Shown: piece by piece, positions 1 to 64,000 of the stretch
How positions within the stretch are numbered: position 1 is the first letter of the stretch
How the letters are laid out: every line of letters begins with the position of its first letter
Source of the DNA: Methanococcus vannielii SB
GTDB lineage: Archaea > AGJL01 > Methanococci > Methanococcales > Methanococcaceae
Assembly (NCBI RefSeq): GCF_000017165.1
Contig: NC_009634.1
Span: forward strand, 634,249 to 698,248
DNA: 64,000 nt
Direction of reading: 5' to 3'
Notes under the pieces: generated by a model
Seen by the model: the letters and a program-made list of their open reading frames with translations, nothing else
The model's database searches: none
Told to the model about the DNA's origin: nothing
Translations under genes and position numbers: made by a program

Positions 1-1132
1 GTTCAACAGTTCTTCCAGCACACAAAATTGCTGAATTTATTTCACCAAAGCCTTTTGGTTCACCTGCTGTTGGAGTTATACTTTTTGAAAAAACAGGAAT
101 TCCAATTTTTAAAATTTCTTCTACGTCCCTTACAGCCCCATCTACTATAACTGCAACTATACCTTTTGTTTTGCACGAAAGTGTTGCAAGTCCGCCCCAG
201 CAAGAAATTTCAGAACCGCAATTATCAATTACTAAAACGTCACCGGCACTGCATACGTCTATTGCACTTACAGGTTTACTCCAATCGCCTGCATACGTTC
301 TAACAGTAACCGCGGGCCCTGCAAACTTCAAAGGTTTTTTAAAATCCACTACGGGTTTTAATCCCCTCATTTCACCAGTTCTGTGCATTGCATCGCTTAT
401 ATTGGAAGTGCTGACAATTTTAAAAGCATCTAACAATTCTTTTTCATTAAATTTCTTAAATTTGCTGGTTGATATTGGTTTTCCAGTCTTTAAACTTGTA
501 ATAATGTCCCTTGCAGTTTTTTCAGGACTTTCTGATTTATAAAGTGGCCCGCCCACAATTATTATATCTGCTCCAGCTTCATAAGCTTTTACAGCAGTTT
601 CACTATTTAATCCACCTGCTGCTGCAATTTTTGCGTGTTTACATCTTTCTGAAACTTTTTTAACGAGTTCTACAGGGTCAATGTTTAAAACTTGTTGGTC
701 AAGTCCAACGTGTATGTTTATAATATCAACACCCAGTTTTTCAAGTTCATAAGCACGTTCTACAGGGTCATATGTAGCTATTAAGTCAGTTCCAACCAAT
801 ACTCCGTATTTTTTTCCTGCAAGCACTGCTTCTTTTATCATTGAATCAGGGCCTACCCCAAGTATCAATATAACGTCTGCTCCAGCTTTTGCAGCCATTT
901 CAACTTCAGTACTTCCTGCATCCATTGTTTTCATATCTGCTACAATCGTTAAATTTGGAAAATTTTCCCTTAATTTACGGATTGCATTCATTCCTTCGGA
1001 TTTTATGAGGGGAGTTCCCGCTTCAATCCATGTTACCCCGCCTAAAACCGCCTCTTTTGCAATTTCTATTGCTCTTGGAAGGTCTAAAAGGTCAAGGGCA
1101 ACTTGAACTGGAGGTATGTCATAGTTTTCCAT
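1..1132 (-). CDS. 3-hexulose-6-phosphate synthase fused to RraA-like domain (partial, C-terminus off window)
   Basis: The reading frame enters from the left edge and starts at the ATG whose complement ends at 1132, with GGTGAT a few bases upstream; 377 codons are in the window without a stop. The N-terminal half (about residues 1-210) is an orotidine-decarboxylase-like TIM barrel: VQVALDLLDLPRAIEIA, IVADMKTMDAG and IIVGGPLYKSESPE are typical of hexulose-6-phosphate synthase, which joins formaldehyde to ribulose 5-phosphate or runs backwards to supply ribulose 5-phosphate. The rest resembles RraA/demethylmenaquinone-methyltransferase-like proteins (SDAMHRTGEMRGLKP, GCSEISCWGGLATL-like region, IVDGAVRD). 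The fusion is known in methanogens; the role of the RraA-like part is unproven. It is the last gene on the minus strand here, 93 bp beyond the vor operon. Confidence 0.9.
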   Translation of the reverse strand, partial: MENYDIPPVQVALDLLDLPRAIEIAKEAVLGGVTWIEAGTPLIKSEGMNAIRKLRENFPNLTIVADMKTMDAGSTEVEMAAKAGADVILILGVGPDSMIKEAVLAGKKYGVLVGTDLIATYDPVERAYELEKLGVDIINIHVGLDQQVLNIDPVELVKKVSERCKHAKIAAAGGLNSETAVKAYEAGADIIIVGGPLYKSESPEKTARDIITSLKTGKPISTSKFKKFNEKELLDAFKIVSTSNISDAMHRTGEMRGLKPVVDFKKPLKFAGPAVTVRTYAGDWSKPVSAIDVCSAGDVLVIDNCGSEISCWGGLATLSCKTKGIVAVIVDGAVRDVEEILKIGIPVFSKSITPTAGEPKGFGEINSAILCAGRTVE

Positions 1133-1225
1133 AATATCACCTTTTTAAAATAAAAAGTAATTAAATTGGCAGTTAAAATAAAATATAAAAACTAAAAAAA
1201 TTATTTAAAAATACATTGTAGTCAA

Positions 1226-2665
1226 TTAAATGTCAAGATTTTCTTTTGCCCATTTTATTCCTGCCTTCAATATATCAACATTTACAGGAATAAGTTTTGG
1301 CTTTTTAGCAAACGTCTGCTCTATTGCACCAATAAATACTGATTCAGGTAGTTCAGTATATCCAATTGCTGCAAGTACGCCCAGCATTACTGTATTTGCA
1401 GCTTTTGAAACCCCTAAATCTTTTGCTATTTTTGTTGCAGGCACTTTAATAACATTTACACCCTTAATTACCTCAAAATCCCCGATATAATCATCGTAAA
1501 TTATAGTCCCCCCATTTTTAACATCTTTTGAAAAGTTTTCTAGAGAAGGTTTATTTAAAGCAATTAAAACTTCAGGATTATAAACTACTGGGGAACCAAT
1601 TTCCTGGCCCGAAATAATAACGGAGCAGTTTGAAGTTCCACCCCTTTGTTCTGGACCGTATGAAGGATACCATGAAACAAATCTCTGGGCCCTACATGCA
1701 GCTTCAGCCAATGTTAAACCCATACTTAAGACCCCTTGACCTCCAAATCCTGCAATTTTTACAAGTTTTTCCTTAAAAACAAAGTCATTTAATGGGTCAT
1801 TTACACTTTTTTCATTTACTTCAAAAATGCTGTCAAGATTTTCTTTTGAAAAGTCGCTTTCCCCCCTTAAAAGAGGTTTGACATCTTTTGAGTTATCCCT
1901 AAAGTTATTAAGTGGAAATTCTTTTTCAACTTCTTCATTTATAAACTTCTCAGCGGCCTTTGCATCTTGCTTCAAGTTTGTCGGACATGGTGCGAGTATT
2001 TCAACAAATGCGTAGCCTTTTCCATCTTTTTGGATTTCTAGTGCTTTTTTAATTGCACGTTTTGCCTTCTTTATATGTGAAATATCTGAAACTGAAACTC
2101 TTTCAATAAATACTGGAGCTTTAAGGCTATTTAATAATTCACACATGTGAATTGGGTATCCTGAAAACCGTGGGTCACGGCCATCTTGACATGTTACCGT
2201 TTTCTCACCAATAAGTGTTGTTGGGGCCATTTGTCCTCCTGTCATTCCATAAACAGTATTATTTACAAAAAATACTGCCATTTTTTCTCCACGGTTTGCA
2301 GCCTGAATTGTTTCGTTTAATCCAATTGAAGCTAAATCTCCATCTCCTTGATAGGACATTACAATTGAATTATCCATGGCTCTTGAAACTCCGGTTCCAA
2401 CTGCGGGAGCCCTTCCATGAGCAACTTGAATATTTCCACAATCAAAGTAGTAATAGGCAAATACTGCACATCCAACAGGGCTTATCAAAACACACCTGTC
2501 CAAAATTTGAAGTTCGTCTATCGCTTCAGCCATTAATTTATGTATTATTCCATGTCCACAACCAGCACAATAGTGCGTTGCAGTTTTAGCAGAACCTCCT
2601 TTTCTTTCAAAGCATTCGGGTATTGAATTTGGCTTTTTTAAAACTTTTTCCGTAAATTCAGCCAT
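1226..2665 (-). CDS. vorA: 2-oxoisovalerate:ferredoxin oxidoreductase, fused beta (TPP) and gamma subunits
   Basis: Residues 1-270 form the thiamine-diphosphate beta subunit: [12 protein letters not shown] near the N-terminus and the TPP/Mg motif GDGDLASIG followed by [11 protein letters not shown]. Residues about 300-479 form the gamma subunit ([25 protein letters not shown]). The enzyme makes branched-chain acyl-CoA from 2-oxoacids with ferredoxin, or runs in reverse to make 2-oxoacids. I chose the internal ATG at 2665 because AGAGGT lies just upstream of it; the longer frame from 2683 would overlap the preceding gene. The fused architecture, next to VorB-like and ferredoxin genes, fits VOR rather than pyruvate oxidoreductase. 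Substrate is inferred from family and context. Confidence 0.85.
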
Positions 2666-2666
2666 T

Positions 2667-3722
2667 TTAATTACCTCTTGCAATATTTCTAATTTTATTT
2701 AAAATCTGTTCAACTTCAATTAAATTTCCGCCAAGTCGATTTATAACTTCAACCGGTCGCCTACAGCAAGTTGCAAGTCTTATATCATCAGCCATCTGCC
2801 CATTACTCATTTCAACCGAGATAAATGTACAGTCTTTTTTTGCAAGTTGATTCAGTTTTTTTTCAGGGAAAGGAAATAATGTTTTAGGCCTAAATAGCCC
2901 TACTTTTAATCCTTCTTTTCTTGCAGATTCAACGGCAGTTCTTGAAATTCTACTACTTATCCCATATGAAACAAGTATAATTTCCGCATCTTCAAGCATG
3001 TAGCCTTCAAAATCTTGCTCATTTTCTTTTATTATTTTGTACTTTTCCTGTAAATCATAATTAAATCTTTCAAGTTCCTTAAAATCCAAAAAAATCGAAG
3101 TTACAAGATTTTTCCTTGTTTCAACGGTTCCACAGACGGCCCAACTTTCATCGATTTCTGGTTCAAGTGCATTTTCAGGAAATTTTAAAGGCTCCACCAT
3201 CTGCCCTAAAACCCCATCTGAAAGAACTATTACTGGATTTCGGTATTTTGTTGCAAGTTCAAACGCTTTTATGGTAAAATCGCACATTTCCTGAACTGAA
3301 TTTGGAGCAAGTACTATGTTTTTATAGTTTCCATGGCCCCCGCCCCTTACTGCCTGATTATAATCTGACTGCTCTGGGCCGATATTTCCAAGTCCGGGGC
3401 CTGCTCTTTGGACATCCACGATAACTGCCGGAAGTTCTGCACCTGCTAAAAATGAAATTCCTTCCTGTTTTAAGCTCATTCCTGGCCCAGATGAAGCCGT
3501 TAATACCCTTTTACCAGTAGATGCGGCACCATAAACCATGTTTATTGCAGCTTCTTCTGATTCCGCTTGAACGTATTTTCTTCCAACCATTGGAAAGTAT
3601 TTTGATGCTTCATGTAATATCTCACTTGCAGGAGTTATTGGGTATCCAAAATAGCAGTCGCATCCTGCATACATTGCCCCAATAATAACCGCAGTATTTC
3701 CTTTTACAAGTTGTGTTGCCAT
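2667..3722 (-). CDS. vorB: 2-oxoisovalerate:ferredoxin oxidoreductase, alpha subunit
   Basis: A 351-residue alpha subunit of the 2-oxoacid:ferredoxin oxidoreductase family. The N-terminus has the pyrimidine-binding region [13 protein letters not shown], followed by [13 protein letters not shown] and the [16 protein letters not shown] segment. Start ATG at 3722 has GAGGTGAAC close upstream. Its stop lies 1 bp before the start of the beta/gamma gene, so the two are translationally close and almost certainly one operon. It forms the catalytic complex with the TPP subunit and the small ferredoxin. Confidence in the family is high; the branched-chain substrate assignment is by subunit layout. Confidence 0.88.
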
Positions 3723-3732
3723 TAGTTCACCT

Positions 3733-3969
3733 CTAATCGCATTTTTTAATTGGTATATGCACTTCTATTGCGAGAGGCTCTGGGCACGTGTAGTAACAGT
3801 TTCCACAGCCAGTACAGCCTTCTCCAGTATATTCTACGTAAAAATATCCCCGTTCATTTAATTTGTTGCCTATTTTTAAAACGCCTTTTTGGCACGCAAT
3901 TATACATCTTTCACAAGCTTTGCATTCCAGTTCGTTTATCACTACATACGGTTTTTTTGTCAGTTCCAT
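3733..3969 (-). CDS. vorC: 2-oxoisovalerate:ferredoxin oxidoreductase, ferredoxin-like delta subunit
   Basis: A 78-residue protein with two [4Fe-4S] cluster motifs, [14 protein letters not shown] and [14 protein letters not shown], which is the usual delta (electron-transfer) subunit of archaeal 2-oxoacid oxidoreductases. It is first of the three vor genes in transcription order and 10 bp upstream of the alpha subunit. The ribosome binding site is weak (AAGTTGAT). An 84-bp AT-rich gap separates it from the acyl-CoA synthetase upstream, so co-transcription with that gene is likely but not shown. Confidence 0.88.
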
Positions 3970-4053
3970 AATATCAACTTAGTCCAAGTTTAAATTTTAG
4001 TATTCTTTAAAATTATTTAAAAAGAATAATTTAACTATATTTATTCAATATAC

Positions 4054-5729
4054 TTATTGTATTTTTTCAGTATCTTTTTCACGGATTTCTACACGCCTAA
4101 TTTTACCACTAATCGTTTTTGGTAGTTCTTTTACAAATTCAACTGCTCTTGGGTACTTGTAAGGAGCCGTTGTTTTTTTAACATGTTCTTGAAGTTCTAA
4201 TTTTAATTCATCGGTTGGTTCATACCCATTAGTTAAAACAATTGTTGCTTTAACAATTTGACCCCTAACTGGATCAGGAATTCCTGTATTGCACATTCAA
4301 GTACTGCAGGATGTGAAATTAAAGCACTTTCAACTTCAAATGGGCCAATTCTATAGCCGGAACTTTTTATCAGGTCGTCGTTTCTCCCAACAAACCATAG
4401 GTATCCATCTTCATCCCTCCATGCAGTATCTCCAGTATGGTAGTATCCGTCATACCATGCCCGTTTAGTTCTTTCAGAATCCTTAAAGTAACCAGTAAAC
4501 AGCCCTAGGGGCTTTATATCTTTAGTCTTGATTACGAGTTCCCCTTCTTCCCCTACATCACATTCATTTCCTTCATTGTTCATAACAATTACTTCATATA
4601 AAGGAATTGGCTTTCCCATTGAACCCGGTTTTGCATCCATCCAAGGGAAATTTGCAATTGATACAACCGTTTCAGTTTGCCCAAAACCCTCCATAAGTCT
4701 TAAACCAGTAAATTCCAAAAATTTATTGTAAACTTCAGGATTTAATGGTTCCCCAGCAGTTACTGCATATTTAAGACTTGAAAAGTCTGCTTTTGACATA
4801 TCTTGCTTAATCATGAACCGGTAAATTGTTGGCGGGGCACAAAATGTTGTAACTTTATATTTTGCAAGTTTTTCGAGCATTTTTTCCGCATCAAACCGTT
4901 CATAGTCGTATACAAATACTGCGGTTCCCGAAATCCACTGGCCATAAAGCTTTCCCCAAATACATTTTGCCCAACCGCTATCTGAAACAGTATAGTGAAG
5001 CCCGTCATCTTCAACATTTTGCCAGTATTTTGCAGTGGTGATGTGCCCTAAAGGATATTCATGATCGTGTTGAATCATTTTTGGGTAACCTGTGGTACCA
5101 GATGAAAAATATGCAACTAAAACGTCACTATTTTTAGTATTTAATTCACCAATTGGCCTTTCAAATTCTTCAGATGCTTCTTCCAATTCTTTTGAAAAAT
5201 TTATCCAATTTTCATTATTTAATTCAGAAATACATACTTTTAAAACTTTTTTACTACTTTTTAAAACCGCCTCATCTACAAAATTGGGAACATTATTTTC
5301 AGGGATACAAACTATCATTTTTAGTTCTGCTTTTTCAATCCTATATTCTATGTCATTTGTTGTCAGCATGTGGGTTGCAGGAACTGCAATAGCTCCAATT
5401 TTATGAAGCCCTAGCATACAAAACCAGAACTCATACCTGCTCTTTAAAGTAAGCATTACAGTATCGCCTTTTTTAATTCCGTATTTTAAAAAGAAATTGG
5501 CAGCCTTATCACTATATTTTTTCATGTCACTAAATGTAAATATTTTTTCAACATCGTTATCATCGCACCATAAAAGTGCTATTTTTTCAGGAGAAATTTT
5601 AGCATATTCATCAACAATGTCATAGGCAAAATTAAAATTTTCAGGAATTTTTACAACATAGTTTTCTAAAAAATCCTCGTATGACTTGAATTCTACTTTT
5701 TTAACAAATTTTTCCAGTAAGGACACCAT
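4054..5729 (-). pseudogene. AMP-forming acyl-/acetyl-CoA synthetase, disrupted by a one-base frameshift
   Basis: The first frame (5729 down to 4233) carries the adenylation domain: [13 protein letters not shown] (P-loop), the GFGQTE motif, [20 protein letters not shown] and the hinge. At SHPAVLECA it runs into an unrelated tail, while the expected continuation ([14 protein letters not shown] ... [13 protein letters not shown], containing the catalytic lysine) is in another frame from about 4290 to 4054. Only two bases (4288-4289) lie between the GCA codon and the ACA codon where three are needed, so one base is missing. Restored, the protein would be 558 residues. If real, the product lacks the C-terminal catalytic lid. 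A sequencing error is the main alternative. The N-terminal half resembles synthetases for medium or branched acids as well as acetate, and the gene sits between a regulator and vor. Confidence 0.85.
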
Positions 5730-5770
5730 AATCTTACCCGTTTTTTGTTTTCGAAATAAATTTTACATAA

Positions 5771-6325
5771 TTACATTATAATTGCGAGAAATTTCGCAGC
5801 TTTTCCATTTAAAGCTTCCATTGCATGCTCATAGTTCGAATCAAAGAATATTGAATCGCCTTCTTCCAAAATAACTTCATTATTATGGATATAAAGCTTT
5901 ATAGAGCCTTCAAGAATATAGTTAAATTCTTGGCCAGGGTGCGAATTTTTTGAAGGTTTTTTTCCGTCAGTTTTTGGCTCAACCGTCACAATAAAAGGTT
6001 CTGCCTTTTTATGGATGAATTTTTCAGCTAAATTTTCGTATTTGTACTGCTTTCTTCTTTCAACAGATATTCCCTTTCCTTTTCTTGTTACAGTAAATAC
6101 ATGCATTCTTGTTTCTTCACCAGTTAATAATAACCCCATGTCAACGTCAAAACGGTGTGCAATTTCAAGTAAAACGCTTGCAGAAATATCACAAGTTCCC
6201 CTCTCATACTGCTCATAAATTTCAGGGGAAGTCTTTAAGTAATCTGACATTTCTTGAATTGATACTTTTGAAAGAGTTCTTAATTCACGAATTCTTGCCG
6301 CAATTTCTTTCATTTTTTCTTGCAT
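5771..6325 (-). CDS. XRE-family transcriptional regulator with C-terminal cupin domain
   Basis: A 184-residue regulator. Residues 6-62 are a helix-turn-helix of the XRE/Cro type ([32 protein letters not shown]). Residues 105-184 are a small cupin barrel ([19 protein letters not shown] ... [17 protein letters not shown]), probably a ligand sensor. It lies 41 bp upstream of the acyl-CoA synthetase in the same direction, a layout in which such regulators usually control the synthetase. Start ATG at 6325 is preceded by GGTTGA. The upstream region carries short inverted and direct repeats that may be its own operator. The effector is unknown; an acyl-CoA or branched acid is an inference. Confidence 0.9.
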
Positions 6326-6688
6326 GATCTCAACCTTTAAATTAAGTTAAATATCATAATCAGGGTTAATAAACCATAATTTTGGTTTGATAATTATTAC
6401 TGAAACCTTAAAGTTAAGCATTTATAATAAATATTTAATTCAGATATATATAATGATCGATAATTACAATTGATAAATCTTTCGATAAATCTTTTTTAAA
6501 AGACATTACATTTAAATTTTGATATATAATGCGATATATACGTAAAGATATAAAAATAATTCATCATAACGTTGCAAAATAATTAAATAACACGTATGGA
6601 CGAAAACAATAAATTAATAATCTTTTTTAATTATGAGTCATTAAGTTTAGATACAGTAATCATTCCTGCAAATTAAAAAAAATTTAAA
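6326..6688. promoter_or_regulatory. Intergenic region with candidate operator repeats upstream of the cupin regulator
   Basis: No gene is visible in these 363 bases. An inverted repeat AAACCA-6 nt-TGGTTT lies at 6371-6388, about 45-60 bases before the regulator's start. A direct repeat GATAAATCTTT occurs at 6472-6482 and 6484-6494 (period 12). An AT-rich TATA-like stretch on the minus strand lies near 6420-6432. The rest is low-complexity AT-rich sequence that also holds the end of tfrA's upstream neighbour region. Confidence 0.45.
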
Positions 6689-8329
6689 TTATTTTATTTT
6701 TACAAATTTAATTCCATTCAAATCTGCTACAAAATTTCCAACACATTCCTCGTTTGTTTCCGGATAATCAGTCCTTGTATGTGCCCCCCTTGTTTCTTTT
6801 CTTAAAAGTGCACATTTCGTTACAACTTCAGAAACTAATAACATGTTTTCAAGTTCCAATTTTTTTGAAAAATCAACTATTCCATTTATTGAAACTTTTT
6901 TCATTTTTTCTTTTATTTCATTTATATTTTTTAATGCAATTTTAAGCCCAGTTTCGTCTCTTGAAATTGAAACATGATCCCACATTAAATTTCTCAGTTC
7001 ATCGATGAGAACGTAAACGTTAGTTCCGGAGTTTGAATCCTCTTTTTCAGATTTTAAACATGATTCTAAACTATTGATAAATTCGCATGTTTTTTGGTAG
7101 ACGTTCGAAATATCAAATTCATTTTTTTCTGAATTTTTTAAAGCGTTTTTCCCAGAAATTGCGCCAAAAACTTGGGTATCTGCAAGTGCATTTCCGCCAA
7201 GCCTGTTTGCACCGTGAATTCCACCACATACTTCACCGCAAGCATATAACCCAGAAATATTCGTTTCACACTGTTCATTTATTTTAATTCCGCCCATGAA
7301 GTGGTGTGCAGTTGGTGATACTTTCATCGGTTCTTTTGTTATATCTATTCCAATGGCCCTAAACTGAGAATACATTGTTTCAAGCTTTTCTTTAATTATT
7401 TCTGGATTTAGGTGCGTTACATCAAGATATACTCCGCCGTCAACTCCTCTTCCATCCATAATTTCATTAAATATTGCTTTAGAAACTACATCTCTTGTAG
7501 AAAGCTCTAATTTTTGGGGGTCGTAATTTTTCATAAATCTTTCTTTATTTTTATTGTATAGTATCCCACCTTCCCCACGTACTGCTTCAGTTACTAAAAT
7601 TCCTGTTCCAAGCATTCCTGTCGGGTGAAATTGAACCATTTCCATGTCAATTAATTCAACGCCTTCCCTATACGCAATTGCAAATCCATCTCCAACTTTT
7701 TGTTTTGGGTTTGAAGTAATCGGGTAAATTTGTCCTGCACCCCCTGTTGCAAGAATTGTAGATTTTGCATAAATTGGAAAGATATGGCCAGTTAATAGAT
7801 TTAAAAAAACAGCGCCAAAACACTTTTTAATTTTTTTTCCGTTTGTTTTGATTTCATCAGTAATTAGCTTTACCGCCATTACATCTTCCATTATTTTTAT
7901 CCTATCAAATTTGCTTAAGTATTCCATAAGTCCTAATATCATTTCATGGCCAGTCCTATCCCCGCTATAACATGTCCGATTAAAGCTTTGACCTCCAAAT
8001 GGCCTTTGTGAAAATTCTGCTTCACTGGTTCTATCAAATAAGCATCCAAAATTTTCCAAGTTTTTAAATTCAGATGGGGCATCATTTACCAAAATTTCTA
8101 CAAGCTTTGGATTATTTATAAATCCGCCACCCTTCATCGTGTCTTTAAAGTGTGATTCAAACCCATCTTTTGGATTAAATACTGCGTTATAGCCCCCTTC
8201 TGCCATGACTGTACAGCCGCTTTTTCCAAAAAGACCTTTTGATACGATAATTACATTTTTCTGTCCGCACTCTATTGCTGCCCTTGCTGCAGCACCTCCT
8301 CCACCAATAATAAGTATATCTGTTATCAT
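6689..8329 (-). CDS. tfrA: Thiol:fumarate reductase (CoM/CoB), flavoprotein subunit A
   Basis: A 546-residue flavoprotein of the succinate dehydrogenase/fumarate reductase family. The N-terminus has the FAD dinucleotide fold IIGGGGAAARAAIE; further on are HPTGMLGTG, RGEGGILYN, HHFMGGI and GANRLGGNAL, and near the C-terminus RGAHTRTDYPE. In methanogens this enzyme reduces fumarate with coenzymes M and B, giving succinate for the incomplete reductive citric acid cycle and the heterodisulfide. The iron-sulfur subunit TfrB is not in this window, as is usual for Methanococcus, where the two genes are apart. Start ATG at 8329 follows GGTGGT. Confidence 0.9.
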   Translation of the reverse strand: MITDILIIGGGGAAARAAIECGQKNVIIVSKGLFGKSGCTVMAEGGYNAVFNPKDGFESHFKDTMKGGGFINNPKLVEILVNDAPSEFKNLENFGCLFDRTSEAEFSQRPFGGQSFNRTCYSGDRTGHEMILGLMEYLSKFDRIKIMEDVMAVKLITDEIKTNGKKIKKCFGAVFLNLLTGHIFPIYAKSTILATGGAGQIYPITSNPKQKVGDGFAIAYREGVELIDMEMVQFHPTGMLGTGILVTEAVRGEGGILYNKNKERFMKNYDPQKLELSTRDVVSKAIFNEIMDGRGVDGGVYLDVTHLNPEIIKEKLETMYSQFRAIGIDITKEPMKVSPTAHHFMGGIKINEQCETNISGLYACGEVCGGIHGANRLGGNALADTQVFGAISGKNALKNSEKNEFDISNVYQKTCEFINSLESCLKSEKEDSNSGTNVYVLIDELRNLMWDHVSISRDETGLKIALKNINEIKEKMKKVSINGIVDFSKKLELENMLLVSEVVTKCALLRKETRGAHTRTDYPETNEECVGNFVADLNGIKFVKIK

Positions 8330-8361
8330 AGAACCACCAAAATTAAATTATCGTTTCAAAA

Positions 8362-8688
8362 TCATTTTAGATTTTTAAATATGTGTATTTCCTGTAAGGA
8401 TATAATTCCATTTTCAGAGACCAATTCCACAATTTTTGGCATGACCTTTTCAAGTTTTTCTTCATAATCAATACACTCTATTACTACGGGTAAGTTCATA
8501 GAAAGCCTTAAAATATCAGCTCTTGAAAATCCCCTTGTTCCAAAACCGCAGTATCCTTTAAAAACAGTTGCTCCAGAAATTTCGTTAGTTTTTAAGGTTT
8601 TTATTATTAAATTTATAAGGGGTTCTTTTCCATATTTATCTTCTTCTTTTATATATATTCTAAGCAGTTTAGCATTTAATTCCTTCAT
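8362..8688 (-). CDS. DUF190 family PII-like protein
   Basis: A 108-residue protein of the DUF190 family (LLRIYIKEEDKYGKEPLINLIIK, GATVFKGYCGFGTRG, LPVVIECID), structurally a PII-like fold. Such genes are commonly paired with crcB, as here, where it starts 4 bp after the crcB stop. I chose the ATG at 8688, which has GGTGAT at proper spacing; the longer frame would overlap crcB. It may regulate or assist the fluoride channel, but its biochemical role is not established. Confidence 0.85.
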   Translation of the reverse strand: MKELNAKLLRIYIKEEDKYGKEPLINLIIKTLKTNEISGATVFKGYCGFGTRGFSRADILRLSMNLPVVIECIDYEEKLEKVMPKIVELVSENGIISLQEIHIFKNLK

Positions 8689-8692
8689 AAAA

Positions 8693-9061
8693 TCACCAGA
8701 AACTACTTGAAACCATTCTTCCAAAATATATCATACTTATACAGCCTGTCACATTTGTTAAAATATTTATTCCTGATTTAATAAAGTAATGCTGTTCCAA
8801 TAATGAAAAAGATTCGTAACTAAATGTAGAAAATGTAGTCAGTGCTCCACAAAATCCAGTTATAATAAAAAGACGGTATTCATAAGATATTCCAGTAAAT
8901 AATGACGAATACATTAAAAATCCAACAATAAAACTTCCAATTAAATTTACCATTAATGTACCTGTTGGAATTCCAAATTTAACTGGAATTATGCCGCTTA
9001 TAACATACCTAAGTACTGCACCAGTAAATCCACCGATACCAATTAAAAAATATTCTTTCAA
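8693..9061 (-). CDS. crcB: CrcB/Fluc fluoride ion channel
   Basis: A 122-residue membrane protein with four hydrophobic segments and the family signatures GGFTGAVLRY, GTLMVNLIGSFIVGF and GFCGALTTFSTFS. Fluc channels export fluoride as antiparallel dimers. I chose a TTG start at 9061 because GGTGAT lies just upstream and the product then begins MKEYFLIGIGG, the normal family length; the frame remains open to 9088 (another TTG). The DUF190 gene follows directly. No fluoride riboswitch consensus was recognised upstream. Confidence 0.88.
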   Translation of the reverse strand: MKEYFLIGIGGFTGAVLRYVISGIIPVKFGIPTGTLMVNLIGSFIVGFLMYSSLFTGISYEYRLFIITGFCGALTTFSTFSYESFSLLEQHYFIKSGINILTNVTGCISMIYFGRMVSSSFW

Positions 9062-9099
9062 AAAATCACCATCTAAAATATTAGCCAATAACTAAAAGG

Positions 9100-9115
9100 T
9101 TTATATAGTATATAA
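9100..9115. promoter_or_regulatory. Palindromic TATA element between crcB and tRNA-Arg
   Basis: TTTATATA at 9100-9107 lies within a palindrome TTATATAGTATATAA (9101-9115), so a box A-like sequence reads on both strands. It is about 40 bases before crcB (minus) and about 60 before tRNA-Arg (plus). A nearer TATA-like CTATATGC about 25 bases before the tRNA may be the tRNA's own box. Confidence 0.5.
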
Positions 9116-9173
9116 TTAATTATATACAAAAGTAACTCTTAAAAACTATATGCTTAATATTAAAAAATATGTT

Positions 9174-9248
9174 GGGCCCGTGGTTTAGCTTGGACAGAAT
9201 ACAGGGCTTCGGACCCTGTGGTCGGGGGTTCAAATCCCTCCGGGCTCG
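9174..9248 (+). tRNA. tRNA-Arg (UCG)
   Basis: Cloverleaf with acceptor GGGCCCG pairing with CGGGCTC, anticodon stem CAGGG/CCCTG, loop CTTCGGA (anticodon TCG at 9209-9211), T-arm GGGGGTTCAAATCCCTC and discriminator G at 9248. CCA is not encoded and no intron is seen. Confidence 0.93.
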
Positions 9249-9334
9249 TCAACTTTTTTAAAAATGTTATTTTGAACGTGTGTTGGTATCTAATTTTTAC
9301 GGCGTATTTTAGCAATATTATCATGGGGAAAAGA

Positions 9335-9850
9335 ATGGATGATAACTTTAAAATTAATATTCGAAAAACAGAATATTTAGATATACCTTTAATTCTCAGA
9401 TTCATTGAAGAACTTGCAGAGTGCGAAAATTTAAAACATAAAGTTAATATTACTGAAGAAGTACTTAAAAAAAGCCTTTTTGGAAAAAAACCTTATGCTA
9501 AAGCACTTATTGTCGAGGTAAATTTTGAGCCTGTTGGATTTGTTTTATTTTTCTACACCTTTTCAACGTTTCTTGGAAAGCCTGGAATATATATTGAAGA
9601 CTTATTCATTAAAGAAGAATTTAGGGGCCTTGGAATAGGGAGAAAAATATTTGAATATATTTCAAATATTGCGTTTGAAAAAAACTGTAACAAGATAGAA
9701 TGGCAAGTTTTAAAGTGGAACCCCGCAAGAGAATTTTATGAAAAAATAGGTGCAAATCCAGTTGATGAATGGGTTAATTACCAATTGAATACTGATAAAA
9801 TAGTCGAACTATCTAAAAACCATATTAAAAGGCTTGAAAAATTAAAATAA
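9335..9850 (+). CDS. GNAT family N-acetyltransferase
   Basis: A 171-residue GNAT protein similar to the diamine (spermidine-type) N-acetyltransferase group: INIRKTEYLDIPLILRFIEELA at the N-terminus, the acetyl-CoA binding loop EEFRGLGIGRKIFEY and the ending WNPAREFYEKIGA. The substrate is unknown. The open frame extends back into the tRNA-Arg gene, which rules out the longer start; ATG at 9335 (MDDNFKI) is preferred, with ATG at 9323 as alternative; neither has a strong ribosome binding site. The gene is a single plus-strand unit convergent with the kinase-like gene. Confidence 0.82.
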   Translation: MDDNFKINIRKTEYLDIPLILRFIEELAECENLKHKVNITEEVLKKSLFGKKPYAKALIVEVNFEPVGFVLFFYTFSTFLGKPGIYIEDLFIKEEFRGLGIGRKIFEYISNIAFEKNCNKIEWQVLKWNPAREFYEKIGANPVDEWVNYQLNTDKIVELSKNHIKRLEKLK

Positions 9851-9882
9851 TGCCTAATTAGTTAATGCCTAATTATTATAAT

Positions 9883-10440
9883 TTATTCATCAACATTCAT
9901 AATTATTTTTTTTAATAATGAGTTTAAGTTTTCTAAAAATTTATCGTATTCTTCTTCGTTTACAACCACATAATCTGCAAGGGATATAACACTCCCAATT
10001 GAAAAATCCAATTCTCGATTATCTCGCTCTATAAATGTATCTAAACTATTTGAATCATCTTCCCTATTCCTAGCACTAAGTCGTTCAAACCGGGTTTTAG
10101 GGGAAGAATGGATTGCAATAATTTCTAAAAAAACGTGTTTTTTAAGGTAGTTTACTTCGTAAATACTCCTTATTCCTTCAATCACTACAAATTTTTCATT
10201 TTTGTATTTTTCAAAGATATATTTAAGGCATGGTACTACAATAGCTTCTTTTCCATGGAGTTTCCTTAAAAATATCGCAGTTTTTCCAACATTTTCTGGA
10301 TTAAGTATGAGCCCCTGTTTTAAAGTTTCATGCCGTACAATATCCCCCATTGAAACTACAGGTATGTTATTTTCCTTTGCTAAATTAATAATTGCACTTT
10401 TTCCCGAACCAGGCATTCCAGTAATTCCTATCAATTTCAT
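9883..10440 (-). CDS. UPF0200 family nucleotide kinase-like P-loop protein
   Basis: A 185-residue P-loop protein: [13 protein letters not shown] at the N-terminus is a Walker A, and the fold resembles dephospho-CoA or adenylate kinases ([26 protein letters not shown] lid-like segment). It belongs to the archaeal UPF0200 family, whose substrate is not settled. In Methanocaldococcus a homologue lies beside a pilin-like gene and a Ski2-type helicase, the same order as here, so the neighbourhood is conserved (from memory). It is 32 bp from the convergent acetyltransferase. Confidence 0.82.
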
Positions 10441-10540
10441 TTTATCCCAAAATAACTGCTATAAATTTAATGTTTAGGTTAGTTTTAATATAATATTAAA
10501 GACTTATCTTAACTATAAATTTTATTTAATTTTAGTTTAA

Positions 10541-10744
10541 TTAGCTAACTTCGCTAAGTATATTAATTGCAGTATTATGGGTGTTATTTATCGTATTTAT
10601 GTTTGATTCTTGAATAGATTTAGATGTTAAAATGATATTATATCCAAGAATAACTGCAGCTGCAATTACTGCTAGTACCAGTACTGAAAATTCAAGACTA
10701 ATTTGCCCCTTGTTTGAAAAAAACTTATATAAAACCTGCAACAT
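10541..10744 (-). CDS. epdD: Type IV pilin-like protein with class III signal peptide
   Basis: A 67-residue protein with the class III (EppA-processed) prepilin signature: a short positive leader MLQVLYKFFSNKG followed by QISLEFSVLVLAVIAAAVI, where cleavage is expected just before Q and the hydrophobic stretch forms the pilin helix. The mature part is short with several asparagine/threonine residues, possible N-glycosylation sites (NNT, NTH). In Methanococcus maripaludis the pilin at this position, between the UPF0200 and helicase genes, was reported as the minor pilin EpdD needed for piliation (recalled knowledge). Promoter signals upstream are AT-rich and shared with the divergent helicase. 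Confidence 0.8.
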   Translation of the reverse strand: MLQVLYKFFSNKGQISLEFSVLVLAVIAAAVILGYNIILTSKSIQESNINTINNTHNTAINILSEVS

Positions 10745-10888
10745 TTTACCACCATTTTATTATATTACTTTAAATTATATAGATTTATATCTTTTCTAAA
10801 AGTATTTTATAAATTTAAATATATTATAATAATATTTAATTAATCTTAGTTTTGTTTTATGATTATTTACACGTTATCTGGTGAATTC

Positions 10889-13321
10889 ATGATTATTGTG
10901 AGAAAATTAAAGAAAAAAAAAGACGAGATTCAATTTGCAGACTTAACTGATGAAAAAATTTATTACGGAATAATACGGCCCGCAAATAATAAAATAACGC
11001 TTTATAAGTGTAGGGAAGAAAAAGGAGGCAATATAAATCCGATACAACCTTCAAAACTTATGGGCTTTATCAAATCAAATAAGGTACTTTTAAGTAGCGA
11101 TGAAGAATCTTTAAAACTCGAAGATTTTTTAAAACAGAGCGGAATTAAATATGGATACATAGATTTATGCCCCTTTTGCCTAATAAAAGGAAGATTTACT
11201 GAAATAACTGATAAATACAAAATATATAATAGTGAAATATGCTTAACTTGTGCTGTTGACGAAGTAAAACACGAGATTAACATAAGCGAGGAATTCATTG
11301 AAAAACTTTTAAGGAGATTTAAGGATGCAAATAAAGTAATTGAATTATTTAAATCAAGTAATCCCTTGAAAAATCCTGAAATTACAAAATATGATGTGTT
11401 AACCGGAAGTACTGATGACGATATAAAAAACTATTCCATTGATGAATTAGATATTCCCGATATTTTAAAAGAAGTAATTAAAAATAGGAATATTAAAGAA
11501 TTGCTCCCTGTACAAACATTATCTGTAAAAGGAGGGCTTTTAAAAGGAGATAATTTACTAATTACATCTGCAACGTCATCTGGAAAAACCCTTATTGGTG
11601 AACTTGCAGGAATTAAAAATTTATCAGAAAATAAGGGTAAATTTTTATTTTTAGTGCCCCTAGTTGCACTTGCAAACCAAAAATACATTGAATTTAAGGA
11701 AAAATACGAAAAATATGGAATATCTGTATCATTAAGGGTTGGAACGGGTAGACTTTCGGAAAATAAAGGAATAGATATTAATTCAGGTATTGATTCTGAC
11801 ATAATAATTGGAACGTATGAAGGAATTGATTACTTAATTCGGGCTGGAAAGTTAAAGGATATTGGGACTGTCATAATTGATGAAGTGCACTCTTTAAATA
11901 TGGAAGAAAGAGGTGCAAGGCTTGATGGCCTTATTGGAAGATTAAGATTCTTATTTTGTGCCCAGATGATATATTTATCTGCAACCGTTGGAAATTCTGA
12001 AGAATTATCAAAAAAATTAGGCTCAAAACTCGTTTTGTATAATGGAAGGCCAGTTCCTCTTGAAAGACATCTAATATTTACTAGAAATGACTCAGGAAAA
12101 CTTGATTTAATAAAAGATATTGTTAAAAATGAATTTAGCGCTAAATCAAAGTTCGGTTTTAGAGGCCAAAGTCTAATATTTACTTTTTCAAGAAAGAGGG
12201 CGGAATATATTTCTAATTTTTTAAGTACGAAAGGAATAAAGTCAGAATACTATCATGGGGGTATGGAATACTCAAAACGTCGAAGTGTTGAAGATAATTT
12301 TTTAAAACAGAAAACAATGTGTGTCGTAACTACCGCAGCACTTGCAGCAGGTGTTGATTTTGCCGCATCTACTGTAGTTTTAGAAAGCCTTGCAATGGGC
12401 GGAGACTGGTTAAATCCATCAGAGTTCCAACAAATGTGTGGGAGAGCCGGAAGAAAGGGAATGCATGAGATTGGAAAAGTTTACAGCCTCGTTGAAATTG
12501 GTAAAAGATACCATGCAAAAATGGAAAATTCAGAGGATGAAATATCGTTTAAACTGCTAAATTCGGAGCCTGAAGATGTATCCTTAGAATATAATGAAGA
12601 TGAGGAATTTGAACAAGTTTTAGCAAATATCTGTTCGATTAAAAACTACAAAAATAATGTTAAAATTTCAGACATTTCAAAAATCCCCTCTCTTGGAAAA
12701 AATTTGAATTTAAACTACGTACTTGAAAATTTAGCGTGTTTTGACATGCTTAAAATACATAAAGATGTTGAAACTACAAGATATGGATATGCAACTTCTG
12801 TTTCATTTTTATACCCTAACGATGCGGAAAAAATAAGAAAAAATCTTGATAAAAATCTAGTGGATCTCATAGTATCGATTTCATCTTTTGAAAATTTTTA
12901 TATTCCTTCAAATTTGAAGAATAAGATATCAAAGACGACAAATACAAACATTCCAACAAGGTTTTGTGATGCGTTTGAAGTTATTAAAGAAAATTTTGAA
13001 AAAATAAAAGATAAAACGCTTAGAGATGAAATACTTCCGTGGTTAATCGAGTTTGACCAGATGATAGAAGAAGACATTATATATTATCTCTCAAAAAAGA
13101 TTTTAAATCTTAGAATTGCTAAAAAAACCCCGTTACAAACTTCAAAAGTCCTTCACGATACCCTAAACTTACAGACGTATGGTGGAGACATATATTCATA
13201 CCTTGAAACTTCAATAAATACACTAGATGCAGTTGAGCGGATTGGAAGTATATATAATAAAAAAATAGCAAAAGAAGCGAACAATATAAAGAAAAAACTT
13301 GAAAATCCGTATAAAAATTAA
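10889..13321 (+). CDS. Ski2-type DEAD/DEAH-box helicase
   Basis: An 810-residue superfamily 2 helicase. Motif I is ATSSGKT, motif II IDEVHS, motif III LSATVGN, and motif VI MCGRAGRKG. The N-terminal part contains a CPFC ... CLTC pair that looks like a zinc-binding site, an unusual addition for the Hel308/Ski2 group. The C-terminal third resembles the ratchet region. I chose ATG at 10889 (MIIVRKLK) because GGTGAA lies 3 bases upstream; an upstream ATG at 10859 has no ribosome binding site. The product probably unwinds DNA or RNA; its exact role is not known. It is divergent from the pilin gene. Confidence 0.87.
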   Translation: MIIVRKLKKKKDEIQFADLTDEKIYYGIIRPANNKITLYKCREEKGGNINPIQPSKLMGFIKSNKVLLSSDEESLKLEDFLKQSGIKYGYIDLCPFCLIKGRFTEITDKYKIYNSEICLTCAVDEVKHEINISEEFIEKLLRRFKDANKVIELFKSSNPLKNPEITKYDVLTGSTDDDIKNYSIDELDIPDILKEVIKNRNIKELLPVQTLSVKGGLLKGDNLLITSATSSGKTLIGELAGIKNLSENKGKFLFLVPLVALANQKYIEFKEKYEKYGISVSLRVGTGRLSENKGIDINSGIDSDIIIGTYEGIDYLIRAGKLKDIGTVIIDEVHSLNMEERGARLDGLIGRLRFLFCAQMIYLSATVGNSEELSKKLGSKLVLYNGRPVPLERHLIFTRNDSGKLDLIKDIVKNEFSAKSKFGFRGQSLIFTFSRKRAEYISNFLSTKGIKSEYYHGGMEYSKRRSVEDNFLKQKTMCVVTTAALAAGVDFAASTVVLESLAMGGDWLNPSEFQQMCGRAGRKGMHEIGKVYSLVEIGKRYHAKMENSEDEISFKLLNSEPEDVSLEYNEDEEFEQVLANICSIKNYKNNVKISDISKIPSLGKNLNLNYVLENLACFDMLKIHKDVETTRYGYATSVSFLYPNDAEKIRKNLDKNLVDLIVSISSFENFYIPSNLKNKISKTTNTNIPTRFCDAFEVIKENFEKIKDKTLRDEILPWLIEFDQMIEEDIIYYLSKKILNLRIAKKTPLQTSKVLHDTLNLQTYGGDIYSYLETSINTLDAVERIGSIYNKKIAKEANNIKKKLENPYKN

Positions 13322-13362
13322 TTTTTAGTCATATATGGATATATCCAATAGAGTAAGTATAA

Positions 13363-14175
13363 TCAATAATCGTTTATTTCATGATTATGTTTAATATGCT
13401 TATAAAGTATAGTATTTTCCGGTAATTCATTAAGAATTGCCTTTTTTTTCGTAAAACTTAGAAATTTATCCAAAAATTCAATACCTCCCCCATAATTTAC
13501 TGCTTTTGGGTGTATTGAAAGAAAATACGGATTTTTAGAATTAATATACTCATTTTTGGCATTCAAAAGCTGATTTTCAACATTTTCTTTTTCCAAATAC
13601 CACGTATACTCTTTATTTTCAATTTTAATAACTTTAATTTCGTGAAAATCTTTTTCAAGATAGTAAGAACCGATAACTATTGAAAGATTTTTTTCAAAAA
13701 TTTTGGATTTTGCTTCGTCAGATAACCCGTATCTTGGAGGCATTATATAAGATATCTTTCTGCCAGTATGATTTTCAAGAATCGAAAGTGATTTATCAAG
13801 TTTTTCTGCTGCAATAGATGCATTGCAGTTAAATTCCTGCCCGATATGGTCATAACCGTGTAGTTCAATAATATATCCTTTTGTTTTTAAATATAATAAA
13901 TACGCTATAAAGTCTGCATTTTTAGATATATCGTTAGTATTTCCATGATTTACAATCACAAAAAGATATGTCCTACTAGAATATCCATTTTTAGATAGTA
14001 TTTCGTCTATTTCTTTTAATTCTTCAAAATATATCGGGCTTACATCATGAATTAATATTACGGGATCGTTTATTCCATTACTTGTAACATTTTCAGCAGT
14101 TTTTTCATAATTAATTGACGAAAAAATCCCAATAGCTAAAAATAAGCTTAAAAACAGTAATCTTACAATTTTCAA
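13363..14175 (-). CDS. Secreted DUF2334-type polysaccharide deacetylase-like protein
   Basis: A 270-residue protein with an N-terminal hydrophobic segment (residues 5-20, VRLLFLSLFLAIGIFS) that is a signal peptide or anchor. The domain matches the DUF2334/NodB-like carbohydrate esterase fold: HDVSP (residues 44-48, with the metal-binding Asp), ELHGYDH (metal-binding His pair), MPPRYGLSD and LSIHPKA. It probably deacetylates or binds a surface polysaccharide outside the cell. Its 3' end faces the helicase across about 40 bp. Confidence 0.75.
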   Translation of the reverse strand: MKIVRLLFLSLFLAIGIFSSINYEKTAENVTSNGINDPVILIHDVSPIYFEELKEIDEILSKNGYSSRTYLFVIVNHGNTNDISKNADFIAYLLYLKTKGYIIELHGYDHIGQEFNCNASIAAEKLDKSLSILENHTGRKISYIMPPRYGLSDEAKSKIFEKNLSIVIGSYYLEKDFHEIKVIKIENKEYTWYLEKENVENQLLNAKNEYINSKNPYFLSIHPKAVNYGGGIEFLDKFLSFTKKKAILNELPENTILYKHIKHNHEINDY

Positions 14176-14280
14176 ATTATCCCCTAACTACAGAATAATT
14201 GTATAATTGCTTTTTTAAAGTATATAATAATATATTATCTATTAATTTAAATTAATGGATTAAATGATCTAAAATAAAAA

Positions 14281-14353
14281 TGCGCCAGTCGGGATTTGAA
14301 CCCGAGTAACTGGCTTGGAAGGCCAGAGTGATACCAGGCTACACCACTGGCGC
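14281..14353 (-). tRNA. tRNA-Gly (UCC)
   Basis: Acceptor GCGCCAG pairs with CTGGCGC, anticodon stem CTGGC/GCCAG with loop CTTCCAA (anticodon TCC), T-arm with GGTTCAAATC, discriminator A. No CCA encoded. It lies 35 bp downstream of another tRNA-Gly on the same strand and is likely co-transcribed with it. Confidence 0.93.
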
Positions 14354-14388
14354 ACATTTCACATTTGACGACATTTATATTTTAAAGA

Positions 14389-14461
14389 TGCGGCCTCCGG
14401 GATTTGAACCCGGGTGTCGGCCGTGGCAGGGCCGTATGATACCAGTCTACATCAAAGCCGC
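14389..14461 (-). tRNA. tRNA-Gly (GCC)
   Basis: Acceptor GCGGCTT pairs with AGGCCGC (one G-U), anticodon stem CGGCC/GGCCG with loop CTGCCAC (anticodon GCC), T-arm with GGTTCAAATC, discriminator A. No CCA encoded. First of two adjacent tRNA-Gly genes of different anticodon. Confidence 0.93.
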
Positions 14462-14516
14462 TATTTTTTTCCTATCTCTCTTGTCTCAGAGCATAGTACA
14501 CATTGTAGTACTTAAT

Positions 14517-14524
14517 ATATAAAC
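14517..14524 (-). promoter_or_regulatory. Box A (TATA) of the tRNA-Gly pair
   Basis: On the minus strand this reads TTTATATA, the consensus stable-RNA box A of methanococci. It is 56 bases before the first tRNA-Gly, so a leader of roughly 30 bases is expected. Confidence 0.55.
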
Positions 14525-14586
14525 TTTTCGGTTTATACCTTCCTGAAATTTCTGGCTATTAAAAAGAACCCTATTATCATATTATA

Positions 14587-14600
14587 TTTTATATATAAAA
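14587..14600 (+). promoter_or_regulatory. Palindromic TATA box of dnaG
   Basis: TTTTATATATAAAA is a perfect 14-bp palindrome containing TTTATATA. It lies about 90 bases before the dnaG start, leaving a leader of about 65-70 bases that contains GTTTT/AAAAC repeats. Confidence 0.5.
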
Positions 14601-14686
14601 AATGCAATAAGTAGTTAAGGACATTTTTATGTTTTGAGAAAACTCGGTTTTTGAGACGTGTGGGTCAAACTTTAGGAGGATTATTT

Positions 14687-16018
14687 ATGGATCTAGGTAC
14701 TACAAAATATATTATATATACGGAACTTATTGCAGATGGTTATGTTGAAAAACACGATGTGATAGGTGCAATTTTTGGTCAGACTGAAGGACTATTGAGT
14801 ACAGAACTTGACCTTCGAGACTTACAAAAAAGTGGAAGAATTGGAAGAATCGATGTTGAACTTGAAAACGTAAATGGTAAGTCTTTTGCCAAAATTACTC
14901 TTCCATCTAGCCTCGATAAAGTTGAAACGTCTATTCTTGCGGCTACTCTTGAAACAATTGATAGAGTAGGCCCCTGTTTTGCCACTGTAAAAATTGCAAA
15001 TGTTGAAGATATAAGGGTTTCAAAGAGACAATATATAACAAACAGGGCACGGCATATTTTACGGCAATTGATGGATGAAATGGTTGATACTTACGAAATA
15101 ACTGAAGAAATTAAGGAATCCTTAAGAACTGAAGAAATTATGGAATACGGGCCAGAAAATTTACCCTGTGGCCCAAATATCCTCCATTCTGATTCTATAA
15201 TCATTGTAGAGGGGCGGGCGGATGTATTAACTCTTTTAAGGTGCGGTATAAAAAATGCAATCGCAGTTGAAGGGACATCTGTTCCAAAGACCATAATGGA
15301 GATTTCAAAAAAGAAGACTACAACAGCATTTACTGATGGAGACAGAGGCGGAGAATTAATTTTAAAAGAGTTGCTCCAAACTTGTGATATTGATTATGTT
15401 TCAAGAGCCCCATATGGTAAAGAAGTTGAAGGTACATCTAAAAAAGAAATAATGAAGTGCTTGCGGGCAAAAGTTCCGGTTGAACAGATTATCGGGGAAA
15501 AGTATAAAAATATTGTTGAAAGTAATCCTGTTTTAAATGAAGAGTTGGTTGAGAAAATAACTCCAAAATATATTGAAGAAGTAACCCACTCTTCCAAAGA
15601 GAAAAATGAACTTGAAAAAACATTTAAACCCGAAATTGAAAAAGAAACCGTTGTTATCGAAAAAATAAAATCTTTTGAAAAAAAAACTATTGACGCTGAT
15701 GAAAAAACTATTCTTCAAGAAAATTCAAATTTAGAGAAAAAGTATAATGGAGTTAAAGAGATTTTGGAAGGCATTAAAAATACCGGCCTTGTAAAGTTTG
15801 TTGTAGACGGGAAGGAAAAAACGAACTCTTTTAAAGAATTTTTAACAAATATTCAAGAAATTAAAAACATGGACTTTTTTGCAGCAGATATGCCAATCAC
15901 CCAAAAAATTGTTGACTTATTACACGATAAGACTCCAATAATTGTGGGTACTGAAATAAAAGTTACTAAAAAGCCAGTGAATTTAAGGTTATTTTCTTTT
16001 GATGAAATCATGGAATAA
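14687..16018 (+). CDS. dnaG: Archaeal DnaG primase (Toprim domain)
   Basis: A 443-residue archaeal DnaG. The N-terminal region ([32 protein letters not shown]) is typical of the archaeal family. The Toprim domain runs from about residue 165: [17 protein letters not shown] with the catalytic Glu, and [11 protein letters not shown] with the metal-binding aspartates. A charged linker rich in Glu and Lys follows (about residues 300-350), then a conserved C-terminal domain. Archaeal DnaG has weak primase activity and is found in the exosome as an RNA-binding subunit. ATG at 14687 has AGGAGGATTATTT upstream. It heads a short plus-strand series with the UPF0058 and UbiD genes. Confidence 0.92.
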
Positions 16019-16058
16019 AACATGAAATAATACTTCTTTTAGATTTGAAGGTGATTTA

Positions 16059-16352
16059 ATGCATAAGGATGAACTCATCCAGTTACACCAACTTTTAGTG
16101 TACATGAGAAAGGATTTAGCGAGAAAATTTGGCGTTGAAGTTGAAGGTACATTTAAAGACTATGACGAATTAAATATAAGACCTCACCATATACACAGGA
16201 CTAAATCTGAACACACTTATGCTATTTTTTTGTTATCGAGCACTATTGGAAAAATATTATCTGAAAAAGGAAACGTTCCAAGAAGTGTTGCAAGTAGGCT
16301 CAGTGATACAGGGGAAAAACTTGGTAAAGAAATTGCAAGGAAAAAAAGGTAA
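16059..16352 (+). CDS. UPF0058 family protein
   Basis: A 97-residue archaeal protein of the UPF0058 family: MHKDELIQLHQLLVYM at the N-terminus, a central RPHHIHRTKSEHTYAIFLL with several histidines and a basic C-terminus. GGTGAT precedes the ATG. It lies 40 bp downstream of dnaG, in the same direction. Its function is unknown; the family is found across euryarchaea, often near DNA replication or repair genes. Confidence 0.8.
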   Translation: MHKDELIQLHQLLVYMRKDLARKFGVEVEGTFKDYDELNIRPHHIHRTKSEHTYAIFLLSSTIGKILSEKGNVPRSVASRLSDTGEKLGKEIARKKR

Positions 16353-16399
16353 AGTTTACATTAAATTTTACATTAACTAATTTATCAGGAGGTATTTTT

Positions 16400-17677
16400 A
16401 TGGTAAAAGAACTTATAAACTCGATTGAAAAAGTAGTTTTAGAAAACGCTACAAAAAAATACGGGATATCTAGAATTTTAAAAGAAAATGACGGTAAACC
16501 AGTATTTATAAAAAATGTAAACGGCTATCGGGTAATTGGAAATTTATGTACTAGAGATGTTATTGCAAAAAGTCTCGGCATTGAAAAGGAAGAACTAATG
16601 AAACATATGGTTGAAACGCTTGATAATGAAAAAAATGGCGAATTAATTGTAGATAATAATTTAAACTCCACTTATGTTGATGATTCCCTTGAAAAAATTC
16701 ATGAATACCCAATTCCAACATACTACGGAAAAGATGCTGGGCCATACCTTACATCGGGAGTTGTAATTGTAAAGGATAAAGATGAAGGAGTAAATGCATC
16801 GATTCACAGGATTTTAGTTCGGCCTGATGGGACACTTACAATTAGAATGGTTGAACAAAGGCATTTACACTACATTTACAATAAAAATATTGAAAAAGGA
16901 GATGTTGATTGTGCAATTGTAATCGGGGTTCATCCTGCAGTTTTACTTGCAGCTTCAACGTCGGGGGACTTAACATTTAATGAATTAAAATACGCATCTG
17001 CGTTAATGAAAAAACCTTTAAAACTTGTGAAATGTAAAACTGTCGATTTAGAAGTTCCTGAAGCCGAATTTATTATTGAAGGAAAACTTACAAAAGAATT
17101 TGTTGATGAAGGGCCTTTTGTAGACATTACTGGAACTTACGACATGATTAGAAAACAGCCACTAATTAAAATAACCGCATTGAGAAGAAAAGAAGAAGCA
17201 GTATTTCATGCACTCCTTCCCGGAGGGAATGAGCATAAAATACTTATGGGCTTACCGCAAGAACCCCGTATGTATAAAGGAATTAGAAATACAGTTCCAT
17301 CCCTTAAAAACGTTGCTTTAACTGAAGGGGGATGTTGTTGGCTAAGTGCGGTTGTTTCAATTGATAAAAAAACTGAAGGGGATGGCAAAAATGCAATACT
17401 TGCAGCACTTGCAGCACATCCTAGCTTAAAGCACGTCACGGTTGTTGACCATGATATTAACATATATGACCAGAATGATGTAGAATATGCAGTTTCAACA
17501 AGAGTTCAAAGCGATAGCGATATTGTAATAATAAGTGGTGCTAAAGGTTCATCGTTAGACCCTTCATCAGATTTAAAAAACAAATTAACTGCAAAAATGG
17601 GAATAGATGCTACAATGAGTTTATTAAAAGGAAAAGAGGAATTTATTAGGGCTGAAGTTCCAAAAGATGATGAATAA
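16400..17677 (+). CDS. UbiD family decarboxylase, probable anhydromevalonate phosphate decarboxylase
   Basis: A 425-residue UbiD-type enzyme, dependent on prenylated FMN. Visible family signatures are TSGVVIVKD, NASIHRILVRPDGTLTIRM, the region EFVDEGPFVDITGTYD and the C-terminal GCCWLSAVVSI. In archaea lacking the classical mevalonate pathway, a UbiD homologue removes CO2 from trans-anhydromevalonate phosphate to give isopentenyl phosphate. This gene is the plausible candidate because mevalonate kinase is in the same window and the cell needs isoprenoid lipids, but other UbiD substrates cannot be excluded. GGAGGT lies before the ATG. Confidence 0.8.
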   Translation: MVKELINSIEKVVLENATKKYGISRILKENDGKPVFIKNVNGYRVIGNLCTRDVIAKSLGIEKEELMKHMVETLDNEKNGELIVDNNLNSTYVDDSLEKIHEYPIPTYYGKDAGPYLTSGVVIVKDKDEGVNASIHRILVRPDGTLTIRMVEQRHLHYIYNKNIEKGDVDCAIVIGVHPAVLLAASTSGDLTFNELKYASALMKKPLKLVKCKTVDLEVPEAEFIIEGKLTKEFVDEGPFVDITGTYDMIRKQPLIKITALRRKEEAVFHALLPGGNEHKILMGLPQEPRMYKGIRNTVPSLKNVALTEGGCCWLSAVVSIDKKTEGDGKNAILAALAAHPSLKHVTVVDHDINIYDQNDVEYAVSTRVQSDSDIVIISGAKGSSLDPSSDLKNKLTAKMGIDATMSLLKGKEEFIRAEVPKDDE

Positions 17678-17770
17678 ATAAAATACTATTTTTTTATTTA
17701 AAAATTTTATTTTCTAAAAGATTATTTAAATAATTTTAAAATTTGCATAAATATATAAAAAAAGAGATAA

Positions 17771-18292
17771 TTAATCTTTAATTAAGTCCTGTCCCTTTAC
17801 CACAACAACTTTGCATGCTGCAGGCAACTTCATTGAACATCTTCTTAATGCTTCTTTTGCTTCTTTGTATTTGTCAGGGTTTACACTGATTGAAATTATT
17901 GTTTGGCCTTTAGCAACTTTTGCAGCGGTTCCAACTGCTTTACCGAATGATAATCTCATTCCGTCGGAAATCCTGTCCGCCCCTGCTCCTGCAGCCATTT
18001 TATTTTCTCTCAGTATTTGGTGCGGATAAACTCTAATGTGGAATTTGTATCCTAATCTACCGCATTCCCTTAAAATATATTTGTTTCCTGCAATCCTTGA
18101 AGCTTCTAAAGCATTGTGTCTTACCAATATGTCAACTTTTGAAACCAAGTGGAATTCAACAGGAAAATCAGCACTCGTGTTTCCCATTACGTAGTGTACA
18201 ACTTTTGGTTGAGGTACTGCTCTTACGTATTCTTTTCTAGTATATGCCCTTTTTGTAGTGTCCCTGTAACATCTTGCTGGTCTTAGTGCCAT
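17771..18292 (-). CDS. rpl10e: 50S ribosomal protein L10e (L16 family)
   Basis: A 173-residue ribosomal protein: MALRPARCYRDTTKRAYTRKEY at the N-terminus, the central GADRISDGMRLSFGKAVGTAA and MKLPAACKVVV near the end. I chose ATG at 18292 with GGAGGAACGATT upstream; the longer frame from 18331 includes unrelated residues. It binds 23S rRNA near the peptidyl transferase centre. It is transcribed alone and convergent with the UbiD gene. Confidence 0.93.
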   Translation of the reverse strand: MALRPARCYRDTTKRAYTRKEYVRAVPQPKVVHYVMGNTSADFPVEFHLVSKVDILVRHNALEASRIAGNKYILRECGRLGYKFHIRVYPHQILRENKMAAGAGADRISDGMRLSFGKAVGTAAKVAKGQTIISISVNPDKYKEAKEALRRCSMKLPAACKVVVVKGQDLIKD

Positions 18293-18414
18293 AATCGTTC
18301 CTCCGTGATTTTCGTGTTTATAAAAAGCCATTCATAAGCGTGCTACAATATACATCTATCTAATGGTATATAAACATTTCTTAAAATGTACTATAAATTT
18401 AAAAAAGACATATA

Positions 18415-19107
18415 TTATTGGCTTTTTAATTTTTTAAAGGCTTGTATATGCCTATTTATCCGGTGTTTTATTCCATCGATTCCATAATTATCCCTTAATA
18501 TTGCAGGGACTAAAATATCAAGCCATTGCCTCCAAGGTGGTAAAAATCCAAGTTTTTCTGAGACCCTATCAAGATGTGCATCCCATTCAGAATTTTTTAT
18601 TTTATCCATTTTGTTTATTACAAATATTGGATTTAATGAAAGTTCCTCTAAAAAATCTGCCATTTCCAAATCTATTGGAATTTCACCTTTTTGATCCCAT
18701 CTATCTATAATCTCAATTAGTGCCTTTGCATCCAAAATCAAAATCGATGTTGCAATCGTGCTTTTATTATCTTCAACATACTTAATTATCTGGTCTTTAA
18801 TTTTTTCCTGTGCTTTTTTCTCAATTCCTTCCATGTACCCAAATCCAGGTAAATCCACGAGTAAGTATGTTCCCATATCATATTCGGTAATTTTTAAGGT
18901 AACGCCAGGTTTTTTTCCAACTCGCACGTTTTCTCCCGTTACCGCCTTTACAAATGTCGATTTTCCAACATTTGAACGCCCCATAACGACTACTTTTGGA
19001 CGTTCATCCCCTTTTTTCTCGGTTCGGATATATTTTTTAAATTTTTGAATATCTTGAGCTACGTCACTTAAATTAGACTGTTCTTTGTTCGTGTTTTCGT
19101 ATTGCAT
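18415..19107 (-). CDS. engB: EngB-type GTP-binding protein
   Basis: A 230-residue GTPase. G1 is GRSNVGKS (residues about 43-50), G3 is DLPGFGYM, G4 is NKMD. The segment KKPGVTLKI between G1 and G3 marks the EngB/YihA group, involved in ribosome assembly. It has a 40-residue N-terminal extension rich in charged residues and a C-terminal basic tail (RHIQAFKKLKSQ). It is 122 bp upstream of the L10e gene, which also fits a translation role. Confidence 0.87.
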   Translation of the reverse strand: MQYENTNKEQSNLSDVAQDIQKFKKYIRTEKKGDERPKVVVMGRSNVGKSTFVKAVTGENVRVGKKPGVTLKITEYDMGTYLLVDLPGFGYMEGIEKKAQEKIKDQIIKYVEDNKSTIATSILILDAKALIEIIDRWDQKGEIPIDLEMADFLEELSLNPIFVINKMDKIKNSEWDAHLDRVSEKLGFLPPWRQWLDILVPAILRDNYGIDGIKHRINRHIQAFKKLKSQ

Positions 19108-19147
19108 AATATCACACTGCCATTTACAATTATTTAAAATATTTAAA

Positions 19148-20371
19148 TTATTTAAAATATTTTGAAAGCATCTTTAAAACCAATTGGTTCTTAAAGTCAT
19201 AATGCGCATCCAGATATGATGCATAAGCATCAAATGGAGAAGAAAAATGGCTAAAATAAGAATGGACATCCATGTCACTAAAGCCTTTTGTACACATATA
19301 ATAAAAATTATCACTGGTCTGCATATTCTTATAGATTTTATATTCTATTAATTCTTTTTGCTCAGATTTTGGAAAAAGTTTGATGTACCTTCCAAGATAT
19401 TCCCTTATTTCACTTAATTTTTGAAATGAAGACTGCTGCATTTTATTTCCAAGCCATGCACTTACATCTCGCTCAGAATCGGCCCATGAAACTGTAGAAA
19501 AGTCAAAAACATCTAAAGTTCCTTTTGGTTCGTTAATTTCTAAAATTTCCGAAGGAGTTGCATATTCAATATTTTCATACTTTTCAAGTTCTATTGGAAG
19601 GTACCTTAAAAATTCAAAAATTCCCGTATCTTTCCACTGGTGTTCTCCAAATGTTTCATAATCCATGTAAAGATTTATACAGTCCCCGTGCGTATTTGAA
19701 AGCCATCTTGAATATTTATCTGCGGTTAATGGGTGTTCTACCCAATCCCTTGATGAAAACCTAAAACCAATATCATCACTTAAATTATAATTCCTTAAAA
19801 GAACTTTTAATCCCGAAGTTGAGTGATAAACGTAATTTGGAGACCTCCAACCTAAAATTCGGTCTGCACCTTCAGTAAATATACCCCTAAATCCAAGTTC
19901 TTTTACAGTTTCTGCAATTTTATTGTTAAATATAAGTTCAGTATTTCTAAAGGTAGTTGTCTTATACCCAAAAATATCTTTTATTATCTTTTTATGTTCA
20001 ATTGCATCTTCTTTAAATTCTTCATGGTCTTCAAAAAGGCTTGAAAGGGAATGGTGATATGTTTCCCCTAAAAATTCAACGTTCCCAGTTTTTGAAAGAT
20101 CCTTAAAAAGTTCCAAAACTTCTTCATTAAATTCAAGTGCCTGTTCTAAAAAAACCCCTGTTATGCTGTATGACACTTCAATATCATAATCATCAATTAG
20201 TTCAAGAATTACCCTGTTTGAAGGGATATAACATTTATCAGCAACTTTGTTAAAAATTTCCCTATTTAGAGTAACGTCAATGTAGCGGTTCCACAAATCA
20301 CCTGAATTATAGTTTACCGATTTTTTAAGCCGGTTTGGCTGGTGAACTTCAAAATTAAGAGACAAATACAC
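19148..20371 (-). CDS. Glycoside hydrolase family 57 protein (alpha-amylase-like)
   Basis: A 407-residue GH57 protein. The N-terminal LSLNFEVHQPNRL contains the characteristic His of the family, followed by FLGETYHHSLSSLF and FGYKTTTFRNTELIFNN, and later MDYETFGEHQWKDTGIFEFL, where the conserved region contains the Asp. It probably degrades or remodels intracellular glycogen. The start is GTG at 20371, with AGGTGG 7 bases upstream. It is the last gene of a minus-strand series with a GH15 hydrolase and a glycosyltransferase. Confidence 0.87.
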   Translation of the reverse strand: MYLSLNFEVHQPNRLKKSVNYNSGDLWNRYIDVTLNREIFNKVADKCYIPSNRVILELIDDYDIEVSYSITGVFLEQALEFNEEVLELFKDLSKTGNVEFLGETYHHSLSSLFEDHEEFKEDAIEHKKIIKDIFGYKTTTFRNTELIFNNKIAETVKELGFRGIFTEGADRILGWRSPNYVYHSTSGLKVLLRNYNLSDDIGFRFSSRDWVEHPLTADKYSRWLSNTHGDCINLYMDYETFGEHQWKDTGIFEFLRYLPIELEKYENIEYATPSEILEINEPKGTLDVFDFSTVSWADSERDVSAWLGNKMQQSSFQKLSEIREYLGRYIKLFPKSEQKELIEYKIYKNMQTSDNFYYMCTKGFSDMDVHSYFSHFSSPFDAYASYLDAHYDFKNQLVLKMLSKYFK

Positions 20372-20433
20372 AAATACCCACCTTTTGATAGATAAAAAGT
20401 TCTAATTTAAATTTAAAATATTAAAATTAAAAG

Positions 20434-22299
20434 TTATGGAATTAAAATATCAAGATCTCCATGAACTGCAATTATAAACATTGCATGTGACCAACCTAAA
20501 GGCATTGCAGAAATTGGAACTTTCAAATCCTTATGAATTTGTTCGGGAAATAAACCACTGAAATTATTTTTTAACGTCCATTCAAATAAAGATATACTTT
20601 TTTGAATGTAAGACTCAACTATTTCACGTTTTATGGCATTATTTTTCAAAAAGGCCCTTATTAATTGTTCATAGTACATGTGCAGCCATAGTGTATTTAT
20701 GATCCAAGGGTTTCCGCCAAAATAGACATCTTCAGGGTATCGCCCAATTCCGCCAATTTTATAATTAAATGCACCTTCAATTTGACTTGCAGTATTTACC
20801 ATTTTAGGATCATCAGGATCTACAAGGTTAAATGGGAAACATATTCCAAGAATACTTGAATCGACTGTATTATCTTTAGGACTTACAGACTTTAAAAATC
20901 GGTTATCTTCTTCAGAGTAAATTTTTTTTATCATTTCTTTTTTCAAAAATTCAGCTGAATAAATCCAATTTTTAACGTCGGAAGAATTATCTTCGATAAT
21001 TTTTGAAATTTCAACTGCTGACTTTAGCCCTCCGTAAATTGAACCAATTGTGTAAGTAAAGAGGCCATATTTTTCCTCCCATAAATCGTAACTTAATGAT
21101 TGATTGTTTAATACGTTTACTAGATAGTTTGCAGCTTTTTTTACCATCCCCCAGTTTTTTTTAAGGGAGTTAATATTTTCTGTTTTTCGGTAGTGAACCA
21201 GTAGGGCCCATAATGTAGTTCCAATTTGGTCGTTTTGAATTGCAGTAAGCCGCGGGGATCCATCAACATGATAACTTTGTATCCATGAGCCATCTTGATT
21301 TTGGGTTTTCCTACACCATTCAAAATATTTTTCCGTAACTAAATGCTGGCCGCATAAGTCAAGTGCAACTGCCATGTAACCCCCATCCCTACACCATACG
21401 TGCCGGTAATCCGGATACAGGGAAGGTGACGCCATTATACCGCCATTTCTACTACATAATAATAATATTGTTAAAAGAGAGCGCTTACATAATTCTTCAT
21501 AGTGTGAAACCCGATTTAATTCATTCTCACTTAGTCTACTTACGGCAGTATCTAAAATATTCTTCCAATATGCATGAGTAAGTTCGTAAAAGTCCTCGTG
21601 ATTATCGATAATGACTCTTGTTAAATCCAATGTGTCTATAATTTTAGGATAGCTTCCATCGTATTTTTCAACCATTAAAAAAACAGAAATTGTCTGCTTT
21701 TGACCGGGATTTAATACTAAATCCCAAGATAATGCACTATCTGTTATTAATCCTTTTGATTTTGGGTATTCTTTTAATATGCCATTTGCCATGTCTGTTA
21801 ATGCACTTTTATCAGTTGAACGAACCCCACATTGGTACGATGAAATTTTTTTATTACTTCCAACGCTAAATACGTACTTTCCATCGTATTTCACTAATAA
21901 CTGCCTATCTTTTATAAACCGGACAGTGTTTTCATTTGGAATCTCACCCATCCGGATATTTTCATAAAAAAATAGTTTTATATTTTGGATTTCTTCGGTT
22001 TTATTAGTGACTGAGAGTTGTTTTATAATCATGTTGTGAGATATTGGAACGTAATCTCTTGACTCTAAAAGGTATTCTTTGGATTCATACGAAGTTCTTA
22101 AGATATTTGTTTCTTTTACGTAATTTTGCTTTATAATCCAATCGTTATTCCAAGCCCATTTTAATCCACCATTATATATTGCAAACGTTGCATCTAACAC
22201 GTGTTTTTCATATCCAATATTTGGATAAAACATGTACTCAATAGAACCTGAATCATCTACTTTTGCAAGTACGTTTCCGTTTCCAATAATTCCGACCAT
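20434..22299 (-). CDS. Glucoamylase-like glycoside hydrolase family 15 protein
   Basis: A 621-residue protein with the GH15 layout: an N-terminal beta-sandwich-like half (GIIGNGNVLAKVDDSGSIEYMFYPNIG) and a catalytic alpha/alpha barrel beginning near residue 250. The barrel holds YPDYRHVWCRDGGYMAVAL and QNQDGSWIQSYHVDG, and the C-terminal part IGRYPEDVYFGGNPWIINTLW, which carries the second catalytic glutamate. It would release glucose from glycogen. It lies between GH57 and a GT4 gene on the minus strand. Confidence 0.88.
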   Translation of the reverse strand: MVGIIGNGNVLAKVDDSGSIEYMFYPNIGYEKHVLDATFAIYNGGLKWAWNNDWIIKQNYVKETNILRTSYESKEYLLESRDYVPISHNMIIKQLSVTNKTEEIQNIKLFFYENIRMGEIPNENTVRFIKDRQLLVKYDGKYVFSVGSNKKISSYQCGVRSTDKSALTDMANGILKEYPKSKGLITDSALSWDLVLNPGQKQTISVFLMVEKYDGSYPKIIDTLDLTRVIIDNHEDFYELTHAYWKNILDTAVSRLSENELNRVSHYEELCKRSLLTILLLCSRNGGIMASPSLYPDYRHVWCRDGGYMAVALDLCGQHLVTEKYFEWCRKTQNQDGSWIQSYHVDGSPRLTAIQNDQIGTTLWALLVHYRKTENINSLKKNWGMVKKAANYLVNVLNNQSLSYDLWEEKYGLFTYTIGSIYGGLKSAVEISKIIEDNSSDVKNWIYSAEFLKKEMIKKIYSEEDNRFLKSVSPKDNTVDSSILGICFPFNLVDPDDPKMVNTASQIEGAFNYKIGGIGRYPEDVYFGGNPWIINTLWLHMYYEQLIRAFLKNNAIKREIVESYIQKSISLFEWTLKNNFSGLFPEQIHKDLKVPISAMPLGWSHAMFIIAVHGDLDILIP

Positions 22300-22451
22300 A
22301 AAACCACGCCCTAAAAATAAAAACTTAAATCATGTATTAAATTTATAACTGTAATATAATGGTTATATAATGTAGTTATAAAATGTAAAAGATAACTATT
22401 TTTTTAATGGTAATTGATGATAATAAATATGTTGCCATAATTTATAATAAA

Positions 22452-23627
22452 TTATCGATTCATCATATCTATTGCTTTTTTATAAACTTGGACTGTTTCT
22501 TTTGCAATAGTATCCCAACTATATTTAGTGTATGAGTCATTTTTTGCATTTTTAACAATCCATTCTTTAAACCCATAATCTGAAAGCACCTTATCAATAC
22601 CCCATGCAATTGAATCAGGATTTTTTGGATAAACCTTAACGCCATTATATTCATGGCTTATAATTTCACTAAGTCCCCCTATATCGCTTGAAACTACCGG
22701 TGTTCCGGAAGCCATTGCTTCGAGTGCAACAATTCCAAAAGGTTCGTATATGGAAGGAATTACGCATACATCAGCATATTTATAAAGTTTTTTTAATAAA
22801 TCTCCATTTTTAAATCCTAAAAAAATAACCCTATCCCTACATCCCAGTTTCCACGAAATATGTTCTAAATAATTTTGCATATTTCCATCACCTGCAATAA
22901 CAAGCTTGGAATCAGGATGCCCATAAAGAAGTTTTTGAAAGCCATGTATTAAGTATTCAACTCCTTTTTGATATGCGAGCCTACCCACATAAAGAATCAT
23001 TTTTTCATGGTCTAAAATCCCAAGATGTCTTCTAAAGTCATATTTTTCATAATCATTTGCATTAATATTAAATTCATAAGGATTTATGCCGTTATAAATT
23101 ACATTAACCTTTTCAAATGGTACGTTAAATGCTGAACATATTTCATTTTTTATAGCATGACTTACTGTAATTATCTGATTTGATTCGTAGTTTGAAAACC
23201 ACTCTGAATCATTTATTGCCCGAGAATCCTCTGAATTAATACCTCCACACCGGCCAACCTCAGTACTGTGTACTGATTGAACATAAGGAACTTTCGAAAG
23301 ACTTTTTACATTTGCACCAACAAAAGAAGTCATCCAGTCATGACAATGAACAACGTCGTAATTTTGAATTCCAAGATTTCCAAGTTTTTTTTCAAGAGCC
23401 GTTGCCATAAACATTGCCCACGTTAAAAAATTACCATGTGAAATCGGTTTTACACGATATATATTTACTCCATTAATATTTTCATGCTCTAAAAGGTCGT
23501 AACCAACTGTTATGATATCCACATTATGCCCTGCCCTAACAAGTGCTTCAGCTAACCCCTTACAATGAACAGACAATCCTCCTACCATTATTGGAGGATA
23601 TTCCCAAGTAATCATTGATATCCTCAT
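22452..23627 (-). CDS. Glycosyltransferase family 4 (GT-B fold) protein
   Basis: A 391-residue glycosyltransferase group 1 enzyme. The N-terminal EYPPIMVGGLSVHCKGLAEAL is the sugar-acceptor domain; the C-terminal domain has LYVGRLAYQKGVEYLI and the nucleotide-sugar motif PSIYEPFGIVALEAMASGTPVV with the EX7E pattern. In the company of glycogen synthase and GH57/GH15 it probably acts on glucans, possibly as a second synthase or phosphorylase-like enzyme. It reads away from the glycogen synthase gene; the shared intergenic region holds 22-bp repeats. Confidence 0.85.
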   Translation of the reverse strand: MRISMITWEYPPIMVGGLSVHCKGLAEALVRAGHNVDIITVGYDLLEHENINGVNIYRVKPISHGNFLTWAMFMATALEKKLGNLGIQNYDVVHCHDWMTSFVGANVKSLSKVPYVQSVHSTEVGRCGGINSEDSRAINDSEWFSNYESNQIITVSHAIKNEICSAFNVPFEKVNVIYNGINPYEFNINANDYEKYDFRRHLGILDHEKMILYVGRLAYQKGVEYLIHGFQKLLYGHPDSKLVIAGDGNMQNYLEHISWKLGCRDRVIFLGFKNGDLLKKLYKYADVCVIPSIYEPFGIVALEAMASGTPVVSSDIGGLSEIISHEYNGVKVYPKNPDSIAWGIDKVLSDYGFKEWIVKNAKNDSYTKYSWDTIAKETVQVYKKAIDMMNR

Positions 23628-23656
23628 TCTTTCACTTACCCCCTTGGATGTTAAAA

Positions 23657-23722
23657 ATAAATTAGATATAAATTAAATATAAATTAGATATAACTTAAAT
23701 ACATACTAAATATAAATTAAAA
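23657..23722. repeat. Three 22-bp tandem repeats in a divergent promoter
   Basis: The core ATAAATTAGATATAA starts at 23657 and again at 23679. The first two 22-base units differ at a single position; a third unit (23701-23722) matches the first at 17 of 22 positions. They lie between the GT4 gene (minus) and glycogen synthase (plus), 30 bases from the former and 74 from the latter. A 22-bp period is about two helical turns, as expected for cooperative regulator binding; simple AT slippage is the alternative. Confidence 0.7.
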
Positions 23723-23796
23723 AGTAATATATCTCTTCTATAACATATATTTCCAGTAATATAAAAATATAAGGAATATTTTTAAGAGGGGTATTT

Positions 23797-25365
23797 ATGA
23801 AAATAGCAATATTAACACCAACAATTGCGCCCATAACTTCGATAGGAGGTTTAGGCGACATTTTAGAGGACTTGCCTAAAGTTTTAAAGTCGGCAGGTAA
23901 TGAAGTTTTTGTTTTAACATTCGACCATCAGGGTAAAATTTCAAAACTACCTAATGAAAAAATAATGGAACTTTACTCAAAATATCAAGGTACCGAGTTT
24001 ATTTTTGATGTAATAAAAGCTAAACATCCTCTTTCAAAAACAGAAATTATTGCATTTAGTAATCCGGAAATAAATTTCCTTGATACATGGGATCCTGTAA
24101 AATATGAAATTTTTGCAGACCTTGTTGTATCATATCTATCTGAAATTCCCAACATAGAATGCGTTTCAGGCCATGACTGGCCATGCGGACTTGCAATTGC
24201 AAAATGTCATGAAAAATTAAATCTTCCAACAACAATAACTATACATAACGAAGCATTCAAAGGGCCTGTAAAAGAGTATAAGGGAAGTATTTTATCTTTT
24301 TTAGAACTTGGAATTTATTATAGTGATGCATTCAATACGGTTAGCCCAAATCATGCTGAAGAAATAAGAAATTTGGACTTTTTAAGGAATCAGTGCAAAG
24401 TAAAACCTTTTCACGGCATAATAAACGGCATAGATTCTGAAAATTATAATCCTGAAACCATAATTAAAAGAACTACTTATTTAAGCAGTAATAATTTAAA
24501 TCCAGTAAATTACGGTTATTTAGAAAATTACAAAATTTCTGATGCTTCAAAGATAAAACCAAAAATTAAAGAGTCCTGGTTTTGCAAATTAAATAATTTA
24601 AAAAGATATATTAACGATTGGAACGATATGGATAAAAGTAAGCTATCCGGTACGGATGTTGAAGTTTATGGGGGCTTAAAAGGAAATATTAAAACGCCTC
24701 TTTTAGGATTTGTAGGCAGGGCCACACACCAGAAAGGATTTGACCTAATATTTGAAACCGTTCCAGAAATAGTTGAAGAAAATGACATCATGTTTGTCAT
24801 GCTTTCAAAGGGAGAACGAATTATTGAAGAAAAAATGAAAGAATTTGCTGAAAGCTATCCAAAAAAAGTAATGGCTTTAACTGGGCACTGCCCCCCACTA
24901 GTTCCAATATTATATGCCGGTTGTGATTGGACAACTGTCCCTTCCCTTTGGGAACCGTGTGGATTGACACAGATGGAGTCTATGGCATATGGAACACCCG
25001 TAATTGCAAGAAATACAGGTGGATTATCGGATTCCGTAATTTCTTTACATCCTAATCCCCATGAAAACCCAAATTTTGATATGGCAACGGGCGTTTTATT
25101 TAACGACTACGATAAAACCGGATTTAAATGGGGAATTGAACATGGGATATACTGGACATTCTATAATTTAGATGAAGCGTGTATATTTATAAATTATAAA
25201 CATGTTTCATGCCCTGAAAGTCCATATGAAGAAAATAGTCCGCTTTCAATAATGATGAAAAACTGTTACAACCACGTACAAAAAAATTTAAGTTGGCAAA
25301 ATAACGATAGTGCTGAAAGGTATCGTGCACTTTTTGGAGGGGCAATCTACAAACATTATTTTTAA
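23797..25365 (+). CDS. glgA: Glycogen synthase (GT5-like)
   Basis: A 522-residue GT-B enzyme. TPTIAPITSIGGLGDILEDLPK at the N-terminus matches the glycogen/starch synthase KxGGL-type motif, SGHDWPCGLAIA and HNEAFKG follow, and the C-terminal domain has FVGRATHQKGFDLI and PSLWEPCGLTQMESMAYGTP. It polymerises glucose from a nucleotide sugar into glycogen, which methanococci store. GAGGGG lies before the ATG at 23797. It heads a plus-strand operon with phosphoglucose isomerase (29 bp) and ADP-dependent phosphofructokinase. Confidence 0.88.
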   Translation: MKIAILTPTIAPITSIGGLGDILEDLPKVLKSAGNEVFVLTFDHQGKISKLPNEKIMELYSKYQGTEFIFDVIKAKHPLSKTEIIAFSNPEINFLDTWDPVKYEIFADLVVSYLSEIPNIECVSGHDWPCGLAIAKCHEKLNLPTTITIHNEAFKGPVKEYKGSILSFLELGIYYSDAFNTVSPNHAEEIRNLDFLRNQCKVKPFHGIINGIDSENYNPETIIKRTTYLSSNNLNPVNYGYLENYKISDASKIKPKIKESWFCKLNNLKRYINDWNDMDKSKLSGTDVEVYGGLKGNIKTPLLGFVGRATHQKGFDLIFETVPEIVEENDIMFVMLSKGERIIEEKMKEFAESYPKKVMALTGHCPPLVPILYAGCDWTTVPSLWEPCGLTQMESMAYGTPVIARNTGGLSDSVISLHPNPHENPNFDMATGVLFNDYDKTGFKWGIEHGIYWTFYNLDEACIFINYKHVSCPESPYEENSPLSIMMKNCYNHVQKNLSWQNNDSAERYRALFGGAIYKHYF

Positions 25366-25394
25366 ACTAATAATTAATGATAAAAGGGGATACT

Positions 25395-26714
25395 ATGAAC
25401 GGGGAATTTTTATTTAATTACAGTAATTCAATGAATACCGAAATAGGCGATTTTGGAATATCAATTTCAGATATTGATAATGAACTTGAAAAAGCTACAT
25501 CGTGTATTCAAAACCTACGTGATAAGGAAGAAAATGGGGAACTTGGTTTTTTAGATGTTTTAAAGGATAATTTGGATAATTATGAAGAGTTAAAAGAGTA
25601 TTCAAAAAATTTTGAAAATCTTTTAATAATTGGAATAGGGGGTTCAAATCTTGGTTTAAGAGCTTCAGAATCTGCAATACTTGGAAGTCTTACTTCAAGG
25701 TACGATAAACCGAAAATTCACTACATGGATAACTCGGATCCTGAAAAAACAAATTATATATTGAAAAAACTAGATTTGGAAAATACTCTTGTCTTTGTAA
25801 TAAGTAAATCTGGAAATACAATTGAAACGCTTGCTAATTTCTTTGTAGTTAGAAATCTAATGAAAAAGAAAAATTTTAACTGGACTAAAAATATTGTGTC
25901 AATTACCCATGACGGGGAACTTAAAAAATTAACTGAAAAAGAAAAATATATTCATTTTGACGTTCCAAAAAATGTTGGAGGTAGATTTTCAGTTTTATCA
26001 TCAGTTGGGCTTGCCCCAATGGCTTGTGCCCAAATTAACATTAAAAAATTAACTGACGGCGCAAAATTAATGGAAAAATCCTGTAAACTAGAAAATATTT
26101 TTAAAAATCCTGCACTTATGAATTCATTTATACATTACATGATGTATAACCGTGGAAAGAAGGTTTCCGTGATGATGCCATATATTGAAAGGCTTAGAAG
26201 CTTTGGAATGTGGTACGGACAACTTTGGGCAGAAAGTCTTGGGAAAAACGGTTTTGGACAGACGCCTGTAACTGCAGTTGGTGCAACTAGCCAGCACTCT
26301 CAACTCCAACTCTACGTTGATGGTCCAAAGGATAAAATAGTAACTTTTTTAAGCGTTAAAAAGTTTAAATGCGACCTTGAAATTGAATACGAATACGAAA
26401 GTGCATTTAAGGGGTATAAAATGTCAGAAATAATTAATTCCGAACTTGTAGGCACTGAAAATTCACTTAAATTTCACAATGTTCCAACTGTAAAAATAGT
26501 ACTTGATGAATTAAACGAAATAACACTTGGAAAGCTTTTTTTAATGTATGAAATGCAGACTGCAATTTCAGGAGAAATATACGGAATAAATGCATTTGAT
26601 CAGCCCGCAGTAGAACACGGTAAAAAAATAGCACATGAATTTTTAACTAAAAACCGTTCTAGGGGAATGTCAAATGAATTACATTCTAAAAACCACGTAA
26701 TACTTTCAAAATAA
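25395..26714 (+). CDS. pgi: Glucose-6-phosphate isomerase
   Basis: A 439-residue phosphoglucose isomerase. Key motifs are IIGIGGSNLGLRASE, VFVISKSGNTIETLANF and, near the C-terminus, INAFDQPAVEHGKKIAHEF with the catalytic-site lysine. It interconverts glucose 6-phosphate and fructose 6-phosphate, linking glycogen to glycolysis or gluconeogenesis. I chose ATG at 25395 because AAAAGGGGATACT lies upstream; the frame also opens at 25377. It is the bacterial/eukaryal-type enzyme rather than the cupin-type archaeal one. Confidence 0.92.
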   Translation: MNGEFLFNYSNSMNTEIGDFGISISDIDNELEKATSCIQNLRDKEENGELGFLDVLKDNLDNYEELKEYSKNFENLLIIGIGGSNLGLRASESAILGSLTSRYDKPKIHYMDNSDPEKTNYILKKLDLENTLVFVISKSGNTIETLANFFVVRNLMKKKNFNWTKNIVSITHDGELKKLTEKEKYIHFDVPKNVGGRFSVLSSVGLAPMACAQINIKKLTDGAKLMEKSCKLENIFKNPALMNSFIHYMMYNRGKKVSVMMPYIERLRSFGMWYGQLWAESLGKNGFGQTPVTAVGATSQHSQLQLYVDGPKDKIVTFLSVKKFKCDLEIEYEYESAFKGYKMSEIINSELVGTENSLKFHNVPTVKIVLDELNEITLGKLFLMYEMQTAISGEIYGINAFDQPAVEHGKKIAHEFLTKNRSRGMSNELHSKNHVILSK

Positions 26715-26757
26715 ATATAAACTTAATCAATCATAATTTTTGAGGAGTTCTGAAAGC

Positions 26758-28155
26758 ATGGATGAAATATACCGCCATTTTGAAGATTTTTCAAACGTTT
26801 CTATTTTTTTAGCATATAATGTAAATGTAGATGCATTAAAATATCTAAAATATCCAAAAGACGTTTACGGCCTAATCGGGGACTTTAATGAAGAAGAACT
26901 AATTTCAAAAATAGAAGAATATCCAAGAGTAATTGAAAATCCATTAGATTTTGTTTCTAGGCTAATTCATGCAATGAGATCTGGAAAACCAGTGGAAGTT
27001 CCAATAAAAAATACTCCAGAACTGGATTCATATTTTAATAGTATGGTTTACGATGAAGAAAGGATTGGCGGACAAGTTGGAATAATTTCAAATCTATTAT
27101 CAATTTTAAATTTAAAAAAAATAATTGCTTATTCACCAATTTTATCTAAAAAACAAAGTCAAATGTTTAATAATTCTGAAAACTTAGTATTTCCAACTGA
27201 ATTCAATGGAAAGCTTGTTTTAAAAAAGCCGATAGATTCTTTTGGAAACGACGAGTTGAAAATTAATCGAATTTTTGAATACCCTGAAAACCTTTCAATT
27301 AGTTTAAAAAATATTACCGTTACTTCCAAAAGAGCCAACCGGTTTATTGCAGCATCTCGTCCTGAAAATTTACGAATTGAGGTTCATGAAAATTTAAAAA
27401 GTCATCTTTCTAAAATTGGAAAGATGGTTGACTGTGCAATTCTTTCAGGATTTCAAGCAATAAAACAGAGTTATTTGGATGGAAAAACCTCGGATTATTA
27501 TTTAGATAACGCTATTGAGGATATAAAGCTTTTAAAATCGCAAAATCCTGATTTAAAAGTGCATTTGGAGTTCGCTTCAATTCAAGACATCATAATTCGG
27601 AAAAAAATAGCGGACTATATTCTACCCCATGTAGATTGTATAGGAATGGATGAAGCCGAAATTGCAAATATAATTAACTCTTTAGGTTACAGTGAATTAA
27701 GCGAAGGTATTTTAAAAAATAGCCGACTTGAAGACGTTATTAAGGCATCAAAAATACTCCTTGAACAGTATAATCTTGATGGAGTTCAAATTCATACGTT
27801 ATATTATATAATGTACATTTGTAAAAAAGGTGGAATATTAAGCGAAGAATCTTTAGAAAAAACACTTGAATTTGCAACAATTTTAGCATCTACAAAAGCT
27901 TCGCTTGGAGAAATAAACACTACTAAAGATTTAGAGGTAGGTTTGAATACTCCGTACAATAAACACGGTAATTTGTTAAAAGAGATTGCAAAAAATATTT
28001 CCATTCAAAAAGAATATGAAAAATATAATATAGTACTCGTTCCTTCAAGAATTGTTAAAAATCCAAAAAGTACGGTTGGACTTGGAGATACCATATCCTC
28101 AGGTGCTTTTGTTGGATATATATCTGAACTTAAAAAAGCAAAAAGTAAGAATTAA
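26758..28155 (+). CDS. pfkC: ADP-dependent phosphofructokinase/glucokinase
   Basis: A 465-residue member of the ADP-dependent sugar kinase family (ribokinase fold). Visible are NVNVDALKYLK near the N-terminus, IGGQVGIISNLLS, GFQAIKQ, GMDEAEIANI and the catalytic TVGLGDTISSGAF, where the Asp abstracts the proton. In Methanococcales the enzyme phosphorylates fructose 6-phosphate (and glucose) with ADP. The ATG at 26758 follows GAGGAG; the frame itself opens at a TTG at 26740. Its stop is only 3 bp from the fdhB stop on the other strand. Confidence 0.9.
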   Translation: MDEIYRHFEDFSNVSIFLAYNVNVDALKYLKYPKDVYGLIGDFNEEELISKIEEYPRVIENPLDFVSRLIHAMRSGKPVEVPIKNTPELDSYFNSMVYDEERIGGQVGIISNLLSILNLKKIIAYSPILSKKQSQMFNNSENLVFPTEFNGKLVLKKPIDSFGNDELKINRIFEYPENLSISLKNITVTSKRANRFIAASRPENLRIEVHENLKSHLSKIGKMVDCAILSGFQAIKQSYLDGKTSDYYLDNAIEDIKLLKSQNPDLKVHLEFASIQDIIIRKKIADYILPHVDCIGMDEAEIANIINSLGYSELSEGILKNSRLEDVIKASKILLEQYNLDGVQIHTLYYIMYICKKGGILSEESLEKTLEFATILASTKASLGEINTTKDLEVGLNTPYNKHGNLLKEIAKNISIQKEYEKYNIVLVPSRIVKNPKSTVGLGDTISSGAFVGYISELKKAKSKN

Positions 28156-28158
28156 TAT

Positions 28159-29322
28159 TTATTGTGTTGAACAGGGCTTTCCTAAAAGTGGGGGCTCTTT
28201 ATCATCCACTCCTGGGCGGTACCCAAATTCATCTTTTGCACTTTCCTGGACTTTATGGAATATCCTTGCAACTGGAATTTCCATTGGGCATACGTCTTCA
28301 CATTGTCCGCAGTTTACACAGCTAAATGCCATGTGTGACATTCTAACTCCTTGAAACATTATTGGATTTGGAGGAATTTCTCCACGGTCAATATATTCTG
28401 CTTCAAGTGCACATTCTTTACAGAAACATACTGGACATGCATCTCTACATCCATAGCACTTTATACACCTGCTCCAGTATTCATTCCACTTTTCAAATGA
28501 TGGGTAATCGTCTTCAAGCCATTTTTTCTTATATTCATCGCCCATCTTTAACATTGAAGCCTCTACCTTAGCCCTTAACTCCAGTCCTTTTGAATTAGGG
28601 GTTTTTTTCTTAATATAGCCTTCTTTTTCTGCATCTTCAATTAATTTTTTACCTTTTTCACTGCATACTTCAATAAACGTGTACTTTCCAGACTCTTCTC
28701 CAATTACTCCCCAGTTTCCTGCTGCAAGGTCTGCTTTCCTAGGGATTTTTTCATCACATCTCTGGCAGTTTATCCGTCTTCCATAGCCATTATCTTCAAG
28801 GTCGTGCATTTTAACTTCTTTATGGGTTCCGTCTTTTAATACAATTATAAACTTACCCTTGTCTATTTCTTCCTTTATAACATCCTTAGGGTCAACTTCA
28901 TAGAATAATTTTATCATTTCAATGGCCACTTTTGGAGGAACGGTTCCCCCGCAATTTAAACCAATCATGTAAATATTATCCAAATTGATTTGAGCTCTTT
29001 TTGAAAGCTCAACTATAGCCCTCATGTCGCAAGGTTTTACCGGAACCGCAAGTTTTACGTCTTTTAAATAGTCTTTAATTATTCCGCCCCACATTGTCGG
29101 AGCACAGTGCAGTGATCCTGCAGTATTTATCAAATCATCCGAAGATGTTACAAATGCAGGTATTGCATCATAAACGTCTGCCCCTTTTTTTAAGGCAAGT
29201 ACTCCATCTACGATATTTTTATCCAAAAGGTATTTAAAAAGTGCAGTAACTGCACCGCCACACTCTCCTTTTTCAAGTATTGCAGGATCTGCTGCCTGTA
29301 CATAGTACATTTCATTGCTCAT
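28159..29322 (-). CDS. fdhB: F420-dependent formate dehydrogenase, beta subunit
   Basis: A 387-residue FrhB/FdhB-family protein. The N-terminal half is the F420- and FAD-binding region ([47 protein letters not shown]). The C-terminal part has two ferredoxin-like [4Fe-4S] sites, [19 protein letters not shown] and [16 protein letters not shown]. It passes electrons from the FdhA molybdo/tungstopterin subunit to F420. It follows fdhA by 29 bp and ends 3 bp from the convergent pfkC, so no 3' UTR is available between the two genes. Confidence 0.93.
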
Positions 29323-29351
29323 TGTATCCCTCGTTTAAAATCCCTAATAGC

Positions 29352-31376
29352 CTATAATTTCTCCACTTTCGCAGCACATACTTTATATTCCGGGATTTTA
29401 CAGTTAGGATCAAGTGCAGGGTTCGTTAAAATGTTAGCTGCGGTTTCTGCAAAGTGGAATGGCATAAATATAACACCTTGCTTAATATTTGGGGTAATTT
29501 TTGCGTTTACAACCACTTCGCCCCTTTTTGTAGATACTTTAATTTTTTCTTTATTTTTAATCTTTAGAACCTTTGCATCGTCAGGGTGAATCTCAACAAA
29601 TCCTTCATCTATTTCATCAGACATGTGCTTACTTCTTCTTGTCATTGTACCCGTGTGGTAGTGGAAAATAATTCTACCAGTCGTTAGTGTAAGCGGGTAT
29701 TCTTGATTTGCCATCTCATCTGGATCTTTATATTCGACTGCAAATATATTCCCAAGACCATCAGGTGTTAAATATTTCTCACAGTGAAGTATAGGCGTTC
29801 CAGGATCATCTAATGTTTTACATGGCCAGTGTAGTCCATCAACACCAAGTCTTTCGTAAGTAACGCCACCATATTGTGGAGTAACCTTTGAAATTTCATT
29901 AAATACTTCTTCAGGAGTATTGAAGTTAAATAAATCCCCTTGACCCATCTTTTCAGCAATCATCTTTACAATCTTCCAGTCTTCGATTGCTTCACCGGGT
30001 GCGTCAACAGCTTTTCTTATCCTTTGAATTCTCCTTTCAGTATTTGAGAAAGTTCCATCTTTTTCTGCCCAGGAAGCTCCAGGTAACACAACATCTGCAA
30101 GTTTTGCGGTTTCAGTTAAGAATATATCTTGAACTATTAAAAAATCAAGGCTATTTAATGCATGTTCCACGTGGTGAAGGTCTGGATCTGAAACCATTGG
30201 ATTTTCACCAAGAATATATATACATTTTACTTGTTCACCCGCCTTAGAGAGCATATCTGGAATTGAAAGTCCAATTTGGCAATCAACTGGCGTATTCCAA
30301 GTTTCTGCAAGTTTTTCATGATTTAGTGGAATAGGTTGGTATCCCGGAAATACATTTGGAAGTGCACCCATGTCACATGCACCTTGAACATTATTTTGCC
30401 CCCTTAACGGGTTTACACCTGTTCCGGGTTTTCCCATGTTTCCAGTGATCATTGCCAAGTTACAACAACATTTTACGTTATCTACCCCATGAATAAACTG
30501 AGTTATACCCATACAGTAGAGTATTGTTGATTTTTCTGCGCTTCCATACATTTTTGCAGCTTCAATTATTAATTCAGGAGCTACACCGGTAATTTTAGAT
30601 ACGTATTCTGGAGTATATTTTTCAAGGGTTTTCTTCAATTCATCGTACCCTTTTGTCCTGTTTTTTATAAATTCATCATTTGTAAGCTTTTCATTTATAA
30701 TTACATGCATTACTCCGTTTAAAACTGCTGCGTTTGTACCTGGAAGTAATTGCAAGTATAAATCGGCCTGTTTTGCAGTTGGAGTATACCTTGGATCAAC
30801 TACAACGACCTTTGTACCTTTTTCTTTTGCACGAATAACCCTTCTTGCAACAAGCGGGTGTTGTTCAAACGTATTTGAACCTATTATAAATATACAATCT
30901 GCTTGTTCTATATCAGAAATTGAATTTGTCATAGCACCTGAACCAAAAGCTTGCCCTAAACCGACCACAGTTGCTGAGTGTCAAAGTCTTGCACAGTGGT
31001 CAATATTATTGGTCTTCATTACTGTTCTTGCAAATTTTTGAAATACGTAATTATCTTCATTGCTACATCTTGCAGATGAAAAAAATCCGATTTCTTCTGG
31101 AGAATAATCCTTTAATTTACTTGAAATCAAATTTAGAGCTTCTTCCCATGATGATTCAACCAATTCTCCATTTTTTCTAATTAATGGAGTTTTTAGTCTA
31201 TCTTCACAGTGTACAAACTCGTGACTGTAGCTTCCCTTAATACAGGTTTTTCCCTCATTTACCGGATGTCGTTTGAATGGATTTGTCCCAACTAGTTTTC
31301 CATCCTTTACAACGAGATCCAAACCGCAGCCTGTACCGCAGTAAGGGCATATCGTATGAATGAATTCCACGTTCAT
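29352..31376 (-). CDS. fdhA: Formate dehydrogenase alpha subunit, selenocysteine-containing
   Basis: A 674-residue catalytic subunit of the molybdopterin oxidoreductase family. The N-terminal [4Fe-4S] ligands are Cys10, Cys13, Cys17 and Cys45 (CPYCGTGC ... TCIKG). At codon 132 an in-frame TGA follows HCARL and precedes [15 protein letters not shown], exactly where formate dehydrogenases carry selenocysteine; with it the frame is open to the stop at 29352. Pterin-binding regions include [34 protein letters not shown] and [19 protein letters not shown]. It starts at the ATG at 31376 after GGTGAT. A likely SECIS hairpin lies upstream. The SelB factor needed for decoding is also in this window. 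It oxidises formate to CO2 and forms a complex with FdhB. Confidence 0.95.
30981..30983 (-). other. UGA selenocysteine codon of fdhA
   Basis: On the minus strand this is TGA, codon 132, in the context HCARL-U-HSATVVG. The match to formate dehydrogenase on both sides, without loss of frame, excludes an ordinary stop or frameshift. Confidence 0.93.
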
Positions 31377-31425
31377 TAATCATCACCGTTAAATTATGTG
31401 TGACACCTTTTGGTTTTCAGTTAAA

Positions 31426-31456
31426 GATTAGTATTCCAAATTAGTTCATACTAATC
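31426..31456 (-). ncRNA. Candidate SECIS element in the 5' leader of fdhA
   Basis: Minus-strand RNA folds as GAUUAGUAU (9 nt), then GAA, then CUA-AUU-UGG, then A, then AUACUAAUC (9 nt): a perfect 9-bp lower helix (10 with a G-U), a GAA/A asymmetric internal loop, a 3-bp upper helix (C-G, U-G, A-U) and a 3-nt loop. This is the archaeal SECIS plan, except that the upper helix is normally GC-rich. It ends 49 bases before the fdhA ATG. In M. jannaschii fdhA the SECIS is also in the 5' UTR (recalled). Neither the 29-bp fdhA-fdhB gap nor the region after fdhB offers another place. Confidence 0.7.
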
Positions 31457-31494
31457 CATTTGTGCTATAATTATTGTGTGCTATTTTCAATTTT

Positions 31495-31580
31495 TCGTGC
31501 TATATTACTTTATCAGTACTTAATATAAAAAATAATATCGTGCTATATTACTTTATCAGTACTTAATATAAAAAATAATA
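31495..31580. repeat. 43-bp perfect tandem direct repeat (two copies) upstream of fdhA
   Basis: Each unit begins TCGTGCTATATTACTTTATC and continues through CAGTACTTAATATA to AATAATA. The copies at 31495-31537 and 31538-31580 are identical. They lie about 120-200 bases before the fdhA start. The period is about four helical turns. Confidence 0.9.
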
Positions 31581-31749
31581 AAAAGAATAAATTAAAATAT
31601 GAAAAATGATAAATGTATTTTGAGTATTTAGTGTAGGCAGATAAAGTTAGGCTAGTTTATCTGAACTATTTGGCTAATACTTGAGTTGGCTTGACTCTAT
31701 GGGGTTAGATACGGAGGTGTCCGCCCCTTTGGGCATCATCCACAGTTAT

Positions 31750-32202
31750 TTAGGCTATATTAATTAACTTTCCCGATTCAATATTCATAAGATACCCATC
31801 AATTGCGACATCTTTGGGTATTGCAGGATGTTCCTTTAGAAGTCCTACACCATCTATAACGTTTCTTTCTTCACAGTTCATTCTGCCAAGCCATGCTTCA
31901 AAATCGGGTGTGAAATTTGGGTTTGCCCCTCTTTCAACCATCTTTTTTCTTACATCTTCAAAACTTGCAGCGGCCATTCCACAGTCAGTATGTCCAATCA
32001 CCATGATATTTTCAACACCTAAAAGGTATATTGCAACTACGAGAGAGCGAATTACATCTTCAGTTATGATGTTTCCTGCATTTTTTATTACTTTTGCGTC
32101 ACCTTGTTCAATTCCAAGCTTTTTTGAAAGGAAATTTACAAGTCTGGTGTCCATACAGGTTACAATTGCAAGTTTTTTCTTAGGCTTTGCATTTTCTCCC
32201 AA
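31750..32202 (-). CDS. Beta-class carbonic anhydrase
   Basis: A 150-residue beta-carbonic anhydrase. The zinc ligands are in CMDTR (near residue 21) and HTDCG (near residue 79). It hydrates CO2, and beside formate dehydrogenase and the formate transporter it probably balances CO2 and bicarbonate made from formate. I chose the TTG at 32202 because GGAGGT lies 7 bases upstream; the ATG at 32220 lacks a ribosome binding site and gives an 18-base longer product. It is one operon step below the small membrane protein gene (2-bp spacing to the longer start). Confidence 0.85.
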   Translation of the reverse strand: MGENAKPKKKLAIVTCMDTRLVNFLSKKLGIEQGDAKVIKNAGNIITEDVIRSLVVAIYLLGVENIMVIGHTDCGMAAASFEDVRKKMVERGANPNFTPDFEAWLGRMNCEERNVIDGVGLLKEHPAIPKDVAIDGYLMNIESGKLINIA

Positions 32203-32222
32203 AATATAACCTCCATGCAATA

Positions 32223-32759
32223 TTAATTAGATTTTCGAACACCTATGCCATAAATTTTGGGCGCCCATAGATTTGGAATTCCAATTATTCCGAAGAATTT
32301 ATAGTTTTTAGCTACTATTCCATATAGTTCAATCATGTCTCCTTTTTTAATCCCGTCTGGAACCGGCGATATAAGGTTAGAAAATATTTTGCCAGTTTCA
32401 TCACTTACTCTGATGGTTGGTTTTGTAGATATACCATATATTACCTTGTCCAATTTTCCAACAATTTTCACCCGATTATTCAGACTTTCTTTTGTTATTT
32501 CAGATATTTTATACTCTTTTGAAACGTCTACATATTCAGGAAGTAATTCATCAGATATTTTTTTGTTCATATTTGAAATTTTAATTGGGATTAATGTAAG
32601 ACCTAGTATGAACGGGATTGACATTAGAAGTATCCACAAATTTTTAGATACGTATACTGACCATGCTGTAAAAATTAAACATATTATGAGAGAAATAAAT
32701 GCCGAAGGAGTAGTTTTTGCATGTCTTGTCAGTTCACTTATTAGTACATTTGAATACAT
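32223..32759 (-). CDS. Membrane protein with C-terminal OB-fold-like domain, function unknown
   Basis: A 178-residue protein. Residues about 15-60 contain two hydrophobic segments (FISLIICLIFTAWSVYV, LWILLMSIPFILGLTL). The C-terminal half looks like a small beta-barrel: NRVKIVGKLDKVIYGISTKPTIRVSDETGKIF, GIKKGDMIELYGIV. I do not recognise a named family with certainty. It lies between fdhC and the carbonic anhydrase gene, in one run on the minus strand, so a role in formate or bicarbonate handling is plausible but unproven. GGTGTTATA precedes its ATG. Confidence 0.75.
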   Translation of the reverse strand: MYSNVLISELTRHAKTTPSAFISLIICLIFTAWSVYVSKNLWILLMSIPFILGLTLIPIKISNMNKKISDELLPEYVDVSKEYKISEITKESLNNRVKIVGKLDKVIYGISTKPTIRVSDETGKIFSNLISPVPDGIKKGDMIELYGIVAKNYKFFGIIGIPNLWAPKIYGIGVRKSN

Positions 32760-32788
32760 TATAACACCAAAAAGATGAATTTCCCATC

Positions 32789-33616
32789 TTAGATTTTCTT
32801 ACCGTATGCAAATTGGTATATCATTGATACAAAGAGTACAGCACCAATTATGTTTCCGATTGTTACTGGAATGATATTCCAAATCCACCAGTCGAGTACT
32901 GTTATATTTGCACCTAACATCATTCCTGCAGGAATAAAGTACATGTTTGCTACTGAGTGCTCAAACCCTGTCGCAACGAAACTCATTATTGGGAACCATA
33001 TCATGAATACTTTTCCAAGAACGCTTGTTGAAGCCATTGAACCAATAACTGCAAGGTTAACTAGCCAGTTACATCCAATACCCTTAACGAGAGCTGAAAA
33101 CCATCCAATAGCACCTCCTGCCATATAAGGTAAAACTTTAGCATTAGCAGTGCCAATTGCGGCCTGACCAAATGAATTTACTGTAAGCTGCCCTGTTGCA
33201 GCATCAATAGATTGTAATGGCCCAAATACCATCATCGCAGCGTATATTAACGAACCTATAAGGTTACCTATGTAAACACAAGTCCATACTTTTATCAGTT
33301 GTGCATAGGATGCTTTTTTCTGAAAAACAGCAACAGGTAACAACATCATGTCCCCCGTAACAAGCTCCATACCTGTAAGAATAATCATTATAAGGCCAAC
33401 GGGGAACACTGCTGCTGCCATGAATTTACCAAATCCAAGACCCATTGCTTCACCGATACCAGTTCCAACAATAGTGGCAAGTCCACCTCCCATTGCAATG
33501 TACGCTCCACCCATTATTCCTCTTACAAGGAGCTGACTTGGGGATAAGCTTCCTTTTACCTGACCTACATTTCCTGCAATTTCCACCATTTTGTCTGGCG
33601 GGTTTATATCTACCAT
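32789..33616 (-). CDS. fdhC: Formate/nitrite transporter family protein FdhC
   Basis: A 275-residue FNT-family channel with six hydrophobic segments. Family features are GGAYIAMGGGLATIVGTG, LVTGDMMLLPVAVFQ, YIGNLIGS and ATGFEHSVANMYFIPAGMM. It imports formate for FdhAB. I chose ATG at 33616 (MVDINPPDKM) because GGAGGTAATACGT lies just upstream; the frame opens 15 bases earlier. It heads the formate cluster fdhC - membrane protein - carbonic anhydrase - fdhAB. A palindromic element lies 32 bases upstream. Confidence 0.92.
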   Translation of the reverse strand: MVDINPPDKMVEIAGNVGQVKGSLSPSQLLVRGIMGGAYIAMGGGLATIVGTGIGEAMGLGFGKFMAAAVFPVGLIMIILTGMELVTGDMMLLPVAVFQKKASYAQLIKVWTCVYIGNLIGSLIYAAMMVFGPLQSIDAATGQLTVNSFGQAAIGTANAKVLPYMAGGAIGWFSALVKGIGCNWLVNLAVIGSMASTSVLGKVFMIWFPIMSFVATGFEHSVANMYFIPAGMMLGANITVLDWWIWNIIPVTIGNIIGAVLFVSMIYQFAYGKKI

Positions 33617-33647
33617 ACGTATTACCTCCATGGAATGTTGTGGTCTT

Positions 33648-33665
33648 GTGGGGTACTAACCACAC
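33648..33665 (-). promoter_or_regulatory. Candidate operator at the fdhC promoter
   Basis: GTGGGGTACTAACCACAC (plus strand) has GTGG and CCAC arms. It lies about 32 bases before the fdhC start and about 20 bases downstream of AT-rich TATA-like sequence (33667-33692), near the expected transcription start. Related elements occur before the YbjQ-like gene and the response regulator. Confidence 0.55.
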
Positions 33666-33865
33666 ATATGTATATCTACTATATTATATTTATCGATTGA
33701 ATTCATATAGTAAAGAATAAATACAGCATTATTGCTTGAAAAAACAGTAATAGTAAAGAATTAAGTCTTTTAAAAAATTAATCAAAAAACATTAACGGCA
33801 TAATTTAAAAATAGCAAGATAATAACGAAAGAAATATTAAAAAAATTAAAAATAGGAAAATGAAT

Positions 33866-34111
33866 TTAAGCCATTGTAAACTGGGCTTCGTCTGCTTTAA
33901 CTATTGTTCCATATCCTAAAAATTTACCATCAGCACAAGTAATCCTAAATGCAATTAATCCCATGCCGCCTTTAGCTTTTACCTGTTTTCTTAAATTTTC
34001 AACGATTTCGTCAACATTATCAGATATTGTTGAAGCTATTCCTAATGAATATAGCTGAAGTCCGGGTATTTCATCTGCAGTGGTAATTATAAACTTATCT
34101 TCAAAAATCAT
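33866..34111 (-). CDS. YbjQ-like (UPF0145/DUF74) small protein
   Basis: An 81-residue protein resembling the YbjQ/DUF74 family: FIITTADEIPGLQLYSLGIASTISDN, KQVKAKGGMGLIAFRITCADGKFLGYGTIVKA. The family is about 100 residues, so this one is slightly short. I chose ATG at 34111, with GAGGTG at 6 bases upstream; the longer frame from 34141 would include the operator region. The family's role is unknown; some members are considered metal-related. It is transcribed alone, between fdhC and a histidine kinase, with an element like that of fdhC upstream. Confidence 0.65.
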   Translation of the reverse strand: MIFEDKFIITTADEIPGLQLYSLGIASTISDNVDEIVENLRKQVKAKGGMGLIAFRITCADGKFLGYGTIVKADEAQFTMA

Positions 34112-34126
34112 CGACAACACCTCTTC

Positions 34127-34147
34127 GGTACTGCACCCCACAAAACC
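34127..34147 (-). promoter_or_regulatory. Candidate operator at the YbjQ-like gene
   Basis: On the plus strand it reads GGTACTGC then ACCCCACAAAACC. It is 16 bases before the ATG and about 20-25 bases downstream of a TATA run near 34168-34180, so at or just after the expected transcription start. It shares GGTACT and ACC(C)CACA with the fdhC and response regulator sites. Confidence 0.5.
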
Positions 34148-34322
34148 AATAAAATTTTGACTTTGAATATATATATAGTTTATTGTTTAGTTTGCAATAT
34201 ATAAAATACCTAAAAAAAATACTTATTTTTTAAATTAAATCGATAAAAACAATTAAATTAAAATATGAATCTTAATTAACATTTTTTTTGAAATTAAAAA
34301 AGTAAATATGTAGATATTATTT

Positions 34323-36248
34323 TTATTCTACTATGCTCTCTTCATAGATTAATGCAGGAAGTACTATATGAAACGTGCTACCACGTCCAAGTTCACTTTC
34401 AACCCATATGGTTCCGCCATGGGCTTGAATAATACTCTTACAAACTGCAAGACCGAGTCCAGAACCTCCTTTTTTACGCTTTGTTGAGGAATCAACCTGG
34501 TAAAACTGGTCAAATATTTTTTCCAAGTCTTTTTTTGGAATTCCTGCACCATTATCCTTAACTGTTATGTGTACATCCCCATTTTCAGTTTCTTTTCCGA
34601 TTATCATTATGGATTCATTTGCAGGGCTGAATTTTATCGCATTTTCAATTAAATTTGTAAAAACTTGTGTTATTCTATCTTTATCAGCATTTATTAGTAA
34701 ATCTTTAATGTCTTGTTTTAATTTAATGTTTTTTTCCGTTGCAAGCGGTGTTAAATACTCAATAACGTCACTTACAGTATCTTTAACATTCATAGCCTCC
34801 CGGTACATCTCAAGTTCTCCACGCTCTATTTTTGATAAATCAAGCATACTTTCAATAAGTCGCCTAAGTCTTATTATATTGTCATCTGCAACCTGAAGGC
34901 ATTTTCTTTGAGATTCGTTGATTGTACCCATTGTTCCGTCAAGTACGAGTTCAACATATCCTTTAATTGAAGTTAACGGAGTTCTAAGTTCATGAGAAAC
35001 TATTGCAATAAGGTCTGATTTTAAATTATCAAGCTCTTTTAGTTCCTCATATGACTCTTTTAATTCTTCTGCGTGTTTTTTAAGTTTTTCATTTGAACTG
35101 TTTATTTGGTCTGCCATTTCATTAAAAACTCTTGCAAGCATTCCAAATTCATCGTCAGTCGTTACATTAACTTTTTTAGTATAATCTCCACCACTTATCC
35201 ACTGTACCCCGTGCTTTAGTTCATCAAGAGGTTTTATTATGATTCTATTAAGTAGTAAGGAAACAGTAAGTGCAATTAATAGACCAATTAATCCAACTAC
35301 AAATGTTTGATCCCTTATATTTGAAAGAAGAGTAAAGTACTTATTTTCAGGAGTTCCGACAAATAATATGCCAATAATTTTTTCATCTGAGTCATATATT
35401 GGCTCATATGCTGTAAAATACCATTCATTTACAACATAAGCTCTACCGTAGTACGTTCCACCTTCTTCCACAACTTTAGTATATACATCGTTTGAAACTG
35501 GAGTTCCAATCGCTCTTTCATCGCCATCCAAAACGTTTGTAGATATACGAATACTGTCTAAAAATATTGTAGTTGCATCTCCAGACGAGTTTCTTACGAT
35601 ATCCACTATTTCATAATCATTATTTAATATATCAACAGCCATCGAAGCACCCAATAACTCCCCAAGTGTTCCATAAACTGGTTTTATTGAAACTAAGGCC
35701 ATTGCCCTATTTTTAATTAATGTTTCATTAGAAATGTCACTTTTAATCTCAATCTGTACAATATCCTCAACGTCTTCATATTTTAGAGTTTCAAGATCTA
35801 AAATTTCAATAAAAGAAAAGTCGTCATAAGATACTGCTTTAAAAAATAATTCAGAATAGCTATCATCCCCAGTAACGTTGGAGTTAGACCTTGCAATAAC
35901 ATTTCCATTCTTATCTAAAAGTACTACAAAGTCAGCTTCTGAAGATATTTTTGTTGCAGTTGCTAGATTTTTAAGGCTCCCGTAATCAGTATTTACAATT
36001 GAGTCCATAATACAATTGCTTGTTGCAACATAGGTATTTAGTGATGATAATTTTTCTAATTTAAGTCCCAATATACTTTCTGCAATTTTTAAATCGTTAT
36101 TTATCTTATCCTGAGCTTGGTTATTCATTTCATTTGTTATGGTGTTTATTGAAACTGCACCAAGCATTACTATGGGGATTAATGCGACAATTATGGAATA
36201 CATCATCAATTTAGTCCCTAATCTTTTAATTGGAGGTATAGTTTTCAT
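34323..36248 (-). CDS. Sensor histidine kinase with periplasmic-type Cache sensor, HAMP and kinase domains
   Basis: A 641-residue membrane kinase. TM1 is about residues 18-40 (MMYSIIVALIPIVMLGAVSI), an extracytoplasmic sensor follows (about 40-300, Cache-like: YYGRAYVVNEWYFTAYEPIYD ... GILFVGTP), TM2 about 310-335, HAMP (EFGMLARVFNEMADQINSSN), a coiled coil, then HisKA with VSHELRTPLTSIKGY and the ATPase N, G1 and G2 boxes (NLIENAIKFSP, DNGAGIP, GGSGLGLAVCK). ATG at 36248 follows AAAGGAGA. It lies 42 bp downstream of the response regulator and probably shares its promoter. The ligand is unknown. Kinases are few in this group of archaea. Confidence 0.88.
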   Translation of the reverse strand: MKTIPPIKRLGTKLMMYSIIVALIPIVMLGAVSINTITNEMNNQAQDKINNDLKIAESILGLKLEKLSSLNTYVATSNCIMDSIVNTDYGSLKNLATATKISSEADFVVLLDKNGNVIARSNSNVTGDDSYSELFFKAVSYDDFSFIEILDLETLKYEDVEDIVQIEIKSDISNETLIKNRAMALVSIKPVYGTLGELLGASMAVDILNNDYEIVDIVRNSSGDATTIFLDSIRISTNVLDGDERAIGTPVSNDVYTKVVEEGGTYYGRAYVVNEWYFTAYEPIYDSDEKIIGILFVGTPENKYFTLLSNIRDQTFVVGLIGLLIALTVSLLLNRIIIKPLDELKHGVQWISGGDYTKKVNVTTDDEFGMLARVFNEMADQINSSNEKLKKHAEELKESYEELKELDNLKSDLIAIVSHELRTPLTSIKGYVELVLDGTMGTINESQRKCLQVADDNIIRLRRLIESMLDLSKIERGELEMYREAMNVKDTVSDVIEYLTPLATEKNIKLKQDIKDLLINADKDRITQVFTNLIENAIKFSPANESIMIIGKETENGDVHITVKDNGAGIPKKDLEKIFDQFYQVDSSTKRKKGGSGLGLAVCKSIIQAHGGTIWVESELGRGSTFHIVLPALIYEESIVE

Positions 36249-36290
36249 ATTTTCTCCTTTATTAGTAACACCCAAAGTCTAAAAAATAAT

Positions 36291-36656
36291 TTAATTCTGA
36301 TTTGAAAGTATTGCTTTGACCTTTAAAAGTAAATCATCCCTGTCAAACGGTTTTACAATACAGTCATCAACCTTTTTATTAATTGCAGTCTCAATTGTAC
36401 TTATTTGAGCATTTGCAGTTAAAACAATTACCGGGATATTGGAATAACCCTCACTTCGAATTTTATCAAGGTATTCCCAACCAGTCATACCTGGCATCAT
36501 AAGGTCTAAAATTATTAAATCTGGCTTTTTTTTGATTAATTCAAGTCCCTGATAGCCATCCTGTGCAGTTATAACCTCATATCCACTTATTTCAAGAATT
36601 ATCCGTACGAGGTTTAAGATATCCTCTTCATCTTCAACAATTAAAACTTTTTTCAT
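36291..36656 (-). CDS. CheY-like response regulator receiver protein
   Basis: A 121-residue single receiver domain: VLIVEDEEDI (acidic pocket), DLIILDLMMPGMTG with the phosphoacceptor Asp, VIVLTANAQ and VKPFDRDDL with the conserved Lys. There is no output domain, so it must act by protein contact. I chose ATG at 36656, which follows GGTGCATATA; the frame extends another 93 bases upstream, but those residues are not receiver-like. It is first in the operon with the histidine kinase. The divergent FIST protein may be its output partner. Confidence 0.85.
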   Translation of the reverse strand: MKKVLIVEDEEDILNLVRIILEISGYEVITAQDGYQGLELIKKKPDLIILDLMMPGMTGWEYLDKIRSEGYSNIPVIVLTANAQISTIETAINKKVDDCIVKPFDRDDLLLKVKAILSNQN

Positions 36657-36729
36657 TATATGCACCACATATACCATTATAGAGGCATTGGATAACAGAA
36701 AACACTTAAAATTAAGAAAAATCATGACT

Positions 36730-36747
36730 GTGGTACTCAAACCACAC
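36730..36747 (-). promoter_or_regulatory. Candidate operator at the response regulator promoter
   Basis: GTGGTACTCAAACCACAC (plus strand) has GTGG and CCAC arms and ends in the same AACCACAC as the fdhC site. The minus-strand TATA box TTTATATA is at 36754-36761, so the element covers the expected transcription start. It is also about 150 bases upstream of the FIST gene on the other strand. Confidence 0.55.
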
Positions 36748-36896
36748 AATAACTATATAAACTTAGCTTAGACATACTAATTACAAATTTATGACTGTAT
36801 AGTATTTATACGTTACTAAACAAAACTATTAGTGATGGCAGTTACAATTTAAAGGCATTTTTAAATTTACTTTAATTATTAACAATTGGTGTTAAT

Positions 36897-38303
36897 GTGG
36901 AATTTATAGAATTCGGCTACGGAAATTCGAGTGATAAAAATTCATTGAAAGCCGGAGCGCATGCCACTTCCGATGCATTGAAAATGATGAATAAGTACTC
37001 CGAAAAACCAAATATTGCATTTTTATCATCTTCTTCAGAATATGATCCAGAAGAAGTCTTAAATGGAGTAAAACTAATACTTGGGAACAAAACCCCTATT
37101 GTTGGCACTAGTTCTAAATATCAAATATCTGGAAAAACCGTGGATATAAATAGCGTTTCGGTTGGGATTTTAGGTTCAAAATATTTTAACGTTGGAATGG
37201 GAGTTTGTTTAGGAGCATCCATACATCCGAAAGAGTGCGGTAGAAAAGCCGTTAAAGATGCAGTTAAAAACTTAGGAATGATGCCAAAATTAATTTACGT
37301 AATATCTGACTTTTGCGAACATGAAGAGCATGTTTTAAAAGGCATTATTGAGGAAGTAGGTGTTACAATACCTGTTTTTGGGGCAGTTTCATCGGATAGT
37401 TTAGAATTTGAAAAAACTTATCAGTACGGAAACGATGTATATATTGATAGTATTGTCTGTGTTGCTTTTGGGGGAGACATTGTTCCAAAAATTTCTTACG
37501 GGCGTTACTTAGAATCTGGAAAAAATGCAAAGACTGTAAAAAATATTATTACAAAATCTGATAAAAGAACGATAAAAGAAATAAATAAGATGCCTGCTTT
37601 AAAAAAATATTTAGAAATATCGGGATTTGAAGGGATAGAAGAAGACATAGCTAAAAATCCAGAATTTTACCTTTCAAATCCTCTTGGAATAATGGATACC
37701 AATGGCGATATACATTTAAAAGGCCCCATATATATTAAAAATGACGAAATAGTTACTGGATCAAATATTAGAAGTTCAAACGAATTAAAAGTTGTAAATG
37801 TTAATGAAAAGACTGTTGAAAAGATATTTACGGAAAATATTGAAGTTTTAAAAAACACGTTACCGAATTATTCTCCAGTAGTTACATTTTCTGCAATTTC
37901 ATCGTATTTATTAGAAGTTCATCCAAAACTACTTGAAAACCTCGTTAAATCTCATGATATTGGGCCAGTTCACGGGTTTTCAAGTTTTGGGGAAATGGTT
38001 TTTGGAAGATATGAAAACTACTCAATTACGATGTGTTCACTAACTCCAGATTTAGTGTCCATAAGTGCGAAAGAAGGAATACATATGTTTACAAAACATC
38101 CTGCAACAAAAGAAACACTTTTAAAAATTAATGAACTTGGAGGGTCCGTAAAAGTTGAAGAACTTGGAAATGCACTTGGGATTCATAGGCGATCTGCATA
38201 CGACCGTGTAGAGCCCCTATTAAAATACGGATTTTCGGAAAAAGAAGGTGCATTAATTACCATTACTGAACTTGGAAGATTGCTTTTAAAGTTTGATTTT
38301 TAA
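36897..38303 (+). CDS. FIST domain protein with C-terminal winged-helix-like domain
   Basis: A 468-residue protein. Residues about 25-210 resemble the FIST N domain (GTSSKYQISGKTVDINSVSVGILG, VGMGVCLGASIHP, VFGAVSSDS), and about 215-370 the FIST C domain (NPLGIMDTNGDIHLKGPIYIKN, HGFSSFGEMVFG). FIST domains are thought to bind small ligands in signalling. The last 65 residues (TKETLLKINELGGSVKVEELGNAL ... RRSAYDRVEPLLKYGF) look like a winged helix-turn-helix. It starts with GTG at 36897, preceded by GGTGTTAAT. It is divergent from the response regulator and kinase, suggesting a ligand-responsive regulator in one circuit. No target is proven. Confidence 0.75.
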   Translation: MEFIEFGYGNSSDKNSLKAGAHATSDALKMMNKYSEKPNIAFLSSSSEYDPEEVLNGVKLILGNKTPIVGTSSKYQISGKTVDINSVSVGILGSKYFNVGMGVCLGASIHPKECGRKAVKDAVKNLGMMPKLIYVISDFCEHEEHVLKGIIEEVGVTIPVFGAVSSDSLEFEKTYQYGNDVYIDSIVCVAFGGDIVPKISYGRYLESGKNAKTVKNIITKSDKRTIKEINKMPALKKYLEISGFEGIEEDIAKNPEFYLSNPLGIMDTNGDIHLKGPIYIKNDEIVTGSNIRSSNELKVVNVNEKTVEKIFTENIEVLKNTLPNYSPVVTFSAISSYLLEVHPKLLENLVKSHDIGPVHGFSSFGEMVFGRYENYSITMCSLTPDLVSISAKEGIHMFTKHPATKETLLKINELGGSVKVEELGNALGIHRRSAYDRVEPLLKYGFSEKEGALITITELGRLLLKFDF

Positions 38304-38328
38304 TTAAAACAAAAATTTAAAACTAAAA

Positions 38329-39084
38329 TTATATTTCCATTGAATTAAGTCTTTTTGAAATATGTATTAACGTATTTTTCAAATTTTCATCATTTTTATA
38401 ATTTTCAACAATTTTTAAAAGTTGCAATTTATCCATTTTTTTGTATTCGACTACATAATCCGTAATTAATGGAACACATCTTGTAAGTTCGTCCACAATT
38501 GAAATCGTTGACTTTCTGGCGGTTCTTGAAAGGGGGTTTAAATCAATTGCAATAACGGTTTTACCCATTTTTACGAGTGCTTCAGCCCTATCGCCATCTT
38601 CTAATGGAACTAAAACTACATCTGCCGTATAAATACCAGATTCTGAAACTTTTCCCCTTAAATGGTCAATTCCCGGAATCTTTTTATCTGCTTCGTCAAT
38701 TCCAAGTAAAGTGATTCCAGATTTAACATCTTCTTCAAACAATTTTTTTATTTTCTGTTCTCGTTCAGTAGTCCTGTAAAATAAATTTACCTCGATTTTA
38801 CCATTCAATTCCCTTGCAAGTTTCACAAATTCATCTTTTGCCAAAGCTACACTGTTTCCATTTATTGAAATTACCGGGTTTTTCGAAAGAACCATTAGGG
38901 CAGCAGTAACTTTTATTGCATTTAGGGCCTCTGGAGTTGTAGTTTCCCCTAAAAGGTAGTCAAAAGTTTCACCTCTCCCATGTGCAATCATTCCACCCTT
39001 TGCCAAAACCCCCGATTCAAAAGCTTCGACAATTCTATCTCTATTTAATAATGACCTGTATCTTGGGTGCGTTTTTGGAACCAT
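38329..39084 (-). CDS. 4-phosphopantoate--beta-alanine ligase (archaeal phosphopantothenate synthetase)
   Basis: A 251-residue enzyme of the archaeal phosphopantothenate synthetase family (DUF137). It has [21 protein letters not shown] at the N-terminus, [29 protein letters not shown] and [25 protein letters not shown]. It joins 4-phosphopantoate and beta-alanine with ATP, the archaeal route to coenzyme A. GGTGAG precedes the ATG. It is convergent with the FIST gene across 25 bp. Confidence 0.88.
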
Positions 39085-39131
39085 TAAACCTCACCGGTTG
39101 CTATTTTTAATTTTATGCGTTTTAGTATCGA

Positions 39132-40277
39132 TTATTGAGTTACTAAATTAAAAAATAAGCATTTTAAATATTCTAAATCTTTATTTGCCATTGTAATTAC
39201 GTGATCAGGTGCTTGTGTTCGGTACGGGCCAATTTGCCGTATCTCTTTTTTTGCACGGATTGATGATGATACAACAGTATTCTTAAAGCTTTCCCTGTCA
39301 ACATGGTGTGAACATGAACAAGTTACAAGCATTCTTTTTGCAAGCTTTAAACCAAGATAATTCATTGCATTGTATGCATTAAGTGCATTTTTAAGGTCTT
39401 TTGATGAATCAGTAAATGCAGGAGGGTCTAAAATCACTACATCATATACATCATTGTTTTTTATCATTTCTTTCATTAAATCAAAAGCGTTTCCAGTTAA
39501 AAAATTGTAATTTTTAATGTCGTTTAATTCCATATTTTCTTTTGCTTGAATGCTCGCTTTTTCAGATATATCAATTGCAGTTACTTCTGCACCCCTTATC
39601 CCTGCATGAACCGAAAATCCACCCGTATAACTACAAATATCTAAAACTTTATCGCCCTTTTTCACGTAGTTTTCAAGATCAATTCTGTTTTCCCTCTGGT
39701 CTAAAAAAAAACCAGTTTTATGTCCTTTCATGTTTACCATAAATTTAGCGTTTCCTTCAAAAATTACAGTTTCAATCTGGGATTTATCGCCAAAAATCTT
39801 CGTTTTAACTTCGCTTCCCTTTTTACCACTCTGTACATAAAGCGTTTCTATATCTGTATTTTCAAATAGGCATTCAAAAATTAAATCTGAATATTCGTCC
39901 ATGATTTTTGAGGAAACTTGCATCGATGCAATGTTATTGTATTTATCAATAATTAATGATGGAAGACTATCTGCTTCTGCGTAAACCATTCTGTAAGTAT
40001 TTTTATAATTTAAAATATTTTCTCGGTAATTTTTTGCAGCTAAAAGCCTAGACTTAAAAAAATCATAATCAACTTCTTCTTCTTTTTTCGTAAGAAGTTT
40101 AATCAAGGGATATTTCGGGTCATAAAGTGCCTTTCCAACAAATTTACCATTATAAGAAATATCGATAATTTCTTCTTGTTTTGGAAATTCTTCTTTATTT
40201 AATACTGCATTTTTGTAAATTATGCTTGAAAAATTTGAAAGAGATGTAAAAGCACGTTTATCTATTTGAAATGACAT
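39132..40277 (-). CDS. Class I SAM-dependent rRNA methyltransferase (RlmI-like)
   Basis: A 381-residue protein of the RlmI/YccW group. The N-terminal part is PUA-like (VGKALYDPKYPLIKLLT), followed by LPSLIIDKYNN and then the methyltransferase with motif I VLDICSYTGGFSVHAG, motif II VTAIDIS and motif IV VVILDPPAF. The CSCSHHV motif near the end is the conserved Cys region. It probably makes 5-methylcytosine in rRNA. The start ATG is preceded by GGTGG. Confidence 0.88.
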   Translation of the reverse strand: MSFQIDKRAFTSLSNFSSIIYKNAVLNKEEFPKQEEIIDISYNGKFVGKALYDPKYPLIKLLTKKEEEVDYDFFKSRLLAAKNYRENILNYKNTYRMVYAEADSLPSLIIDKYNNIASMQVSSKIMDEYSDLIFECLFENTDIETLYVQSGKKGSEVKTKIFGDKSQIETVIFEGNAKFMVNMKGHKTGFFLDQRENRIDLENYVKKGDKVLDICSYTGGFSVHAGIRGAEVTAIDISEKASIQAKENMELNDIKNYNFLTGNAFDLMKEMIKNNDVYDVVILDPPAFTDSSKDLKNALNAYNAMNYLGLKLAKRMLVTCSCSHHVDRESFKNTVVSSSIRAKKEIRQIGPYRTQAPDHVITMANKDLEYLKCLFFNLVTQ

Positions 40278-40347
40278 GAAACCACCATTTTATGGAAAAA
40301 TAATTTAAAAATAATAGATTTAATAGCATAAGTAATAATTTTTATAT

Positions 40348-40995
40348 TTATCTTTTCAAGTGTGCATCCCAGTCAGCAAGGAATTTTTCAATTCCAATGT
40401 CCGTTAAAGAATGGTTGAATAATTTATCAAGTACGTCAAATGGAATTGTAGCTACATCTGCGCCCATTTTTGCGGATTCGGTTACGTGAATCGGGTGCCT
40501 TACGGATGCAACGATAACTTCTGTTTCAATCCCGTATGCTGAAAATATCTGCATAATTTCTGAAATTAATAAAAGTCCATCTTGACCAATATCGTCAAGC
40601 CGTCCAACGAATGGGGAAACATAAGTTGCTCCTGCTTTTGCTGCGAGTAAAGCTTGATTTGCTGAAAATATTAATGTAACATTTGTTTTAATTCCTTCTT
40701 TTGAAAGAATATTTACTGCCTTCATTCCTTCTTTTGTCATTGGGATTTTTATAACAACGTTTTCTGCAATTTTTACAAGTTCTTTTGCTTCTTTAATCAT
40801 TCCTTCTGCATCAAGTGCAATAACTTCTGCACTTACTGGGCCTTTTACTATTGAGCATATTTCTTTAATAACCTCGTAAAAGTCTCTTCCTTCTTTTTTA
40901 ATCAGACTTGGATTTGTCGTAACTCCGTCAACTAACCCTAATGCATTAAATTCCTTAATTTTTTCAACGTTTGCAGTGTCTAAAAAAAACTTCAT
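40348..40995 (-). CDS. tal: Transaldolase (TalC/fructose-6-phosphate aldolase type)
   Basis: A 215-residue short transaldolase: [35 protein letters not shown] at the N-terminus, [10 protein letters not shown], the Schiff-base lysine region [11 protein letters not shown], and [31 protein letters not shown]. It belongs to the non-oxidative pentose phosphate pathway, which supplies ribose phosphates from fructose 6-phosphate. GGTGAA precedes its ATG. Together with the hexulose-phosphate synthase fusion in this window, two routes to pentose phosphates are represented. Confidence 0.92.
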
Positions 40996-41080
40996 CCTTT
41001 TTCACCATTTTGTGTTTCGCTTTTACTAAAATTATAGATAAAGATATTTATAGCTAATGCAGATTTTCTAAATTTGTACA

Positions 41081-41692
41081 TTATAAAAAAGTCAGATTAA
41101 ATTCCTCTGCAAGCCATTTGGCTTTTTTTGCACCTTTTGGATATTTTTTAAATATTTTTTCAATCATTTCGTCCCTATTTATTGAATTAACTCCAAATTC
41201 TAAAATTTCCAATACTATATCGTAAACTTCATGACTTTTCCAATTTGGAACCTCTAAAGTCATGCAAAAGTCCGTTTCTTTAAATTTTTTTCTTAAAGCC
41301 GGAGGAATTGAGGCCATTAAAACTCCATTATTTAAATCCACAAATGGAGGAATTCCGCTAATGTTAACTCGATTCAATTCAGTTAATTTAAAATATGAAT
41401 TTTTGGAATAAGAATGAATCTCAAAATAAAATTCTGGTCGATATTCCTCGATTAAACCTAAAAGAATTTTTCCAGCATTCGTTTTATAATATTTTTCGTC
41501 AAGTGTTGAAACGTACTTTGAGTTTTTAGTAATTTCTGGAATTATTACTATGTTTCCAAAAATATCGGGTAAATTTAACCGATTTTTCAGTAATTCTAAA
41601 ATTTTTGACGTGTATTTTGATTCATTCCCATGAATTCCTGCTAAAAATAGTTTTTTTGGAAAACTTTCTCGAGAATTGCTATAAATTTTCAA
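41081..41692 (-). CDS. DUF2119 family protein, zinc carboxypeptidase-like
   Basis: A 203-residue protein of the DUF2119 archaeal family with features of the succinylglutamate desuccinylase/aspartoacylase fold: FLAGIHGNESKY (GxHGNE, metal binding) near the N-terminus and YFEIHSYSKNSY (metal-binding His). The usual C-terminal catalytic Glu may be in TLEVPNW. The substrate is unknown. The start is TTG at 41692, with GGTGTAATTT upstream. It is a single gene, minus strand, between transaldolase and PurO. Confidence 0.75.
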   Translation of the reverse strand: MKIYSNSRESFPKKLFLAGIHGNESKYTSKILELLKNRLNLPDIFGNIVIIPEITKNSKYVSTLDEKYYKTNAGKILLGLIEEYRPEFYFEIHSYSKNSYFKLTELNRVNISGIPPFVDLNNGVLMASIPPALRKKFKETDFCMTLEVPNWKSHEVYDIVLEILEFGVNSINRDEMIEKIFKKYPKGAKKAKWLAEEFNLTFL

Positions 41693-41768
41693 AAATTACA
41701 CCGCATATATTTAAAATAAGATTAAAATAGTTATAATTTAATTATAAAGTAGATAAAGTACTTATAAC

Positions 41769-42374
41769 TTAAAGAGTTGCAATTTTAAATCCAGAATCCA
41801 TTAAAACAGTTGTGGAAGTTACTGGCTTTTCAAATTCGTTATGTTCCATTATAAATTTACAGAGGTCTTCAGGCGTATTTTTAGAAACTTCAATTTTTTG
41901 ATGTTCTGTAATTTTACACGCTTCATAAGTACTTAAGTAATATGCATAACCTTCTTCAAGCTCTACTTTTTTAATCCGGATATCATTATCTGAAACATAA
42001 CCCATGTAGGCTTCATTGTCAGTTAAAACCGCTGCAATTCTTGGAGTATTAAAATCATCCTTTTCATAGTCCATTGTTAATAATGAATACGATAAAGCAT
42101 CTCGTATAGGAAGACCAATTCTAATTTTATCTGCGATTATGTCAGTATGCGAACCATTGGTAACTACTGCAATATTTCCTACAATTTTTACACAATTATA
42201 TGTAATATATGGGTTTTTAAACATTTCTTCTAAGTTTTTAGGTAAAATTGCAACTGTTTCGTCGTTCATTATTTTTGCAATCCGGTTTGGAAAACTCCTA
42301 CTTGAAACCCGGTATGTTACAAACGGCTTCCCATTTAAGGTTTTTCCCAAAACTAAAAATCTACCAATGTACAT
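41769..42374 (-). CDS. purO: IMP cyclohydrolase, archaeal type
   Basis: A 201-residue protein of the archaeal PurO family: [31 protein letters not shown] at the N-terminus, then [11 protein letters not shown] and NTPRIAAVL. It performs the last step of purine synthesis, closing FAICAR to IMP, and is found only in archaea. GGTGG lies before the ATG at 42374. It is followed by a small ferredoxin gene upstream on the same strand (42428-42586), with about 50 bp between them. Confidence 0.9.
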
Positions 42375-42427
42375 AAAACCACCTGAATTAATATTTTTAT
42401 AACTTTATCCATTTTTAAAGGGAGATT

Positions 42428-42586
42428 CTAATTTTTAATTGCATTTAATGGACAGTAACTTACACAAAGTCCGCATTTGGTACATTTTTCACATTCAATC
42501 TCTGCGTTTCCAATTGAAGTAATAGCCCCATTTGGGCAGAAAGGAACACAAGTTCCACATCCAACACAACATTCTAAAATTTTCAT
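42428..42586 (-). CDS. Small 2[4Fe-4S] ferredoxin
   Basis: A 52-residue ferredoxin, too short for many gene finders. The two cluster motifs are CVGCGTCVPFCPNG and CEKCTKCGLCVSYCPLN, and it starts at ATG 42586 after GGT. It probably carries low-potential electrons between the many ferredoxin-dependent enzymes; which partner is not indicated by the neighbours (PurO and a membrane protein). Confidence 0.9.
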   Translation of the reverse strand: MKILECCVGCGTCVPFCPNGAITSIGNAEIECEKCTKCGLCVSYCPLNAIKN

Positions 42587-42611
42587 GGTTACCACGATAT
42601 TATACAATATG

Positions 42612-43250
42612 TTAATTAAAACTATTTATTTCTTGGTTTTTTAGATTTATTTCGTATTTTTTAAGTTCATCAATTGTCATTCTTTGTTTGCATTCGGTAG
42701 AGGGAATAACGTAGAGGAGTTTTGGATCACTAGGCTCCCCTTTTAATCCGAGTACAACTAAATCTGCAAATATCGTTTCCTCATAAATTTTTATAACTTC
42801 ATTTACGGGATAAGACTTTTTATAGAGTGGAAAAACGGATTTATCAAAATAATAAATCTTTTCGTCAGTTTCAGTTAGCCCGTAACTCTTCAAATAATTA
42901 ATAAACTGTTTAATTTCCCATTTTTCACTTTTAGCATCGGATGTTTCTAAAATGGATATTTCATTAATTATTCTAGCTTCTTTAAGTTCTTCAATAGGTA
43001 TATTTTGACTAAAATTTATTTTAACATCCCCATTTTCAGAAGTTCCTGTAATCTTAATTTTTCTCTTTCTTAAATTTTTAATCGTTTGGGATACTAATTT
43101 TTTAGCTTTTTTATATGAGTAATAAATTATTGCTAAAAATATTCCCAAAAATATCATCGGTATAATTAAAAATAACCCAATTAATACGATGGGAATTAGA
43201 AAAATCCAAAATATTGGAGTTATTTTATTTAAACTGTATACTTTAATCAT
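42612..43250 (-). CDS. Hypothetical membrane protein
   Basis: A 212-residue protein I do not recognise. Residues 10-45 are two close hydrophobic stretches (ITPIFWIFLIPIVLIGLFLIIP, FLGIFLAIIYYSY) that form a hairpin or anchor. The rest is cytosolic-looking and charged, with KINFSQNIPIEELKEARI and a C-terminal PKLLYVIPSTECKQRMTIDELKKYE. ATG at 43250 has AGGTGAT upstream; the frame opens 12 bases earlier at GTG. It follows FEN-1 by 12 bp and is likely co-transcribed with it. Confidence 0.65.
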   Translation of the reverse strand: MIKVYSLNKITPIFWIFLIPIVLIGLFLIIPMIFLGIFLAIIYYSYKKAKKLVSQTIKNLRKRKIKITGTSENGDVKINFSQNIPIEELKEARIINEISILETSDAKSEKWEIKQFINYLKSYGLTETDEKIYYFDKSVFPLYKKSYPVNEVIKIYEETIFADLVVLGLKGEPSDPKLLYVIPSTECKQRMTIDELKKYEINLKNQEINSFN

Positions 43251-43262
43251 TTTTAAAATCAC

Positions 43263-44237
43263 CTAAAACCACGATTCAAGGCTTTTTTGGGATTTTTTGT
43301 TACCCAACAGTAAATCTAGTTTTTCGATATTGGGTAATACCCGTTCTTTTGAAAAGTCATTTTCTTCCACTAAAAATTCAATTAGTTCGTCTTTTCTTGG
43401 AAGTTTTAACCCGATTTCGTAGTCAGTTATTACGTTTGGTTCATCAAATATTTTTCTAATTTCAGAATAGTTTTGAATTTCAAAAGCATATTTTTCCATT
43501 TGCCCTTTTTTGACAACTTCAAATGCTTTTTTTGGGCCAATTCCCTTAATTCCCCCTGGATTATAATCTGTACCAATTAATATCGCTACATCAATTAGTT
43601 CTAAAAGATTAACATTTAGTTCAGTTAAAACTTTTGAAAGTTCAATCAATTCTAGACTCTTGTTTGACGAAGTTATGTTTTTTACAACGCTTTCTGCACC
43701 ATAAAGAATAGAATCATAATCTTGACTTACTACAAATGACGCATTTTTTGATTTTACAAGTTCTGCACATTGGGCTTCTCCTTCGGAAGGTGCATTAATA
43801 TATGGGACACCCATGAGTTCTAAAAGCCGTTTAGAATTTTCAATTGTTTTTTTATCTAGAAAATTAGCTCTTTTTGCATATTTTTGCATATTTTCTAAAT
43901 TATCCTGTTCTTTTGCTTCGAGGTAATTTTCAAGTGCGTTTTGGCGCAATTTTCGCCTATCTTCTTTGGTTTTTTCTTTTAAATCATGCGATTTTCCATC
44001 AAAAACCCATATTGGAGTTATTTCGTTTTCCAACATATATATTGTTTTATAAAATATACCATTATAAGTTGATGTAATCTCCCCACTCCTATTTTTTAAA
44101 GGACTCCCGTCTTTTAGGCGAATGCTTGATAAAAACTGGTAAATTACATTCATTGCATCTATTGCTGCTGATTTAGTTCTTAAAAGTTTTAAAGAGATTT
44201 CTTTTTTAGGAATTATATCTCCAAACTGAACTCCCAT
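43263..44237 (-). CDS. fen: Flap endonuclease 1
   Basis: A 324-residue FEN-1. The N domain has KSAAIDAMNVIYQFLSSIRL with the first metal-binding Asp, and WVFDGKSHDLK. The I domain has APSEGEAQCAELV and VSQDYDSILYG with the second metal site, and GTDYNPGGIKGIGPKKAFEV is the helix-hairpin-helix. It ends with QKSLESWF, a PIP box for PCNA binding. It removes 5' flaps during Okazaki fragment maturation. It lies 33 bp downstream of the RecJ-like nuclease gene. Confidence 0.93.
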   Translation of the reverse strand: MGVQFGDIIPKKEISLKLLRTKSAAIDAMNVIYQFLSSIRLKDGSPLKNRSGEITSTYNGIFYKTIYMLENEITPIWVFDGKSHDLKEKTKEDRRKLRQNALENYLEAKEQDNLENMQKYAKRANFLDKKTIENSKRLLELMGVPYINAPSEGEAQCAELVKSKNASFVVSQDYDSILYGAESVVKNITSSNKSLELIELSKVLTELNVNLLELIDVAILIGTDYNPGGIKGIGPKKAFEVVKKGQMEKYAFEIQNYSEIRKIFDEPNVITDYEIGLKLPRKDELIEFLVEENDFSKERVLPNIEKLDLLLGNKKSQKSLESWF

Positions 44238-44270
44238 AAAAACACCAATTAAGAGGTAATATAAAATAAG

Positions 44271-46556
44271 TTAGACATTTTGATTCATTCCATTAACTAT
44301 TTCGAAAAATCTATTAAGTACTTTTTCTCTTAAGCCCTCAACAAACTTCAAACTTCCAGCACATTCGTGTCCGCCACCGTCAAGGGATGCTTCAGGAATT
44401 TCATCAATTAACCTATTTACGATTAGATTTAGATTAAAGCTAAATTTATCACTTACTGCATCAGTTGCCCTAACAACTCCAAAGTCGGGCCCATATGAAA
44501 GCGTAATTATTGGAGTATTTGCAGGATGTTTTAAAACTATCGAGTCATGTGCAAAACCGCAAGTTTTTCCAGGCGCTGGAAATGTAAATTTATGGGCGTA
44601 TTTTTCAACATCAAGTATGTTATAAATAATTCCATTTTGTAAAACTTCGGTTTTAATTGCAGGTTTTACTGCTTTCATTTGCCTATCTACCATTGACATT
44701 GCCCTTTCATATAGAATATTAATGAGTTTTTCATGTCTTTTAAAGTCTTTTTTATTCATTCCATATATGTCTTCTACAATGCCCATTCCATTCATAAATT
44801 TCAAATAAAATGCTTCAAAATCCATACAAAGTCCGATTTTTTCTAAATCTTCCCTAGCATATATTTTTCCACTTCCAAATTCTGCACTGCATGAGTTAAA
44901 TCTGTCAAGTGCAATTTTTATGTAACTATCAATAGCTTCGCCTTTAGCGTGATCCCCTACAACAGCAATTCCGGGCAAATGGCTAATTAAATCAGTAACG
45001 TCTGGATTTATCATTCTTGCAACTTCAGTTCCTAAAACTCCGGCTGTTAAATTACTGTTTCCACCAACTAAATAGGGATTTACGTGTGCTTCAACGTACT
45101 CATCAACTTCAACTTTCCCATCGATTATATCTCCAGGGAAGTGGTGATCTACAACAACAACTTCTACATCGTAAGCTTTAACCTTTGAAACTGCAGGTAT
45201 ATCCTCGTCAGTACTCCCGTTGTCCACAAGAACTATTAAAGGCATTTTTTGCCCAAATCTTAAATTATCTTCAATCGAAAATACTAAATCCTTAGTTACA
45301 TCCTCTAATTCATAAAATGGAGCTTTTGAAGGACTTCTTCTAAAGAAATGCCACTGCGCACCTGCATCCATTGAAAATTTTTCAAGAATGGGGATAATTG
45401 CTTTTTCAAGTGCAATTCCACCACAGTAGCCATCTGTATCTGCATGATGCCTTACAATTACTGGCCTTCCATCTAAAACTGCTCTTCTAATTCTTTTTGC
45501 AACATCTGCCATTTTTGGCCGTAATTTCTCCAAAATTTCATTATCTACTAAAAACTCTATATCACTTGAAGGTTCTGCTTTTTTATCTAACTGTGAATCT
45601 ATATTTAGTTTAACTTCTTCGGCAGTGTCCCCTTCGAGTTTCTCAAGCCTTATCCGTTCTATCTGTAATTTTCCATCCCTTACAGATACTGACCCGACTA
45701 CATCAATAATTGAACCCATTACTACATCAGGGTGAGTTCTAACTCCCGCAGACTCAAAAGCTGCAATCCATGCAACCTCTGAGCCATCTGTAATTGTAAA
45801 AACAGTTGGACCTGGAGTTTGAACTGCTTGAATTACTTCTCCTTGAATTCTAATAATTTTATCCTTCATATTCATTAATCCAGTTTCAAATATTTCTCTA
45901 ATCGTTATTAAATCGTGTTTTTTCTCCATTTTTTCCAATTTATATCCTACGATTGGAGTATATCTTAAATCGACTTCCCGCTTATCGAGTTTCAATTCAA
46001 AAATTTGTACAACTAGTTCATCGCCGACTTCAAAATCGCTTGGTTTTTTCCCAATAACTTCCCTAAACCTTAAAAGTCCCCTTGTTTTATCATTCAATTG
46101 TACGAATACGCCGTATTTTTCAATCCTATTAACTTTACCTTTATAAAATCTACCTTCTTTTAAGTCATTCATTGTGCATAATTCATCGAGGACATAGACT
46201 ATTTTTTTATTTTCTTGCCTTTCAGATTCTTTGTTCTTACAGTTATCGCAAATCCTAATTTCTTTATTTTCAGGATATTTTCCAATTTCCCTTCCACAAG
46301 AATCGCATTTTATAACTTTTCCAGTGCCCATACAGTAGTCACATTCACCATATTGTGGAATCGTTCCTTTTCCATCGCAGGAAGGGCATGGAACTTCGGC
46401 ATCATCAAAATCATATTTTGAATTTTTTGAAACACTTTTAAAGTGCTTTTTTGTTTCAAATTCTTCCAAATATCCTGTTCCATTACATTCTGGACATTCA
46501 ATATACTTAATTACCTTTTTACCGGTTCCTTCACAAATTTTACAGTTATCAATCAT
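44271..46556 (-). CDS. RecJ-like DHH-family nuclease with N-terminal zinc fingers, S1 and OB domains
   Basis: A 761-residue multidomain protein. Residues 1-95 carry DnaJ-type CxxCxGxG repeats (CKICEGTG, CPECNGTG, CPSCDGKG, CDYCMGTG) and another four-Cys site. Residues about 115-200 are an S1 RNA-binding domain (GRFYKGKVNRIEKYGVFVQLND) and 215-310 an OB-fold (IRIQGEVIQAV). The DHH phosphoesterase starts near 350, with RHHADTDGYCGG, VDNGSTDEDI and VVVDHHFPGD, and ends with the DHHA1 domain (SLDGGGHECAG). This architecture is that of archaeal GINS-associated nuclease/RecJ homologues. GAGGAT precedes the ATG. Confidence 0.88.
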   Translation of the reverse strand: MIDNCKICEGTGKKVIKYIECPECNGTGYLEEFETKKHFKSVSKNSKYDFDDAEVPCPSCDGKGTIPQYGECDYCMGTGKVIKCDSCGREIGKYPENKEIRICDNCKNKESERQENKKIVYVLDELCTMNDLKEGRFYKGKVNRIEKYGVFVQLNDKTRGLLRFREVIGKKPSDFEVGDELVVQIFELKLDKREVDLRYTPIVGYKLEKMEKKHDLITIREIFETGLMNMKDKIIRIQGEVIQAVQTPGPTVFTITDGSEVAWIAAFESAGVRTHPDVVMGSIIDVVGSVSVRDGKLQIERIRLEKLEGDTAEEVKLNIDSQLDKKAEPSSDIEFLVDNEILEKLRPKMADVAKRIRRAVLDGRPVIVRHHADTDGYCGGIALEKAIIPILEKFSMDAGAQWHFFRRSPSKAPFYELEDVTKDLVFSIEDNLRFGQKMPLIVLVDNGSTDEDIPAVSKVKAYDVEVVVVDHHFPGDIIDGKVEVDEYVEAHVNPYLVGGNSNLTAGVLGTEVARMINPDVTDLISHLPGIAVVGDHAKGEAIDSYIKIALDRFNSCSAEFGSGKIYAREDLEKIGLCMDFEAFYLKFMNGMGIVEDIYGMNKKDFKRHEKLINILYERAMSMVDRQMKAVKPAIKTEVLQNGIIYNILDVEKYAHKFTFPAPGKTCGFAHDSIVLKHPANTPIITLSYGPDFGVVRATDAVSDKFSFNLNLIVNRLIDEIPEASLDGGGHECAGSLKFVEGLREKVLNRFFEIVNGMNQNV

Positions 46557-46839
46557 AGTTATCCTCGTAAATTGAATTAATAATTATTAGTAATAAATGT
46601 ATAAAATAAATAGATTAAACTGTTTCTTTAAAAACAATGTAAATTTAATTATATATAATTAATTAAAATAATGCGTATCTAAAAACAGATTTAACAGCAG
46701 TTTTTTATAAAAAAATATAAAATTTCACTAGTTATACGTATTTTGGCGAAAATTAGTAAAAAATAATGCTTTTAAGGTACATGTGTAAGCATATCAATTA
46801 AATTACCATTGTACAGTTTAAAATGTTAAATTTAAAATG

Positions 46840-47370
46840 TTAATAACTATATCCTTTTTCAAATGCTAAAATATTCTTTTTTTCAGTTCCTTTTGGAATA
46901 CTATCTAAAAGGGACTTTTCAAGAGCCTCTTTTGAAACTACTTCGGTTATTTTTACAAGAGCACCAAGCATTACTATATTTGCAACAATTGAAAGACCTA
47001 CATCTTTATTTGCAATTTCAGTAAATGGAACTTTATAAACGTCATATTTTTCTTCGTAGCCTTCCGGTAGAGTTACGAGGTCTTTGTCAATAATTACAAC
47101 TGCATTTTCCTTTAAATCGAATCCATATTTATCAAATGCAGGTTGGGACATTGATATGAGTATATCTGGTTGAATTACCTTTGGAAAATCTATTTCTTCA
47201 TTGGAAATTACTACTTCAGACTTACTTGCCCCACCTCTCGCTTCTGGCCCGTAACTTTGCGTTTGAACGGATTCTTTCTCACCGTAAATCGAAGCAGCTT
47301 TTCCAAGAATTACTCCTGCTAGTATTATACCTTGACCGCCAAAACCTGAAAATCTTATCTCTTTTCTCAT
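46840..47370 (-). CDS. korC: 2-oxoglutarate:ferredoxin oxidoreductase, gamma subunit
   Basis: A 176-residue gamma subunit: FSGFGGQGIILAGVILGKAA and TQSYGPEARGGASKSEVVIS are typical of KOR/PFOR gamma chains. It starts at ATG 47370, 9 bp after the beta subunit stop. In hydrogenotrophic methanogens KOR makes 2-oxoglutarate from succinyl-CoA at the end of the incomplete reductive citric acid cycle. The alpha and delta subunits are not in this window. Confidence 0.88.
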   Translation of the reverse strand: MRKEIRFSGFGGQGIILAGVILGKAASIYGEKESVQTQSYGPEARGGASKSEVVISNEEIDFPKVIQPDILISMSQPAFDKYGFDLKENAVVIIDKDLVTLPEGYEEKYDVYKVPFTEIANKDVGLSIVANIVMLGALVKITEVVSKEALEKSLLDSIPKGTEKKNILAFEKGYSY

Positions 47371-47379
47371 TGTATCACA

Positions 47380-48177
47380 CTATTCTTGTAATTTTTTAAG
47401 CTGTTCAACGTATTCTGGCTTTTGAATATTTACAAATTCGCCAACAATAATTTTTTCAATTAAATCTTCATTAGATAGTGTTTCTGCCTTTTTTATTGGC
47501 ACAGTGCTTTCTTTTAATATTTTCATCATGTCAGAAGGCTTTTTTGAAGTGTTAAATCTTCCATAATACGTTGGACATTGCGATACTACTTCAATAAATG
47601 AAAATCCTTTGTTTTCCATTCCTTTTTTAATAGAATTTACAAGTTGAATCGGGTTTGCAGTAGTCCATCTTGCAACATATGTTGCACCTGCTGCTTTTGC
47701 AAGTTCGCATAAATCAAGTGGGTTTTCAGGATTTCCATAAGGGGCAGTTGTTGCCTTTTTTTCATGCGGAGTTGTTGGAGAACACTGGCCTCCGGTCATT
47801 CCATAAATATTATTATTTATGCAAATTACTGTTATATCGATATTTCGCCTACAGCCGTGAATAAAGTGATTTCCACCTATTGCGGAAAGATCGCCGTCTC
47901 CAGTAAACACAACGACCTTTTTATCATTTTGAATTACTTTTGTCCCAAGTGCAAACGCAATCGGTCGGCCGTGTGTTGTATGTAGTGAATCACAGTATAG
48001 GTATCCGGGAACTCTTGAAGAACAGCCTATTCCTGAAAGTGCAATATAATCTTCACTTTCAATTGAAAGTTTTTCAAGAACGCTAGTAAAGCAATTTAAA
48101 ACAATACCGTTACCACATCCTGAACAGAATATATGTGGCAATCTATCTTTTCTCATGTACTTTAACGATGGATGCAT
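47380..48177 (-). CDS. korB: 2-oxoglutarate:ferredoxin oxidoreductase, beta subunit
   Basis: A 265-residue TPP-binding beta subunit. FCSGCGNGIVLNCFTS near the start, GIGCSSRVPGYL, and the TPP/Mg motif GDGDLSAIGGNHFIHGCRRN followed by NNNIYGMTGGQCSPTTP are of the KOR type. AAGGTG precedes the ATG at 48177. It forms a complex with KorC and with alpha and delta chains encoded elsewhere. Pairing with TfrA in this window fits synthesis of 2-oxoglutarate from fumarate via succinate. Confidence 0.9.
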   Translation of the reverse strand: MHPSLKYMRKDRLPHIFCSGCGNGIVLNCFTSVLEKLSIESEDYIALSGIGCSSRVPGYLYCDSLHTTHGRPIAFALGTKVIQNDKKVVVFTGDGDLSAIGGNHFIHGCRRNIDITVICINNNIYGMTGGQCSPTTPHEKKATTAPYGNPENPLDLCELAKAAGATYVARWTTANPIQLVNSIKKGMENKGFSFIEVVSQCPTYYGRFNTSKKPSDMMKILKESTVPIKKAETLSNEDLIEKIIVGEFVNIQKPEYVEQLKKLQE

Positions 48178-48270
48178 GCTTTTTCACCTTGATACCCGTA
48201 AAAGTATATTTCTCATTAGTAACTTTAGGTTAGTAATTTTAAATTAAATAATAGTTCTATATTTTTATTT

Positions 48271-49047
48271 TTAATTCTTTCCCTTCATTGTAGCAGCAGC
48301 ATGTGTTAGTTCAAATATTGCACCGCCAAGGTCATTTCCAATATCCTGAATTTCTGAAATATCAAGTTCAATATCTGAATTTTCAAAAGAAACTGCAAGC
48401 GGTAAAAACTTGTATGCAACTTCTACGATATCGAATGGATTACAAAACATTTCAACTGCAATTAATCCAGAAAAAGTTTCTTTTTCAATTTCCGTTGGTT
48501 TTGTTATAACTTTATTCACAATTATATCGGGGTTTAGAGATACGAGTATGTTTTTAATGACTACTTCTTCAGATTTTCCTTCTCCAGAAAATACTGCTTT
48601 TACCCTTAAAAGACCGTCTTCTTCTTCAAAACAGAAGATATCGTCATCATCATACATGCCTTTTTTTAATGCATCTAAATCTAATTCAACATCTTTTTTG
48701 ACATATACATTGAAAGCAATTCCATATTCTTCTGAAAATCTTTTAAAAAAGTCTATGATATAAGATATTGTTTCCCCCATTTCATTTCCAGAGATTTTTA
48801 ATTTTGAAGGAGAAAGTACATCTAAATCTGCACCGTACTTTATACAAAACGTAATATAGTCAATAAGCGTTTCAAATTTTATTTTTAGTTCATCTATTCG
48901 AGTGTATAATTCACTATCATCTATTTCACTAGATAGTGTCTCTGCACCGTATTTTTCCTTCAATTCTCCAACTAATTTTTCAAATCCTCTGTCAACAATG
49001 GCTTTATCGTTTCCCTTAAATTCTTGGTAAGAAATAATTTCAATCAT
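48271..49047 (-). CDS. Hypothetical acidic protein
   Basis: A 258-residue protein that I do not recognise. It is acidic (clusters DDDDIFCFEEEDG near residue 135) with no membrane segment or signal peptide. It has segments GETISYIIDFFKRFSEEYGIAFNVYVKK and EVVIKNILVSLNPDIIVNKVI and ends AGAIFELTHAAATMKGKN-like. ATG at 49047 has GGGAT upstream. It precedes korB by 93 bp in the same direction, so an associated role is possible but not indicated by sequence. Confidence 0.6.
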   Translation of the reverse strand: MIEIISYQEFKGNDKAIVDRGFEKLVGELKEKYGAETLSSEIDDSELYTRIDELKIKFETLIDYITFCIKYGADLDVLSPSKLKISGNEMGETISYIIDFFKRFSEEYGIAFNVYVKKDVELDLDALKKGMYDDDDIFCFEEEDGLLRVKAVFSGEGKSEEVVIKNILVSLNPDIIVNKVITKPTEIEKETFSGLIAVEMFCNPFDIVEVAYKFLPLAVSFENSDIELDISEIQDIGNDLGGAIFELTHAAATMKGKN

Positions 49048-49205
49048 TTTTATCCCTGCTAAAATAGGTTACCGATAATATAGTAATTTTTCATTTTTAT
49101 ACCATTTGCATATTTGGTCAAAAATGAAAAATAAATTTGAATTTTAAAATCTTATGTTATGTAAAAAAATAAAACTTTGAAGTAAAAATAAATAATCGAA
49201 TAATA

Positions 49206-49664
49206 TTAGTTTTGAAGGCATATATTATTAGATACCTTCATAAATACCTTATATATTGATTTTATAATTCGTTTGTTAGGCAGTATTGTTGAATATATCT
49301 CATCGTCATACTTACATTTAATTTTTTTAGGAATTGTAAGTTTATATACTATTTCAAATTTTTCAGTGCGAGATGTTGAAAATTTAATATAATATATATC
49401 AGGCGGTTTTAAATATTCCCAATTTGCATATTTTTTTAAGATTTCAACGTCAAATACTTCATTTTCAGATAGTCTAATTTTGTCAATTTCACTTTCAAGT
49501 ATCCTAAATATGTGCATTGTATACATTACCACCTGAAGGTATTCCGTTGGTGAAATAGTTTCAAGATTTGAGTTTATAGTTCTTGAAAAGTTTTTTACAT
49601 ACTCTAAAAATTCTAATGGTAGTTTTTTATAAATTACCTCATTTCTTAAAAGTTCAGAATACAT
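49206..49664 (-). CDS. Hypothetical protein
   Basis: A 152-residue protein of unknown family. It lacks membrane segments. The N-terminal half (LPLEFLEYVKNFSRTINSNLETISPTEYLQVVMYTMHIFRILESEID) is likely helical; the C-terminal half has alternating lysine/isoleucine stretches (IYKLTIPKKIKCKYDDEIYSTILPNKRIIKSI). GGGGTAAAAA precedes ATG 49664. It sits alone between two hypothetical or housekeeping genes, with AT-rich gaps of about 160-185 bp. Confidence 0.6.
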   Translation of the reverse strand: MYSELLRNEVIYKKLPLEFLEYVKNFSRTINSNLETISPTEYLQVVMYTMHIFRILESEIDKIRLSENEVFDVEILKKYANWEYLKPPDIYYIKFSTSRTEKFEIVYKLTIPKKIKCKYDDEIYSTILPNKRIIKSIYKVFMKVSNNICLQN

Positions 49665-49848
49665 TTTTTACCCCATTTTTACCCGGGTGTTACTTTTGGG
49701 CCAAATATGGCCATATTAATATAAGTATTAAGTATTACGTAAAAAATAATATCTGGTAAGTATTATATATTTTTTGATTTAAATTTAGTTTAAATAATAT
49801 CTTTAATAAAAATTTAAAAAAGTCGAAATAATTACTTATTATAATAAT

Positions 49849-51450
49849 TTATTCTCTTAATAAAAATCTGTTTACTACAAAATCCTTTTTAAGAGCGGCT
49901 AAAAAACTCCCGAGCTTTGGGCCATAATTTTTACCAAGAAGGAGGTTGTATGAAGCAGTAAATGCATCTTTTGGTTCTAAACCCAATTTTATCGCACTTT
50001 CATACATTAATTCATGAATAACACTTGCGTCAGGTTCAATCTCATTCAAATTATTTGCAAATTCAGTTAGCCATTCTTTTTGATTTTCTGAAAGTATTTC
50101 AAACTGTTCTTTTGCTTTTTCAAGACCCAAAATTTCTAAATTTTCACCGTAATCCGATGCCCACTTTTTAGACATTTTAAGCCTTGTTTCAAGTCGTTTA
50201 ATATCATATTCTGAAAATTTAGATGGCATATACCCATTTCTTCCCAAAATATCAAGAACTCTTTCAATATCAATTGTCTGCTTTTCGTCATTCCATGCAA
50301 TCTGTGCAATAATTGAAGCAAACCTGTAAGGCACCTGTAAAGGCAACTTTTCTGGAATATTTGGTGTAGTGTATTCGTAAATTCTTAACTTTTCTTCTTC
50401 ATTTTCATTCAAACTTTCGGTTTCTTTCTTTTCAACTAACTCAAAATACTTTCTCTCAAGTTCGTCATAGTCATCAACAAGGTTTGAAACTGCTTTTAAG
50501 TCAAAATCAATATGCTTTGTTGGTTTCCCCCTTAAAATTAAAAATCTTAAAACTTCAGGGTGGCATATCTCATTCCAATCTTTTACTGCAAATACAACCC
50601 CTGCAGAAGACGACATTGGCATTGCCCTATCTCCTACCTTTAACTGAATCCACTCGTAAACTATCTTTTCTGGTGCAATATATTCATAAATCTGCCTTGC
50701 AATTTTAATTCCTGTATCATAAGAGCCGCCTGATGCAGCATGGTCTTTACCCATTGGCTCTACCGTAACTCCAAAAATACCCCACCTTGCAGGCCAGTCT
50801 ACTCGCCATGGAAGTTTTCCAATCCCGTTAAATGGATTAACTGTGTTTTCAAATCCGCATTTGCATACGTAAGTTACGGTTTTATCTTCGCTTTTATATG
50901 CAACTACTTTTGACTGATTCATTTTACCGCATTTTTCACAAACTATGTTTAATGGATACCAATCATCAGCAAGCGGTTCTTTTCGGTATGAATCAAGAAT
51001 TTCTTTGATTTTTAACCTATTTTCAAGTGCTTTTATAATTACTTCATTATACATTCCTGCTTTGTAGCACTCGTTTGCTCGGTAAGTCGTAAGTTCGACT
51101 CCAAGTCCATTTAAGCTATTTAAAAATGGCTTTAAAAAGTGGTCAGCATAACTTTCACAGCATCCTTCAGGACAAGGGATCTCACTTAAAGGCATTCCTA
51201 TATATTTTTCAAAATCTTGCGTTAAAAATGGATATAGTTTCCTTAATGGGTCATAATCATCTGCAACAAAAATTAATTTACTTTCTAACCCGTTATTAAG
51301 AAGTCCCTTATGTACTGCATCTGCAGTCAGTGTTTCTCTCGCATTTCCGATGTGTATGTGGCCCGATGGAGTAATACCACTTGAAACCACGTATTTTTCC
51401 ACATTTCTTTTTTTCATGATTTTTTCCGCTGTTGCATCAGCCCAGTGCAT
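49849..51450 (-). CDS. lysS: Lysyl-tRNA synthetase, class I
   Basis: A 533-residue class I LysRS, typical of methanogens and unlike the class II enzyme of most bacteria. [15 protein letters not shown] is the HIGH-type motif; a zinc-like segment CEKCGKMNQ ... CKCGFENT follows in the middle, and the KMSKS-like motif is MPMSSSAG. The C-terminal domain ([23 protein letters not shown]) is the anticodon-binding alpha-helical cage. GGAGGAAACACA lies before the ATG. The gene stands alone between the hypothetical genes and tRNA-Cys. Confidence 0.93.
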
Positions 51451-51632
51451 TGTGTTTCCTCCAATTATATTAAAACGTGAAAAACCAAAAAATAGTAGTT
51501 TAAATCAAAAATAATGGTTTTTTAGGATATAGTAAAAAATATTTTATATAACTTATGTATTGTCATTGGAAAAATCTAAAAAATAACATTTATTAATCCA
51601 AATTAATAAATTAATGTATTCAAAATAAAAAA

Positions 51633-51706
51633 AGCCAAGGAAGGGATTTGAACCCCTCTGAAGCGGATCTGCAGTCCGCTGCCTCGCCGGACTAGACTAC
51701 CTTGGC
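51633..51706 (-). tRNA. tRNA-Cys (GCA)
   Basis: Acceptor GCCAAGG pairs with CCTTGGC, anticodon stem GCGGA/TCCGC with loop CTGCAGA (anticodon GCA), T-arm GAGGGGTTCAAATCCCTTC, discriminator U, as expected for tRNA-Cys. No CCA encoded. A minus-strand box A TTTATATA at 51751-51758 lies upstream. Confidence 0.93.
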
Positions 51707-52114
51707 ACGTCTCTTACTATTAGAGTCAAGAATAAGAATTACGATTCAGATATATAAACTTATTGGTTATTGAGTACGCAATTATATAATGACCTAAAAA
51801 TGACAAATAAATTGTCATATAATACGTTAATACTATGAACGATAATATGAATATCCTGAATTCCAAACTTAAATCATTATGCAAACAAATATATATTATA
51901 ACATCTTATGTAATTAAGATTTCATTCAGAATAAAACACGGTACCTGCATATAGTAATTTATATAGCTGTCTCGATTAAATCGAAATCTATATAAATGAA
52001 AGGTCATAAGTAATACAATGATAGAAAACACGGTAACCCAGATTCAAACACGGTTAGAATGGCACATTTTTCAATATTGTTGCCAGGTATATGTTATTCC
52101 TAATAACCTAATGT
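51707..52114. promoter_or_regulatory. Intergenic region between tRNA-Cys and tRNA-Ser with repeats
   Basis: No protein gene is seen in these 408 bases. It holds box A TTTATATA for tRNA-Cys (minus, 51751-51758); an inverted repeat TGACAA/TTGTCA (51801-51817); a large inverted repeat ATTTATATAG/CTATATAAAT at 51957-51966 and 51988-51997 with an inner TCGAT/ATCGA hairpin (51972-51984); and three copies of AAACACGGT at 51934-51942, 52026-52034 and 52046-52054. The large inverted repeat puts a TTTATATA box on each strand. Confidence 0.55.
51957..51997. promoter_or_regulatory. Inverted repeat with TATA boxes on both strands
   Basis: 10-bp arms ATTTATATAG and CTATATAAAT flank an inner stem TCGAT/ATCGA with loop TAA. 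The arms contain TTTATATA reading right on the plus strand (51958-51965) and left on the minus strand, 22-23 bases apart. It could drive the downstream tRNA-Ser/ribosomal operon or an unannotated transcript. Confidence 0.6.
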
Positions 52115-52202
52115 GCAGAGATAGTCTAGCTTGGGAAGGCGTACGGCTGGAAACCGTATGAGGCTTTGCCTCGCGGGGGTTCAAATCCCCCTCTCTGCGC
52201 CA
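52115..52202 (+). tRNA. tRNA-Ser (GGA)
   Basis: Long-variable-arm tRNA. Acceptor GCAGAGA pairs with TCTCTGC, discriminator G (52199), anticodon stem TACGG/CCGTA with loop CTGGAAA (anticodon GGA at 52149-52151), variable arm GAGGC/GCCTC, T-arm GGGGGTTCAAATCCCCC. CCA is encoded at 52200-52202, the only tRNA in this window with it. It lies 58 bp upstream of the S13 gene. Confidence 0.93.
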
Positions 52203-52260
52203 TTTATTTTTTTATTACTAATTAACAGTCATAAACACGAAGATCTCTGGAGGTGCAAGA

Positions 52261-52710
52261 GTGACTCAGACAGAATTCAGACACAGAATCAGAATATCAA
52301 AAACAGACCTTGAAGGTAAAAACCCTCTCGAATACGCACTACAAGAAGTGAAAGGTATCGGTAGGGCTATGGCTAAGGCATTAATCAGAGTTACCGAATT
52401 AGACCCTAAACAACAGGCAGGTTACTTAGCAGATGAGGATGTTTTAAAAATTGAATCAGTTTTAGAAGACCCTGCAAAACACGGTATTCCATCATGGATG
52501 TTCAACAGGAAAAAAGATGTCTACACGGGACTCGACAAACACCTTATCGAAACCGACCTCGTACTCGCAGTACAAGAAGACATTGGAAACATGAAAAAGA
52601 TCAGATGCTATAGAGGTATCAGACACGAGTTAAGATTACCATGTAGAGGACAGAGAACCAGAGGTTCTTTCAGAAAAGGAAGTACAATGGGAGTTAAGAG
52701 GAAGAAGTAA
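52261..52710 (+). CDS. rps13p: 30S ribosomal protein S13
   Basis: A 149-residue S13 protein: FRHRIRISKTDLEGKNPLEYALQEVKGIGRAMAKALIRVTELDP and the C-terminal IRHELRLPCRGQRTRGSFRKGST, which binds 16S rRNA in the head of the small subunit. The start is GTG at 52261, with GGAGGTG upstream. It heads the conserved archaeal S13-S4-S11-RpoD cluster, with S4 21 bp downstream. Confidence 0.95.
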   Translation: MTQTEFRHRIRISKTDLEGKNPLEYALQEVKGIGRAMAKALIRVTELDPKQQAGYLADEDVLKIESVLEDPAKHGIPSWMFNRKKDVYTGLDKHLIETDLVLAVQEDIGNMKKIRCYRGIRHELRLPCRGQRTRGSFRKGSTMGVKRKK

Positions 52711-52731
52711 AAAAAGTAAAAAGGTGAAAAA

Positions 52732-53268
52732 ATGGGAGATCCAAGAAGATTAGGTAAAAAATACGACACACCTAACCATCCATGGATTGGGGAAAGAATC
52801 CAGAAGGAAAGAGAAATTAGCCATAAATATGGCTTGGTTAACAAAAAAGAACTCTGGAAGATGGAAACCCAATTAAGAAATTACAGAAGACAAGCAAGAA
52901 AATTGATCAGCGACACAACCACGCAAGGTGGAAAAGAAGCTGTTCAGTTATTCAATGTTTTAAAAAGATACGCTATCTTGGTTGAACAAGAGCCTACTCT
53001 TGACCATATTCTTTCATTAAACATTGAAAGTATTCTTGAAAGAAGATTACAAACACTGGTATACAGAAAAGGCCTTGCTAAAACAGCTAAACAGGCAAGA
53101 CAGCTCATTGTTCACGGGCACATTGCAGTAAATGGAAGACGAGTTACTTCCCCTTCATACTTAGTTTCAGTTTCTGAAAATAATGCAATAGGATACGTGC
53201 CTAACTCACCAATGGCTTTAGAGAACCACCCTGAAAGAACTACCGCAGTAAGCGAGGAAAATCAATAA
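52732..53268 (+). CDS. rps4p: 30S ribosomal protein S4
   Basis: A 178-residue S4. [26 protein letters not shown] is the archaeal N-terminus; the S4 RNA-binding domain holds [42 protein letters not shown]. It nucleates small-subunit assembly. It lies between S13 and S11 with short spacers, AAGGTGAA preceding its ATG. Confidence 0.95.
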
Positions 53269-53277
53269 GGTGATTAA

Positions 53278-53652
53278 ATGAGTCAAAAATGGGGATTAGT
53301 ACACATATATGCATCCTACAACAACACAATACTCCACGTTACGGATGTAACAGGAGCAGAAACCATCGCTAAAGTTTCAGGCGGTATGATCGTGAGAAAC
53401 CAAAGGGACGAATCATCACCATATGCTGCAATGCAAGCTGCATTCAAGATTGCAGAATTGATGAGAGATAAAGGAATTGACCAAGTTCACGTAAAAGTCA
53501 GAGCAGCAGGCGGTCAAAAGTCCAAAAATCCTGGACCTGGTGCACAAGCTGCTATCAGGGCATTATCAAGGGCAGGCATTAAAATCGGTAGAATCGAAGA
53601 CGCTACACCAATTCCTCACGACGGTACTACGCCAAAAAGAAAGAACAGATAA
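53278..53652 (+). CDS. rps11p: 30S ribosomal protein S11
   Basis: A 124-residue S11: [35 protein letters not shown] and the glycine-rich rRNA-binding segment [45 protein letters not shown]. It lies on the small-subunit platform near the mRNA exit. GGTGAT is upstream of the ATG at 53278, and the RpoD frame follows immediately. Confidence 0.95.
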
Positions 53653-53664
53653 TTGGTGATTTTT

Positions 53665-54252
53665 TTGATAAAAAATATCCAAAAAGAGAAAAAGAAAACT
53701 GGGGAAATTGTTAAAGTGGAATTAAAAGCCCCATTATCTTTTTCCAGTGCATTGAGAAGATTAATGATTTCGGAAGTTCCTACATATGCTATTGAAAATG
53801 TATACTTCTATGAAAACACGTCTTCGATGTACGATGAAGTTCTCGCACACAGACTTGGTTTGATACCTGTAAAGGGAGTTCCCGTCAGTGGAGATGAAGT
53901 TGTCGTATTTACCCTGTCTAAGGAAGGACCATGTACCGTATATTCATCAGATTTAAAATCTGAAGCTGGTGAAATTGCTTTTGAAAATATTCCGATAGTA
54001 AAATTAGCTGAAGGCCAAAAACTAGAATTTGAAGCCGAAGCTCTTGTTGGTACTGGTAAATTTCATGCAAAGTGGCAACCTTGTAATGTGGTTTACAAAC
54101 AGATATCAAATGACGAAGTGGAATTTACGATTGAGTCATTCGGAAACATGGACGCGGAAGATATAATAAGATCTTCGCTTGAAATTTTAAAAAACAAAGC
54201 GGAAATTTTTTTATCCGAACTAGAAGGTCACGAATTAAATGCTGACAACTAA
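53665..54252 (+). CDS. rpoD: DNA-directed RNA polymerase subunit D
   Basis: A 195-residue subunit of the RpoA/Rpb3/Rpb11 family, assembling the archaeal RNA polymerase with subunits L, N and P. Visible are VELKAPLSFSSALRRLMISEVPTYAIENVYFYENTSSMYDEVLAHRLGLIPV, the dimerisation segment and the C-terminal helix. I chose TTG at 53665, with GGTGAT 4 bases before it; the frame opens further back at 53653. No extra iron-sulfur domain is apparent. Confidence 0.93.
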   Translation: MIKNIQKEKKKTGEIVKVELKAPLSFSSALRRLMISEVPTYAIENVYFYENTSSMYDEVLAHRLGLIPVKGVPVSGDEVVVFTLSKEGPCTVYSSDLKSEAGEIAFENIPIVKLAEGQKLEFEAEALVGTGKFHAKWQPCNVVYKQISNDEVEFTIESFGNMDAEDIIRSSLEILKNKAEIFLSELEGHELNADN

Positions 54253-54332
54253 ATTTTCACTAATTATCTTAAACTATCAAAATGTTAGTTTTGAAACGAG
54301 TGAGAAATGTATTATATCATTCGGGTGAAATT

Positions 54333-54695
54333 ATGAGAAAAACAATGGCTACAAACCCAAAAACTACTGAATTGATTCAAACATTAAAACAAGAATCGTT
54401 CAAAAATAGTGCACCAATCTGGAAAGATGTTGCTAAAAAATTATCCAAACCAGCTAGAAAGAAAATTGAAGTAAATGTGAGTAAAATCAACAGATATGCT
54501 TCAGAAGGTAATGTAATCTTAGTTCCTGGCAAAGTATTAGGGGCAGGTTCATTAAAGACAAAAGTAACTGTTGCAGCATTTTCATTTTCAGAGACTGCAA
54601 AGTCTGCAATTGAATCAGTTGGTGGAAAATGCTTATCAATTGAACAAATTATCGCTGAAAACCCAAAAGGGTCCAAAGTAATTATTATGGCCTAA
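54333..54695 (+). CDS. rpl18e: 50S ribosomal protein L18e
   Basis: A 120-residue archaeal/eukaryal L18e: TNPKTTELIQTLKQESFKNSAPIWKDVAKKLSKPARKKIEVNVSKI and VLGAGSLKTKVTVAAFSFS. I chose ATG at 54333 with GGGTGAAATT upstream; the longer frame opens at 54282. It is encoded between RpoD (80 bp upstream) and L13, a conserved archaeal arrangement. Confidence 0.93.
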   Translation: MRKTMATNPKTTELIQTLKQESFKNSAPIWKDVAKKLSKPARKKIEVNVSKINRYASEGNVILVPGKVLGAGSLKTKVTVAAFSFSETAKSAIESVGGKCLSIEQIIAENPKGSKVIIMA

Positions 54696-54715
54696 TTAAA
54701 CATTAAGGTGGAAGT

Positions 54716-55129
54716 ATGGTTGTTGTAAACGCTGAAAATGCGGTTGTTGGAAGACTGGCATCATACGTTGCAAAAGTTGCATTAAGTGGAGAAGAAGTTA
54801 CAATTGTAAACGCTGAAAAAGCGATTATAACTGGAAACAGAGATTTTATCTTCCAAAAGTATACGCAGTTAAGAGAACGAAAAAGTATCTCAAATCCTAA
54901 TAGAATGGGTCCAAAATTCCCTAGAAGACCTGATGCAATTATCAGAAGAATCATTAGAGGAATGCTCCCATATAAAAAGGATAGAGGAGTAAACGCATTT
55001 AAAAGTATAAAAGTTGAAGTTGGAGTTCCAGAAGGAATTTCTATCGACATTAGCTTAGGTAGTGCGCCAAATACTATCAAATACGTAACAGTTGGAGAAT
55101 TAAGCCAATACTTAGGTGCTAAATTCTAA
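54716..55129 (+). CDS. rpl13p: 50S ribosomal protein L13
   Basis: A 137-residue L13: NAENAVVGRLASYVAKVALSGEEVTIVNAEKAIITGN, then GPKFPRRPDAIIRRIIRGMLPYKKDRG. It binds 23S rRNA early in assembly. AAGGTGGAAGT lies before the ATG at 54716, and S9 follows by 13 bp. Confidence 0.95.
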   Translation: MVVVNAENAVVGRLASYVAKVALSGEEVTIVNAEKAIITGNRDFIFQKYTQLRERKSISNPNRMGPKFPRRPDAIIRRIIRGMLPYKKDRGVNAFKSIKVEVGVPEGISIDISLGSAPNTIKYVTVGELSQYLGAKF

Positions 55130-55142
55130 TTGAGGTGAAAGT

Positions 55143-55547
55143 GTGAAGGTAGTCCACACCGTAGGTAAAAGGAGAACCGCAATTGCAAGAGCTACTGCAA
55201 CAGAAGGAAGCGGTAAAATAAGAATTAATAAAAAACCATTAGAATTAATGGAACCTAAATACATCAAAATGAAGTTAATGGAACCTGTAATATTAGCGGG
55301 TGAAATATTAGGCAGTATTGATGTAGATGTAGATGTTAAAGGCGGTGGAACTGTAAGCCAAATGGATGCTGCAAGAACCGCTTTAGGTAAAGCAATTATT
55401 GAATTTACCGGAAAAATGGAATTAAAAGAAATGTTCTTAAGCTACGACAGAACTTTGCTTGTAAGTGATGCAAGAAGAACTGAGCCTCACAAACCAAGTA
55501 AATCATCAAAAGGTCCAAGAGCTAGAAGACAAAAGTCATACAGATAA
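55143..55547 (+). CDS. rps9p: 30S ribosomal protein S9
   Basis: A 134-residue S9: VGKRRTAIARATATEGSGKIRIN, GGGTVSQMDAARTALGKAI and the basic tail KPSKSSKGPRARRQKSYR, which contacts the tRNA anticodon. It starts with GTG at 55143 after GAGGTGAAA. Confidence 0.95.
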   Translation: MKVVHTVGKRRTAIARATATEGSGKIRINKKPLELMEPKYIKMKLMEPVILAGEILGSIDVDVDVKGGGTVSQMDAARTALGKAIIEFTGKMELKEMFLSYDRTLLVSDARRTEPHKPSKSSKGPRARRQKSYR

Positions 55548-55584
55548 TTATTTTTCTTCCCTTTACGTTTTTTAGGTGGTAATA

Positions 55585-55791
55585 GTGATATTTCCAATCA
55601 GATGTTTTTCTTGCGGGAATGTAATTTCTGAAGTTTATGATGAATACAAAACCCGACTTTCAAATGTAGAAAGTCCAGAAGAAATTTTAAACGACTTAGG
55701 CGTTACAAAATACTGCTGTAGAAGGATGTTTGCATCCCACAGGCTTGAAAATGGAAAAGAATTATTCGATGATATTGTCGAATACAGATAA
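55585..55791 (+). CDS. rpoN: DNA-directed RNA polymerase subunit N
   Basis: A 68-residue zinc-binding subunit (Rpb10 homologue): FPIRCFSCGNVI (CxxC zinc motif) and YCCRRMFASHRLENG (second half of the zinc site). It helps assemble the polymerase. I chose GTG at 55585 with AGGTGG 5 bases upstream. Confidence 0.92.
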   Translation: MIFPIRCFSCGNVISEVYDEYKTRLSNVESPEEILNDLGVTKYCCRRMFASHRLENGKELFDDIVEYR

Positions 55792-55828
55792 AATAGGTAA
55801 TTACATTTTAATAATTACCCTGTATTTA

Positions 55829-55902
55829 GGGGCTGTGGGGTAGCCTGGCCATCCTGTGCGTCTGGGGGGCGTGCAACCCGAGTTCGAATCTCGGCAGCCC
55901 CA
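55829..55902 (+). tRNA. tRNA-Pro (GGG)
   Basis: Acceptor GGGGCTG pairs with CAGCCCC, discriminator A at 55902; anticodon loop CTGGGGG gives anticodon GGG; T-arm CGAGTTCGAATCTCG. No CCA encoded. It lies between rpoN and rpoK in the same direction. Confidence 0.92.
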
Positions 55903-55942
55903 TATTTTATTAAAATATAGATTACTCCGTTAGGGTGATTTC

Positions 55943-56113
55943 ATGAAATTAACCAAATTCGAAACTGCAAGATTAGTAGGTGCAAGGTCCCTTCAAATTT
56001 CAGATGGGGCCCCCCTAACTGTGGAATCAGATAAATCTTCGTCGTTAAATCTCGCTGAAGAAGAAGTAAAGCAGGGAAAAATTCCTTTGTGCGTTAAAAA
56101 ACCATTAAAGTAA
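55943..56113 (+). CDS. rpoK: DNA-directed RNA polymerase subunit K
   Basis: A 56-residue omega/Rpb6 homologue, read directly from the sequence: starts MKLTKFETARLVGARSLQIS, continues GAPLTVESDKSS and ends GKIPLCVKKPLK. GGTGAT lies 4 bases before the ATG. It sits between tRNA-Pro and the enolase-like gene. Confidence 0.93.
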   Translation: MKLTKFETARLVGARSLQISDGAPLTVESDKSSSLNLAEEEVKQGKIPLCVKKPLK

Positions 56114-56145
56114 TATTTTAACCATTTTTTATTAGGGGGATTTTA

Positions 56146-57081
56146 GTGGAAAACAGCACCTCCATAAAACGGGTAACTGCAAAAAAAGTGTTTAAAAACT
56201 CAAAAATTCAGGTTCGTATTGCTACATTAACTAATAATGGTATTGGATACGACGTAATTGATGTTGAAAATCCGGATTTTGCAATATCCGATGTTGAAAA
56301 TATACTTGCTCCAGAGCTAGTTGGTTATCCGGCATATGACCAAGACATTATCGATTCAATAATCTGCGATACGTCCGTAGACAATACTAAAGTCACGATG
56401 GGGACCTCCATAAGTATCGCAAGAGCCGCTGCAAACAGCGTAGATATTCCATTATTTAAACATATCGGGGGAGTTTTATCATCTAATCTACCTGTAGTTG
56501 GATGTTCACTCGTTTCTGATGGTTCTAACCAACTTTTAGCAATTCCAATGGCAGAATCCATTGGAGAAATGATTCATATATATAATACGATACTTTCAGA
56601 ACTTTCAAAAGAGTACTCTTTTAAAAACAACTACGGGGAATATATTTCAAAAAACGTATTTAACGATATTGAAAAATTCAAAGAAATAATATCTAATGTT
56701 TCAGATGAAGAGGACGTTGAAATTTTAGCAGGTGCTAAAATTTTAGAATATGGGGCAAATATTGAAGAAATCGATTATTTGGAAAGTCATGAAATAATAG
56801 ACTTCGATGGAATACTATGTACTGAAAATATCGATGAAGAAGCAGATTTTTCAAAATTTAACCCGTACCAGATGGGCACACTTACTGAAATGAGTTACTA
56901 CGTGAATTATATTTCTGAAAAAGGGCTTAACACCGTAATTGAGGGGGACAATACCTCTTTTCCCCATATTGCAATAGGATTCAAAATTCCTTTTTTACGG
57001 GCAAGTATTAATTCAAAAGTATTAAATGAACTTTGGAATATTGAACGAATATTAAACAATCCAAACATTACACGATTTTAA
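56146..57081 (+). CDS. Enolase-like protein, probably non-catalytic
   Basis: A 311-residue protein that aligns to enolase in parts: GTSISIARAAANSVDIPLFKHIGG matches the enolase region around GVSLAVAKAAA, and ASINSKVLNELWNIERILNN matches the C-terminal helix. Real enolases are about 420-430 residues and have a SHRSGET-like motif and catalytic Lys and Glu that I cannot find here (the corresponding stretch reads EGDNTSFPHIAIGF). It is next to rpoK, where archaea often have enolase. Start GTG at 56146, with GGGGGATTTTA upstream. Possibly a structural or regulatory relative. Confidence 0.72.
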   Translation: MENSTSIKRVTAKKVFKNSKIQVRIATLTNNGIGYDVIDVENPDFAISDVENILAPELVGYPAYDQDIIDSIICDTSVDNTKVTMGTSISIARAAANSVDIPLFKHIGGVLSSNLPVVGCSLVSDGSNQLLAIPMAESIGEMIHIYNTILSELSKEYSFKNNYGEYISKNVFNDIEKFKEIISNVSDEEDVEILAGAKILEYGANIEEIDYLESHEIIDFDGILCTENIDEEADFSKFNPYQMGTLTEMSYYVNYISEKGLNTVIEGDNTSFPHIAIGFKIPFLRASINSKVLNELWNIERILNNPNITRF

Positions 57082-57161
57082 CAACTTTTTTACGCCATAT
57101 TTTATCCATAATTTTTAATACATTTATCTATAAATTATATTATCAGAAAAGGGGGGATAAA

Positions 57162-57350
57162 ATGAGTGTTATAATTGACTACAATAAGTGTAAAGGTCCA
57201 GAATGTGCGGAGTGCGTAAATACGTGTCCAACCGAGGTATTTGAAATTAAAGAGAATAAAGTAATAGTTATGAGGGAATCAGACTGTACATTTTGCCTTG
57301 TTTGTATTGACGTATGTCCAACTGATGCAATAATAGTAAAAGAAGACTAA
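57162..57350 (+). CDS. 2[4Fe-4S] ferredoxin
   Basis: A 62-residue ferredoxin. The second cluster site is CTFCLVCIDVCPTDA and the first is CKGPECAECVNTCPTE, a spaced variant with an extra CKGPEC prefix typical of methanogen ferredoxins. GGGGGGAT precedes its ATG at 57162. It stands alone after the enolase-like gene. Confidence 0.92.
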   Translation: MSVIIDYNKCKGPECAECVNTCPTEVFEIKENKVIVMRESDCTFCLVCIDVCPTDAIIVKED

Positions 57351-57395
57351 ATAATAGATTAAAATAAATTAAATATGAATTATTTAATATATTTT

Positions 57396-57653
57396 TTATT
57401 GCTTTTTTACGCCATTCATTTCATCTAATACCTCAAAAAGTTCTTCCCAAGCATCCAAACTTAATTTTGCATCTTCTTCATTCATTTTTTCGAGTGCATA
57501 GCCCGTATGTATCAATACATAATCTCCTACATTCACCCCCTCTAAAAGGGCGAGTTTTGCTTTTTGTCTAACGCCTTTGTATTCTGCTATGGCATATTTT
57601 TGGCCGTCTTCTTCAAATATATCAACCACTTTTGAGGGAATTGCAAGACACAT
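57396..57653 (-). CDS. hypC: Hydrogenase maturation factor HypC
   Basis: An 85-residue Hyp[13 protein letters not shown] has the N-terminal Cys that carries the Fe(CN)2CO ligand, then [19 protein letters not shown]. It works with HypD in assembling the [NiFe] hydrogenase active site. Other hyp genes are not in this window. Confidence 0.92.
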
Positions 57654-57746
57654 ATTTTCACCGAGATTAAAATTAGAAGTATAAATACTAGTGATAATTT
57701 TATAATCAATCTATTTATAAATATCGATAAAATTTGAAAAAAATCC

Positions 57747-58220
57747 TTAAAATTGCCAGAATTTAGCAATTGCTGCAAATGGGAGTACAATCAAAGTATA
57801 TTTTATAATCCTACTAAAAAAAACAGCGAAAATATATACTTTAAAGGGCATTTTAAAAATTCCAGATGTCCAACAGATTAATTCAAACGGCACCGGAGCA
57901 AAACTTGCAATAATTATCCCAAAAAAGCCCCATTTTTTTAGGAATTCTTGGGATTTTAAGTACTTTTCCCGCCCAAATAGTTTTAAAACAAGTTTTTCAC
58001 CATATTTTGAAGATAAATAGTATGTTACACTGCTTCCTAACGTAATTCCAATTGTTGCAGATATTAAAACCAATTTCCAGTCCATTCCAAGGGTTATTCC
58101 TGCAATCATAAAAATTTCATTTGGGACTGGTTGGAAAATGGGTTCGAAAAAGCCTATTAAAAATAGGGCATAATAACCATACTCTTCAACAAGGCCTATT
58201 CCTAATTTGGTTAAATCCAT
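57747..58220 (-). CDS. VTT-domain (DedA/YqaA-like) membrane protein
   Basis: A 157-residue membrane protein with about four hydrophobic segments and the VTT/SNARE-associated signature: PNEIFMIAGITLGMDWKLVLISATIGITLGSSVTYYLSSKYGEK and EFLKKWGFFGIIIASFAPVPFELICWTSGI. DedA-family proteins are flippase-like and help membrane homeostasis. It is minus strand, 41 bp from the FAD oxidoreductase. Confidence 0.82.
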   Translation of the reverse strand: MDLTKLGIGLVEEYGYYALFLIGFFEPIFQPVPNEIFMIAGITLGMDWKLVLISATIGITLGSSVTYYLSSKYGEKLVLKLFGREKYLKSQEFLKKWGFFGIIIASFAPVPFELICWTSGIFKMPFKVYIFAVFFSRIIKYTLIVLPFAAIAKFWQF

Positions 58221-58260
58221 TTTTTACCCTTTTTTCATAATACTTATCGCATATTCCTAT

Positions 58261-59415
58261 TTATACCTGCCAGTAGAACGGGTCGTTTGAAGGATAAACC
58301 TCTAAAAATTCATTGTAAACATCAATTCCCTTAATATATTGTAAAAAATAAGGGGAAACATCCGTTGCGGGAGTCATTGCAATTGCACCAACAACTTTTC
58401 CATTTTCATAATAAATCCTATTCATTCCTCTTTTTTCGGACTTTTTAAAATAGTAACCACTACCTGGGCGATTATATGTTGTTTTAAAGTTTAATGTCTG
58501 TTTTCCAAGTACTGAAATATTCATAGGCATCCTAATTGTAGAAATATTTATACCATAGGTCATTTTTTTTAAAGGAATACCTTTTATGGCGTTATAGATA
58601 TTTTCTGCAACAAGTTTTCCTTCTCGATTTGCAATCGGAGTGTAGCCCCCTTTCACAGCATCACCACAGGCATAAACATTATTTTTTCCATCTACTTGAA
58701 GAAATTCGTTTGTTTTATATTTAGGTGTACCTCCAACAGCCAATACATTAAAATACTCATTATCATTTAACATTTTTCTCATTACGTTGATATCACTCGT
58801 TATTTTAAAATTAGAAATGTTGTTTATGATATACTCTCGAACTTCATCATCTTCAATCATTTTTAAAAATTTTGATCGAACATATACTGTTACATCACTT
58901 CCAAAAGTTGAAAATATGGATGCATATTCTGCAGCAACGGTGCCCCCCCCAATTACAAGGACTTTTTTAGGTAATTTTCTTATATATGGAATTTCATTGT
59001 ATTTTGCACATTCTACGCCTTCAAAACTGGTAGGATAGTCATAACCTGTTGCATAAACCACGTAATCATAATCTTTTTCATATTCTTCTTTAAATTCTTT
59101 AAATTTAACTACTATTCCTTTTTTAGTAAGGGATTCAAGAGAATTTTCCCTCATTACCTCATGAATATTATCTATCTTGTTATGTAAATCGCTTAAAGAG
59201 AGTATATCATTTAAAGTGTGTTTTTTACCTTTTATTGAATTTAAACTTTCAATAGTGTCTGAAACATCTTTTAATGCATTAATATACCTACAACCATAAT
59301 TTAGACAAGTGCCTCCTAACTTATCTCGTTCAAAGAGTTCAACTGAAAGTCCAAATTTGGAAAGCATGCTTGCACATGATAATCCCGCAGGCCCTGCGCC
59401 GACAACTGCAATCAT
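58261..59415 (-). CDS. FAD-dependent pyridine nucleotide-disulfide oxidoreductase (Lpd-like)
   Basis: A 384-residue flavoprotein: AVVGAGPAGLSCASML for FAD and the redox site GGTCLNYGCRY with the Cys-x4-Cys of dihydrolipoamide dehydrogenase type, then the NAD(P) fold VLVIGGGTVAAEYASIFSTFGSDVTVY and NVYACGDAVKGG. It is shorter than a full Lpd (about 460); the C-terminal dimerisation domain is reduced and lacks the usual His-Glu pair in plain view. Start ATG 59415 after GAGGGGATTTTT. Electron partner unknown. Confidence 0.85.
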   Translation of the reverse strand: MIAVVGAGPAGLSCASMLSKFGLSVELFERDKLGGTCLNYGCRYINALKDVSDTIESLNSIKGKKHTLNDILSLSDLHNKIDNIHEVMRENSLESLTKKGIVVKFKEFKEEYEKDYDYVVYATGYDYPTSFEGVECAKYNEIPYIRKLPKKVLVIGGGTVAAEYASIFSTFGSDVTVYVRSKFLKMIEDDEVREYIINNISNFKITSDINVMRKMLNDNEYFNVLAVGGTPKYKTNEFLQVDGKNNVYACGDAVKGGYTPIANREGKLVAENIYNAIKGIPLKKMTYGINISTIRMPMNISVLGKQTLNFKTTYNRPGSGYYFKKSEKRGMNRIYYENGKVVGAIAMTPATDVSPYFLQYIKGIDVYNEFLEVYPSNDPFYWQV

Positions 59416-59499
59416 AAAAATCCCCTCATTTTTTAAAGTAGTATTGTATAATATTTCAAGTAACATGTTTAAATCTTACGAAAATATTCTGGTGATATG

Positions 59500-60630
59500 T
59501 TGAACACTTTTGGAGATACTTTTAGAGTTACCACGTGGGGCGAAAGCCATGGAAAAGCACTTGGTGCAGTAATAGATGGCTGTCCTTCAAATCTCCCCTT
59601 AACTGAAAATGATATTCAGTACGAATTGAACAGAAGAAGACCAGGATATAGTTTATTTTCAACCCCGCGGAAAGAAGAAGATGAGGTGGAAATTTTATCT
59701 GGAATTTTTGAAGGAAAAACCACTGGAACGCCTATTTCATGTATCGTATATAATAAAAGTCAACAGTCAAAAGATTACACGGCTATCAAAGATACCCCTA
59801 GACCAGGACATGCTGACTTAAGCTACCAATTAAAATATGGAAACTATGATTACAGGGGCGGGGGGAGAAGTAGCGGTAGAACTACAATTGGAAATGTTAT
59901 CGGCGGAGCCATTGCTAAAAAACTTATTGAATATACGCATAAAATCAAAGTAATTGGATATACAACGGAAATTGGAACTATTAAAGGTGATTTTAACTAT
60001 TATAATAATCCAGAATTTTTTGAAAGTGATTTAAACATTCAAAAACTTTCTAATCAAATTGAAGATAGCGTTTTAAGATGTCCTTCCACAAATTCTAATG
60101 AAATGAACGAATATGTATTCAAAGCGATAGATGGAAAAGATAGTGTTGGAGGAGTTGTTGAAGTTGTTATATATGGGCTTCCAAAAGGGATTGGGAACCC
60201 AATTTTTAATAAGCTAGAAGGACGGCTTTCAAGTGCAGTCATGAGTATAAATTCTATTAAGGGTTTTGAAGTTGGAAAAGGATTTGAATCGTCAAGACTT
60301 TTTGGAAGCGAAATGAACGATGAATTTTATTTTAAAAATGGAATAATATGTCCAAAAACAAATAATGCGGGAGGAATTTTGGGCGGAATTAGTACTGGAG
60401 CACCAGTAGTTATAAGGGCGTCAATTAAACCCACTCCTTCAATTTCAAAAACCCAAGAAACAGTAAATATAAAAACACTTGAAACTGTGCCAATAAAAAT
60501 CGGGGGAAGGCACGACCCAATAATTGTTCCAAGAGTAATACCTGTAATAGAATCAATGGTTTCAATAACTATTGCTGATTTAATGATTTCAAGCGGATTT
60601 ATAAATCCTTCAAAATTAAGTAACATCTAA
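59500..60630 (+). CDS. aroC: Chorismate synthase
   Basis: A 376-residue chorismate synthase: NTFGDTFRVTTWGESHGKALGAVIDGCPSNLPL (conserved N-terminus), YRGGGRSSGRTTIGNVIGGAIAKKL, GGILGGISTGAPVVIRASIKPTPSI and GRHDPIIVPRVIPVIESM. It makes chorismate in aromatic amino acid synthesis, needing reduced FMN. I chose TTG at 59500, which gives the usual MNTFG start and has GGTGAT 3 bases before it; the frame opens at ATG 59497. Confidence 0.93.
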   Translation: MNTFGDTFRVTTWGESHGKALGAVIDGCPSNLPLTENDIQYELNRRRPGYSLFSTPRKEEDEVEILSGIFEGKTTGTPISCIVYNKSQQSKDYTAIKDTPRPGHADLSYQLKYGNYDYRGGGRSSGRTTIGNVIGGAIAKKLIEYTHKIKVIGYTTEIGTIKGDFNYYNNPEFFESDLNIQKLSNQIEDSVLRCPSTNSNEMNEYVFKAIDGKDSVGGVVEVVIYGLPKGIGNPIFNKLEGRLSSAVMSINSIKGFEVGKGFESSRLFGSEMNDEFYFKNGIICPKTNNAGGILGGISTGAPVVIRASIKPTPSISKTQETVNIKTLETVPIKIGGRHDPIIVPRVIPVIESMVSITIADLMISSGFINPSKLSNI

Positions 60631-60733
60631 AATTAAGTAATTTTTATTTTAAAATTTTGGTTGAAACTGACTGTATTATATATTACCTGAATCCAAGTTT
60701 GATAACTATTTAAAAATTTTAAGATTGATGATT

Positions 60734-61852
60734 ATGGAAAACAAAGTCCCCATGAAAAGAATGGTTAATAGAATTATTTTCGAGTGCGACATCGTGCTTT
60801 TAGCAATCGATGCAAGAGACCCTGAAACCACAAGAAACAGGTTTCTTGAAAAGTACACGATTGAAAAAAATAAAAAACTAATTTATGTACTTAATAAGTC
60901 AGACCTCGTTCCAAAAGAAATCCTTGAAAAATGGAAAGCAAAATTTAAAAAAGAAAACCCTGATTCATCAGTAGTTTTCATGAGTGCTAAAGAAAAACTT
61001 GGAACAAGTATTTTAAGAGATGAAATTAAAATTTATTTGAGTATAAAAAACATAAAACACGGAAAAGTTGGAATTGTAGGGTATCCAAACGTTGGAAAGT
61101 CCTCAATTATTAATGCACTTACTGGAAGAAGAAGTGCAAAAAGTGGCCTTACGGCAGGATTAACTGTAGGGGAACAGTGGGTAAAACTAACAAAAGACAT
61201 TAAATTGCTTGATTCTCCAGGAATAATCGAACCAAAAGACGAAGATGAACTGGTAATATCTGGTGCTTTAAGGTATGAAAAGGCAAAAAATATACTATTT
61301 CCTGCAATAAAAATACTTCAAAGAATCCAATCATTTGATAAAACCATTTTAAAAGAGTATTATAATTTAGAATTTGAAGAAGAAATAACTGAAAATGATA
61401 TATCAAAAATCGGGAGTAAGTTAAATTTCTTATCAAAAGATAACGAAATAGATTTAGATAGGACTTCAAAATCGATAATTAGGGACTTTCAAAATGGAAA
61501 ATTAAATTATTACCGGATAAACATTCGAAAATACGAACAAAAACGAACAAAAAATATAGACTTTATTACAAAACACCTTGAAAAATTCCCATATATTGAC
61601 GATGCAAATCTCGTAATTTCACACTTAGAAGGAATCAATTCGCTTGGGGAAATTAACACAAAACCCGTTATTGGGATGAAAAAATTAGATGATGCAGTAG
61701 TTTTAATTTCTTTTTCTGAAAAGTCACAGGATTCTGGGCGGAAAAAAGTTGAAACACTTGCAAGAGAAAATAAAATTGAAATTTATTCACTTGGCGGTGG
61801 AAAAATTGGAAAACATAGAATTTACATTGGAGTAGGTCAGAAAGCAGATTAA
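60734..61852 (+). CDS. Circularly permuted GTPase (YlqF/YawG-like)
   Basis: A 372-residue GTPase with permuted motif order: LNKSD (G4, near residue 50) comes before GYPNVGKSSIINALTG (G1) and LLDSPGI (G3). This arrangement is typical of YlqF/YawG proteins in ribosome assembly. The C-terminal part (about residues 170-372) includes IRDFQNGKLNYYRINI and an ending SLGGGKIGKHRIYIGVGQ. ATG at 60734 is chosen over two nearby start codons; its ribosome binding site is weak. Confidence 0.82.
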   Translation: MENKVPMKRMVNRIIFECDIVLLAIDARDPETTRNRFLEKYTIEKNKKLIYVLNKSDLVPKEILEKWKAKFKKENPDSSVVFMSAKEKLGTSILRDEIKIYLSIKNIKHGKVGIVGYPNVGKSSIINALTGRRSAKSGLTAGLTVGEQWVKLTKDIKLLDSPGIIEPKDEDELVISGALRYEKAKNILFPAIKILQRIQSFDKTILKEYYNLEFEEEITENDISKIGSKLNFLSKDNEIDLDRTSKSIIRDFQNGKLNYYRINIRKYEQKRTKNIDFITKHLEKFPYIDDANLVISHLEGINSLGEINTKPVIGMKKLDDAVVLISFSEKSQDSGRKKVETLARENKIEIYSLGGGKIGKHRIYIGVGQKAD

Positions 61853-61856
61853 TTTA

Positions 61857-62816
61857 TTAAAAATTTGTCATTTTGCACTCAAAAGTTCCTGTTACTCCGA
61901 TTTTTTTAAGTTCTTTTAATAATTCTTCCTTTTCATTTTTTAGAAGAATTATTACAGAACCGCCCCCTCCTGCACCGGTTAATTTTCCACCATGTGCATA
62001 CTTTTTTGAAGCTTCAATAACCAAATCTAGCTTTTCAGTTGAAATTCCAAATTTTTTTAAAATTTCATGGTTTTCAACCATTAATTTTCCAAGTTCTTCT
62101 TTTGAACGGTTATGTTTTACTTTTTCAATTATCGTCCCGATTTTTTTAAATAATTCCTCTTTTTGAGGATGTTCTGAAACTTCCCACACTAAATCTGCTG
62201 TTTTTCTCGTTCTTTCTTCAACGTTAACAATTAAAAAATTACACGTTTTTATAAATTCACTGAGTTCTTTTGGCATTATTTTATAATTTCCAGCATAAAT
62301 TTCAATCATTCCAGATAAGGTAATTGTTGCAGTGTCAGTTATACTTGCACGCCCTTGAATATCCTTTTCAACCGAATAAGCCATGTTAATTACTTCTTCA
62401 TTTTTAAGGGAAATTCCATAAAAATTTGAAATTGAATTAATTGTTGTTACAACAACTGATGCCGAAGAACCAAGACCGCAGCTTACGGGAATTTCTGAAA
62501 ATATTTTAAGTTTAAACGGAGTTATTGACGTTAAACCCTTAAATTCAATTAGGTAGTTTATTGCATACTTTGTAGCGCATAATACATACTTTAAAGAGGG
62601 ACTGAAATTTGAAATATCTAATTCTTTAATTAATTTAGGAGCTATTTCAAAAATTTCATTTAAATCTGAAAGTTCAATTGTTATTGTTTCAAAATTACCT
62701 TTAATTTCCCCTGTTGTTTTAAGATCTATTGCCATTGCAATTGCAGAATATCCATCTACAACCGCATGTTCCCCAAATAATATGACTTTTGAAGGTGTTT
62801 TAACAGTTAATGTCAT
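61857..62816 (-). CDS. mvk: Mevalonate kinase
   Basis: A 319-residue GHMP kinase: VILFGEHAVVDGYSAIAMAI, PVSCGLGSSASVVVTTIN (the ATP-binding motif), and GKLTGAGGGGSVIILL near the C-terminus. It phosphorylates mevalonate, the first kinase step of isoprenoid lipid synthesis. I chose ATG at 62816, with AGGTAAAAA before it; it is 8 bp downstream of the SelB stop, so the two are co-transcribed. It is convergent with the GTPase gene across 4 bp. Confidence 0.92.
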   Translation of the reverse strand: MTLTVKTPSKVILFGEHAVVDGYSAIAMAIDLKTTGEIKGNFETITIELSDLNEIFEIAPKLIKELDISNFSPSLKYVLCATKYAINYLIEFKGLTSITPFKLKIFSEIPVSCGLGSSASVVVTTINSISNFYGISLKNEEVINMAYSVEKDIQGRASITDTATITLSGMIEIYAGNYKIMPKELSEFIKTCNFLIVNVEERTRKTADLVWEVSEHPQKEELFKKIGTIIEKVKHNRSKEELGKLMVENHEILKKFGISTEKLDLVIEASKKYAHGGKLTGAGGGGSVIILLKNEKEELLKELKKIGVTGTFECKMTNF

Positions 62817-62824
62817 GTTTTTAC

Positions 62825-64000
62825 CTAACCCCACCTTCTAAGTCGTTTTAAATTTATTTTATCACGATTTTCAACATTTCCATTAAAGTCCGCCATTAAA
62901 AGTCCTTTTGTTCCAAAAGTGCTTTTTATTTTCCCAACAATATCTTTTCCAACAATTGAAATCTCTTCACCAATTAATTTTTCAGCAGCGACTTTTGATT
63001 CGGAAAGTCCTTCAATTACGGTTCTTCCCTTGTCTACTTTAATATTTCCTTCTTTTAAAACTTCCTTTTTAATATTTAAGTCTTTTATAGGTTTAAATTC
63101 TTCAATTACGCCATGACCGCAGATTCTTAGTGTTGTTGGTGGAAGGTCAAGCCTCGTAATTAAAACCCTATCGCCAAATTCTGCTAAAACTTTTTCTTCA
63201 AGTTCAAACGCACAATAGCATTCATTTCCAGAAACTACTTCATCTAAAATAACATTTTCAGTATAATTTCTAAAATCTACCTTTTTAAAAGGCACAATTA
63301 CTGCTGGAACAATTAACATTCCCACATTTAAGTGAACCTTCATTTTAGGCGTTAAATTGTATTTAAATATATCTGAAACCCTTATTTTAGCAACAATTTT
63401 ATTAACTGCCTGTAATTTAGTATCTTTTGAAGTTAATATACATCCTCGATAGATTTGTTTTGAGTCCACCCCTTGAATTGCCATCCCAACTCGATCACCT
63501 GCTTTTGCAAAAGTTACACTTTCTTTAAAACATTGTATACTCCTTACTTTTGCACCGATATTTATTGGAATTATCCTCAATTCATCCCCTATTTTAACAG
63601 TTCCCTTAATTATAGTCCCCGTTACAACGGTTCCTGCACCTTTTATAGGAAATGCATGGTCTATTGGCATTTTAAAATAGCTATCTGTTTTTCTAACTAT
63701 TTCCATATCATTTAACGTTTTAAAAATCGTGTTTTTAAGTTCAGAAATTCCAAAATCAGTCTTTGCAGAAATTGGGATTATTAAACTTTCTTTAAGATTT
63801 TTAGTTGACTTAAGTATGGTTTGCATAAACAGCTTTGTCCTATTAATTTCATCAGGATTTGCATTATCAACCTTTGTCATTACCACTATTGTTGGAATGT
63901 TGAAGTGGTCTAAAATAAGCATGTGTTCCCCAGTTTGCGTTTTTGGGCCCTCTTTTGCATCTACAACAATTAATGCTAGGTCAATTATATCTGCAGCACT
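62825..64000 (-). CDS. selB: Selenocysteine-specific elongation factor SelB (partial, N-terminus off window)
   Basis: 391 residues are in the window; the frame continues past the right edge, where it reads SAADIIDLALIVVDAKEGPKTQT, the middle of an elongation-factor G domain (G3-like DAKEG, then TKVDNANPDE as G4). Domains II and III follow (DHAFPIKGAGTVVTGTIIKG), then the archaeal C-terminal domain. It delivers Sec-tRNA to UGA codons flagged by SECIS, here required for FdhA. It ends with the stop at 62825, 8 bp before the mevalonate kinase ATG. Confidence 0.92.
   Translation of the reverse strand, partial: SAADIIDLALIVVDAKEGPKTQTGEHMLILDHFNIPTIVVMTKVDNANPDEINRTKLFMQTILKSTKNLKESLIIPISAKTDFGISELKNTIFKTLNDMEIVRKTDSYFKMPIDHAFPIKGAGTVVTGTIIKGTVKIGDELRIIPINIGAKVRSIQCFKESVTFAKAGDRVGMAIQGVDSKQIYRGCILTSKDTKLQAVNKIVAKIRVSDIFKYNLTPKMKVHLNVGMLIVPAVIVPFKKVDFRNYTENVILDEVVSGNECYCAFELEEKVLAEFGDRVLITRLDLPPTTLRICGHGVIEEFKPIKDLNIKKEVLKEGNIKVDKGRTVIEGLSESKVAAEKLIGEEISIVGKDIVGKIKSTFGTKGLLMADFNGNVENRDKINLKRLRRWG

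Follow-up and report, generated by a model that had tools for sequence, protein, structure and literature searches.

Analysis of the fdhA1 locus of Methanococcus vannielii SB points to a small hairpin in the 5′ leader as the archaeal SECIS of this selenoprotein gene, delivered past the UGA codon by two flanking arms that dock onto the open reading frame (ORF), an explanation that as a whole is very probably correct. The fdhA1 leader hairpin and the folding idea are already known from published work. The strong covariation of the hairpin and of the leader:ORF arms among orthologues is new comparative evidence for docking, drawn from aligned sequences. The whole 64,000-nucleotide stretch of DNA that was analysed is referred to as the window, and all features of the locus are collected in Table 1.

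Table 1. Features of the fdhA1 locus (window positions) and of the fdhA2 candidate.
Feature	Position	Strand	Remarks
SECIS hairpin (proposed)	31426..31456	(-)	9-bp lower stem, GAA/A kink-turn-like loop, weak 3-bp apical helix, AUU loop; from fold, window scan, covariance model and covariation in 21 orthologues
5′ docking arm UUAUAGCAC	31462..31470	(-)	complementary to fdhA1 ORF GUGCUAUGA at 30929-30937
3′ docking arm AACCAAAAG	31407..31415	(-)	complementary to fdhA1 ORF CUUUUGGUU at 30941-30949
ORF target of 5′ arm	30929..30937	(-)	UGA+46..+54
ORF target of 3′ arm	30941..30949	(-)	UGA+34..+42; peak of synonymous conservation across four Methanococcus fdhA1 genes
fdhA1, formate dehydrogenase alpha subunit	29352..31376	(-)	674 residues with Sec132
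UGA selenocysteine codon 132 of fdhA1	30981..30983	(-)	context HCARL-U-HSATV
fdhB, beta subunit	28159..29322	(-)	starts 29 bp after fdhA
fdhA2 in-ORF hairpin (candidate), M. vannielii	L160:4494-4534		same place in L154-L159

The M. vannielii genome (1,720,048 bp) encodes tRNA-Sec and a UGA-containing selD, and homologues of FdhA1 have C or U at the position of U132 (Sec/Cys position). An earlier note, made from the sequence of the window, had proposed a 5′-leader archaeal SECIS for this in-frame UGA. Its coordinates and hairpin architecture (9 bp, GAA/A, 3-bp upper helix, 3-nt loop) were reproduced by sequence and fold, as were the distance of 49 bases from the hairpin to the start codon (31376) and the numbering of the UGA as codon 132. 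The note had also stressed that the 3′ side has no room, and the distances are as it gave them, with the end of fdhB lying 3 bp from the convergent gene. The SECIS probably occupies the 5′ leader because fdhB takes up the 3′ side; according to a 2010 review, the long distance to the 3′ end may account for the 5′ location (PMC2933860).

The hairpin RNA (minus strand, 31456–31426) reads GAUUAGUAU GAA CUA AUU UGG A AUACUAAUC. Its lower helix of 9 bp contains no mismatch, the minimum lower stem for SECIS activity being 3 bp (PMC11881835), and the GAA (31447–31445) faces a single A in the asymmetric GAA/A internal loop typical of methanogenic SECIS elements. The possible upper helix consists of C-G, U.G and A-U, closed by a 3-nt AUU loop, and had been named as the weak point of the proposal. 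This was confirmed: the apical helix is the weakest among 21 orthologues, the U.G at the second pair occurs in M. vannielii alone among 19 distinct sequences, and the GC clamp that is usual, although not absolute, in methanogenic SECIS elements is absent. The hairpin stretch has a minimum free energy (MFE) of −8.1 kcal/mol (z −4.15), with the GAA/A form 1.5 above it at −6.6 kcal/mol and the three apical pairs occupied at 7–10%, values given by a nearest-neighbour model that is blind to kink-turn stabilisation and returns low values for some other members too (G002, G029). In the fruA SECIS a double A-U apical clamp abolished function (PMC11881835). The weaker M. vannielii helix is presumably still functional.

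Scanning both strands of the 64-kb window gave 60 GAA/A hairpins, among which only the one at 31426–31456 folds at −6 kcal/mol or below and only this one has a lower stem of at least 9 pairs. It likewise came first in the window with a covariance model trained on other SECIS elements and not on the M. vannielii hairpin (14.7 bits, with a modest E of 0.34; next match 11.6), which was one of the checks that the earlier note had suggested. Rfam offered no fitting model for the hairpin region, all matches being at chance level.

Just upstream of the hairpin lies a perfect 43-bp tandem repeat in two copies with a TATA-like box (window:31495–31580); the 7-mer that forms the core of the 5′ docking arm, ATAGCAC, recurs in both copies. 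A non-coding segment at window:31630–31755, lying between fdhA and the carbonic anhydrase gene, is conserved at 82–85% identity in three further Methanococcus genomes; it has no distinctive fold and matches nothing in Rfam.

A protein search of 36 Methanococcales genomes yielded 24 UGA-containing fdhA1-type genes, of which 21 possess the leader hairpin (one with a 16-nt loop), the internal loop being GAA in 20 and CAA/A in one. The earlier note had called a 5′ element acting over about 440 nt unusual: 5′ placement is indeed rare among methanogen SECIS elements (PMC11881835), but for Methanococcales fdhA1 it is the norm, and a linear action over 440 nt is unnecessary since the flanking arms can pair just past the UGA. 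The hairpin core without its loops, both flanks and the ORF target of the 21 species were aligned without gaps, the register of the flanks being set by the leader motifs GCAC (before the hairpin) and CC[AG]AA (after it), a choice that is slightly biased in favour of pairing. In this alignment 90.6% of cells are paired, and two-sided changes were counted in 65 cells, affecting 14 pairs, versus 17.5 ± 4.1 after shuffling and 3–12 in slid controls. The five innermost pairs of the lower stem are 100% paired over all 21 species, and four of them have changed on both sides, so that the leader alignment which the earlier note had recommended does reveal compensation around a nearly constant GAA/A. 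Eight pairs of the long 3′ arm also show compensated changes. The leader changes match in the lineages that encode ACFGS for EAFGS (G001, G004, G014), and G002 and G014, whose fdhA1 sequence types differ, both encode one glycine by GGA, with U for C in both leaders.

A blind two-arm scan of the whole ORF, which is free of the register bias because it was not told where to look, gave UGA+28..+55 as the best pairing site in 19 of the 21 species, and in 14 of the 21 genes none of 200 codon shuffles was as good. Pairing of the leaders with their own ORFs scored 448, against 408 ± 6.3 with foreign ORFs and a maximum of 435 in 20,000 permutations. The hairpin is flanked on both sides by arms whose ORF targets lie about 43 nt past the UGA. 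For the M. vannielii ORF scanned alone, the best two-arm match falls at UGA+34..+54, a modest result that 6 of 200 codon shuffles equal. Three ORF bases separate the two arm targets in fdhA1, and an unconstrained partition function for the M. vannielii gene assigned a pairing probability of 1.00 to both arms, 0.99 to the lower stem and 0.10 to the apical helix; the same three-way junction appears in the MFE fold of a 581-nt stretch. Arm pairing would put the M. vannielii hairpin 43–46 nt past the UGA.

Published work names no methanogen SECIS predicted in a 5′-UTR other than that of fdhA1 (Peiter et al. 2025, PMC11881835). The element from M. maripaludis JJ is active in vivo (β-lactamase reporter: 428 vs 22 mU/mg without SECIS), a SECIS moved into the 5′-UTR still works in the reporter, and flanks of 7 and 10 nt complementary to the ORF were reported as conserved in Methanococcales and missing from M. 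voltae (PMC11881835). The M. vannielii and JJ elements share the orthologous gene, the position, the GAA/A hairpin, the ORF-pairing arms and docking 43 nt past the UGA (PMC11881835), but JJ has CC/GG in the apical helix whereas M. vannielii has the weaker C-G, U.G, A-U and its own arm sequences. The reporter activity of this orthologue supports the 5′-leader SECIS of the earlier note.

Arms complementary to bla did not raise reporter activity: mRNA fell three-fold and activity per mRNA rose two-fold (PMC11881835). The reporter constructs also function without complementary arms (PMC11881835), and archaeal SECIS elements tolerate distances of 520–679 nt (PMC9622424). These observations would suit a SECIS that acts linearly, its arm:ORF pairing serving mRNA stability, a ribosome roadblock or translation control instead. 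We consider this unlikely, though worth keeping in view, as the pairing always brackets the hairpin, its best match falls at UGA+28..+55 in 19 of 21 genes, and the same arms that cut the mRNA doubled the activity per mRNA.

The two remaining readings, which deny the hairpin its role, are far less probable. Decay of the M. vannielii SECIS, with another element of the transcript doing the work, would fit the weak apical helix, but the perfect 9-bp stem and the arms have been retained, and the better SECIS elsewhere in the transcript that the earlier note had named as grounds against its proposal did not turn up: no other match in the window exceeds 11.6 bits, and the runner-up among the GAA/A hairpins of fdhA/fdhB is much weaker and lacks conservation. 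This leaves decay as a very improbable explanation. An inverted repeat acting as a DNA operator, or as the terminator of the upstream carbonic anhydrase gene, would be unrelated to UGA decoding; the A+T-rich, promoter-like region and the 43-bp tandem repeat just upstream speak for it, but the constant GAA/A with compensatory changes, the conserved arms pairing with ORF RNA and the SECIS activity of the orthologue in vivo (PMC11881835) make this reading extremely unlikely.

According to the preferred reading, a docked SECIS, the two arms flanking the hairpin would pair after transcription with coding sequence about 30–55 nt past the UGA, and the resulting three-way junction would place the SECIS 43–46 nt past the codon. 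There an archaeal SECIS-binding factor may recognise the GAA/A motif, with SelB bringing Sec-tRNA-Sec. Judged by usual footprint sizes, a ribosome paused at the UGA would not yet be at the duplex, which would allow presentation of the SECIS directly in front of the ribosome. Docking of this kind probably takes place in cells and helps recoding.

The putative 5′-leader SECIS of Methanocaldococcus jannaschii fdhA was named by the earlier note as the precedent for a leader position. The Methanocaldococcus-type genomes examined share the fdhA gene, the leader position and the GAA/A hairpin with M. vannielii, but their apical helices are richer in GC, and most have a longer, bulged lower stem and 3′ arms of 15–17 bp. 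Canonical euryarchaeal 3′-UTR SECIS elements (fruA, vhuD, selD) have the same kink-turn-like GAA/A between two helices and were found by the same scan and model, but they lie 3′ of the ORF, without reported docking arms. The bacterial SECIS also follows the UGA and lies at the coding region, as the docked fdhA1 element or the fdhA2 candidate described below would, but it has no sequence or structural relation to these, directly adjoins the UGA and is bound by SelB itself (PMC2933860).

Relatives with a UGA but without the hairpin, which the earlier note had named as a result that would count against it, do occur in part: the fdhA1 genes of three M. voltae-like genomes have neither leader hairpin nor arms, and the UGA paralogue fdhA2, found in 7 of 7 Methanococcus genomes examined, lacks the leader hairpin in each. 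The proposal stands nonetheless for fdhA1, where 21 of 24 genes keep the hairpin, and the exceptions have in-ORF candidates (good in fdhA2, weak in the M. voltae clade).

For the M. voltae-clade fdhA1 (L161–L163), neither the pattern scan nor the covariance model found a 5′ or 3′ SECIS in about 10 kb each. A small GAA/A hairpin at UGA+78 (AGAA GAA GCA GAU UGC A UUCU), identical in the three species, ranks above every other GAA hairpin of the gene in all of them, yet 3–7% of recoded genes equal it, and its lower stem is only 16–58% occupied. It is no more than suggestive of a possible replacement SECIS.

Other observations were made in these genomes. The M. voltae-like fdhA1 leaders (G018:C1:602305, G019:C5:73251, G020:C3:195275) carry a near-invariant AAAGATGTTAGCGGTGGCATCTTTA, once per genome, which may be an operator or an RNA element. 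The fdhA2 of this clade has a second in-ORF hairpin, AAA/A, at UGA+210, found in three close relatives only. In G015, which has genes for UGA selenoproteins, no tRNA-Sec passed the cut-off and there is no vhuD with a UGA; a missing stretch is likely, since tRNA-Sec and vhuD are close together in relatives.

In fdhA2, the pattern scan identified a GAA/A hairpin inside the ORF at UGA+107..+147 in all seven species, with 8–10 lower pairs and a GCW/WGC upper helix, of the form CAAUACUUUU GAA GCW-loop11-WGC A AGAAGUAUUG. This hairpin is absent from fdhA1. In each species it outranks every other GAA hairpin of fdhA2 and is equalled in 0–2 of 300 synonymous recodings, and it lies in the part of the gene with the highest synonymous identity (9 of 12 codons identical, vs 30% overall). 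It is also predicted to form in context (lower stem 0.87–0.96, upper helix 0.72–0.81), with direct covariation amounting to one compensatory pair, U-A/A-U in the upper helix. The pattern scan found no 5′ or 3′ SECIS for fdhA2, and the covariance model gave no convincing match in the loci of ~10 kb, so that all seven genes combine a UGA with a GAA/A between two helices and no other SECIS. The same model matched 8 of 9 selD, fruA and vhuD control loci, some of whose sequences were in the model. The in-ORF hairpin itself is unmatched by the canonical model at E ≤ 10, having a GCW/WGC clamp rather than CC/GG and an 11-nt loop rather than a short one, and it is because of this mismatch that we call it a candidate only. 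An Ala and a Ser specific to fdhA2, which make hairpin pairs, are present in 7 of 7 sequences versus 0 of 58, and are given little weight because conserved columns of fdhA2 show 14 further fixed changes. In the M. vannielii fdhA2, moreover, an A7 run (L160:5424–5430) contains one A more than in the other six species and shifts the frame by +1, which may reflect a pseudogene, phase variation or a sequencing error.

Whether fdhA2 is decoded by a SECIS inside its own ORF is in our estimate evenly balanced, together with the wider idea that archaeal Sec insertion favours a signal tens of nucleotides past the UGA, reached either from within the ORF (fdhA2, possibly also M. voltae fdhA1) or through 5′-leader docking (fdhA1). 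No report of a coding-region SECIS in Methanococcus was found in the openly accessible literature searched, and the fdhA2 candidate is possibly new here.

Archaeal SECIS elements have been described as 3′-UTR signals, with fdhA1 as the sole exception. The leader:ORF covariation provides comparative evidence that this exception is a hairpin brought past the UGA by RNA docking, a point that the reporter data had left open. If the in-ORF hairpin of fdhA2 is a true SECIS, the position of the SECIS in Archaea would be more flexible than the literature searched states.
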